Source of the DNA: an uncultured Roseburia sp.
GTDB taxonomy: Bacteria; Bacillota; Clostridia; Lachnospirales; Lachnospiraceae
NCBI GenBank assembly: GCA_947088675.1
Contig: CAMUHN010000022.1
Span: 1 to 43,178, forward strand
DNA: 43,178 nucleotides
Direction of reading: 5' to 3'
A program made the position numbers and the translations under genes. Shown in pieces: positions 1 through 43,178 of the stretch (within the stretch, counting starts at the first letter, position 1; each line of letters starts with the position of its first letter). The notes beneath the pieces are model-generated. The model was given only the letters and a program-made list of their open reading frames with translations, was not told the DNA's origin and did not search any database.

Positions 1-52
1 CCTGGACACCCTGATTAAGAGTCAGGTGCTCTGCCAGCTGAGCTAGTGGCGC
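1..52 (-). tRNA. tRNA-Lys (anticodon CTT), 3' part outside window
   Basis: Read on the minus strand, the sequence begins at 52 with a 7-nt acceptor arm (GCGCCAC), then T8-A9, a D arm with the GCTCAG...GGCAGAGC pattern, and an anticodon stem-loop CTGA-CTCTTAA-TCAG. The anticodon CTT lies at 17-19, so the tRNA decodes the lysine codon AAG. The window edge cuts the gene in the variable/T-arm region, so the T loop and 3' acceptor strand cannot be checked. A good promoter lies just upstream at 81-109. Confidence 0.92.
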
Positions 53-80
53 TTGTTGTGTTCTCTTTAAGACAAAAGAT

Positions 81-109
81 ATTATATTATAAAACTTTTT
101 GAAAATCAA
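81..109 (-). promoter_or_regulatory. Promoter of the tRNA-Lys gene
   Basis: On the minus strand TTGATT (104-109) is followed after exactly 17 nt by TATAAT (81-86), a near-consensus housekeeping-sigma promoter. Transcription would start around 74, about 20 nt before the mature tRNA 5' end. A second overlapping TATAAT lies at 86-91. The surrounding 100 bp are very AT-rich. Confidence 0.75.
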
Positions 110-357
110 TAATAATTTTACAAAAAATTCATATTTTTTTACTTTTTGTTATATCTTATAAGTTATTCTGTACATATTCTTAAGTTTTTATACAAATAGA
201 CGAAAATTTTGTTTACGGGCAAATCCTGATTGATACCAGTTAGGGATAAATTTCTATCTAATAATCTTCTTTTTTTATACTGGCGAAGCACCCAGCAGGT
301 TATTTGCTGTCCTTATGACCGTCATATCACCATTCTTTCAGGCAGAAAAGATAATTC

Positions 358-411
358 TTGCACTGGACGAAAAGCTGTTTTATAATAAAAAAAAGCTGCT
401 GTGAAACAGCA
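358..411 (+). promoter_or_regulatory. Promoter and leader hairpin of the lipoprotein gene at 432
   Basis: TTGCAC (358-363), a 17-nt spacer and TATAAT (381-386) form a good promoter with a predicted start near 393. A short perfect hairpin (TGCTGT, loop GAA, ACAGCA, 397-411) then lies at the 5' end of the transcript, just before the Shine-Dalgarno site at 419-426. Positions 110-357 of this gap show no gene or other recognisable signal. Confidence 0.65.
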
Positions 412-431
412 TATTATTGGAGGAGGATTAC

Positions 432-1124
432 ATGAAGAAAAAAACTGTGTTTCAAAGAGTGGCTCAGGCGGCGGCGCTGCTTTCGACCGTCTGTATGTTA
501 ACTGCATGCGGCGGTTCATCCGGGCCAAAAGTGACAATCAAATTGGACGGTGTGGAGATCCCGTTCGAAAAGACGCTGCAGACCTGTATTGACGGCGGAC
601 TGATTACGACAGATTACAATGGGGAGGAGCAGCAGTGCGAGATCTCATTCGGCGCCAGGGAAGTAAGTTTTGAGTCGGTTCATATCGGAACATCTTCAGA
701 ACCGCATCGATCGGAAGTTACAGTTATGCTTTACAATCCGGAGTCGGAGAGAAAAACGGCATATGACAGCAAGATTATGACGATTAATTATTCTCCGACA
801 TCAGATAATGCGGACCAGGCCCCGGTATTGTTTAATGATATTGACTTCTGGGGAATGACGCAGGAGGAAGCGATCGCTGCGTTGAAAGAGAAAGGTTTTG
901 AGATTGAGGACGATGATGTGGACAATGAATATCATTTTGTCGTATTTTCCGGCAGTGACAGCGTGACTGTTACCATTGATTTTGATCTGGGCAGTGAATT
1001 TGAGAATGCAGCGTCCACAGCGTCAAAGAAAAAAGTGTTGGATTTTGACCCGAATACCTATTATGTCAGCGGAGTAAAAGCAAGTATGTCAAGCAAACTG
1101 GATATTGATTTCAGCGGTTCATAA
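432..1124 (+). CDS. Lipoprotein of unknown function
   Basis: 230 residues. The N-terminus (MKKKTVFQRV, a hydrophobic stretch, then LTAC at residues 22-25) is a lipoprotein signal peptide with a lipobox, so the mature protein should be anchored to the outer face of the membrane by its cysteine. The start at 432 is chosen because GGAGGAGG lies 5 nt upstream and the lipobox falls at the right distance; an in-frame ATG at 417 would put the Shine-Dalgarno site inside the gene. The mature part is acidic and beta-rich in appearance. A stretch around residues 139-155 (DFWGMTQEEAIAALKEKGF) resembles the helix of a PASTA-like fold, but I would not assign that family. Monocistronic: own promoter at 358-386 and a terminator at 1142-1186. 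Confidence 0.85.
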   Translation: MKKKTVFQRVAQAAALLSTVCMLTACGGSSGPKVTIKLDGVEIPFEKTLQTCIDGGLITTDYNGEEQQCEISFGAREVSFESVHIGTSSEPHRSEVTVMLYNPESERKTAYDSKIMTINYSPTSDNADQAPVLFNDIDFWGMTQEEAIAALKEKGFEIEDDDVDNEYHFVVFSGSDSVTVTIDFDLGSEFENAASTASKKKVLDFDPNTYYVSGVKASMSSKLDIDFSGS

Positions 1125-1141
1125 AAAGAATACATACATGT

Positions 1142-1186
1142 AAAAGCGCCTGCCGGGAATGAAGCTGTTCCCGACAGGCGCTTTTT
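1142..1186 (+). terminator. Rho-independent terminator after the lipoprotein gene
   Basis: AAAAGCGCCTG...GGGAA pairs with TTCCC...CAGGCGCTTTTT over about 18 bp with one mismatch and a 6-nt loop, followed by a T run. The left arm begins with AAAA, so it could also work for the convergent gene ending at 1261. Confidence 0.9.
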
Positions 1187-1212
1187 ATGCGCAGGCCCGG
1201 ATAAGGAATTTG

Positions 1213-1246
1213 GCTGCTGGCGCGGCAGGCGGGCCGCGCCAGCAGC
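1213..1246 (-). terminator. GC-rich hairpin downstream of the giant surface protein gene
   Basis: A perfect 14-bp inverted repeat (GCTGCTGGCGCGGC / GCCGCGCCAGCAGC) with a 6-nt loop lies 15 nt past the stop codon of the minus-strand gene. The following minus-strand sequence (CAAATTCC) is only weakly T-rich, so termination strength is uncertain; the hairpin at 1142-1186 may serve as back-up. Confidence 0.55.
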
Positions 1247-1260
1247 GAGGAAACATGCTC

Positions 1261-4200
1261 CTACTCGATGGTATGGAGCTTCTTTGCTTTTATCCTGCTG
1301 TAATTACCGATACTGTGGTAGTAAGCCAGCATAAAAAAGATTGCTGTAAGGGCGCATAGTCTTCGTATGTTACCGCCTTTTTTTGCCCACTGAATCAGTC
1401 TCTGAATACGGTTTTTCCGTTCGTTTTCCGTATCTACATCCCGTTTATCCACAAAGAACAGCAGCAGATAGGCAAAACCGCTGATCATTGCCATCGTTGC
1501 GTAAAATAAGGTATACGAAGTATCGCCTGTCTTTGGTTCGCTGCCTGTTGGAACTGGAGCTGTCTGTATTTGCCCGGCCGGTTCGGAAAAGACGTTCTGC
1601 CCGCTGTTCGTGCCGTTGGATGGCTTAGCGGAAGGAGGAACTTTTGCCGGGGTTTTGGGCTCTTTGATTTTTACCGTGATCTGTACGGTGTTTCCGGCGT
1701 GATCTTTTGCGGTGACGCGCAGCGTGTGTTCGCCTGTGCCGGAAATCTCTGTTGCAAAATCAAAAGAGCGGATCAGATTTTCGGTAAATTTGGTATCGGT
1801 CAGATTGATTTCTTCCCGGTTGTCGATCCGGTAGGAAACATCTGCAATTCCTCCTGTAATCAGGTTGTTTTCATCATCGTCAACGTCGTCCGTGACATTG
1901 ATGTCCACCTGTACGGAATCGTAAAACCAGCTTGATAAGTCGCCTGCTTCAGCAGAAAATGTAATGATCGGAGCATTATCCTCCACGATAATGCCGCCGT
2001 TTTCTGTCGTAACTGTTTTTTGCGAAGAGATATTGCCGGCGTTGTCTATGCACACCATAGAGACGGAGCCCATGAAATCATGGTCTATTGTTATTTTTGC
2101 CACGTTCTGCCCGTTCTCTTCCATGATTTTTGCCTGTCCGGAAACCGGCATGGAATCTGCTTTTACAGAGCCGTCCGCTGTAGATCCGGGATCTTCCGGA
2201 ATCAGCGTGTAATCTGCTTCTCGTATACCGCTGCCCTCTTCGATAACGGGTACGGTAATCACAAGACTCTTTTTTCGTATGATCCGGTCAAAAATATTTT
2301 TATATCCGTCATTGTAAAAAGCCGTTTCAAGTACGGGGGCCGTTTCGTCTACCCAGTGCGCATACAATGTCACACTGCTGTTTGATGTGTTCTCATCTGC
2401 CGTCTGATCAAAATTCCAGATATTTTGCGGTGTGCCGTCGGCATCCGTGCACCATGCGAGGAATGTATAGCCTTTTCGCGACGGGGGCGCGGGATATTCG
2501 ACAAACGCGCCGTAACGCACGGTCTGCGTGGCAGGAGCCGTACCGGAGGCGCCGTTTAAATCAAATCGGATCTCATAAGTATCCCTGTCGTAATACAGTT
2601 TTAATACAAGAGTGCCCGAATCCGGCAGGATGCCCTCTGCCGTCCGGTTTGTGTGCGCGGTATTCTCCGAAAATCCGGTGTAGGAGTATGGCGTCGCTTT
2701 TACGGTTTCCCCTGTTGTGCCAGTTAATACCTGCGTATCGTTTTTCGTGTAGCTGTCCCCGTTCACATCCTGCAGATAATGCTCCACAATGTATTCTGTC
2801 TGCCGGTCTGATTCCGGAAGCCAGTGTGCGTACAACGTGGTTTTGCGGTCTGCCGTATTCTGTTCCGCCGTTTTTTCAAAATCCCATCTGCGGCCTGTGC
2901 CGTCGGCGGCCAAAACCCATGCAAAGAATGTATATCCGTCTCTTTGAGGAACAGAGACTTTCTGCAGGAATGCGCCGTAACGCACATTCTGGGATTTTGG
3001 CGGCGTGCCGGGCGCGCCGTTCAGATCAAAGCTGACCTCATAAATATCCCTGTCATAGTAAAGCTTTAATACTGCAGCGCCGGAGTCGGGCAGCTCACAG
3101 ACAGCTGTCCGGTCCGGATGGGAATAATTTTCCGTAAAGCCTGTCAGTGTTTTTGCGGCAGCAATTGCGGTTGCGCCTTTTTTGCCGACCAGCGATTCCG
3201 TAAAAGTTTTCGTGTAGCCGTCGCCGACCGGGTCCTGCAGATAATGCTCCACTGTATATTCTGTCTCCGTTTCGGAGAGCCATTGCGCGTACAGGGTGGT
3301 TTTGCGGTTTCCGGTGTTTTCCTGTACCGGCCTGTCAAAATCCCATCTGTCTGATGCCGCATCGTCCGGATCGGAAAACCAGCCGCGGAATGTATGCAGA
3401 TCCCAATTCACAGCCGCAGCTTTCTGCAGATAACCTCCGTAGCGGACAGTCTGTGCCGCCGGCGGTGTGCCGGGCGCGCCGTTTAGATCAAACGCGATTT
3501 CGTAGGTGATTCTGTTATAATAAAGTTTTAAATATGCCGTTCCGGAATCAGGGAGTGTGCATACGTCAATCTGTTCCGGATGGGAGGTATTTGCCGTAAA
3601 TCCCGTAAATGTTTTTGCGGCAGCGCTGACGGTATCGCCTTTTCTGCCAACAAACGATTCGGTAATCTCTTTTGTGTAGCCGTCGCCGACCGAATCCTGC
3701 AGATAATGTTCGACGGTGTATTCCGTTTCCGATTCGGAGAGCCATTGCGCGTATAATGTGATACTGCGGCTTGCGGTGTTTTCCTCCGCTGTCTTTTCAA
3801 AATTCCATCTGCCGGACTTCGTATCGTTTGGATCGGTAAACCAGCCGCGGAATGTATAATGCTCTCGGTGCGGTGTCGGGATCTTCTGTAAAAATCCGCC
3901 ATAGCGCACGGTCTGAGCGGCAGGAGCCGATCCCGGCGCGCCGTTTAAGTCGAAGCTGACTGTATAGGTATCTCTGTCATAGTAAAGTTTTAATACTGCT
4001 GTTTCGGAATCGGGCAGGACGGATGATGGTACACGGTCCGGGTGCGCGGTGTTTTCCGAAAATCCGGTATAAAGCCGCGCCTGTGTGCTGACAGTATCGC
4101 CTTTTTTGCCGGTTAAAATTTCGGTGTCCGCCAGCGTATAGCCGTTTCCGGTAGTGTTTTGTTTGTAATGCTCAATGCGGTATTCCGTTTCTGTGCCGAA

Positions 4201-7200
4201 AAGCCAGCCTGCATAGAGAGTGACTTTCCGGCTGGTTGTATTTTCCTGCACCGGTTTGGAAAAATCCCATCTGCCCTGCGCAGACGCGTCTGGATCCAGA
4301 AACCAGCCGCGGAATGTATGGCCGTCCCATACAGGGGACACGGCCTTTGCAAAAAGAGATCCGTAGCGCACAGTCACAGGAGCGGGCGGCGTGCCGGGCG
4401 CGCCGTTTTGGTCAAAGCCGATTTCGTAGGTGATTCTGTCATAATAAAGTTTTAGTACAAGTGAATCCGATACCGTACCGCTTGCGATGCGGTCAGCGTA
4501 TGCGGCGTTTTCCGAAAATCCCTGCCAGTATTTTGGTTCTGCCGATACAATACAGCCTGTTTCGGCAGCAAAAAATTCTGTTTCGGCCAGTGTATAGCCG
4601 TCGCCGGATACGTCCTGCAGGAAGTGTTCCACCTTATATTCTGATTGTGTGCCGGGGAGCCAGCCTGCGTAGAGAGTGACTTTTCGGCTGGTTGTGTTTT
4701 CCTGCACCGGTTTGTGAAAATCCCATCTGCCCCGTGCGGACGCGTCCGCATCTAAAAACCATGCGCGGAACGTATAGTTTTCCCATGTGGGATCCGAAAC
4801 GGATGAAAGCGGCGCGCCATAGCGTACTTTCTGCGCTGCGGGCGGTGTGCCGGGGGCGCCGTTTAAGCTGAAGCGTACCTCGTAAATATCCCTGTCATAG
4901 TAAAGCTTTAAGCAGAGAGAACCGTCGGCTGCTGCCGTTCCGAAAGCCGTGCGGTCCGGATGCAGCGTATTTTCTGTAAATCCTTTATAAGAATTTGCTT
5001 CTGCCGTTGCCGTATCGCCTTTTTCGGCAAAAAAATGTTCGGAATCGGCCAGCGTATAGCCGTTGCCGGATACGTCCTGCAGATAGTGTTCCACCGTGTA
5101 TCCCGTCCGGGAACCGGACAGCCATTGCGCAAAAAGTATGACGTTTCTATCCGATGTATTTTCCTGCACCGGTTTGGAAAAATCCCAATTGCCGGCAGAC
5201 GCATCATCCGCGTCCAGATGCCATGCGAGAAATGTGTAACCGTCCCATACAGGCTGCAAAACGTCTGCCAGAAGCGCGCCATAGCGTACTGTCTGCGTTT
5301 CCGGCGGCGTGCCGGGCGCGCCGTTTAAGTCAAAACGGATCTCGTAGATATCTCTGTCATAGTAAAGTTTTAAACAAAGAGAGCCGTCTTCTGCTGCAAT
5401 GCCTTTTTCTGTCCGGTCCGGATGGCCCATATTTTCAGAAAATCCGGGCCATGATTTTGGCTCTGCCGTTACTGCCGCGCCTTTTTCGGCGGAAAAATGA
5501 CAGGAATCGGCGAGCGTGTAGCCGTTGCCGGAGACATCCTGCAGATAGTGTTCCACGGTGTACTCCGTCTGGGAATCCGAAAGCCAGTGTGCATAGAGCG
5601 TAATCTTTCTTTTGTCCGTGTTTTCCTGCACCGGTTTGGAAAAATCCCATCTGCCGGCAGACGCATCATCCGGGTCCAAAGACCATACGCGAAACGTATG
5701 GCCGTCCCATACCGGTTCGGTAATGCCGGCAAGGAGTGCGCCGTAGCGTACTGTCTGCGTTTCCGGCGGCGTGCCGGGCGCGCCGTTTAAGTCAAACCGA
5801 ATCTCGTAAATGTCCCTGTCATAGTAAAGTTTTAAACAGAGGGAGCCGTCTTCCGTTACCGTGCCGGCGGCGATTCTGTCGGGGTGCGCGGTGTTTTCGA
5901 CAAATCCTTCGTATTGTTTTGGGTTTGCCGCTGCCGTGCTGCCCTCCGGGGCAAAAAGATTTTCGGAGTCGGCGAGCGTATAGCCGCTTCCGGTGATATC
6001 CTGCAGGTAATGTTCGACGGTATATGCGGCATTTTCCTTAGTATCTTCACTCCAGCCGGCGTAGAGTGTTACAACCTGCCGATCGGTATTTTCTTCTGCC
6101 TTAAGGTCAAAGTCCCAGGCCAGGGAATCGTCGCAGGACTGTTCCAAAAACCAGCCGCGAAATGTAAAACCTTCCCGCACCGGAATCGGCGCCGGCAAAA
6201 GCAGGGAGCCGTAACTGATGGTCTGCATGGGCGGGACGGCGCCGGGCGCGCCGTTTAAGTCAAACGAAACCTGATAAAGATTGCTGTCATAGTAGAGTTT
6301 CAGCGTTTGGACGCTGCCCGGCAAAAGCTCTGCGGATGCATTGCGGTCCGGATGGGAGGTATTCTCGGTAAAACCGTGATACTCTTTCGGCGAAGCCGAT
6401 ACGGTTGTTCCGATTTCCCCGACAAATTCCTCAGAGTCTGCCAGCCGGTAGAACTGGCTGTCTTTGTCCTGCTTATAGTGTTCCACCGTATAGACTGCCT
6501 GCGTGTCCGGGGTCCAGACAGCATAGAGCATCGTCTGGTTGGACTCGGTATTTTCCTGTGCCGGGCGGGTGAAATCCCATTTTTTCCCGACTGTTAAGTC
6601 ATTGTCGGTAAACCAGCCGCGGAATGTACAGCCGTCCTTTTGCGGCGTCTGCGGTTCGTCCAGATAATCGCCGTAGCGCACGGACTGAGCGGCAGGAGCG
6701 TCGCTGTCCGCGCCGTTTGTGTCAAAGTTAATCTGATAGACGTTTCTGTCATAGTAGAGCTTCAGCACCAGCCGTCCGTCCGGCGTTACCGTGCCCTCTG
6801 CAATACGCCCCGGGTGTTCCTGATTTTCGGTAAATCCCTCGTAATCTTTCTGGAAAGCTTTTACAGTCGAGTTTTTCTCTCCGGCATAGGATATGGTATC
6901 GGCCAGCGTGTAGCTGTCGTCATACAGATTCTGCGTGTAATGTTCTACCGAAAAGGGGGCTGATGTGTTGGAGAGCCATCCGGCGTAGAGCGAAAGGCTG
7001 GTCGCTCTGCTGTTTTCATTCACCGGTCTTGAAAAATCATAAGTTTTGCCTGTCTGGCGGTCGATCCACCCGGTGAAATCGTATCCCTCCCTGACCGGCT
7101 GCGGCGGCATGTTTACATAACTGCCGTAGCGCACGGACTGATCTTTCGGAGCGGGTGATGAAGAGCCGTTTGTGTCAAAGCGCACGCTGTAAAAGATTCT

Positions 7201-10200
7201 GTCGTAATACAGCCTTAAGACAAGCGAACCGTCCGCACTGACAATACCCTCCGTTTTTCGGAGCGGGTGGGAAGTCGTTTCTTTAAAGCCGCTAAAGCGT
7301 GTAATCTGGGCCATCGCCGTATCCCCGATGGTTCCGGTCAGTTCGTCTGTTTTCGCGAGTTCATAACTGCTTCCAGAGACATCCTGCAGGTAATGCTCTA
7401 TCGTATAGGAAGCCTCCGTTGTGGAAATCCATTTTGCATACAGGCTGGTTATTTTACTGTCCGTATTTTGTTCCACCGGCAGGTCAAAATTCCATTCCGA
7501 TCCGTCTTTTACGTCCCGGCGCAGATACCAGCCGCCGAAGCGGTATCCGTCTCTGGACGGGGGCGCGGGAGGCGTTAACTGCTGGCCGTAGCGCACGATT
7601 TTCATTTCCGCTTTTGCGTCGGAATCATCGTTGCGGTGAAAGTATACGTTATAAGTGTCCCTGTCATAATAGAGTTTTAATACAAGTGTTTCGCCGTCCG
7701 GCACGACGGCGGACGCCACGGTCTCCTTATGTTCTTTGTTTGTGTGGAAGCCCTGAAATTTTAAGTCTTTTGCAGTTACGGTTGTTCCGAGGTATCCGGA
7801 AAGGTGGTGGACATCGGAACATTCATAACCGTCGCCATCCGGGTTTTGCAGATAGTATTCTACATTGTACTGCCTTGTGGGAATCGGTTCCCAGATGGCG
7901 TAGAGTGTGGTATCCTCCGTAAAATAGACAAATTTTTTGTCCTTATAGGAGACGCCGGTGCCGTCGCTTTTCGTATTCCAGCCCTTAAAATAATGTCCCC
8001 GGCGCGTCGGTTCCGTCGAGATATCAACAGATCTTGGTTTGTAATTTAATTCGGATCCCGTGATCAGATTACATGTAACGATGCATTCCCCGCGCGGGGC
8101 TTTCAGCGGGATGCTAAATGGGTCTGCGCCGTTTAAGTCAAAATAGCAGTTCAGTTTTCTGGTGTAGACGCCGTAAAAATCCATATTATGATACAGGTCA
8201 ATCGAGAGATTCGGATCCGTGTGCAGGCTGTCTTTGTCTGTGCTCCATCCGACCGGCGTCCATCCGTCGATCGGTTTTTGGTCCGGATAGATAATATGGG
8301 CTTTGTGATCGCCGGGCGGTACAGGTTCTTTGATTGTGACGGATTCCCCTGCGTCTCCGGAATAAAAGGTGGCGGTGACGGCATCGCTGTATCTGGCATA
8401 CAGTGTGGTATTCCTGCTGACGGAGATCGTCTGATCCACGTGATAGGAGGTTCCGGATCCGTCAGGGGAGGTATTCCAGCAGTCAAATATAAAACCGGGG
8501 CGGCTGCACCCTTTGCTCACGGTAAATTCCGCGCGGTATGTCACGTCGTCGTGTACATTGGCATAGCAGCCTGCAGTCTGGCTTTCCGGCGCATTCTCTC
8601 CGCCGTTTGCATCATACGAGAGTGTGAGGTCGCTGTTTTTTTTGTATACGCCGTACCAGGAGGTATCTTCCTCCACCGTGATCTCTTCCCCCGTCGTGTA
8701 TTCCGGCGTATAACTGTCGGGATCTGCTGACCAGCCGAGCGGCGTATAGCCATCCATCGGTTTTAACGCCGGGGCGTTGACGGTTGTGCCGGGGGTGATA
8801 TCGCTGATCACTTCGGTCTGGCCTGCCGCGCCGGAATAAAAAGTGGCGACGGCATTTTTTTTGTACATGGCGTAGAGTGTAGTATCTTCTGTAAATATTA
8901 CATTGTCTCCGGTGTGGCAGGTGTCGCCGGAGCCGTCCGGCTCTGTGTTCCACCCGGTGAAGAGATAGCCGCTGCGGCTGGCTGCTCCCTGCAGTAAGAA
9001 TTTTGTGGGAGTAATTTCGTTATGTACACAGGAATAAATGCGCTGGGTCTCATTTTCCACAGGGTCTGACGGATTGTGTCTGAGATATACAAGGTCTCCG
9101 CCGTTTTTGTCATATGTGACAGTAACATATCTGGTATATACTCCATAATGGATAAGATCTTTATTTGTTTTGGCATTTCTGACATCTTTCCCATAAGTGG
9201 TGGAGAAGCTTCCGTATTTGTCCGGTTCCGTTGTGTCTGTCCATCCGACGCCTGTCCATCCGGGCATATCTTTTAAATACGGAATGGCGATACTTGTATT
9301 GTTATGTGTTGCGCGCAGCTGCGCGGATGTTGTCTCAAACTGTCCTGCGCCTCCGGAGTACCAGACGCCGGTCAGCTCTTTTTCGAAAATTGGGTAGAGC
9401 GTGACATTTCCTCTGAGCATTTTGATCTTGTCTCCGGGCTGATAGGCGGTTCCCGTGTCATTTCCGTATACGTTTGTATTCCATTCGACAAACGTGAATC
9501 CGGGCAGGCTCAGCCCGTCCGCCGATTTTACCGTTGCGCTCTCCCGCAGTTTATAAGTTGTGGGGTCTGTTACCTGTCCCTCGATTTTCAGGTTGTCTGG
9601 CAGATAGATCCTGAGGTCGGAGTCATAGATCACCTGATATGTAAGATCCACATTAGCGGTGGTCAGATAAATTTTATTTTCTTCCTGATCCAGTATACTG
9701 TTTATTCTCTCAGGATCCGCATCAGATGAGAAAGCGTAATAAGGAAGATTTTCGGTGTCCTCCTGTGTCAGTACATAACCGTCGGCGCCCTCTGCAAGCA
9801 GTGTAAAGTTATAAGGATAACCATAGGTGGTGACATAGATCGGCGCAGTCACCGGGTAGCTGATCTGTATGGGGACAGGAGAATGATCTTTTTTTGATGT
9901 GAATACGCCGTCTACACCGGAATTTACAGAACCGTTGCCGCGGAATGTTACATTTCCGGATAGCTGAAAGATATCGGCTGAGGTGTCTGAGCAATAGGAA
10001 ATTGCGCCGCCGGCCCAGGGTGAGTTGAGTTCTTCCGCTATGGCGTTGCCGCTGAAGACTCCTCCGGATAAAGAAAGGCTTCCGTTATGGCTGTCAATAC
10101 AGCCGCCATAACCGTATGACGTATTGTTGGTAAAATTTCCCCTGCTGACCGTAACTGCGGAATCAAAACAATAGAGAAAGCCCCCGGCGTGATTGGAATA

Positions 10201-11088
10201 ACGATTTGATTCTGTTGTTTTGTTATTCTGATAAGTCCCACCGTTGATTACAGCATGGCAGGAATATGCATAAATTGCCCCACCCAGGAATTGGGCCGAA
10301 CAATTTTCGATCATGGCGTCATTTAATGTCAGTGATGTTCCGCAGATAAAGAATGCCCCGCCGTTTCCCGCTGTTTTTGTAAAGCCGGAAATGCTGCATC
10401 GGCTGACGGTAACTGAAACATTGGTATTTATGGATTGTCCGGTTTCTATCATCGATCGGCCTGACGGAATGTTACGGCCGTCAAACGATATATTTTCCAG
10501 TGTCAGTGATGCATTGTCTTCTATATAAAGAAAAGCATTTTCACTGCCGCGCACGATATTTCCGCCGCCCTTGATCACGACGGTTCCGCTGATTGTTACC
10601 TGGTCGGTGAGCGTAAGCGTAACGCCCTCCTCTACAATCAGTTCGCCGTTGGTTAATGAGCCGCCCTCCCAGACGGTATCGGCCGAGACCGTGCCGGAAG
10701 CGGGGGCCGATTTTGCGCTGCGTGAAAGCATGGCGGGGTCAGCCAGATAAAGTTCGCCTGTCTGATGGAAAGGCGATTCCGTGAGAAAATCCCTTACATA
10801 TTCGGATTCCTCTGCTGGGTCTTCTGTCGGGCCGCCGTCCGCGGGCTCTGTCTCCGTCGGACTGTCTCCGGGGGCTGTTTCGTTTCCGACCGGACTGTCA
10901 TATATTTCGGAACCGGGCGGTTCTTCCTGTCCATCTCCCTGCGACAGAAAGGTCTGCTCCTGGGGCGTCTGCTGTTCCTGCGCAAACAGCGGCAGGTCAT
11001 AATATTCGACGAAGAGTGATGTGAATATCATGCAGAGGCAGAGCATCCCGGCCGTCAGTTTTTCGAGAATCTGCTTTTTTGTTCTCAT
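1261..11088 (-). CDS. Giant repeat-rich cell-surface protein (3275 aa), wall-anchored
   Basis: Starts MRTKKQILEKL with a hydrophobic signal segment (about residues 11-36); AAAGGAGGT sits 5 nt before the start. Residues about 40-120 are an acidic P/E/T-rich linker. Residues about 130-410 carry short Gly/Asn-rich beta-strand repeats typical of right-handed beta-helices of adhesins. About 470-1065 hold several InlB-type (Listeria-Bacteroides, Flg_new) repeats with the GY.F.GWNT..DGSG...LYA pattern. About 1070-2915 are twelve tandem units of about 155 residues, each a MucBP-like half (YTVEHYLQD...GYTLAD...LKLYYDRD) followed by an InlB-type half (FDLNGAPG...QTVRYG...GYTFRGW...LYAGW). About 2915-3140 look like Ig-like strands; then a P/T/S-rich linker and PKTGD at 3185-3189, a transmembrane helix, and an unusual basic segment with a second hydrophobic stretch. 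Inferred role: adhesin or mucin/host-glycan-binding protein. No catalytic domain seen. Uninterrupted frame; own promoter and terminator. Confidence 0.9.
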   Translation of the reverse strand: MRTKKQILEKLTAGMLCLCMIFTSLFVEYYDLPLFAQEQQTPQEQTFLSQGDGQEEPPGSEIYDSPVGNETAPGDSPTETEPADGGPTEDPAEESEYVRDFLTESPFHQTGELYLADPAMLSRSAKSAPASGTVSADTVWEGGSLTNGELIVEEGVTLTLTDQVTISGTVVIKGGGNIVRGSENAFLYIEDNASLTLENISFDGRNIPSGRSMIETGQSINTNVSVTVSRCSISGFTKTAGNGGAFFICGTSLTLNDAMIENCSAQFLGGAIYAYSCHAVINGGTYQNNKTTESNRYSNHAGGFLYCFDSAVTVSRGNFTNNTSYGYGGCIDSHNGSLSLSGGVFSGNAIAEELNSPWAGGAISYCSDTSADIFQLSGNVTFRGNGSVNSGVDGVFTSKKDHSPVPIQISYPVTAPIYVTTYGYPYNFTLLAEGADGYVLTQEDTENLPYYAFSSDADPERINSILDQEENKIYLTTANVDLTYQVIYDSDLRIYLPDNLKIEGQVTDPTTYKLRESATVKSADGLSLPGFTFVEWNTNVYGNDTGTAYQPGDKIKMLRGNVTLYPIFEKELTGVWYSGGAGQFETTSAQLRATHNNTSIAIPYLKDMPGWTGVGWTDTTEPDKYGSFSTTYGKDVRNAKTNKDLIHYGVYTRYVTVTYDKNGGDLVYLRHNPSDPVENETQRIYSCVHNEITPTKFLLQGAASRSGYLFTGWNTEPDGSGDTCHTGDNVIFTEDTTLYAMYKKNAVATFYSGAAGQTEVISDITPGTTVNAPALKPMDGYTPLGWSADPDSYTPEYTTGEEITVEEDTSWYGVYKKNSDLTLSYDANGGENAPESQTAGCYANVHDDVTYRAEFTVSKGCSRPGFIFDCWNTSPDGSGTSYHVDQTISVSRNTTLYARYSDAVTATFYSGDAGESVTIKEPVPPGDHKAHIIYPDQKPIDGWTPVGWSTDKDSLHTDPNLSIDLYHNMDFYGVYTRKLNCYFDLNGADPFSIPLKAPRGECIVTCNLITGSELNYKPRSVDISTEPTRRGHYFKGWNTKSDGTGVSYKDKKFVYFTEDTTLYAIWEPIPTRQYNVEYYLQNPDGDGYECSDVHHLSGYLGTTVTAKDLKFQGFHTNKEHKETVASAVVPDGETLVLKLYYDRDTYNVYFHRNDDSDAKAEMKIVRYGQQLTPPAPPSRDGYRFGGWYLRRDVKDGSEWNFDLPVEQNTDSKITSLYAKWISTTEASYTIEHYLQDVSGSSYELAKTDELTGTIGDTAMAQITRFSGFKETTSHPLRKTEGIVSADGSLVLRLYYDRIFYSVRFDTNGSSSPAPKDQSVRYGSYVNMPPQPVREGYDFTGWIDRQTGKTYDFSRPVNENSRATSLSLYAGWLSNTSAPFSVEHYTQNLYDDSYTLADTISYAGEKNSTVKAFQKDYEGFTENQEHPGRIAEGTVTPDGRLVLKLYYDRNVYQINFDTNGADSDAPAAQSVRYGDYLDEPQTPQKDGCTFRGWFTDNDLTVGKKWDFTRPAQENTESNQTMLYAVWTPDTQAVYTVEHYKQDKDSQFYRLADSEEFVGEIGTTVSASPKEYHGFTENTSHPDRNASAELLPGSVQTLKLYYDSNLYQVSFDLNGAPGAVPPMQTISYGSLLLPAPIPVREGFTFRGWFLEQSCDDSLAWDFDLKAEENTDRQVVTLYAGWSEDTKENAAYTVEHYLQDITGSGYTLADSENLFAPEGSTAAANPKQYEGFVENTAHPDRIAAGTVTEDGSLCLKLYYDRDIYEIRFDLNGAPGTPPETQTVRYGALLAGITEPVWDGHTFRVWSLDPDDASAGRWDFSKPVQENTDKRKITLYAHWLSDSQTEYTVEHYLQDVSGNGYTLADSCHFSAEKGAAVTAEPKSWPGFSENMGHPDRTEKGIAAEDGSLCLKLYYDRDIYEIRFDLNGAPGTPPETQTVRYGALLADVLQPVWDGYTFLAWHLDADDASAGNWDFSKPVQENTSDRNVILFAQWLSGSRTGYTVEHYLQDVSGNGYTLADSEHFFAEKGDTATAEANSYKGFTENTLHPDRTAFGTAAADGSLCLKLYYDRDIYEVRFSLNGAPGTPPAAQKVRYGAPLSSVSDPTWENYTFRAWFLDADASARGRWDFHKPVQENTTSRKVTLYAGWLPGTQSEYKVEHFLQDVSGDGYTLAETEFFAAETGCIVSAEPKYWQGFSENAAYADRIASGTVSDSLVLKLYYDRITYEIGFDQNGAPGTPPAPVTVRYGSLFAKAVSPVWDGHTFRGWFLDPDASAQGRWDFSKPVQENTTSRKVTLYAGWLFGTETEYRIEHYKQNTTGNGYTLADTEILTGKKGDTVSTQARLYTGFSENTAHPDRVPSSVLPDSETAVLKLYYDRDTYTVSFDLNGAPGSAPAAQTVRYGGFLQKIPTPHREHYTFRGWFTDPNDTKSGRWNFEKTAEENTASRSITLYAQWLSESETEYTVEHYLQDSVGDGYTKEITESFVGRKGDTVSAAAKTFTGFTANTSHPEQIDVCTLPDSGTAYLKLYYNRITYEIAFDLNGAPGTPPAAQTVRYGGYLQKAAAVNWDLHTFRGWFSDPDDAASDRWDFDRPVQENTGNRKTTLYAQWLSETETEYTVEHYLQDPVGDGYTKTFTESLVGKKGATAIAAAKTLTGFTENYSHPDRTAVCELPDSGAAVLKLYYDRDIYEVSFDLNGAPGTPPKSQNVRYGAFLQKVSVPQRDGYTFFAWVLAADGTGRRWDFEKTAEQNTADRKTTLYAHWLPESDRQTEYIVEHYLQDVNGDSYTKNDTQVLTGTTGETVKATPYSYTGFSENTAHTNRTAEGILPDSGTLVLKLYYDRDTYEIRFDLNGASGTAPATQTVRYGAFVEYPAPPSRKGYTFLAWCTDADGTPQNIWNFDQTADENTSNSSVTLYAHWVDETAPVLETAFYNDGYKNIFDRIIRKKSLVITVPVIEEGSGIREADYTLIPEDPGSTADGSVKADSMPVSGQAKIMEENGQNVAKITIDHDFMGSVSMVCIDNAGNISSQKTVTTENGGIIVEDNAPIITFSAEAGDLSSWFYDSVQVDINVTDDVDDDENNLITGGIADVSYRIDNREEINLTDTKFTENLIRSFDFATEISGTGEHTLRVTAKDHAGNTVQITVKIKEPKTPAKVPPSAKPSNGTNSGQNVFSEPAGQIQTAPVPTGSEPKTGDTSYTLFYATMAMISGFAYLLLFFVDKRDVDTENERKNRIQRLIQWAKKGGNIRRLCALTAIFFMLAYYHSIGNYSRIKAKKLHTIE
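2345..7880 (-). repeat. Twelve tandem MucBP-like + InlB-type units (about 460 bp period)
   Basis: Twelve in-frame units begin at successive (V/I)E(H/Y)YLQ-type motifs, from QYNVEYYLQ near 7875 to EYIVEHYLQD near 2800. Units 5-8 (roughly 4150-6040) are the most alike, with long identical stretches such as GSLCLKLYYDRDIYE. Units 1-4 are the most divergent. The DNA encoding NGAPGTPP contains a GGCGCGCC octamer that recurs in many units (for example near 3013, 3477, 4396, 5315, 5773 and 6244), so the array is repetitive at nucleotide as well as protein level. Confidence 0.9.
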
Positions 11089-11125
11089 AGGGACCTCCTT
11101 TGTTGCTGTCTGTTCTTATCTATAA

Positions 11126-11153
11126 ATTATACAGCAATCAGCAGGATTTTCAA
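11126..11153 (-). promoter_or_regulatory. Promoter of the giant surface protein gene
   Basis: On the minus strand TTGAAA (11148-11153), a 16-nt spacer and TATAAT (11126-11131) form a good promoter; the transcript would begin near 11119, about 30 nt before the start codon. Confidence 0.7.
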
Positions 11154-11272
11154 CAGGATTGGAATGAGACAGATCTGTTTTTTGATGAAAATGTTTTTGT
11201 AAATATGGCCGGAGGTTTTGAATGATCATAAGAGAGCAAAAGAAATGAGATGTGTTATCCATGCATTCTGAC

Positions 11273-11297
11273 GCGGACGGCCGGATGCGCCGTCCGC
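11273..11297 (-). terminator. Hairpin downstream of the chemoreceptor gene
   Basis: GCGGACGGC and GCCGTCCGC form a perfect 9-bp stem with a 7-nt loop, 30 nt after the chemoreceptor stop codon. No T run follows on the minus strand, so this may act only as a 3' stabilising or Rho-assisted element. Confidence 0.45.
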
Positions 11298-11326
11298 TGA
11301 CAGTCTGCCGTGTGGAAGCGTTTTTG

Positions 11327-13405
11327 TTACATCGTAAATTTTTCTACAATTGCGGTCAGTTCTTTCACGGATTCCCTGCTCTGACGCAGTTTTTCGTAGC
11401 CCTCCATTGTCGTAGCTGCAGTTTCGGTTGATTTTTCTGCAATTACAGTGATGCCCTCGGAAGACTGGCTGACTGTGTTGTTGATATCGTTGACAGACTG
11501 CATAATCTGGGTGATATAGCTGTCCAGTTCGTGCGTCGAGTCTTTGATCTGTCCCATTACTGTAATAAATGAATTGGCATCTTTGTGGTACTGTCCGCCG
11601 GATTTTTTAAAGACATCGTAGTCGCCAAGAACCGTATTTTCCAGAAAGTCCATCATAAATGTAATACAGTCGGTCAGGTTTGATACGGCTTCATTCACTT
11701 CATTGACGATTACGCTGATATTTTCCGTTGTCTGAAGCGTCTCGGAGGCAAGCGTGCCGATCTCGGAAGCTACAACAGCAAAGCCTTTGCCTGCGTCGCC
11801 TGCCCTGGCGGCTTCGATACTTGCGTTTAACGCGAGCAGGTTCGTCTGTGTGGAAATGTTTTTAATATCCTCTGTCAGTTCGTTGATACGGCGGACTGCT
11901 TTTGATTTATCGATGGCGATGGTGGAGCGCTCCTTGATATTGCCAAATACCTCGTTTGTCTTATTGCTGGAGGCTATTGAGAGTTTTTCCATTTCCTCTG
12001 CGCGGGTCAGTACCTGCATGGAATCTTTCTCACTGTTTTGAGCCAGTGTATAGATGTTTCCGGAATTTTTCTTGACCTCCTCGATATCCTGCAGGATATG
12101 GTTTGTGTTCTCGGAGGCTTCCTGAATTCCCGCTGCCATCTGTTCGGTGGCTGCAGAGTTGTCCTCGGAACGCATATTGTTTTCCTGCATAATGCGGTCG
12201 AGGTTATCCACATTGTCAGTGATTGTCCCTTCCACCTGATGGATATTTTCTACCATTTTACGCAGCGTCTGGCGCATCTGGTGCATTTCGGTTGCCATAA
12301 TGCCGATCTCGTCTTTTTGTTTTCGCAGCTGCCGCCCTTCTTTTGTCGGTGTAAAGTCAAGGTGCGTTGTCTTTTGAATAATATGGGTCAGCTGACGTAT
12401 CGGTTTTGAGATACCGCCACCGACAATAATGCCCGTTCCGACTGAAAAAATAATCGAGATTACAATACCGAGAAAAATGTACAGGATAATTTTTCTCGAT
12501 TCGGCATAAATTTCGCTTTCGGGCGCGGTCAGTACAAACCGCATTCCGTTTGCCAGTGTATAGAAAGTACAGTTTTTGCGCACGCCGCCATAAGTATAGG
12601 TAATGCCCTGTTCGCTGGATTCTGCAGTAAGCGCGGAAGACAGTTTCGTCAGGGAAAGGTCGGAGAGATTCGTCCCTGATTCCAGGTCTTTGTGATAAAA
12701 TATATTTCCGCTTTCATCTGTAAGGAAAGCATAACCGGTATCATAAATCTGTGCATTGTCTACAATATCGGTCAGGGTCGATATTTCAATGTCCATTCCG
12801 ACAATGCCGATTGTAGTCCCGTCTTCCGCAAACAGCGGTACGATATAGGATATCATATAGACATTGATATTTTCATTTAAGTAGGGATCCATCCACATGG
12901 CAGCGCCGTTTTTTACCGGAATGTAATACCAGCCCACATGCGGGGCGTCGTCCTCGTCATACATACTGAAGTCGGTCGGCTCTATCAGATCAAATGGATC
13001 GTCGGTGGAGCTGCGCGAGAAAAAGATACCGGAGGTCGGGTTTGAGTATTCCGGATTGTAGCGTATGTAAGCCGTGATCGCGCCTTTTGTATTCAGAGCA
13101 AAGGTATGCGTCGTTTCCGTAACCTGCTCTGTAAATTTATCTGCATAGGATTTATCTTTCTTAAAAGCTTCCACGTCAAAGTCTTTGGAGATCAGGTCGC
13201 TTAAAGAATCTACAGACTGCGCGATGCTCTGAATCGTCAGATCCAGATCGTTGGTGCACAGCTGCGTTGTCATCTGCAGAATTGAATTGGCGTCTTTGCT
13301 TGTGATCAGCAGAGAATCAAAGATGCTCATAGCTCCAATCAGGATTGCTGTTACAATGGAACAGCTTAAGATGCCGATAAAAATTTTGGTTCGAATTGAT
13401 TTCAT
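11327..13405 (-). CDS. Methyl-accepting chemotaxis protein with Cache sensor domain
   Basis: 692 residues from the ATG at 13405, chosen because AGGA lies 8 nt upstream (an in-frame ATG at 13438 lacks a site). Order: first transmembrane helix at about 6-28; extracellular double-Cache (dCache_1-like) domain at about 35-300, including [10 protein letters not shown] and a following [15 protein letters not shown] strand typical of Cache folds; second helix at about 304-327; HAMP at about 328-385; coiled-coil signalling domain with the highly conserved tip [20 protein letters not shown] near residues 525-545. This protein senses an extracellular ligand and controls the CheA kinase at the receptor array. 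The dCache_1 amino-acid-binding motif seems incomplete (no Arg before WY), so the ligand is not predictable. No che or flagellar genes are nearby: an orphan receptor. Confidence 0.93.
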
Positions 13406-13464
13406 TTTCGTCTTCCTTTCAAGTAAAGTTACAGTCAATTGTCAAAATGGCATAATTTTAATCC

Positions 13465-13470
13465 ATTATA
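13465..13470 (-). promoter_or_regulatory. -10 element upstream of the chemoreceptor gene
   Basis: TATAAT on the minus strand, 60 nt before the start codon. Seventeen nt upstream is TTTATA, a weak -35 match. I saw no sigma-28 (flagellar) promoter pattern here. Confidence 0.4.
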
Positions 13471-13544
13471 ACACAGATTAAGAGTTTTATAAATAGAATT
13501 TTGGAAGTTTAAGTAAATTATGGTTTTTACGTAAGGCGAAACAG

Positions 13545-13781
13545 TTACTTCTTTTCATCCGGCGGCAGATATTCAATTAAATCTTTAATGTCACAGTCCA
13601 AAGCATAACACAGACGCGCAAGAACAGACAGGTCAATGCGCTGGATCTCATTATTTTTATAAGCTTTTAGCTGTGTTCTCTGCATTTCTGCGCGAAATGC
13701 CAGCTTGTTGATACTGACCTGCTGATCTTCCATAACGTCGGCAAGTTTTATCCGTATTGTGCCAAAATCAATATCTTTCAT
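13545..13781 (-). CDS. Small XRE/Cro-type helix-turn-helix regulator
   Basis: 78 residues from the ATG at 13781, preceded by GGGGAGGGGAAG; the longer in-frame reading (to 13946) lacks a ribosome binding site and its extra residues look like translated AT-rich non-coding DNA. The protein is a single Cro/C1-type HTH: IRIKLADVMEDQQVSINKLA is followed by RAEMQRTQLKAYKN and IDLSVLARLCYALDCDIKDL, the pattern of the short YozG/HTH_26-like family. Such proteins bind DNA as dimers, usually at or near their own promoter. It is divergent from the lipoprotein gene at 14010, and a perfect 7-bp inverted repeat in the shared region (13888-13907) is a candidate operator. No toxin partner is adjacent. Confidence 0.88.
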   Translation of the reverse strand: MKDIDFGTIRIKLADVMEDQQVSINKLAFRAEMQRTQLKAYKNNEIQRIDLSVLARLCYALDCDIKDLIEYLPPDEKK

Positions 13782-13887
13782 GATCTTCCCCTCCCCGTTT
13801 CTGCAGATACTAAAGGATATCTTTTTATAGATAGAATATTTTATAAAGAGGTATATTGTAAGAGGTTGAAAAATATGATATGTTAAT

Positions 13888-13907
13888 ATGAGTAGATATA
13901 TACTCAT
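13888..13907. promoter_or_regulatory. Inverted repeat in the XRE/lipoprotein divergent region (candidate operator)
   Basis: ATGAGTA and TACTCAT are perfect inverted copies separated by 6 nt (GATATA). The site lies between the divergent starts at 13781 and 14010, a position and size suitable for a dimeric HTH protein such as the neighbouring XRE regulator. Its binding partner is inferred. Confidence 0.45.
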
Positions 13908-14009
13908 GTCAGAGAAAGACGATGAGAGATCAGAGAAAATCATCAAAAAGAAAATTTACAACACTACCTTATTATAAAGTACATGAAATATGAGGAGAGG
14001 AACTGCGAA

Positions 14010-14330
14010 ATGAACATAAGACGGAAAAAATATGTATTTTGCACTGCCGCTTTCCTGCTGCTGATCTGCGCCGGCTGCGGGAAGCCCATGGATGCAAAAC
14101 AGATGCGGGTGATAAAAAACGGATATCGTATCGGTACCGTGGGAGAGGAATACTACCATATGACTGTACGCGCATATCTGGAACAGAAACCGCTGCCTCC
14201 AATTACCTCGCTGCACAGGCCTTATGTTCCTACAATTGAAAAATTCTGTTATCAGCTGGATTGTCATTTCTATCGATTTTATCTGAAATTTTTTCCGGAT
14301 CGCGAAACAATGTCTGCAATTTTACAATAA
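14010..14330 (+). CDS. Small lipoprotein of unknown function
   Basis: 106 residues. Starts MNIRRKKY, followed by a short hydrophobic stretch and LICAGC, a lipobox with the lipidated cysteine near residue 23. GAGGAGAGG lies 9 nt upstream of the ATG at 14010; an in-frame ATG at 13983 would place that site inside the gene. The mature domain (about 80 residues) contains several aromatic and basic residues (VGEEYYHMTVRAYLEQ, then HFYRFYLKFF) and matches no family I know. The sirtuin gene follows 62 nt later with its own promoter. Confidence 0.75.
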   Translation: MNIRRKKYVFCTAAFLLLICAGCGKPMDAKQMRVIKNGYRIGTVGEEYYHMTVRAYLEQKPLPPITSLHRPYVPTIEKFCYQLDCHFYRFYLKFFPDRETMSAILQ

Positions 14331-14334
14331 ATTT

Positions 14335-14363
14335 TTGCCGCCCGGGCAAACCTGTGGTAAAAT
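14335..14363 (+). promoter_or_regulatory. Promoter of the sirtuin gene
   Basis: TTGCCG (14335-14340), a 17-nt spacer and TAAAAT (14358-14363). A small inverted repeat (TTTGCC ... GGCAAA, 14334-14350) overlaps the -35 region and could be an operator or the remnant of a terminator for the upstream gene. Confidence 0.55.
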
Positions 14364-14392
14364 ACAGAAAAAAGAAAGAGGGGATTGCAGCA

Positions 14393-15124
14393 GTGGACAG
14401 GATAGCGCAGTTTTTAGAATGGGTAAATGAATCATATAATATTGTATTTTTTGGCGGAGCGGGCGTTTCGACGGAAAGCGGCATACCGGATTTCAGAAGC
14501 GTGGATGGACTCTACAATCAGAAGTATGATTATCCGCCGGAAACGATTTTAAGCCACTCATTTTATGAGAAGAATACGGAGGAATTTTATCGTTTTTACC
14601 GGGATAAAATGCTCTGCCTTTCGGCAAAGCCGAATCAGACACATGTCAGGCTGGCCGAACTGGAGGCGGCGGGAAAGGTGAAAGCCGTGATTACACAGAA
14701 TATTGACGGTCTTCATCAGATGGCCGGCAGCAAAGTGGTTTTAGAACTGCACGGAAGCGTGCACCGTAATTACTGCCGGACCTGCGGAAAAGAATTTGAT
14801 GCCGCATACATCTTAAATTCCGTAGAAAAGGTTCCGATTTGCGACAAATGCCATGGTCATATCAAACCGGATGTCGTGCTCTATGAGGAGGGGCTTGATA
14901 TGCAGACAATGCAGGATGCGGTGAACTATATCCGAAATGCGGATTTGCTTATAATAGGAGGAACATCGCTTGCCGTGTATCCGGCGGCGGGACTGATTGA
15001 TTATTATCAGGGAGATAAGCTAGTATTGATCAACAAGTCTCCTACTCCGATGGACAGGAGAGCGGATCTTTTGATTCAGGCAGGCCTCGGAGATGTGTTT
15101 GGCAGGATTGGCAGGGAGGAATGA
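14393..15124 (+). CDS. cobB: NAD-dependent protein deacylase, sirtuin (Sir2/CobB family)
   Basis: 243 residues from a GTG start at 14393, with AGAGGGG 9 nt upstream. The in-frame ATG at 14261 would overlap the preceding lipoprotein and lies upstream of the promoter at 14335-14363. The Rossmann-fold NAD site is clear: GAGVSTESGIPDFRS, then TQNIDGLH with the catalytic histidine in the following LELHGS strand. A four-cysteine zinc site (CRTC ... CDKC) is intact, then the GHIKPDVVLYEE strand and GGTSLAVYPAA. Sirtuins remove acetyl or other acyl groups from lysines using NAD+, giving nicotinamide and O-acyl-ADP-ribose, in the cytoplasm. Length matches the bacterial class. The DUF951 gene begins one base after the stop codon, so the two are translationally close. 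Confidence 0.95.
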   Translation: MDRIAQFLEWVNESYNIVFFGGAGVSTESGIPDFRSVDGLYNQKYDYPPETILSHSFYEKNTEEFYRFYRDKMLCLSAKPNQTHVRLAELEAAGKVKAVITQNIDGLHQMAGSKVVLELHGSVHRNYCRTCGKEFDAAYILNSVEKVPICDKCHGHIKPDVVLYEEGLDMQTMQDAVNYIRNADLLIIGGTSLAVYPAAGLIDYYQGDKLVLINKSPTPMDRRADLLIQAGLGDVFGRIGREE

Positions 15125-15125
15125 C

Positions 15126-15311
15126 ATGGACAGATATGAGGTCGGCGATATTGTGCGTCTGAAAAAAAAGCATCCGTGCGGCAGCAGCGAATGGGAGGTT
15201 TTGCGCGTCGGAGCCGATTTTCGCTTAAAGTGCGCAGGCTGCGGACATCAGATTATGATAGCGAGGAAGCTTGTGGAAAAAAATACAAGGGAAATCCGAA
15301 AAAAAGCTTGA
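15126..15311 (+). CDS. DUF951 family protein
   Basis: 61 residues: MDRYEVGDIVRLKKKHPCGS, then EWEVLRVGADFRLKC.GCGHQIMIAR. This is the full-length pattern of DUF951, a small conserved Firmicutes protein with an HPCG motif and a CxxC pair; the three cysteines suggest metal binding, but the function is unknown. The start lies one base after the sirtuin stop codon and uses GGGAGGAA at 15114-15121, inside the end of the sirtuin gene, so the two are co-transcribed. The gene's end overlaps the -35 element of the next promoter. In related genomes DUF951 often precedes rpsF or ychF. Confidence 0.9.
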   Translation: MDRYEVGDIVRLKKKHPCGSSEWEVLRVGADFRLKCAGCGHQIMIARKLVEKNTREIRKKA

Positions 15312-15336
15312 AATTCTGTGATAAACATGCTATAGT
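15308..15336 (+). promoter_or_regulatory. Promoter of the rpsF-ssb-rpsR operon
   Basis: TTGAAA (15308-15313), 17-nt spacer, TATAGT (15331-15336). The -35 overlaps the stop codon of the DUF951 gene. It gives a leader of about 70 nt before rpsF. Confidence 0.75.
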
Positions 15337-15366
15337 TTGTTTTCGTGATATATAAATATCCTTGTT

Positions 15367-15383
15367 CATCCCGTATATGGATG
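15367..15383 (+). promoter_or_regulatory. Leader hairpin before rpsF (candidate S6:S18 autoregulatory site)
   Basis: CATCC, a 7-nt loop (CGTATAT) and GGATG form a hairpin about 30 nt before the rpsF start, with a CCG triplet at the stem/loop border. In many bacteria the S6:S18 complex represses rpsF by binding a leader element with a conserved CCG. That this hairpin is that element is an inference; the full consensus cannot be confirmed by eye. Confidence 0.35.
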
Positions 15384-15412
15384 GACCAGAGACCAAAAGG
15401 AGGAACGTTCGC

Positions 15413-15703
15413 ATGAATAAGTATGAATTGGCACTCGTTGTCAATGCAAAGATCGAAGAGGATGCGAGGACTGCTGTCGTAGAGAAAGCGAAAGAGTACA
15501 TTACACGCGCCGGCGGTACCGTGACGGAAGTGGAAGAGTGGGGCAAGAAAAGGCTCGCATATGAAGTTCAGAAAATGAACGAAGGCTACTACTACTTTAT
15601 CCAGTTTGACGCTGCACCGACAGCTCCGGCTTTAATCGAGCAGGATGTCCGTATTATGGATAATATTCTTCGTTTCTTATGCGTTAGAAAAGACGAGGCA
15701 TAG
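15413..15703 (+). CDS. rpsF: 30S ribosomal protein S6
   Basis: 96 residues, the normal S6 length. Starts MNKYELALVVNAKIEEDA, followed by the family pattern GGTVTEVEEWGKKRLAYEVQKMNEGYYYFIQFDA and a C-terminal IMDNILRFLCVRKDEA. S6 binds S18 and 16S rRNA in the platform of the small subunit. The start at 15413 is set by AAAGGAGGA 8 nt upstream; an in-frame ATG at 15362 lacks such a site. First gene of the classic rpsF-ssb-rpsR operon, 11 nt before ssb. Confidence 0.98.
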   Translation: MNKYELALVVNAKIEEDARTAVVEKAKEYITRAGGTVTEVEEWGKKRLAYEVQKMNEGYYYFIQFDAAPTAPALIEQDVRIMDNILRFLCVRKDEA

Positions 15704-15714
15704 GAGAAAGCAAT

Positions 15715-16152
15715 ATGAATAAAGTGATTCTGATGGGAAGGCTGACAAGAGATCCGGAAGTGCGCTATTCGCAGGGAGAGCAGGCGACTGCAGTGGCAAG
15801 GTATACGCTTGCAGTAGATCGGAGGTTCCGCAGGGACAATGACCAGTCTGCCGACTTTATCGGATGCGTTTCCTTTGGACGCACAGCCGAATTTGCAGAA
15901 AAATATCTGCGTAAAGGCACAAAGATTGCGGTGACAGGCCGTATTCAGACAGGAAGTTATACAAACAGGGACGGTCAGAAAGTATATACGACGGACGTTG
16001 TTGTGGAAGAATGCGAATTTGCAGAGAGCAAAAATGCAGGCGGCGACGGCACCGGATTTATACCGTCCGAGAGACCGATGCCGGGCGCTGCGGCAGGCGA
16101 CGGCTTTATGAATATTCCGGATGGAATAGACGAGGAACTGCCGTTTAATTAG
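15715..16152 (+). CDS. ssb: Single-stranded DNA-binding protein
   Basis: 145 residues. The OB fold is recognisable from [18 protein letters not shown] through [34 protein letters not shown] and [30 protein letters not shown] short flexible linker is followed by the acidic C-terminal tip DEELPFN, the docking peptide for SSB partners (usually DDDIPF); here one extra asparagine follows the phenylalanine. SSB coats single-stranded DNA in replication, repair and recombination. It lies between rpsF and rpsR as in most Firmicutes, with GGAGAAAGC before the start. Confidence 0.97.
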
Positions 16153-16172
16153 AAGATAAGGAGGGATTTACC

Positions 16173-16439
16173 ATGGCTTATACGAAAGCAGGCGATAAAG
16201 AGGGCGGCGCGCCGATGAAAAGACGCCCGATGCATAGAAGAAAGAAAGTCTGCGTATTCTGCGGGAAAGACAACGTAATTGATTACAAAGATACGAACAA
16301 ATTAAAAAGATATATCTCCGAGAGAGGAAAAATTCTTCCGAGGAGGATTACAGGCAACTGTGCAAAACATCAGAGAGCGCTTACTTCGGCAATCAAGCGT
16401 GCGCGTCATGTAGCACTGATGCCATATGTATGTGATTAA
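16173..16439 (+). CDS. rpsR: 30S ribosomal protein S18 (cysteine-containing form)
   Basis: 88 residues. After a short N-terminal extension ([12 protein letters not shown]...) the sequence [40 protein letters not shown] and [20 protein letters not shown] is standard S18. The C..C ... C..H pattern (CVFC, NCAKH) marks the zinc-binding 'C+' form, as opposed to cysteine-free paralogues used under zinc limitation; no such paralogue is in this window. S18 partners S6 on the platform of the 30S subunit. AAGGAGGGA lies 9 nt before the start. Last gene of the operon. Confidence 0.98.
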
Positions 16440-16450
16440 AGTATAAGAGA

Positions 16451-16528
16451 AAAACCCCTTTTATCATGCGGCGGTATATTTTTACTGATGAAGTGAAAAT
16501 AACGATGCAGGCGGATAAAAGGGGTTTT
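16451..16528 (+). terminator. Terminator-like inverted repeat with long loop after rpsR
   Basis: AAAACCCCTTTTATC (16451-16465) pairs perfectly with GATAAAAGGGGTTTT (16514-16528), a 15-bp stem. The 48-nt loop contains a second, imperfect stem (TATTTTTAC / GTGAAAATA). The long structured loop is unusual for a simple terminator; the right arm ends in TTTT. From here to the next promoter at 16633 nothing else is recognisable. Confidence 0.6.
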
Positions 16529-16632
16529 CCTGTAAAAACTGCCAGGTGCTGCAGAAATCGGTAAAACTGCAGGGAAGCAGCGCCAGTATGCGCCCGAATG
16601 ATAAATGTTTTCTTAAAATTTGCCTTTTCTAC

Positions 16633-16660
16633 TTGAAAATCAAAAAGAAACAGCTATAGT
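16633..16660 (+). promoter_or_regulatory. Promoter of the lipoprotein gene at 16695
   Basis: TTGAAA (16633-16638), 16-nt spacer, TATAGT (16655-16660). The predicted transcript begins near 16667, which excludes the in-frame ATG at 16620 as start codon. Confidence 0.65.
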
Positions 16661-16694
16661 TAAGTCAGGAAACGGAAAGGGTTTGAGTGGGGAA

Positions 16695-17348
16695 ATGCGG
16701 AATCTGTTAAAAAAGATACTTCCTGGATTGACTGTTTTGACTATTTTTAACACAGGATGCAGCGCAATCGAAGAGATTACGGACAGTATCAGAAATGATA
16801 CGGAAATTGATTTTTTTGATCTTGAGGAACAGGCGGAGATTTCCATTGTCTATGCGGAAGCGGCGCATCATCCGGAACTGGCGGAATTTCTGGCCGATTA
16901 TTATGGGATTGATGAGGAAAACTGTCGTAAAACAAGGTATTACTACAATTATTATGATTTGAATCGGGATGGACAGGATGAAGTGATTGCGGTGGTTCTC
17001 TCCGAAGAGCTGACGGACGCGGGCGGAAATCCTGTATTGATTCTTTCACAGCAGGCGGAAAAATTTTCTGTGCTGGAATCTTTTGACTGGGTGCATACGC
17101 CTGTTTACCTGCGTCAGAATATGACAAACGGATGGTGCGATCTTATATTAAATATTTACGGAAAGGGACTGGAAAGTGGATACAGGCTGTACGCTCACAG
17201 TGCAGACGGCGGCTACCAGGACGGGGAGAGCGTTTTATATGACGATTTACCGCGCGATCTGCCAATCGTGCAGATATTGTCAAATAATCTGATTGACGAT
17301 TACGACCGCGGGGATTATCTGACCTTAATTCCCGGTGAGGACAGCTGA
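16695..17348 (+). CDS. Probable lipoprotein of unknown function
   Basis: 217 residues from the ATG at 16695 (MRNLLKKILPGLTVLTIFNTGC). A hydrophobic segment ends in NTGC, a plausible though non-ideal lipobox (Asn rather than Leu at -3). The Shine-Dalgarno site is weak: GGAAAGGG lies about 13 nt upstream and GAGTGGGG is closer. The mature part is acidic, with a calcium-loop-like DLNRDGQDEVIAV segment as in the FG-GAP/EF-hand-like repeats of VCBS-type proteins, and an IYGKGLESGYRLYAHSADGGY strand. I do not recognise the family. Stands alone between the rpsR operon and gdpP. Confidence 0.75.
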   Translation: MRNLLKKILPGLTVLTIFNTGCSAIEEITDSIRNDTEIDFFDLEEQAEISIVYAEAAHHPELAEFLADYYGIDEENCRKTRYYYNYYDLNRDGQDEVIAVVLSEELTDAGGNPVLILSQQAEKFSVLESFDWVHTPVYLRQNMTNGWCDLILNIYGKGLESGYRLYAHSADGGYQDGESVLYDDLPRDLPIVQILSNNLIDDYDRGDYLTLIPGEDS

Positions 17349-17399
17349 TTTTTTATGACATTCATTTTTAAGTTCACAAAATTTTCAAAAATACTTTTC

Positions 17400-17459
17400 T
17401 TTGGCCTCCGAAAATGATATAATATTACTTTAAAAAATCATTTTAAATTGGAGGCCAAA
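17400..17459 (+). promoter_or_regulatory. Inverted repeat that encloses the gdpP -10 and Shine-Dalgarno site
   Basis: TTTGGCCTCC (17400-17409) is a perfect inverted copy of GGAGGCCAAA (17450-17459), and just inside AAAATGAT (17411-17418) is a perfect inverted copy of ATCATTTT (17437-17444). The right arm contains the GGAGG ribosome binding site of the TTG-started gdpP. A TATAAT hexamer (17418-17423) lies in the loop. In a transcript starting upstream, the hairpin would hide the ribosome binding site; in one starting from the internal -10 the left arm would be absent. Confidence 0.6.
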
Positions 17460-17460
17460 T

Positions 17461-19515
17461 TTGAAAAAAAATAATGTAAAAATCAGAGGAAGGTTTCGCA
17501 TTTATTTAAGTCTTCCGCTGATACTGACCGTGCCTTTGGTGATTTTTAATCTGTTTATTTTTACAAAGGATATCAAAGGCGGATTTTGTTTTTTGGCTTT
17601 TGTGGTTACATATTTTGTCATTGTGCTGTTCGGGTATCTGCACAGCAGATCCGTTGTGTCGGCGGAGCTTGTCAATTTTGCCGCGCAGTATGCGACCGTG
17701 CAGAAGCAGCTTTTGAATGAATTTGAGATCCCATATGCACTGCTTGATTACAATACGCGGTTTTTGTGGGTGAATGAGGCGTTTACAGGGATTACCGGAA
17801 AAGATAAAAATTATCATAAATCTGTGACTACCGTTTTTCCGTCGCTGACAAAAGAGATGCTGCAGCGGTATGAGGCTGTCGAGTCGGTCAACCTTTTACA
17901 TGATGAGAGATATTACCGGGTAAGTATGAAACGGTTGTATTTTGGGAGTCTGGAGCAGGAGAACGGCGAGGGGCCGGCGCAGCGCGACGAGGAGTACCTG
18001 ACGGCTGTTTATCTGTTTGATGAGACGGAGCTTGCGCATTATATGAAGGAAAATGAAGAGCAGCGTCTTGTCGCAGGTCTTGTCTATATTGACAATTACG
18101 AAGAAGTGTTAAACAGTATTGAGGATGTAAAGCGCTCTCTTCTTGTTGCGCTTGTAGACAGAAAAGTCAACAAGTATTTTACCGGAGTGGACGGGCTTGT
18201 CCGTAAAATTGAAAAGGATAAATATTTTGTCGTTTTTAAGAATAAATATTTACAGCAGCTTGGCACCGACCATTTCAGTATTCTGGAAGATGTAAAGACG
18301 ATTAAAGTCGGCAATGAGCTGACGATCACACTGAGTATGGGAATTGGCGTCGGGGGAGTCAGTTATGCGCAGAACTATGAATATGCGCGTGCGTCTATCG
18401 ACCTTGCGCTTGGGCGCGGCGGTGATCAGACCGTTGTAAGAGAGGGCGAAGATATCGTCTATTACGGCGGGGCGGTCAAACAGGTTGAGCGCAATACCAG
18501 GGTGAAAGCACGTGTGAAAGCGCATGCGCTGCGCGAGATTATCGAGAGCAGGGAACATGTCGTGATTATGGGGCACAGCATCAGTGACGTTGACTGTCTG
18601 GGCACGGCGATCGGCGTATACAGCGCCGCGCGCGTACTTGGAAAAAAGGCGCAGATTGTGATTAATGAAGTGACAACGTCGCTGCGGCCGCTGATTGACT
18701 GTTTTACACCGGAAAAAGGATATCCTGCCGATCTCTTTATCAAAAGTGAAGAGGCGATTATGATCACAAACAAGAATACGCTTGTTATGGTGGTGGATGT
18801 CAACCGGCCAAGTTATACCGAGTGTCCGGAATTGTTAAAGTTAAGCGATACGATCTGCGTATTTGATCATCACAGGCAGACGAGCGAGGTCATAGAAAAC
18901 CCGGTGCTCTCCTATGTGGAGCCGTATGCTTCGAGCACGAGTGAAATGATTGCCGAGGTGCTTCAGTATTTTTCAGAGAACATTAAACTGGAGCCGGCCG
19001 AGGCGGACTGTATCTATGCGGGAATTTTGATTGATACAAACAATTTTATGACAAAGACAGGAGTGCGTACATTTGAAGCGGCAGCGTATCTGCGCCGGGC
19101 CGGCGCGGAGGTGACAAGGGTGCGTAAAATGCTGCGAAACGATATGGCGGCATATAAGGCGAGGGCGGAGGCGGTACGTCATGCACAGGTTTACCGCAAT
19201 GCGTTTGCAATCTCTGTATGTCCGGCGGATAATCTGGAAAGTCCTACCGTTGTAGGCGCCCAGGCCGCAAACGAGCTGCTCAATATCGTAGGCATCAAGG
19301 CATCCTTTGTGCTGACGGAGTATCAGGGAAAAATATATGTGAGTTCCCGTTCGATTGATGAAATTAATGTACAGCTCATTATGGAGCGCCTTGGCGGCGG
19401 CGGTCATCTGAACGTGGCCGGCGCGCAGCTGACAAACTGCTCCGTTCTGCAGGCAAAGCATACGATTGAGGAGACGCTGGACGAGATGATTAAGGCTGGC
19501 GATATCGCTCAGTAG
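17461..19515 (+). CDS. gdpP: Cyclic-di-AMP phosphodiesterase, GdpP/YybT family
   Basis: 684 residues from a TTG start with GGAGG 6 nt upstream. Order: two transmembrane helices (about residues 14-34 and 38-58); a PAS-like domain (about 80-150); a degenerate GGDEF domain (about 190-320) without an intact GGDEF signature; then a DHH phosphoesterase domain with GHSISDVDCLGTAIG, VMVVDVNRPSY and the DHH triad at D469-H470-H471 (FDHHRQT); and a DHHA1 domain with GGGGHLNVAGAQ near residue 645. GdpP hydrolyses c-di-AMP to pApA at the membrane and so sets potassium/osmotic balance and wall homeostasis. It is first in the conserved gdpP-rplI-dnaB order. The inverted repeat over its ribosome binding site is a possible control point. 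Confidence 0.95.
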   Translation: MKKNNVKIRGRFRIYLSLPLILTVPLVIFNLFIFTKDIKGGFCFLAFVVTYFVIVLFGYLHSRSVVSAELVNFAAQYATVQKQLLNEFEIPYALLDYNTRFLWVNEAFTGITGKDKNYHKSVTTVFPSLTKEMLQRYEAVESVNLLHDERYYRVSMKRLYFGSLEQENGEGPAQRDEEYLTAVYLFDETELAHYMKENEEQRLVAGLVYIDNYEEVLNSIEDVKRSLLVALVDRKVNKYFTGVDGLVRKIEKDKYFVVFKNKYLQQLGTDHFSILEDVKTIKVGNELTITLSMGIGVGGVSYAQNYEYARASIDLALGRGGDQTVVREGEDIVYYGGAVKQVERNTRVKARVKAHALREIIESREHVVIMGHSISDVDCLGTAIGVYSAARVLGKKAQIVINEVTTSLRPLIDCFTPEKGYPADLFIKSEEAIMITNKNTLVMVVDVNRPSYTECPELLKLSDTICVFDHHRQTSEVIENPVLSYVEPYASSTSEMIAEVLQYFSENIKLEPAEADCIYAGILIDTNNFMTKTGVRTFEAAAYLRRAGAEVTRVRKMLRNDMAAYKARAEAVRHAQVYRNAFAISVCPADNLESPTVVGAQAANELLNIVGIKASFVLTEYQGKIYVSSRSIDEINVQLIMERLGGGGHLNVAGAQLTNCSVLQAKHTIEETLDEMIKAGDIAQ

Positions 19516-19578
19516 GCAGCAAACAGATTAATCTGCAGCGGCTGAACGAAATTTATAAGAAACGAGGGATTAGCGTGA

Positions 19579-19705
19579 AAAATCAGCTCGACAGCTGATT
19601 TTATCACACGGCTATTTGTGCCGGGAGCGTCACAAATAAGCCCTGATCCGACAGGAGAAACTGCATTCGCAGATTTCTCCTGCGGCGCCTCGAACGTAAA
19701 CGTTC
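19579..19705 (+). promoter_or_regulatory. Hairpin-rich leader upstream of rplI
   Basis: Four successive inverted repeats fill the gdpP-rplI gap: AAAATCAGCT/AGCTGATTTT with a 4-nt loop (19579-19602); GGCT-ATTTGTG / CACAAAT-A-AGCC with a 10-nt loop (19610-19642); CAGGAGAAA-CTGC / GCAG-A-TTTCTCCTG with an ATTC loop (19652-19682); and GAACGT-AA-ACGTTC (19692-19705). The Shine-Dalgarno site (GGAGG) follows at about 19712. The first hairpin is followed by a few T residues and could partly terminate gdpP transcripts. Whether the set is a regulatory leader (L9 is not a classical autoregulator) or a cluster of palindromic repeat elements is open. Confidence 0.55.
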
Positions 19706-19723
19706 TTGGAATGGAGGATTATT

Positions 19724-20170
19724 ATGAAAGTAATTTTATTGGAAGATGTAAAATCACTTGGAAAAAAAGATCAGGTTGTAAATGTGAGCGACGGCTATGC
19801 GCGAAATATGCTTTTTCCGAAAAAACTTGGAGTGGAAGCGACGCCAAAAAATTTAAACGACCTCAAATTAAAAAACCAGCATGAAGAAAAGCTGGCACAG
19901 GAGAATCTGGAAGCGGCAAAAGCGCTGGCGGAGGATCTGAAAGAGAAAAAAGTCATTGTGAAGATGAAAGGCGGAGAGAGCGGCCGGACATTTGGTTCCG
20001 TATCATCAAAGGAGATTGCTGCGGCAGCAAAAGAACAGCTTGGACTGGAACTGGACAAAAAGAAAATGCAGATCGCAGATCCGATCAAAAGTTTTGGCGT
20101 GACTGAGGTGCCGATTAAGCTGCATCCGAAAGTTACAGGAACACTGAGAGTGCAGGTGGTACAGGAATAA
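19724..20170 (+). CDS. rplI: 50S ribosomal protein L9
   Basis: 148 residues, normal for L9. [40 protein letters not shown] and a long connecting helix ([22 protein letters not shown]) lead to the C-terminal domain with [17 protein letters not shown] and a final [12 protein letters not shown] strand. L9 binds 23S rRNA near the L1 stalk and helps keep reading frame. The ATG at 19724 has GGAGG 8 nt upstream; the in-frame ATG at 19706 is rejected because conserved L9 starts at MKVILL. Lies between gdpP and dnaB in the standard Firmicutes order, with its own terminator. Confidence 0.97.
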
Positions 20171-20206
20171 AAAAGGCGCAGCGCCGGATATGGCGCTGCG
20201 TCTTTT
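20171..20206 (+). terminator. Terminator between rplI and dnaB
   Basis: AAAAG-G-CGCAGCGCC pairs with GGCGCTGCG-T-CTTTT around a 6-nt loop (GGATAT), and ends in T residues directly after the rplI stop codon. No strong separate promoter was seen for dnaB, so partial read-through is likely. Confidence 0.8.
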
Positions 20207-20256
20207 GCGCACAGGGATGCGTAAGGAAATCAGCAGATGTGAAAGGGGGATTTGGA

Positions 20257-21594
20257 TTGGAGGAGGCTGTGGTAAAACGCATTATGCCAAACAGCAGAGA
20301 AGCGGAAGCGTCCGTAATCGGTTCTATGATTGTAGATAAGGACGCCATTCTGACGGCTATGGAAATGCTGACCAGGGAAGATTTTTATTACCAGCAGTAC
20401 GGAATTTTATTTGAGACAATGACGGAGCTTTTTAGCAGCGGACTTCCGGTTGATCTTGTAACGCTTCAGAACAGGCTGCGCGAAAAGGATGTTCCGGAAG
20501 AAATATCCGGTCTGGAATATGCGGGGGATCTGATTGCGTCGGTGCCGACTTCCGCCAACGTCAGATATTATGCAAAAATAGTCAAAGATAATTCGATGCG
20601 CCGCCGGCTGATTAAAGTCAATGAGGAGATAGAAAATCAGTGTTATCTCCAGCATGACAGTATCGAAGAAGTGATGGAGCTGACAGAAAAAAAAATCTTC
20701 GATTTGTTGTCTGAGCGAAACGGGAACGGGGATTATGTCGAAATTCGTCAGATCGTCATCAATGCGCTTGAAAAAATAGAAAACGCGGCTAAAAATTCCG
20801 GAACGGTGACAGGAATTGCAACCGGATTTATTGATCTGGATTACCGGACAGCCGGGCTTCAGCCGTCGGATCTGATTTTGATCGCAGCGCGTCCTTCTAT
20901 GGGAAAAACGGCATTTGTCCTGAATATTGCGCAGTATGTGGCGTTCCATGAAAATCTGTGCGCTGCCATATTTTCACTGGAAATGTCAAAAGAACAGCTG
21001 ATCAACCGCCTTTTTTCGCTGGAAGCGCGCGTGGACGCGCAGGCGCTGCGCACCGGAAACCTTTCGGATTCCGACTGGGAAAAGTTAATCGAAGGAGCCG
21101 GGACAATCGGTAATTCAAAACTGATCATAGACGATACGCCTGGTATTTCCATCTCCGAAATGCGCAGTAAATGTCGTAAATTTAAACTGGAACATGATTT
21201 AAAACTGATTATTATCGACTATCTGCAGCTGATGAGCGGCTCCGGCCGTTCCAGGGACAACAGGCAGCAGGAAATATCGGATATTTCACGCTCATTAAAG
21301 GCATTGGCGCGAGAATTAAACGTACCGGTGATTGCGCTCTCCCAGTTGTCGCGTGCAGTGGAACAGAGGCCGGACCACCGCCCGATGCTCTCCGATTTAA
21401 GAGAGTCCGGGGCGATTGAGCAGGACGCGGATGTCGTCATGTTTATTTACAGGGATGATTACTATAACCATGATTCCGAGATGAAAGGCATTTCGGAGAT
21501 TATTATTGCAAAGCAGAGAAACGGTCCGATCGGAACCATAAATCTGGTCTGGCTGCCGGAATATACAAAATTTGCAAATATGGAGAGGTCGTGA
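20257..21594 (+). CDS. dnaB: Replicative DNA helicase DnaB
   Basis: 445 residues from a TTG at 20257, which has AAAGGGGGA 6 nt upstream; an in-frame ATG at 20239 would place that site inside the gene. The N-terminal helical domain (MPNSREAEASVIGSMI onwards, about 1-150) is followed by a linker and the RecA-like ATPase with LILIAARPSMGKTAF (Walker A), FSLEMSKEQL, LIIIDYLQLMSG (Walker B), VIALSQLSRAVEQRPDHRP, LSDLRESGAIEQDAD and a terminal AKQRNGPIGTINLVW. DnaB is the hexameric ring helicase that unwinds DNA ahead of the replisome. No intein is present. It follows rplI as in most Firmicutes. Confidence 0.97.
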   Translation: MEEAVVKRIMPNSREAEASVIGSMIVDKDAILTAMEMLTREDFYYQQYGILFETMTELFSSGLPVDLVTLQNRLREKDVPEEISGLEYAGDLIASVPTSANVRYYAKIVKDNSMRRRLIKVNEEIENQCYLQHDSIEEVMELTEKKIFDLLSERNGNGDYVEIRQIVINALEKIENAAKNSGTVTGIATGFIDLDYRTAGLQPSDLILIAARPSMGKTAFVLNIAQYVAFHENLCAAIFSLEMSKEQLINRLFSLEARVDAQALRTGNLSDSDWEKLIEGAGTIGNSKLIIDDTPGISISEMRSKCRKFKLEHDLKLIIIDYLQLMSGSGRSRDNRQQEISDISRSLKALARELNVPVIALSQLSRAVEQRPDHRPMLSDLRESGAIEQDADVVMFIYRDDYYNHDSEMKGISEIIIAKQRNGPIGTINLVWLPEYTKFANMERS

Positions 21595-21642
21595 CGGGAG
21601 ACTTGTCGGCATTTGCTGTCGGAATAAGACGACCGATTTTCG

Positions 21643-21671
21643 TTGTGTGAATCCTTTCGAACGCGTATAAT
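21643..21671 (+). promoter_or_regulatory. Promoter of the MerR-type gene
   Basis: TTGTGT (21643-21648), 17-nt spacer, TATAAT (21666-21671). The normal spacing contrasts with the 19-20 nt spacer of classical MerR-activated promoters, so simple constitutive expression is likely. Confidence 0.7.
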
Positions 21672-21728
21672 ATAGGTTAGAATTGAAATGTTGTATTGAT
21701 ATTTATTCAGCAAAGAAGGAGGAACAGA

Positions 21729-22409
21729 ATGGAAAAGGTACGTTACATGATTTCCGATGCGGCGAATATCGTCAATGTGGAATCGCATGTATTACGTTAC
21801 TGGGAGGATGAACTGGAGCTGAATATCCCGAGAAATGAGATGGGGCACCGGTACTACACGAAAGAAAACATTCAGGAGTTCCAGAAAATAAAAGAACTGA
21901 AAGAACAGGGATACCAGTTAAAGGCAATCCGGATGATTGTACATAGCGAACCGATCGCAAATACCGGTGATATTCCGGTGATGGAAGCCGGGCTGCATCA
22001 GGTTCCGCTGCCAAACCAGCAGGCAAAGGACAGGCCTTATCTTCCGGCATCGGAAACGGAATTTGCACCGAATGCGGCCGGCGCGATGCCGCCAAAAGAA
22101 AATATCATGGATAATACCGATAAGATGGCACAGTTTACAGAGCTGATGACAGAGATTGTCGGAAAGGCCCTTGCAGCAAATAATCAGGCGCTTAGTAAAA
22201 ATATCAGTGAGGATGTCGGGGAGCAGGTCATTAAAGAAATGAATTATCTTATGCGTGAACGGGAAGAGGCGGAAGAGGAACGGTTTCGAAAACTGGATGA
22301 GGCGATACGCAATAATATGAAGAAAAAAGAAGCAAAAAAAGAAAAAAAGGAAGTAAAAAAAGTAAAATGGGGGAAAAAGAGGACGCAGGAGCCGGAAAAT
22401 GCAGTGTGA
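21729..22409 (+). CDS. MerR-type helix-turn-helix protein with C-terminal coiled coil
   Basis: 226 residues from the ATG at 21729 (AAGGAGGA 6 nt upstream). Residues 5-75 are a MerR winged helix: YMISDAANIVNVESHVLRYW, then EDELELNIPRNEMGHRYYT and IQEFQKIKELKEQGYQLKAI. The middle is low-complexity and proline-rich; the C-terminus (about 135-215) is a charged helix ending in a very Lys/Glu-rich tail (KKKEAKKEKKEVKK). No cysteine or ligand-binding effector domain is seen, so it is not a metal sensor. The layout resembles the DUF3967/RacA-like MerR proteins of Firmicutes, some of which act in chromosome organisation; that role is an inference. Monocistronic with a terminator at 22463. Confidence 0.85.
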   Translation: MEKVRYMISDAANIVNVESHVLRYWEDELELNIPRNEMGHRYYTKENIQEFQKIKELKEQGYQLKAIRMIVHSEPIANTGDIPVMEAGLHQVPLPNQQAKDRPYLPASETEFAPNAAGAMPPKENIMDNTDKMAQFTELMTEIVGKALAANNQALSKNISEDVGEQVIKEMNYLMREREEAEEERFRKLDEAIRNNMKKKEAKKEKKEVKKVKWGKKRTQEPENAV

Positions 22410-22462
22410 GAGAAACTTTCATTTACTTTTTAACAGGAGATGTTTTGCCGATTGGCAAAAAT

Positions 22463-22495
22463 AAAAACGCTTTGAATCAATTCAAAGCGTTTTTG
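22463..22495 (+). terminator. Bidirectional terminator between MerR-type and ferredoxin genes
   Basis: AAAAACGCTTTGAA, loop TCAA, TTCAAAGCGTTTTT: a perfect 14-bp stem flanked by A and T runs, so it can stop transcription from both converging genes. Confidence 0.92.
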
Positions 22496-22503
22496 TGATT
22501 TCT

Positions 22504-22742
<239 letters not shown>

Positions 22743-22922
22743 TAATACAAAAAGCAGTTGTTTACAAGACATGTATTTAATTTAGGACAAAGAATTGTAA
22801 CGGTTCGGCCGTTGGCGAAAAATTTGCCATAAAAAAAGATGATTTTCATGACATAATATGGTAAAATGGGAATGAAGTTCAGATTGTATCAAAAGACCTC
22901 CGAAAGGAAAGTTCTAATAGAT

Positions 22923-23969
22923 ATGCAGACAAAAATAATAAAAGTCGGTACCGGGCACACAGATCTTACCGAGGCGGCCGATGTGATCCGGGGCGGAGGG
23001 CTGGTAGCATTTCCGACAGAAACCGTATACGGTCTTGGGGCGGACGCATGTAATCCGCAGGCAGCAAAAAAAATCTACACTGCAAAGGGAAGGCCGTCGG
23101 ATAATCCGCTGATCGTACATATTGCACAATGGAATGATCTGTTTGCGGTTGCGGGAGAAGTGCCCGCGGAAGCAAAGCGGCTGGCAGATGCGTTCTGGCC
23201 GGGTCCTCTGACGATGGTCATGAAAAAAAATGAGAGAATTCCCCGTGAGACAACAGGGGGGCTTGACACAGTTGCCGTTCGTATGCCAAACCATCCGGCT
23301 GCGCTTGCGCTGATTTGTCAGAGCGGATGTCCGATTGCCGCGCCAAGCGCCAATACGTCAGGCCGGCCAAGTCCGACCGAGGCGGCGCATGTCGCGGCGG
23401 ATCTTGCCGGGAAAATTCCTGTTATACTGGATGGAGGACCGGTGGGGATTGGGATTGAATCTACGATTATTGATCTGACGGAAGAGACGCCGGTGATCCT
23501 TCGTCCCGGTTATATTACGAAAGAAATGCTTTCGCAGACGCTTTTAAGGGAAGTTGCCATAGACAGTGCCGTGATTGCGCCGGAATCCGGAAAGATACCG
23601 AAAGCGCCCGGGATGAAATACAGACATTATGCGCCGCGGGCAGAGATGATTGTCGTATCCGGAGAGATGCAGAAAGTAGTTGCGAAGATAAATGAGCTGA
23701 CAGATAAGAATCATGCGAACGGCAGGAAAACAGGCGTGATTGCCACCGATGAGACAAAACAGTTTTACCGGGCGGATCAGATCGAAAGTATAGGGGCAAG
23801 AGAGGATGAGGATGCGATTGCAAGGCATCTGTACCGGATTTTGCGCGATTTTGATACGGGGGACGTACAGATTATCTATTCGGAGTCTTTTGCGACGCCG
23901 CGCATTGGACAGGCGATTATGAACAGGCTCTTAAAGGCCGCGGGAAATCATGAGATCTTTGTCAGTTGA
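22923..23969 (+). CDS. ywlC: L-threonylcarbamoyladenylate synthase, Sua5 type
   Basis: 348 residues, the length of Bacillus YwlC. The YrdC fold is clear: GGGLVAFPTETVYGLGADA, KIYTAKGRPSDNPLIVHI, FWPGPLTMVMKK, VAVRMPNHPAALALI and APSANTSGRPSPT, followed by the GIESTIIDL strand. The Sua5-specific C-terminal domain begins after APGMKYRHYAPRAE, the conserved linker. It uses threonine, bicarbonate and ATP to make the intermediate for t6A37 in ANN-decoding tRNAs. The start at 22923 has AAAGGAAAG about 10 nt upstream; in-frame ATGs at 22866 and 22872 have no such site. Followed by the ywlE-like gene, as in Bacillus. Confidence 0.95.
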   Translation: MQTKIIKVGTGHTDLTEAADVIRGGGLVAFPTETVYGLGADACNPQAAKKIYTAKGRPSDNPLIVHIAQWNDLFAVAGEVPAEAKRLADAFWPGPLTMVMKKNERIPRETTGGLDTVAVRMPNHPAALALICQSGCPIAAPSANTSGRPSPTEAAHVAADLAGKIPVILDGGPVGIGIESTIIDLTEETPVILRPGYITKEMLSQTLLREVAIDSAVIAPESGKIPKAPGMKYRHYAPRAEMIVVSGEMQKVVAKINELTDKNHANGRKTGVIATDETKQFYRADQIESIGAREDEDAIARHLYRILRDFDTGDVQIIYSESFATPRIGQAIMNRLLKAAGNHEIFVS

Positions 23970-24005
23970 TATGGGCCGCAGAAAACTTAAGGTATGGGGG
24001 TTGAT

Positions 24006-24464
24006 ATGAGAGATTATAACAGAATCATATTTGTCGCGCGTACCGGTACGTGCAGGTCGCCGATGGCGGCAGGTATTTTATCGGAGATGGCGTTAAAACA
24101 TCCTGTGGAGGTAGTAAGCCGCGGGCTTGTCGTACTGTTTCCGGAACCGTTGAACCAGAAAGCGGAGGCAGTGATGATCAGCAATGGTATCAATATGGAA
24201 GGGTATACTTCCACACAGCTTGCCGAGGAGGATTTTACACCGGATACGCTTGTGTTTGTGATGGAGCGGAGCCAGTTGGAAAAAATAATTGAAAAATATG
24301 AAAATGTGATACCCGAAAATATTTTTGTGTTAAATGAATTTGTCGGGGACGAGCTTGAAATTGTGGATCCATATGGCGGCACACTGCAGGCATACGGGCT
24401 TTGCTATGAGGTGATTCGAAAATCAATACAAAAACTGGTTGAATTGTTGGAGGAGGAATTATGA
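24006..24464 (+). CDS. Low-molecular-weight phosphatase homologue lacking the catalytic cysteine
   Basis: 152 residues. The fold follows the LMW-PTP/YwlE family: N-terminal strand and P-loop (IIFVARTGTCRSPMAAGIL), then EVVSRGL, FTPDTLVFVM, and IVDPYGGTLQAY with the general-acid aspartate at D121. The family P-loop is C-x5-R; here Arg17 and the second Cys16 are present, but position 11, the nucleophile, is alanine (codon GCG). The standard phosphocysteine chemistry therefore should not work. In Bacillus this position, after ywlC, is the arginine phosphatase YwlE. The start at 24006 (GGGGG 5 nt upstream) matches family N-termini; 23994 is an alternative. The stop codon overlaps the start of the next gene (ATGA), so the two are translationally coupled. 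Inferred: a phospho-binding pseudo-enzyme or a divergent enzyme. Confidence 0.88.
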   Translation: MRDYNRIIFVARTGTCRSPMAAGILSEMALKHPVEVVSRGLVVLFPEPLNQKAEAVMISNGINMEGYTSTQLAEEDFTPDTLVFVMERSQLEKIIEKYENVIPENIFVLNEFVGDELEIVDPYGGTLQAYGLCYEVIRKSIQKLVELLEEEL

Positions 24465-24946
24465 GCGGGAAAAGGGAAGATTATATCAGTTGGGACGAAT
24501 ATTTTATGGGCGTGGCGCTTTTGTCAGGTATGCGCTCTAAGGATCCGAATACGCAGGTGGGCGCATGTATTGTCAGCAGCGACCATAAAATCCTTTCCAT
24601 GGGCTACAACGGCCTGCCGCTTGGCTGTTCGGATGATGAATTTCCATGGGCCAGAGAGGGTGATCCGCTGGAGAGCAAATATTTTTATACCACACACAGT
24701 GAACTGAATGCAATTTTAAATTACCGCGGCGGCAGTCTGGACGGCGCAACAATCTATGTTACGCTTTTTCCCTGCAACGAGTGCGCCAAGGCAATTATTC
24801 AGTCAGGAATCAGACGAATCGTCTATCGGAGCGATAAATACGACGAGGAGCCGAATGTGATAGCGTCCAAACGGATGCTGCGCGCAGCAGGCGTCGTGAT
24901 GCAGGAGTATGAAGCGACGGGACGCAAAATTGCAATTGACCTCTAA
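24461..24946 (+). CDS. comEB: Deoxycytidylate (dCMP) deaminase, ComEB type
   Basis: 161 residues. Family landmarks: WDEYFMGVALLSGMRSKDPN, QVGACIVSSDHKILSMGYNG, then the zinc site with THSELNAI (His ligand and catalytic Glu) and LFPCNECAKAIIQSGI (two Cys ligands). Serine replaces the usual alanine between the zinc His and Glu. It deaminates dCMP to dUMP for thymidylate synthesis in the cytoplasm. GGAGGAGG lies 5 nt upstream, and the start overlaps the stop codon of the phosphatase homologue. The insertion before THSE (FPWAREGDPLESKYFYT) is typical of the clostridial branch. Last gene before the ATP synthase operon. Confidence 0.94.
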   Translation: MSGKREDYISWDEYFMGVALLSGMRSKDPNTQVGACIVSSDHKILSMGYNGLPLGCSDDEFPWAREGDPLESKYFYTTHSELNAILNYRGGSLDGATIYVTLFPCNECAKAIIQSGIRRIVYRSDKYDEEPNVIASKRMLRAAGVVMQEYEATGRKIAIDL

Positions 24947-24953
24947 AAGTGCG

Positions 24954-24981
24954 TAGACAAAAACGTTAAAAATGGTATAAT
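24954..24981 (+). promoter_or_regulatory. Promoter of the ATP synthase operon
   Basis: TAGACA (24954-24959), 16-nt spacer, TATAAT (24976-24981), 45 nt before the first start codon. The match to the housekeeping consensus is high, as expected for a strongly expressed operon. Confidence 0.75.
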
Positions 24982-25025
24982 AAAAACATGGCTGTAAAAT
25001 ACTGGCAGGAGGGGGGAACTTTGCA

Positions 25026-25277
25026 ATGAAAAAAAACAGGCAGATTTTTATGTCACTTACGCTTATCCTGCAGTTTGGCCTGAATATGATTGTTCCGATC
25101 TTCCTCTGCACCATGGCGGGCGTCTGGCTTGGCCGGCGCTATGATATTCCTGTTATTACAGTGCCGCTGTTTCTCGTTGGTGCTCTGGCCGGATTTACGA
25201 ACATCTTTAAAATGGCTAAAAAGATTTATGGACAAGGCGGTGAATCGGACAAAAATCATGCTGAGAAGACTAAATGA
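25026..25277 (+). CDS. atpZ: AtpZ/AtpI-family membrane protein of the ATP synthase operon
   Basis: 83 residues with two transmembrane helices: QIFMSLTLILQFGLNMIVP continuing into FLCTMAGVWLG, and VITVPLFLVGALAGFTNIF. The GVWLGRRYD turn and the G.A.G...... second helix are typical of the small AtpZ/AtpI (formerly F0F1-ATPase subunit) family. These proteins assist c-ring assembly or Mg2+/Ca2+ transport; the exact role is not settled. First gene of the operon, with AGGAGGGGGG upstream. Overlaps the next gene by 20 nt if that starts at 25258. Confidence 0.88.
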   Translation: MKKNRQIFMSLTLILQFGLNMIVPIFLCTMAGVWLGRRYDIPVITVPLFLVGALAGFTNIFKMAKKIYGQGGESDKNHAEKTK

Positions 25278-25677
25278 TGCATTACCGGGGCTGGTTATGG
25301 GAATTATTGCATATGGAATCGTTGTGGAATTTGTCTGTGTCTGGTTTGTTTCGGACAGGCTTTTCTTTACGACAGGTTTATGTATCGGGATTGCTCTGGC
25401 GTGTGGAATGGCAGTCAATATGGCGGCCGTTCTTCTGGACGCGGTGGACAGAAACGGGCAGTCGGGCGCCCGGGCAAGGATTATCACCAAATCAATTCTG
25501 CGCTATCTGATCGTTGTTCTCGTATTTTTTGTCATGATGAAGTTTAACCTTGGAAGCTTAGCCGCAGCTTTTGTCGGTGTTTTCGGGCTGAAAATCTCTG
25601 CGTATCTGCAGCCTGTTGCACGCAAAATTTTGATCAGGCTGCAGGGAAGAGGTGGTGTGTCTTCGGACAATAAATAA
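25258..25677 (+). CDS. atpI: ATP synthase subunit I (AtpI-like)
   Basis: 139 residues, four hydrophobic segments: GLVMGIIAYGIVVEFVCVWF, FTTGLCIGIALACGMAVNMA, YLIVVLVFFVMMKFNLGSLA and a short AAFVGVFGLKISAYLQP helix. Size, topology and place between atpZ and atpB are those of subunit I, an accessory membrane factor in c-ring assembly that is poorly conserved in sequence. The start is uncertain: the ATG at 25258 lies in the end of atpZ and its best ribosome binding site (GGCGGTGA) is rather far; GTG at 25240 is possible. Translational coupling with atpZ is likely. Confidence 0.8.
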   Translation: MLRRLNDALPGLVMGIIAYGIVVEFVCVWFVSDRLFFTTGLCIGIALACGMAVNMAAVLLDAVDRNGQSGARARIITKSILRYLIVVLVFFVMMKFNLGSLAAAFVGVFGLKISAYLQPVARKILIRLQGRGGVSSDNK

Positions 25678-25707
25678 AAAAGTGAAACAGTATAAGGAGG
25701 TGAAATT

Positions 25708-26723
<1,016 letters not shown>

Positions 26724-26762
26724 AACCCGCTGTAAACAGAAAAAACGGAAAGGAGACAGACC

Positions 26763-27274
26763 TTGGAAGAGATGACAAGACTCTTTAATCTCGATGCTCA
26801 GCTCCTGCACGACCTTGTATTGATGATACTGGCGATTTTCTTCCTCTTTTTCTTTATGTCAAAATTGCTCTTCAATCCTGTCCGAAAGATGCTTGAGGGC
26901 AGGCAGGCAAAGATTGCCGCGGACATTAAGACGGCACAGACAGAGAAAGAGGAGGCAGCTGCATTAAAAGTGCAGTATGAGGCAAAGCTTAAGGACATTG
27001 ATAAAGAAGCAGAGCAGATTCTTGGCGAGGCACGCAAGAAAGCGCAGGATAATGCCGCGCGCATTGAGGCCGATGCAAAACAGGAAGCTGCGCGTATCAT
27101 CCAGAATGCAAATACGCAGGCAGAGCTTTCGAAGAAGCGCGCTATGGATGAGGTAAAACAGGAAATGATCACAGTTGCCTCGATGATGGCGGCAAAGGTG
27201 GTTGCGGCAAATATTGATGTGGCCATACAGGAAAAGCTGGTAGATGAGACGTTAAAAGAAATGGGTGAGTCGAC

Positions 27275-27287
<13 letters not shown>
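26763..27287 (+). CDS. atpF: ATP synthase F0 subunit b
   Basis: 174 residues from a TTG at 26763 (AAAGGAGA 6 nt upstream); an ATG three codons later is possible. One N-terminal transmembrane helix (LHDLVLMILAIFFLFFFMSK) is followed by PVRKMLEGRQAKIAADI and a long charged coiled coil rich in Ala/Glu/Lys, the peripheral stalk. The C-terminal part (MMAAKVVAANIDVAIQEKLV) contacts subunit delta. It overlaps atpH by 13 nt. Confidence 0.96.
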
Positions 27288-29346
<2,059 letters not shown>

Positions 29347-29379
29347 TCGGTAGAAAATAAGGAAAGGCGGTGAATAATT

Positions 29380-30243
29380 ATGGCATCCATGAGAGACATA
29401 AAGCGAAGAAAAGGCAGCATACAGAGTACGCAGCAGATCACGAAAGCCATGAAACTTGTTTCTACCGTAAAACTGCAGAAAGCCAAAAGCAGGGCGGAGC
29501 AGACAAACCCGTATTTTAATTATATGTACCGCACTGTGACATCCATGCTGGCAAAATCGGGCACGATCGATCATCCGTATTTGAGGAAAGGGGATTCCGA
29601 TAAGAAAGCGGTTGTCGTTATCACTTCAAACCGCGGTCTTGCCGGAGGTTATAATTCCAATATTACAAAGCTTGTTACAGGAAGCGATGAACTTCCCCGC
29701 GAAGATGTGGAGATTTATGCGATCGGCAATAAGGGAAAGGAAGCGTTAGAGCGCAGAGGATACCATATCAAAGCCGACGCATCCCAGATTATAGAGCTTC
29801 CGATCTATGAGGATGCGGCCGTTCTCTGCAATAAAGTGCTGCAGGCATATACGGCCGGGGAGATCGGTGAAATTTATCTTGCTTATACGCATTTTAAAAA
29901 TACAGTCAGCCATGAACCGAAGCTTTTGAAGCTGCTTCCGGTGGAGATTGACGCCGAAGAAATCGACAGGGCGTCCGAATCAAATGTGCTTATGAATTAT
30001 GAGCCGACCGAGGAGGAAGCGCTTGATATGATTATTCCGAAATATATTACAAGCCTTTTTTACGGTGCGCTTGTGGAGGCTGTGGCAAGTGAAAACGGAG
30101 CCAGGATGCAGGCAATGGATTCGGCCACAAGCAATGCGGAAGAGATGATAAGCGACCTGACATTGAAATACAACCGGGCGCGTCAGGGTTCGATCACACA
30201 GGAGCTTACGGAGATTATCGCAGGGGCTTCTGCAATTTCATAG
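29380..30243 (+). CDS. atpG: ATP synthase F1 subunit gamma
   Basis: 287 residues. MASMRDIKRRKGSIQSTQQI and TKAMKLVSTVKLQKAK form the N-terminal coiled-coil helix; ITSNRGLAGGYNSNI is the characteristic strand; the C-terminal helix ends MDSATSNAEEMISDLTLKYN then RARQGSITQELTEIIAGASA. Gamma is the rotating central shaft. AAAGGCGGTGA precedes the start by 6 nt. Confidence 0.97.
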   Translation: MASMRDIKRRKGSIQSTQQITKAMKLVSTVKLQKAKSRAEQTNPYFNYMYRTVTSMLAKSGTIDHPYLRKGDSDKKAVVVITSNRGLAGGYNSNITKLVTGSDELPREDVEIYAIGNKGKEALERRGYHIKADASQIIELPIYEDAAVLCNKVLQAYTAGEIGEIYLAYTHFKNTVSHEPKLLKLLPVEIDAEEIDRASESNVLMNYEPTEEEALDMIIPKYITSLFYGALVEAVASENGARMQAMDSATSNAEEMISDLTLKYNRARQGSITQELTEIIAGASAIS

Positions 30244-30276
30244 TAGTTTTCATTATAATAAATTAAGGAGAAATAA

Positions 30277-31683
<1,407 letters not shown>

Positions 31684-31715
31684 CCGGTCGACTATAGTCA
31701 GGATGGAGGAAGAGA

Positions 31716-32126
31716 ATGGCGGACGAAAGTAAGATTTTTCGTATTGAAATCATAACGCCTGACCGCATTTTTTATACGGGTGAGGCGACAATGATTGAGT
31801 TTAATACGGCTGCCGGGGAGTTAGGTATCTACAGAAGGCATATTCCGCTTACAACCGTGCTTGCACCCGGAATCGTTAAGATTCATAAGGACGGGGAGGA
31901 GGATGTAACGGCAGCGGTCCATTCGGGTTTTGCCGAAGTTTTGCCGGATCAGGTAACGCTCCTGGCCGAAATTGCGGAATGGCCGAATGAGATTGACAGG
32001 CATCGCGCCGAGGAGGCAAAGCGGCGCGCCGAGGAACGTCTTGCGAACAAGACGGCGGAAATTGATGTAAAACGCGCCGAATTTGCATTGCGCAAAGCGT
32101 TGGTGAGGATTGATATTGCAAATTAG
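31716..32126 (+). CDS. atpC: ATP synthase F1 subunit epsilon
   Basis: 136 residues. N-terminal beta sandwich: FRIEIITPDRIFYTGEATMI, AAGELGIYRRHIPLTTVLAP and VHSGFAEVLPDQVTLLAEIA; then a two-helix C-terminal domain (RHRAEEAKRRAEERLANKTA...). Epsilon binds gamma and the c ring, and its helices can inhibit hydrolysis. Last gene of the operon, followed directly by a very strong hairpin. Confidence 0.96.
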   Translation: MADESKIFRIEIITPDRIFYTGEATMIEFNTAAGELGIYRRHIPLTTVLAPGIVKIHKDGEEDVTAAVHSGFAEVLPDQVTLLAEIAEWPNEIDRHRAEEAKRRAEERLANKTAEIDVKRAEFALRKALVRIDIAN

Positions 32127-32127
32127 T

Positions 32128-32187
32128 ATCAGATATGAAGACAGGAAGCGCCGCAGGCGCTTCCTGTCTTCATATCTGATGTTTTTG
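32128..32187 (+). terminator. Terminator of the ATP synthase operon (24-bp perfect stem)
   Basis: The segments 32128-32151 and 32157-32180 are perfect inverted copies of 24 nt (starting ATCAGATATGAAG and ending CTTCATATCTGAT) around a 5-nt loop, followed by GTTTTTG. It begins 2 nt after the atpC stop codon. The same hairpin lies downstream of the convergent glycosidase gene (ends 32216) and may serve both. Confidence 0.9.
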
Positions 32188-32215
32188 TAGGAGGTATTAT
32201 ATATTTTTTGTTTTT

Positions 32216-35200
32216 TTAACGTGCAATTTTTATCTTTACCGACGCTTTTCTGCCGGTTCCGTCTGTAGAAGATGCCGTAATTGTTACATGTTTTCCTTTT
32301 CCGGCTTTTTTCGCCTTTACCACGCCTTTAGAACTTACCGTGGCATATTTGTTGTTTGAGCTGCTCCATTTTAAGGTTTTGTTTGCATTTTTGCCGTTTG
32401 TTTTAACGGCTGCTTTCAGTGTTGCGCTTTTTCCGGCTTTTAATGATTTCGGCGCATTTTTGATCTGAACCTTTGTAACGGCATGTTTCATCAGTTTTAA
32501 CGTAATTTTTGCTTTTACGCCGCTTCCGTCTGTGGCAGCCGCTGTAATCGTTACAGTTTTTCCTTTGCCCGCTTTCTTTGTTGTGACAACGCCTTTGCTG
32601 CTTACCGTAGCGTATTTTTTGTTGGAAGACTCCCATTTAATGCTCCGGTTAGCGGCGTTTTTGGGAGAAACCGCCACAGAAAGCGAAACCTTTTTGCCGG
32701 CTGCAATTTTTTTCGAATCAGCGGAAATCGTCAGTTTTGTAATCGGAACCGCAGGGGTTACAGGCGGTTTGTTCTCCGGTGTTTCGGGCGTGCCGGATGT
32801 ACCGGGTGTTTCGGGTGTGCCGGGTGTACCGGGTTTATCGTTATTGCCGGCGTCCGGTGTTATGCCGGCAAAGCGGTAAGGAGTCAGTGTGACATCTCCC
32901 ATGATGCCAAAACGGTAAGTGTTGCTGTCGTCGGTACCGTATTTTACATTGGATAAATTACTGGAGACTTCGATTGTAATATTGTTTGTGCCTTTCACCA
33001 GATATTTTCCGATATCTGCATTTAATGAGAGCTGATTCAGCGGAACGGCTGTACCGTTTACAGTCAGTCTGCCGACGTCTGATATAGCGGTGAAATCAAG
33101 ACAGGCCCCCTGTTTTTCGTTCCACCCGTCGGAGAGATCGAATGACGTCGTATAAACGGCAACGCCTGCGGCATTTTTCAGATTTTCATCAATCTCATAC
33201 CATGGTATAAGCCCTGATCCGGACAGGTCATATTCTGCTGTCGGCGTTACATTTGTTTCAAATACGCTTTTTCCTTCTGACCATCTGTTTAGAACCATTT
33301 TCCAGTTTGTCAGTTTCATCGGTTCCTGTGCGGTGGGAAGCGTTATCTCTGCTGCAGAGCCGTCTGCAAATGATACGCTGATTTTGCCGCCTTTTGCGGA
33401 GCGGACAGCCATTTTGGACGGGTCGGTTTCATCGTAAACAATACTGTCGGCATCTGTGCGGGTAACGGCTTTTGGCAGTGTTTTGCTGCTGAAGTCTGCT
33501 CCGGCTACGGCAATCATAACGGAATCGGATGCCGCAAGTTCCACAGGTACTGTTACTGAGCCGACGTCTGACGTATAGACTGCAATCGGAGTGATCTCTC
33601 CGCTCCATGGGTCTAAGAGGTACGGCGTTCCGTTTCCTTTTAAGGTAACAGTTTGGGCGCTGTCATTTTTGCCGTCGTTATAAATAAAATACAGATCTGC
33701 GTTTTCGGTATTGCGGTGCTGGAAATAGAGGTCGGCACGTTCCTGCGGCTGTGCATCCGGCGTAATGCCGAGCTGATTCAATGCGGCAACGGCTTCGGTT
33801 CGGTCCGATACGGTTTTTACATTTGCAAGAGCTGTCAGCTGATTCATATATTCGGATAATTTGGCGTCCTCGTCCGTAGTCAGCGCCGAAGCGTCTGCTC
33901 TGCTTCCCGGATAGGTATTGGCTCTCGTCGGTACGCTGCCGATAATTATGACAGGCAGCCCCGCTTTTGCATCGGACAGAATTTTTTCTGCCGTGTAGAG
34001 CGGCATGGGAGGTACGGTTCCGTCGTCCATTGGCTCAAGGATTAACGCTTTGTAAGAAGGGCCGTCTGCAGCCAGGACAACTTTCTGATCCTGTGTGCCG
34101 ATCACGGCATTATCCAGATTTAATACGGTTGGCGTTACATAGTCATAAGTATAACCGTTTTGCTCCAGAGCGGTAATTTCCGGGTGTATATTGCCTTTTC
34201 CGTACTGGGAACGGTATACGGCAAGATCAATGTCTCCCTGACCCTGCTGGAGCACCATCTGCATACGGGAAAGAGCGCTGGTCATAATATTGGCAGTTTC
34301 CCACATCGGTGTCTTGTCATCCCATTCGTTGCCGTAACTTAACGCGGACATTGCAGAATATCCCGGCCATGTCTGCGTGACGGGGAAAAACATATTTTCC
34401 GTATCGCTGAATTTATAAGTGGATCCATGAAACACAAGTTTGTTGACGCCGCCTGCAAAAAGACGGTTCGCATAGTACATCATGCCAAGGTGACGATTGT
34501 CGCTGCCGTCTTTCAGCGGGGTGTCCGTCCATGTCTCACGCCAGTCGTCCTGGCCGATTTCTGCGGCTTCCGCGGAATAGATCTGGTCTTTTTTCATATG
34601 TACGATGCCGCTCAGCTGTCGATAGGAGTCCGGAACGGTGCCGCTCATCGCGTAGGATTCCGCTTCCACAATGTCAATGTTTAACGCAGGGTAGGTCATT
34701 TCAAAGACGCTGCTTCCGGCGCTGCTGTAAGCCTGGTATCTGAGCGTCATACGATGTGTTTTTGCCCAGTCCTGCAGCGCTTTCATATGATGTTCGGACA
34801 AAAGCTCCGTCATTGTGGTATACAGATCGTCCCGGACGCGGCTGCCTTTTGCGCCAAGGTCATGATTTAAGGCAGGCAGGTATGGGGTCAGGTCATAACC
34901 GCGTCTTGTTTTAAATTCGTCAAGCATTGCCGGTGTCCAAAGGCTGCTTCTTAATTCAAAGGAATCTCCGAAGATGCTGCCGCCGTTTTCTTCGTAAAGC
35001 GCTTTTAATTCTGCGTCATTGTTCATCGCATGTTCCCAGTTGTCAATGACTGCCTGTGTTCCTTCCGGACTCATATGATCAATGACATATTGGTTCATCC
35101 CAAACCCCAGGGTGTGATTTGAAGTCTGGCTGTAATAATAAAAGATTTTCCAATTGCCTTCGGACGGAGCCGTCCAGCTTAATGCGCCTGATTCTTCGTC

Positions 35201-35872
35201 ATAGACGGTATTTTTGCTGTCAAGTATACTGACAGCGCTGTCTGTGTCGAGACTTTCGTCTGCAGCTGTTTTGATCGCGGTGACTGCGACAAGGCGGCGG
35301 GCGCGTGCAGAATCAAATCCCGGCATCCATGGATTAGCGGATGGAGCCGGAAGTACGGCTTCCTGGCTGCTGTAAGTCATAGTGCCGTTTTCACTGTCTG
35401 ATGCCTCAAAATCAACGGATGCTTCCCATATCTGCTGTTCCGCACGAGGATCGTCTGCATCTGTGATCTCCGGTGTTGCTACAGGCCACATCTGGCCGAC
35501 TGTAAAATCAACCTGAAGGCCGTATTCAAGTCCTGCTTTTAAGATCCATTTCATTGTCTCATTCCAGGTATTGTCGTTGATGACACAGCCTTTGGCAAGT
35601 TCCAGACATTGCAGTTCTACGCCTGCATAGCCGCCGTTTGCAAAATTTTTCATTTCTCTGCGAATCTCGTCTTCACTCATGCGTCCCGGCGCGATCCACC
35701 AGCGCATAAAAGGTCGCGCATCCTTATCCGGGTTTAAAAATGCCTGTTCAAATGCGCTGATTCCTGCGGCAGATTCCTGCCGGACTTCCTGTGCCGCGGT
35801 CGGGATGCTCTGTGACAGCGCCATAACACTGGTTAGGAATATGGCCATTCCCTGTGTAAATTTTTTCCTCAT
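32216..35872 (-). CDS. Secreted GH106-type glycosidase (probable alpha-L-rhamnosidase) with two Big_2 domains
   Basis: 1218 residues, GGGGAAG before the start. A signal peptide (to about residue 27, IPTAAQ) is followed by PDKDARPFMRWWIAPGRMSE, DEIRREMKNFANGGYAGVEL and, later, YYANRLFAGGVNKLVFHGST: these are hallmarks of family GH106, known for alpha-L-rhamnosidases. A beta-sandwich with ACLDFTAISDVGRLTVNGTA and GTNNITIEVSSNL (GH2-like sugar-binding fold) follows. After a Gly/Thr/Pro-Glu linker (about 1010-1047) come two Big_2 Ig-like domains of about 85 residues (SIKWESSNKKYATVSSKGVV; TLKWSSSNNKYATVSSKGVV). There is no sorting motif, so the protein is secreted or held at the wall through the Big_2 domains. 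Divergent from an AraC-type regulator. The exact substrate is not predictable. Confidence 0.85.
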   Translation of the reverse strand: MRKKFTQGMAIFLTSVMALSQSIPTAAQEVRQESAAGISAFEQAFLNPDKDARPFMRWWIAPGRMSEDEIRREMKNFANGGYAGVELQCLELAKGCVINDNTWNETMKWILKAGLEYGLQVDFTVGQMWPVATPEITDADDPRAEQQIWEASVDFEASDSENGTMTYSSQEAVLPAPSANPWMPGFDSARARRLVAVTAIKTAADESLDTDSAVSILDSKNTVYDEESGALSWTAPSEGNWKIFYYYSQTSNHTLGFGMNQYVIDHMSPEGTQAVIDNWEHAMNNDAELKALYEENGGSIFGDSFELRSSLWTPAMLDEFKTRRGYDLTPYLPALNHDLGAKGSRVRDDLYTTMTELLSEHHMKALQDWAKTHRMTLRYQAYSSAGSSVFEMTYPALNIDIVEAESYAMSGTVPDSYRQLSGIVHMKKDQIYSAEAAEIGQDDWRETWTDTPLKDGSDNRHLGMMYYANRLFAGGVNKLVFHGSTYKFSDTENMFFPVTQTWPGYSAMSALSYGNEWDDKTPMWETANIMTSALSRMQMVLQQGQGDIDLAVYRSQYGKGNIHPEITALEQNGYTYDYVTPTVLNLDNAVIGTQDQKVVLAADGPSYKALILEPMDDGTVPPMPLYTAEKILSDAKAGLPVIIIGSVPTRANTYPGSRADASALTTDEDAKLSEYMNQLTALANVKTVSDRTEAVAALNQLGITPDAQPQERADLYFQHRNTENADLYFIYNDGKNDSAQTVTLKGNGTPYLLDPWSGEITPIAVYTSDVGSVTVPVELAASDSVMIAVAGADFSSKTLPKAVTRTDADSIVYDETDPSKMAVRSAKGGKISVSFADGSAAEITLPTAQEPMKLTNWKMVLNRWSEGKSVFETNVTPTAEYDLSGSGLIPWYEIDENLKNAAGVAVYTTSFDLSDGWNEKQGACLDFTAISDVGRLTVNGTAVPLNQLSLNADIGKYLVKGTNNITIEVSSNLSNVKYGTDDSNTYRFGIMGDVTLTPYRFAGITPDAGNNDKPGTPGTPETPGTSGTPETPENKPPVTPAVPITKLTISADSKKIAAGKKVSLSVAVSPKNAANRSIKWESSNKKYATVSSKGVVTTKKAGKGKTVTITAAATDGSGVKAKITLKLMKHAVTKVQIKNAPKSLKAGKSATLKAAVKTNGKNANKTLKWSSSNNKYATVSSKGVVKAKKAGKGKHVTITASSTDGTGRKASVKIKIAR

Positions 35873-35944
35873 TCTACTTCCCCTTTCTGATTGTATGATT
35901 TATAATAGAAACAAACCGTTGAACCTTTAAAAAAATTGTAACAG

Positions 35945-36002
35945 ATTGGTAAATTGGTATTATAGAACGTTTTGTCCTTTACCGGGGAATTATATTACCA
36001 AT
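35945..36002. promoter_or_regulatory. ATTGGTA repeats between the glycosidase and AraC genes (candidate operators)
   Basis: ATTGGTA occurs at 35945-35951 and 35953-35959 (direct, 8-bp spacing) and in inverted form, TACCAAT, at 35996-36002. AraC-family proteins often bind direct or inverted half sites in the divergent region next to their gene, so these are candidate sites for the neighbouring regulator. The promoters themselves are not clear by eye. Confidence 0.45.
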
Positions 36003-36036
36003 GCACAAATGAAATTGATTTTATCAGGAGGTTTTT

Positions 36037-37029
36037 GTGAATATTGATGAATTGATTCAGGCTGAGCGTGCAAAACAGAGGACGCTGCAGCAGTCGCTTG
36101 ATCGGACGGTATATCATCAGCAATTTCGGAAACGCGGTTTTTTCACAGTTACGATCGAGCATAAGGGAAATATGCCAAAGCATGGGATTGCCGTTGTTTT
36201 GCATGGGGAGCCGGAAGTAAAACCGCATATAGCGTTTCATAACCATGACTATTATGAACTGATCTATGTCTACCGCGGAGAATGTACGAATACTTTTTGT
36301 TCCGGCGTACAGACTGTTTTGAAAGAGGGAAACATTCTTCTGTTAAATCCCGACATTTTACATCATATCTACACCACGACAGAGTGGGATTGCGTCTTTA
36401 ATATTCTGATCAGCCGCACATTATTTGAAGAGACAATGTTGTCTTATCTCTCGGAAAATCATTTTTTAACCAATTTTATTACAAATTTCGTCTATCATTT
36501 GAAAGTCGGGCATGATTACCTTTTGTTTTCTACGCCCAGGTTTGGACCTGTAGATGAGATCATTACAAATCTGCTTTATGAATATTTAATGCCGCAGGTA
36601 TACGAGTTCAGTAATCTGATCCCTCACTATTTTGTGATTCTCCTGACGCTGTTATCCCGCGAGTATGCAACAGGGCAGCAGATGGATACAGAGGGGATTA
36701 TTTCTGATTTTCCGCTTCTTAATATGATTCATTACATCTATCAGAACAGCAGCAGTGTCAGTTTGTCTGTCTTATCGGAATTGTTTTCTTACTCGCCCGC
36801 TTATATCTCCCGAATGATCAAACGCCATTGCGGATACAGTTTTTCGCATGTTGTGCAGGATGCAAAATTGCAGCAGGCGCATAAACAAATTCAGTTTTCA
36901 AAGAAGCCCATTGCCCGAATTGCAGAGGAGGCCGGATTTTTGGATGCTTCGTATTTTTCCGGACTTTTTCAGAAAAAATATGGTATGACGCCTCAGAATT
37001 ACCGCAGGTTTTGCAATGGACAAAAGTAA
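36037..37029 (+). CDS. AraC-family transcriptional regulator
   Basis: 330 residues from a GTG with CAGGAGGT 4 nt upstream. The N-terminal half contains a cupin sensor: PHIAFHNHDYYELIYVYRGE and LKEGNILLLNPDILHHI are the metal/sugar-binding strands seen in AraC/RhaR/MelR-type proteins. The C-terminal 100 residues are the double HTH: VSLSVLSELFSYSPAYISRM then IKRHCGYSFSHVV, and IARIAEEAGFLDASYFSGLF followed by QKKYGMTPQNYRR. It lies head to head with the GH106-type glycosidase gene, so it probably activates that gene in response to a sugar. That link rests on position and on the repeats in the shared region. Confidence 0.93.
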   Translation: MNIDELIQAERAKQRTLQQSLDRTVYHQQFRKRGFFTVTIEHKGNMPKHGIAVVLHGEPEVKPHIAFHNHDYYELIYVYRGECTNTFCSGVQTVLKEGNILLLNPDILHHIYTTTEWDCVFNILISRTLFEETMLSYLSENHFLTNFITNFVYHLKVGHDYLLFSTPRFGPVDEIITNLLYEYLMPQVYEFSNLIPHYFVILLTLLSREYATGQQMDTEGIISDFPLLNMIHYIYQNSSSVSLSVLSELFSYSPAYISRMIKRHCGYSFSHVVQDAKLQQAHKQIQFSKKPIARIAEEAGFLDASYFSGLFQKKYGMTPQNYRRFCNGQK

Positions 37030-37037
37030 GTTAACCA

Positions 37038-37066
37038 TTGCCTGACCAGGGAACGTGTGCTATACT
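37038..37066 (+). promoter_or_regulatory. Promoter of the three-gene operon at 37223-39408
   Basis: TTGCCT (37038-37043), 17-nt spacer, TATACT (37061-37066). It gives a leader of about 150 nt that contains the hairpin at 37151-37177 and a truncated copy of the GAGTC repeat at 37187. Confidence 0.6.
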
Positions 37067-37150
37067 TTGGGGTAAGAAACCATGGAGCTGAGAAAACTTC
37101 TAAAGTTCGCAGTATAGGCTGTTTCAATAAAAAATTTTAAATCTCACACA

Positions 37151-37177
37151 GGAAAATGCCTGTCTCAGGCATTTTCC
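37151..37177 (+). terminator. Hairpin in the leader of the three-gene operon
   Basis: GGAAAATGCCTG, loop TCT, CAGGCATTTTCC: a perfect 12-bp stem. There is no T run after it. It may end transcripts from the AraC-type gene, but it lies after the promoter at 37038-37066, so it could also act as an attenuator of the downstream operon. Confidence 0.5.
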
Positions 37178-37222
37178 GTGCTGATTTGAGTCGCGGCATG
37201 GGTGTTATCATAGGAGAATGGC

Positions 37223-38125
37223 ATGAGTATAAAAGACAAAACGGAACAGGTGTTGAGAGATCTCTATATTCTGCTCTCAAAAAGCGAAATCTATAACGGG
37301 GATGCGAACAGGCTTATTGTAGATAAAGAACAGATTGTTGCGCTTTTAAACGGGTTGAGCGTCTGTGTCAGCGGACTGATGGATGAGTACGGGATTTCGC
37401 AGAGCGGGCGTGACAGACTTGAGCGCGAGACAAAAAAGGCAAAAGACGACATTGTGCGTTCTGCAAACCGGCAGGTTGAAGATATCTATGCGGCTGCTTT
37501 TCTCTATACGGACGAGGCGCTGCGGAGGGTGCTTGAGGTGATGCAGGAGACACAGCAGTCCGTCAGGGCACTCTGTAAAAAAGTGGAGTTGGATTTTCAA
37601 AAAGAACAGGAATCCGTTAAGAACAATAAAATGGAATTAAGGGGGCAGCTTCGGGTATTTCGTGATACGGATAAGTATTTAAAATTGATTGAGGAACAGA
37701 ATAAAGCGTTAGAACGTGAACAGATGAAGGCAAAAATGCAGGAGGAAGGTTCAAAATATGCAAAAATTAAGCCGGAAATTAAGGTGAACACAGCTTATTT
37801 TGAACGTATGGGTATTCCGCTTGAAGACGCGCAGGCCGGTGAAAGCCAGGAATCTGCAGGTCTTCGGGCAACAGATGCTGCGCCGCCTGCAGAGAGCGGC
37901 GATACATTTCCCGATGAACCGAAAGAGGCTGTTGTTCCGGAGATTCGTGTCAACCTGGATGCGGAATATTTTAAGTGGCGCGACAATGGATTGAAAATTG
38001 AGGAGGATTCTTCGCCGGGTGCAGAGGAGACAGAAGCGGAAATGGAGAAGAAGCCGGAAAAGAGGTTTTTATTCGGGAAAAAACGTCCAAACAAGCCGGA
38101 TCAGACGGACGGTGAAAGGAGCTGA
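37223..38125 (+). CDS. Coiled-coil protein of unknown function
   Basis: 300 residues; AGGAG lies 8 nt before the ATG. An N-terminal segment (LRDLYILLSKSEIYNGDANR) precedes VDKEQIVALLNGLSVCVSGL, then a long helix (about 60-185) rich in Glu/Lys/Arg that resembles the peripheral-stalk or DivIVA type of coiled coil (ERETKKAKDDIVRSANRQVE, DIYAAAFLYTDEALRRVLEV). The C-terminal third is acidic and low-complexity and ends in basic KKPEKRFLFGKKRPNKPDQT. Two short segments repeat the theme 'E(I)(K/R)VN..(A)YF' (EIKVNTAYFERMG near 190 and EIRVNLDAEYFKWRD near 240), perhaps a duplicated docking peptide. No signal peptide. I know of similar proteins in Lachnospiraceae but no function. First of three closely spaced genes. 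Confidence 0.8.
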   Translation: MSIKDKTEQVLRDLYILLSKSEIYNGDANRLIVDKEQIVALLNGLSVCVSGLMDEYGISQSGRDRLERETKKAKDDIVRSANRQVEDIYAAAFLYTDEALRRVLEVMQETQQSVRALCKKVELDFQKEQESVKNNKMELRGQLRVFRDTDKYLKLIEEQNKALEREQMKAKMQEEGSKYAKIKPEIKVNTAYFERMGIPLEDAQAGESQESAGLRATDAAPPAESGDTFPDEPKEAVVPEIRVNLDAEYFKWRDNGLKIEEDSSPGAEETEAEMEKKPEKRFLFGKKRPNKPDQTDGERS

Positions 38126-38127
38126 AC

Positions 38128-38529
38128 ATGTTCTTATTTCTTATGTCGAAAGACAAAAGGGAAGAATATCGCAAAAGGACATACCGGTACAGAAAGGAAT
38201 TTATCTATCGTACACCGACGCCGCACGACTGGCTTTTTCCTTATACCGGTACGGAAAGTGATTTTGTATCATTGTTTGGACGTCTGACATTGGCCCCGAT
38301 GTTTGTATTTTTGTGTATCTGTTTTATTCATTTGATGAGTTCGGAATATGAAGCGCGGGTCACGCTTCTGGTTTGTTTTGCGGTAATGGATCTGTTTGTT
38401 CTGGCCGGTTATATCCAAAAAGTGATAAAAAAGAAAAAGCGCATGGAACGGGAGGCACAGGATACTGGGGGAGCGTCCGAAAAAGAAGATTCTGTTTCCT
38501 GTCTGGATCTCTATGAGGATGATCTGTGA
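38128..38529 (+). CDS. Small membrane protein of unknown function
   Basis: 133 residues, starting 2 nt after the preceding stop codon with AAAGGAG upstream. A basic N-terminus (SKDKREEYRKRTYRYRKEF) is followed by two transmembrane helices (about 55-72, APMFVFLCICFIHLMS; about 78-98, VTLLVCFAVMDLFVLAGYI), with the short hydrophilic SSEYEAR turn between them, and then by a basic stretch (KKKKRMEREA) and an acidic tail. By the positive-inside rule both ends are cytoplasmic. No family recognised. Tight spacing with the genes on either side implies co-translation. Confidence 0.78.
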   Translation: MFLFLMSKDKREEYRKRTYRYRKEFIYRTPTPHDWLFPYTGTESDFVSLFGRLTLAPMFVFLCICFIHLMSSEYEARVTLLVCFAVMDLFVLAGYIQKVIKKKKRMEREAQDTGGASEKEDSVSCLDLYEDDL

Positions 38530-38553
38530 GCGCTGGAAAGGAGAATGGAACAG

Positions 38554-39408
38554 ATGAATTTTGAAAAAGAAAAAAGGAAATATGAGAAGCGTTACGAAGA
38601 GGAAGTAAGGGAGTTACTGGTTCTGACCGGAGAGTATGTCGGAGGAGCCGGCAGCGCCGGAGACGGGCTGTGGTCGCCAAGTGCGGATATTCTTGGCTAT
38701 GTGGATCTGAAATCCGGAGAAACGGTAGAAACAGATGGCATTTTAAACTGGCTTGCGCGCGAGGAAGATAAGGACGGGTGGATTTATTGTCTGGAGGATC
38801 TTACCATTTATCGTATCACATGTCGGAAAATAAAACCTGAAGAAGTAATAAAAAATGCGCCGGAACGCTTTTTTCATCAGTTTCTGCTGACCAAAGTTGT
38901 AGAGCGCAATGTTTCAAATCCAAATCTGTCCGCTCTTCTGGAAAAATATAAAGAGGTTGTCACGCTTAAGGATGAGGAATGTGGGACATTTACACTCGAT
39001 CGTCATTTTAACTGGTTTGAAAGCACGGTTGCCTGGCTGGGGAGAGAGTGCCTCGTAACGCTGGAATGTGACGAGGAAAAGGGAACTGCGGCGGAACAGG
39101 CGTTGGCTCATTTTAAGAAGATCTATAAGAATCGGAGAGATTGGGATGAAAGGTTCCGTCGATTTGCAGCAGAAAAGCTTGCAGAGGATGCCAGTGAATG
39201 GCAGGAGGACGGATACGATGAGGAAGAGGAAGCGCCGGTGATTACGGAAGAGGTATTTGCGGAACGTATCGGAATCAGCGAAATTAACATAGATGCGGAA
39301 GGGAATTATGAGGTCTATTATAACGACGACGATATGTTTTATGGTCATGTGATTATCATAGACGGCAGCGTGGACGGCGAGATGGACGACGCTTATATTG
39401 CCGGGTAA
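38554..39408 (+). CDS. DUF2262 domain protein
   Basis: 284 residues from the ATG at 38554, 10 nt after GGAAAGGAG; the in-frame ATG at 38545 lies too close to that site. The N-terminal region has GEYVGGAGSAGDGLWSPSAD and a short beta-rich domain (about 20-100). The C-terminal half, from LDRHFNWFESTVAWLGRECL through DWDERFRRFAAEKL and VITEEVFAERIGISEINIDA to the very acidic end (YYNDDDMFYGHVIIIDGSVD), matches the DUF2262 pattern as I recall it. That domain has no established function, although proteins of this type turn up beside immunity-like genes. No signal peptide; cytoplasmic. Last of the three-gene group; a terminator follows at 39497. Confidence 0.78.
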   Translation: MNFEKEKRKYEKRYEEEVRELLVLTGEYVGGAGSAGDGLWSPSADILGYVDLKSGETVETDGILNWLAREEDKDGWIYCLEDLTIYRITCRKIKPEEVIKNAPERFFHQFLLTKVVERNVSNPNLSALLEKYKEVVTLKDEECGTFTLDRHFNWFESTVAWLGRECLVTLECDEEKGTAAEQALAHFKKIYKNRRDWDERFRRFAAEKLAEDASEWQEDGYDEEEEAPVITEEVFAERIGISEINIDAEGNYEVYYNDDDMFYGHVIIIDGSVDGEMDDAYIAG

Positions 39409-39418
39409 TAGTGTGAGA

Positions 39419-39483
39419 AGTACATCTAAAGCTCGTTTACGAGCTTTTGCTCATTGCCAATGGGCATTTCGCCAGGATGTACT
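39419..39483 (+). repeat. Three-way-junction-like palindromic element
   Basis: An outer stem AGTACATC (39419-39426) / GATGTACT (39476-39483) encloses two hairpins: AAAGCTCG-TTTA-CGAGCTTT (39428-39447) and GCTCATT-GCC-AATGGGC (39449-39465, one G-U pair). It starts 11 nt after the stop codon of the DUF2262 gene. Confidence 0.6.
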
Positions 39484-39496
39484 AAGTTTCAGGCCG

Positions 39497-39540
39497 AAAA
39501 ACGCTAAAAAAATGCGACGTAAACGTCACGTGGCGTTTTT
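39497..39540 (+). terminator. Terminator of the three-gene operon
   Basis: AAAAACGC (39497-39504) pairs with GCGTTTTT (39533-39540); inside it GACGT-AA-ACGTC (39516-39527) forms a second small stem. The right arm ends in a T run, as expected for a terminator. Confidence 0.65.
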
Positions 39541-39551
39541 CATTTCGATTT

Positions 39552-39578
39552 GAGTCACAGCGAAGCTGTGACATGGGG
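39552..39578 (+). repeat. GAGTC hairpin repeat, full copy
   Basis: GAGTCACAGC-GAA-GCTGTGAC followed by ATGGGG. Related to 37187-37206, 39933-39961 and 40671-40700, which share the GAGTC start and/or the (A)(T/C)GGGKGT end around a short GC-rich hairpin. Confidence 0.6.
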
Positions 39579-39597
39579 CAGTGTGCGAAGAAGTACG

Positions 39598-39636
39598 AGA
39601 AAAGGCATGGCAGGACGCGATGCCTTTTCTTATCTT
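39598..39636 (+). terminator. Terminator-like hairpin, 11-bp stem
   Basis: AGAAAAGGCAT (39598-39608) and ATGCCTTTTCT (39620-39630) pair perfectly around an 11-nt loop and are followed by TATCTTTT. Possibly a second terminator for the upstream operon. Confidence 0.55.
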
Positions 39637-39704
39637 TTAGGAAAGACCTTGTTGCATTAACGTTTGAAAGTACTGACTTTCCTATAAGATAAAAACAGCT
39701 AAAT

Positions 39705-39759
39705 TTAAGAATACATTAAGAAAACAATGCTACAAATGTTTGTGTTTTCCTGTTACAAT
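39705..39759 (+). promoter_or_regulatory. OmpR/PhoB-type direct repeat and -10 before the response regulator gene
   Basis: TTAAGAA occurs at 39705-39711 and 39716-39722, separated by 4 nt (11-bp periodicity, one helical turn), the arrangement bound by OmpR/PhoB-family dimers. A TACAAT hexamer (39754-39759) could be the -10; no good -35 is present (39731-39736 is TACAAA), as in activator-dependent promoters. Autoregulation by the adjacent response regulator is inferred. Confidence 0.5.
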
Positions 39760-39862
39760 GAAAGAAATTCTATATTGACGGTCGAAAAGGCTGACCGTCA
39801 GTATAAAGTTATGCACACAGCCGCATAAGGAAATATGCCGCTTCGCGGCTGCGGCTGGCGCG

Positions 39863-39895
39863 ATACTCACGGCAGATTTTATCTGTCGTGAGTAT
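39863..39895 (+). repeat. 15-bp palindrome in the response-regulator leader
   Basis: ATACTCACGGCAGAT (39863-39877) pairs with ATCTGTCGTGAGTAT (39881-39895) around a TTT loop with one G-U pair. It is part of a run of five hairpins between the -10 at 39754 and the start codon at 39979. Confidence 0.6.
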
Positions 39896-39932
39896 AAGTC
39901 CCACGCGTGAACAGTGTTCACGTTGCAGATAT

Positions 39933-39961
39933 GAGTCGCAGCGAAGCTGCGAGACGGGTGT
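39933..39961 (+). repeat. GAGTC hairpin repeat copy just before the response regulator gene
   Basis: GAGTCGCAGC-GAA-GCTGCGAG followed by ACGGGTGT. It ends immediately before the GAGGGAGG ribosome binding site of the gene at 39979. Confidence 0.6.
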
Positions 39962-39978
39962 AAGAGGGAGGAAAGTAT

Positions 39979-40671
39979 ATGCAGACGATATTAGTGTGTG
40001 ATGATGACAAGGAAATCGTAGAGGCGATTGAAATTTATCTGCAGCAGGAGGGCTATCATGTCTTAAAGGCTTATGACGGCGAAGAAGCTCTTCTCATGCT
40101 TAAAAATAACGAGATACATCTTCTGATTATGGATGTGATGATGCCGCGTCTTGACGGAATACGGGCTACCTTAAAAATCCGCGAGGAGAGCAGTATCCCG
40201 ATTATTATCCTCTCGGCTAAGACGGAAGACGCAGACAAAATACTTGGACTTAATATCGGCGCTGACGATTATGTCGCAAAACCATTTAATCCGCTGGAAC
40301 TGGTAGCCCGCGTAAAATCACAGCTGCGCCGCTATACACAGCTTGGAAATGCGGCGGAGGAGACAGATGCGGTTTATTCTGCCGGCGGACTTTCCATTAA
40401 CGATGATCTGAAAGAAGTCACAGTAGACGGGGAACCAGTACGATTAACGCCGATTGAATATAATATTTTGCTGCTATTGGTGAAAAATCAGGGAAAAGTA
40501 TTTTCAATTGACCAGATTTATGAGAGCATCTGGAATGAGGATGCGATCGGCGCGGACAATACGGTTGCCGTCCATATACGTCATATACGGGAAAAGATTG
40601 AGATCAATCCGAAAGAGCCGCGTTATCTTAAAGTAGTCTGGGGTGTGGGGTATAAGATTGAGAAAAATTAG
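39979..40671 (+). CDS. OmpR-family response regulator
   Basis: 230 residues. The receiver domain has the acidic pocket (CDDD at 7-10), the phosphoacceptor D52 (LLIMDVMMPRLDG), LSAKTED and the conserved lysine in VAKPFNP. The C-terminal winged helix (about 130-228) has VRLTPIEYNILLLLVKNQGK, FSIDQIYESIWNEDA and NTVAVHIRHIREKIEI, ending RYLKVVWGVGYKIEKN as in OmpR/VanR/PhoB proteins. It should be phosphorylated by the kinase encoded 29 nt downstream. GGGAGGAAAG precedes the start. The TTAAGAA direct repeat at 39705-39722 is a likely own target. Confidence 0.96.
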   Translation: MQTILVCDDDKEIVEAIEIYLQQEGYHVLKAYDGEEALLMLKNNEIHLLIMDVMMPRLDGIRATLKIREESSIPIIILSAKTEDADKILGLNIGADDYVAKPFNPLELVARVKSQLRRYTQLGNAAEETDAVYSAGGLSINDDLKEVTVDGEPVRLTPIEYNILLLLVKNQGKVFSIDQIYESIWNEDAIGADNTVAVHIRHIREKIEINPKEPRYLKVVWGVGYKIEKN

Positions 40672-40700
40672 CTGCGGCAAAGCCGCGGCATGGGGGTTGC
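40671..40700 (+). repeat. Hairpin repeat between response regulator and kinase genes
   Basis: GCTGCGGC-AAA-GCCGCGGC followed by ATGGGGGTTGC; it fills the entire gap and supplies the GGGGG ribosome binding site of the kinase gene at 40701. The end is shared with the copy at 37195-37206 (CGGCATGGGTGTT). Confidence 0.6.
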
Positions 40701-42713
40701 ATGGAGCGAACATCGTACTCTTTAGGGAAAAAAATAACCGGTATTGTGCTGCATCAGTTGTTTACCATTATCCTGATGGTTTCCGTATTTTTGCTGGGTA
40801 TGCTTCTCAGTAAAAATATTCTTGCATTTTCGGATGCCGGTTCGGGCGACTTTTTGGATTCCGGCTATTACCTTGCCTGTGTGGAGAAAAAGTGTGATGA
40901 ATTAAGCGCATATCTTTATTTGAAACAGAAAGGCGATGACAGAAAATCAGAAGAAAACCGTCATTATATGCGGTATTTAAATGAATTCAGAGGAGAGGAA
41001 TCCAATTTTATTTTCTGGTACAAAAAGCAGGACAATTGGTTTTCGAATCATCCGCAGGCGGTGGAAGGGCAGATTTTTGATATCAATGAGGTCTGCGAAG
41101 AAGCAAAATTAATGGGAAATTATCTGTTGTATGATATGCAGGAAAAGCAGTTCAGCACTGATATCAGAGGACTTGAGCGATATTTTCTGGAGATGAGGAC
41201 AGCAAAGACATTCTGGGGATTTGAGAATGTGGCGTTGGTGATTGGCATTGACACGGAATTTTCAGCAGACGATGACCTTGCGTATGCTGCGAGGGAGTAT
41301 GCAAAGCTGCAGCCGTGGATTAAAATCAGTATGTTAAGCGCCATTATCAGCGTTGTCGGATGGATCCTGTCTCTTGTATATCTTACAATCGCGGCCGGGC
41401 ACAAGGCGGGCGAGGAATGGGTGATCGCGCTTAATCCGTTTGACAGAATAAAAACGGAATTTCTTGCTGTCGGTTTTTTTGTTGTGACAGGTGAAATGAT
41501 CGTTATGATGGCGCGCATTAACAGCCAGGAATGGGATGTAGCAGGACTTCTGGTTGCATCCGGAAGCATTGGTTTTTTGATCGACACGGTATTTCTGCTG
41601 TTTTATCTGAGCATGGTGCGTCGTCTGAAAGCAGAAGTTTTGTGGGAAAACAGTTTCGCTTTCTGGTTTAAAACCAAAACGGAAAAACTGTTTCGGGAGC
41701 GTTCTGTGACTGTTAAAGTTGTGATGATGTTTTCCTGTCATGCCATCCTTTGTTTTGTTCTTGCAATCGGAGTATTCTGTCAGCGAAGTGTGCTTTCGCT
41801 GATATTGCTGTTCTTTCTTTTTTCTGCTGAAGCCTATTATTTTTTGCGGCAGGCAGTCGAGCATCATAAAATACGCAAAGGCGTGGAAGCGATTGCGTCC
41901 GGGGAGCTGGAGTTTAAAATTGATGAGGATGAACTGCATGGCGAGGACAAAAAACTTGCCGCCGCAATTAATAACATTGGTTCCGGTTTACTGCATGCGG
42001 TGGATGACAGCACAAAAAACGAGCGCATGAAAGCAGACCTGATCACAAATGTATCGCATGATATCAAGACGCCGCTGACATCCATTATTAATTATGTGAA
42101 TCTTTTAAAAATTGAAAAAGTCGATAATCCGCGTGTCAGCAATTATGTGCGCATTTTGGATGAAAAATCGCAAAGGCTCAAACAGCTGACGGAAGATCTG
42201 GTGGAGGCGTCGAGAATAAGTTCCGGAAATGTGAAGCTTGATATGCAAAAAATTAATATTGTGGAGCTTGTGTATCAGACCGGTGCGGAATTTAACGAGA
42301 AATTTGAAGAAAAAGAGCTGACTGTTGTCACAAAGCTTCCACAGAATGCGGTTTTTATTCTGGCAGACGGCAGGCAGCTCTATCGTGTTATTGAAAACCT
42401 GTATAATAATGTAGCGAAATATGCGTTGAAAAATACGCGCGTCTATGTCGATATCCAGGAAAAAGAGGAGGCGGACGAGGTCGTTCTTTCCATAAAAAAT
42501 GTGTCAGAGCAGTCGCTTGCGCTGGAAAACAGCCAGGTTGCCGATCTGACCGAGCGGTTTATCCGCGGAGAGACATCAAGAACGACAGAGGGAAGCGGTC
42601 TGGGGCTTTCCATTGCCAAAAATCTGACTGTTTTAATGGGAGGTCAGTTTGAGATCAGTGTGGACGGCGATTTATTTAAAGCGAATGTGAGATTTCCCGT
42701 TTTTTCTGCTTGA
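40701..42713 (+). CDS. Membrane sensor histidine kinase with multi-helix sensor
   Basis: 670 residues. First helix at about 10-34, then a roughly 170-residue extracellular part (about 35-205), then five further hydrophobic helices between about 210 and 390 (for example MLSAIISVVGWILSLVYLTI, VMMFSCHAILCFVLAIGVFC and SLILLFFLFSAEAYYFL). A HAMP-like linker with GVEAIASGELEFKID leads to the phosphoacceptor H453 in NVSHDIKTPLTSIINYVNLL. The ATPase domain has an N box (VIENLYNNVAKYA) and G boxes (TEGSGLGLSIAKNL). Partner of the regulator just upstream. The number of transmembrane segments and the lack of a named sensor domain make the stimulus unpredictable; sensing within the membrane is plausible. 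Confidence 0.93.
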   Translation: MERTSYSLGKKITGIVLHQLFTIILMVSVFLLGMLLSKNILAFSDAGSGDFLDSGYYLACVEKKCDELSAYLYLKQKGDDRKSEENRHYMRYLNEFRGEESNFIFWYKKQDNWFSNHPQAVEGQIFDINEVCEEAKLMGNYLLYDMQEKQFSTDIRGLERYFLEMRTAKTFWGFENVALVIGIDTEFSADDDLAYAAREYAKLQPWIKISMLSAIISVVGWILSLVYLTIAAGHKAGEEWVIALNPFDRIKTEFLAVGFFVVTGEMIVMMARINSQEWDVAGLLVASGSIGFLIDTVFLLFYLSMVRRLKAEVLWENSFAFWFKTKTEKLFRERSVTVKVVMMFSCHAILCFVLAIGVFCQRSVLSLILLFFLFSAEAYYFLRQAVEHHKIRKGVEAIASGELEFKIDEDELHGEDKKLAAAINNIGSGLLHAVDDSTKNERMKADLITNVSHDIKTPLTSIINYVNLLKIEKVDNPRVSNYVRILDEKSQRLKQLTEDLVEASRISSGNVKLDMQKINIVELVYQTGAEFNEKFEEKELTVVTKLPQNAVFILADGRQLYRVIENLYNNVAKYALKNTRVYVDIQEKEEADEVVLSIKNVSEQSLALENSQVADLTERFIRGETSRTTEGSGLGLSIAKNLTVLMGGQFEISVDGDLFKANVRFPVFSA

Positions 42714-42738
42714 TTTTTGCGGTTAGGCCTTATATAAT
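42710..42738 (+). promoter_or_regulatory. Promoter of the hydratase gene
   Basis: TTGATT (42710-42715), 17-nt spacer, TATAAT (42733-42738). The -35 overlaps the stop codon of the histidine kinase gene, so the leader would be about 115 nt. Confidence 0.7.
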
Positions 42739-42750
42739 TTTTAAGTGCCC

Positions 42751-42767
42751 AGTGTGAGAAGAAGTTC
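42751..42767 (+). repeat. AGTGTGAGAAGAAGTTC repeat in the hydratase leader
   Basis: Matches AGTGTGCGAAGAAGTAC at 39580-39596 with two differences and AGTGTGAGAAGTAC at 39410-39423. Further on, CATCTAAGGCTCG (about 42801-42813) matches CATCTAAAGCTCG (39423-39435) with one difference, so two separate pieces of the 39409 region recur here. Confidence 0.55.
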
Positions 42768-42861
42768 TGAAGCTTTTTTCAGAGAGAAAATTGTTAACGG
42801 CATCTAAGGCTCGCATATGGCAGAATGCAGAAATTCAGTTGAGCGGGAATGGAGGAAAAGT

Positions 42862-43178
42862 ATGAAATTATACGAGAGCGGAGTTTACCTGATAGACGGG
42901 AATGAGATTGTTGAGGACGGGGCGGACGCCCTTACGGCCGTAAAGGCAAAGAGCGGGCTTTCTCTGTCAAAGGAAGAGGCGGCTCGGGAAACGATTGCTT
43001 ATGGCATATTAAAAGAACATAACAAATCAAACACGATGAAAAAACTTGAAATCAGGTTTGACAAGCTGACATCGCATGATATCACATTTGTAGGAATTAT
43101 ACAGACAGCAAGAGCGTCCGGACTTGAAAAATTTCCGATTCCGTATGTTCTGACAAATTGCCACAACAGCCTTTGCGC
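42862..43178 (+). CDS. Aconitase-family hydratase, 5' part only
   Basis: 105 complete codons before the window ends. [20 protein letters not shown] and a short helical part are followed by [40 protein letters not shown] and CHNSLCA. The last cysteine-containing stretch fits the start of the [4Fe-4S] region of the YbhJ-like branch of the aconitase family, annotated as hydratases of unknown substrate. The remaining cluster cysteines lie beyond the window. GGAGGAAAAG is 3-12 nt upstream of the start. Assignment comes from memory of the family, not from a search. Confidence 0.7.

Follow-up and report, generated by a model that had tools for sequence, protein, structure and literature searches.

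Introduction

Pseudophosphatases are known from the classical PTP class, such as PTPRU and HD-PTP, which are eukaryotic proteins of another fold class, and Bacillus subtilis harbors both McsB and CtsR. With reference to the available text of PMC8001253, the catalytic map of the arginine phosphatase YwlE consists of Cys7, Arg13 and Asp118, together with a Thr at the fifth position of the P-loop, which selects phosphoarginine over phosphotyrosine. On the kinase side, Cys157 of Staphylococcus aureus McsB is called catalytically essential in the available part of PMC12467219. Within the open PMC literature, no paper was found on YwlE in connection with pseudophosphatases or on Sua5 in connection with YwlE, and nothing relevant by title or abstract was found on McsB as a pseudokinase or on arginine phosphorylation in Lachnospiraceae; subscription papers lie mostly outside this scope, and absence in print is not established by it.

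In this study, a YwlE-like open reading frame was investigated in a window of 43,178 nucleotides (the whole stretch of DNA that was analysed) from an uncultured Roseburia sp., for which the original prediction had reported an alanine in place of the catalytic cysteine. The features of the locus are collected in Table 1.

Table 1. Coordinates of the YwlE-like reading frame, its key residues and its neighbours in the window.
Feature	Position	Strand	Basis
YwlE-like LMW-PTP-fold protein without the catalytic Cys (pseudophosphatase), 152 aa	24006..24464	+	ORF intact, Pfam, AF2, Foldseek
Codon 11, GCG (Ala), at the catalytic Cys position (YwlE Cys7)	24036..24038	+	Sequence; YwlE mapping as in the available text of PMC8001253
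P-loop Arg17 (YwlE Arg13), invariant in 59/59 genus orthologues	24054..24056	+	Alignment
RGLVVLFPEPLN, residues 39-50, loop following strand 2, conserved in and specific to Lachnospiraceae	24120..24155	+	AF2 and conservation
Asp121 of the DPYGG motif (general acid position); in the genus D 45/59, N 14/59	24366..24368	+	Alignment
sua5 (threonylcarbamoyl-AMP synthase), upstream neighbour of the YwlE-like ORF	22923..23969	+	
comEB (dCMP/cytidine deaminase family, PF00383), 4-base overlap with the YwlE-like stop	24461..24946	+	

Results

The window protein and its locus

The P-loop of the window protein reads V-A-R-T-G-T-C-R, with Cys16, Arg17 and the pair Asp121-Pro122 present and the reading frame intact, in agreement with the original prediction, and by the mapping in the available text of PMC8001253 the equivalents of the YwlE residues are Ala11, Arg17, Asp121 and Thr15. 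The protein matched PF01451 (LMWPc) with 64.4 bits over residues 7-144 (cut-off 23.2), and no second LMWPc match was found in the window's genome, whose assembly is 87.6% complete and divided into 122 contigs. Structure prediction, which had been proposed as a check, gave a confident AF2 model (mean pLDDT 92.2) with a YwlE-like fold; Foldseek returned 92 PDB matches at E<=0.001 with LMW-PTPs at the top ranks, the closest being the YwlE arginine phosphatase 4pic (TM 0.83). The profile and the fold of the LMW-PTP family (PF01451) were thus both found, while its catalytic C-x5-R is absent owing to Ala11.

The gene order is sua5, the YwlE-like ORF, the dCMP/cytidine-deaminase gene and then the atp (ATP synthase) genes, so that the predicted position between sua5 upstream and the atp genes downstream was borne out. 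The coupling to comEB that had also been proposed holds in the window, where the ATGA at 24461-24464 joins the stop of the YwlE-like ORF to the comEB start, but not as a general rule: ComEB was immediately downstream in only 7/59 genus and 19/119 family loci, some of which are short, and an operon link with comEB was rejected as a general feature.

Position 11 and the P-loop across the genus

We examined 62 genomes of Roseburia/Agathobacter (hereafter the genus), from which 59 orthologues were obtained, one from each genome with a match; all 30 high-quality genomes carry the gene. The catalytic Cys was absent in 54 of the 59 orthologues, with residue 11 being A in 31, G in 10, S in 6, C in 5, T in 4, E in 2 and D in 1, which places this position 19th in variability among the 150 positions of the genus alignment. 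Comparatively, R17, G40, F45, E47, P48, N50, P122, Y123 and G124 were invariant. On a 60-row Sua5 tree (56 genus rows yielding enough Sua5 and four others), at least 19 changes were counted at position 11, including at least three switches between Cys and non-Cys. Within the P-loop, Gly14 was kept in 56/59 and Thr15 in 49/59, position 16 was not conserved (C/S/A/T/G/R), and residue 18, which is Ser in the window, was Glu in 31/59. The P-loop has thus retained Arg17 throughout, whereas the position of the nucleophile is free to drift.

A strain mutation or an assembly error has a negligible probability; the original prediction had weighed a strain mutation or sequencing error in case nearly every relative should carry an intact Cys, which is not so in the genus. 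The survey of relatives showed the non-Cys state to be a trait of the lineage: the sister genome G051 encodes a protein 95% identical to that of the window and likewise with Ala, and the Cys is also absent in other independent genomes, among them strains recorded as Roseburia inulinivorans, R. faecis, R. porci, R. hominis and Lachnobacterium bovis. Sequencing error and strain mutation were accordingly rejected on the count of the genus orthologues.

Seven of the 62 genus genomes encode a further LMW-PTP, whose loop reads CHGNICRSPMA and whose identity to the window protein is low, at about 23-27%.

Distribution and loss of catalytic residues in Lachnospiraceae

For the family, 250 genomes of Lachnospiraceae were sampled at close to one per genus; 180 matched the genus profile, 119 of them strongly (E 1.1e-22 or better), and all 119 strong matches were read. 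Of the 61 genomes with weaker matches only, five were read; the five, as well as one weaker second copy, were canonical CHG[NS]ICRS proteins, and the weak family matches read scored at most 50 bits, as against at least 54 for the 21 class YwlEs. The canonical YwlE loop CxGNTxR was kept in only 14 of the 119 orthologues. Cys was lost in 73, Arg in 33 and Asp in 60, and all three were retained in 22, including the 14 with the canonical loop. As an outgroup, 21 Sua5-adjacent YwlEs were taken from among the 30 best class matches; all 21 harbor the canonical loop and come from genomes with McsB. No strong orthologue was detected in 131 of the 250 family genomes, so that many genera can do without its role.

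A single family copy, L216 in genome G240, lacks the P-loop segment, is possibly broken, and was counted as non-canonical; its nearest relatives (L180, L182 and L184) are Sua5 fusions, and it may itself be a broken fusion.

These distributions bear on whether the protein is still an enzyme, either through another nucleophile, as the original prediction had suggested, or through a Cys-bearing minority in which activity is kept, which we regard as very unlikely. Ser occupies the nucleophile position in 42 of the 105 non-canonical family members, and the structure 4kk4 of YwlE C7S is titled as bearing a phosphorylated active-site serine; Cys, Arg and Asp also occur together in 5/59 genus members, and these five, like the eight non-canonical family members that keep all three residues, might be active, judging from their sequences. 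However, 41/59 genus members carry Ala or Gly, neither of which can serve as a nucleophile, no Cys or Ser of the P-loop is conserved, Asp121 is replaced by Asn in 14/59, and the five Cys-bearing genus members fall into two separate groups on the Sua5 tree. The idea of a different residue was consequently rejected on conservation, given the variable position 16 and the repeated changes at position 11.

A conserved loop at residues 39-50

Among the 105 non-canonical family members, the highest conservation was observed for F45 and P48 (100%), G124 (99%), A21 and G40 (98%), and E47 and Y130 (97%), followed at 90% or more by F9, V43, K52, L82, N50, L44 and R39. Conservation was similar in members that have lost the Cys or the Arg (R39 86% and 85%, N50 95% and 85%, respectively), and F45 and P48 were kept in all 73 Cys-less and all 33 Arg-less members. 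Several of these residues lie in the loop RGLVVLFPEPxN, which in the AF2 model sits after strand 2 (35-40) and before the helix 51-59; in LMW-PTPs the equivalent loop borders the active site. R or K at position 39 was found in 59/59 genus, 14/14 canonical and 104/105 non-canonical family members and in 1/21 class YwlEs, and F45 together with P48 in 59/59, 14/14, 105/105 and 0/21, respectively. Since the canonical Lachnospiraceae forms also carry the loop, the simplest order is that the new loop came first and the loss of catalysis later. On these patterns of conservation, the chances are about even that a non-catalytic role acts through residues 39-50.

Selection on the gene

Pairwise dN/dS was computed by the Nei-Gojobori method with our own script for genus pairs with dS <1.5. 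The median was 0.139 over 92 pairs, and 0.136 (maximum 0.289) over the 78 pairs in which both members are non-Cys; the window and its sister gave 0.087. The gene being under selection rather than decaying, as had been claimed, is upheld by these values. A catalytic residue is missing and the protein is under selection, and the window protein is very probably a pseudophosphatase maintained by selection. That the gene is instead decaying under relaxed constraint and on its way out is a slim possibility, to which the many family genomes without a strong orthologue, the loss of catalytic residues in many combinations and the truncated appearance of L216 would correspond; against it stand the dN/dS of about 0.14, the lack of any internal stop in the 59 genus matches, the presence of the gene in every high-quality genus genome, and the retention of F45 and P48 in every Cys-less and Arg-less member.

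McsB and its coupling to the YwlE loop

McsB (PF00217) was found in none of the 62 genus genomes, including the 30 of high quality, while the same model detected it in 60/250 family and 103/147 class genomes. These family and class positives serve as the control, in place of 14 control genomes that gave no McsB match. The Bacillus subtilis control genome showed neither McsB nor CtsR, and the stretch may be missing there.

All 60 family McsBs were aligned. The first Glu of the NEED box was kept in 17, of which 13 have the Cys of SCPTN and four have Ser; in the other 43 this Glu is absent and the Cys is gone in every case, being replaced by F (23), Y (14), S (4), W (1) or A (1). The commonest replaced box in these Glu-less McsBs is NGDD (17/43), and the second Glu is kept in 5/43. 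Both the first Glu and the Cys were present in 10/10 class McsBs. By its place after the GY loop, we infer that the family Cys corresponds to the S. aureus Cys157 of the available part of PMC12467219. In 42/43 Glu-less and 17/17 Glu-bearing loci, mcsB is followed on its own strand by a ClpC-like ORF, and an McsA-like ORF is located upstream in 42/43 and 16/17, respectively. The Glu-less and Cys-less McsBs (loci L296-L344, such as L299, L300 and L306) are therefore likely, on sequence grounds, to be pseudokinases kept in an mcsA-mcsB-clpC operon.

CtsR was tried as a marker of the McsB system and rejected, as it was not detected even where a family McsB is present. PF05848 (CtsR) gave no match above cut-off in the 250 family genomes and one sub-threshold match, and the 60 family McsB loci L285-L344 (10 with 1.5 kb flanks, the others with 0.7 kb or less) yielded no CtsR-like ORF, while one was present in 10/10 class McsB loci. 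Undetected at all family McsB loci, CtsR is uninformative on McsB in Lachnospiraceae.

Across the 250 family genomes, those with an McsB bearing the first NEED Glu had a canonical loop in 13, a non-canonical one in three and no strong orthologue in one; the corresponding numbers were 0, 8 and 35 for McsB without this Glu, and 1, 94 and 95 for genomes with no McsB. The exceptions are G067, with a canonical loop and no McsB, and G095, G115 and G206, with a Glu-bearing McsB and a non-canonical YwlE. The association gave a Fisher p of 1.9e-17 over all genomes and 9.8e-14 among those with an orthologue, in both cases on related rows uncorrected for kinship. An earlier quick Sua5 tree of 135 rows yielded three supported pairs. 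On a careful tree of 80 of these rows, each trait changes at least nine times, and seven supported independent pairs were obtained, with on average 5.3 concordant, none opposed and 1.7 without difference; the tree-aware test was borderline (median p 0.06, range 0.03-0.13). The loss of the YwlE catalytic loop is likely coupled to the decay of McsB, and we take this coupling to be real, though only moderately tested.

The same survey bears on the suggestion of the original prediction that the protein binds phospho-arginine without hydrolysing it. Read more broadly, the dead pocket would still bind a ligand, be it phosphoarginine, a different phosphorylated residue or some small anion, and would shield or sense it, which we consider unlikely. 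The invariant Arg17, together with Gly14 and Thr15, the residue that selects phosphoarginine in YwlE, speaks for such a reader, and so does ClpC, whose phosphoarginine pocket we take to consist of two Glu and one Thr: the putative pocket residues are kept in 20/20 genus loci (the best-scoring 20 of 62 genomes). However, the first of these Glu does not discriminate, being present in 10/10 class, 17/17 Glu-bearing and 42/42 Glu-less McsB loci; Glu18, where it occurs in the genus, might occupy the pocket by pairing with Arg17; and Arg is lost in 33 of the 105 non-canonical family members. With no McsB found in the genus there is no known source of phosphoarginine, which disfavours a phospho-arginine binder there; the suggestion thus agrees with the retained Arg17 and Thr15 and is at odds with the missing kinase and the family-wide losses of Arg.

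A third Clp ATPase-like match was observed in the window's genome (G000:C18:23514-24134) and in the sister (G051:C3:42036-42971), with respective identities of 48% and 41% to the ClpC fragment; in each of the other 60 genomes of the genus, one or two such matches were present.

Linkage and fusion to Sua5

Sua5 was immediately upstream in 55/59 genus, 112/119 family and 21/30 best class loci, and shares one ORF with the YwlE-like domain in 2/59 genus and 16/119 family loci. The domains Sua5_yciO_yrdC, Sua5_C and LMWPc were present in 4/4 fusions scanned, and the linker was short in 17/18. In the alignment of the 18 fusions, the invariant phosphatase columns, assigned by us to window residues with a constant offset of 350, were F9, A21, G40, F45, E47, P48, N50, G124 and Y130; the P-loop Arg was not among them.

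In other clostridial families, 5/5 long LMWPc ORFs examined were also Sua5-YwlE fusions (L398, L399, L401, L402 and L404, from two families). The Lachnospiraceae fusions resemble these in having Sua5 followed by the LMW-PTP domain in one ORF, but the five keep an intact CTGNTCRS, whereas the canonical CxGNTxR occurs in 0/16 family and 0/2 genus fusions. Fusion to Sua5 was hence rejected as a hallmark of dead forms; the intact fusions indicate that the link to Sua5 arose before the loss of catalysis or extends more widely than it, and this link is no proof of a role of the dead form. The AF2 model of one fusion had a pTM of 0.52, at which no reliable interdomain contact or interface can be read. 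Gene order and gene fusion point weakly to Sua5 as a possible, rather doubtful, partner of the pseudophosphatase.

Discussion

Our data favour, with somewhat better than even odds, the reading that the window protein is a YwlE orthologue turned pseudophosphatase and retained for a non-catalytic role. Arginine phosphorylation would have been lost or disabled, either by deletion of McsB or by its reduction to a form without the essential Cys and the first NEED Glu. This loss would have freed the catalytic loop from constraint, after which the protein would have been retained for a catalysis-independent binding role, which we propose to lie in the loop RGLVVLFPEPxN next to the former active site. 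Key residues of this loop occur in both active-looking and dead Lachnospiraceae forms and not in the outgroup YwlEs, suggesting that this second role was probably in place before catalysis was lost. The likeliest partner would be Sua5, the threonylcarbamoyl-AMP synthase for tRNA t6A. A bolder proposal, which we consider improbable, is that Lachnospiraceae dismantled protein arginine phosphorylation and kept both enzymes as pseudoenzymes, with McsB as a pseudokinase between mcsA and clpC and YwlE as a regulatory or structural subunit of Sua5 through RGLVVLFPEPxN.

These genes match phosphatase family models, yet the known mechanism is closed to the majority of the Lachnospiraceae members read, and selection appears to have maintained a protein that no longer performs its chemistry, in gut commensals that are in culture. 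The shared fate of the kinase as writer and the phosphatase as eraser offers a natural experiment on the non-catalytic roles of YwlE and McsB, and leads to the prediction that arginine is still phosphorylated in Lachnospiraceae with an intact McsB and a canonical YwlE, and not in the others. The original prediction could see neither the decay of McsB alongside that of YwlE nor the loop specific to the family, nor the fusions with Sua5.

In comparison with YwlE and PtpB (PF01451), the window protein shares the fold, the adjacency to sua5, the P-loop Arg, the phosphoarginine-selecting Thr and the DP motif. It differs from them in lacking the nucleophilic Cys, in the altered Gly, Asn and Ser positions of the loop within the genus, in the change of SAG to SRG together with VVLFPEPxN, and in a genome in which no McsB was found. 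As far as available accounts of the classical-PTP-class pseudophosphatases such as PTPRU and HD-PTP go, it is like them in retaining a phosphatase fold after catalytic competence was lost; unlike them, it is a bacterial LMW-PTP of a form that spans a bacterial family, and its loss of catalysis is associated with the loss of a kinase.
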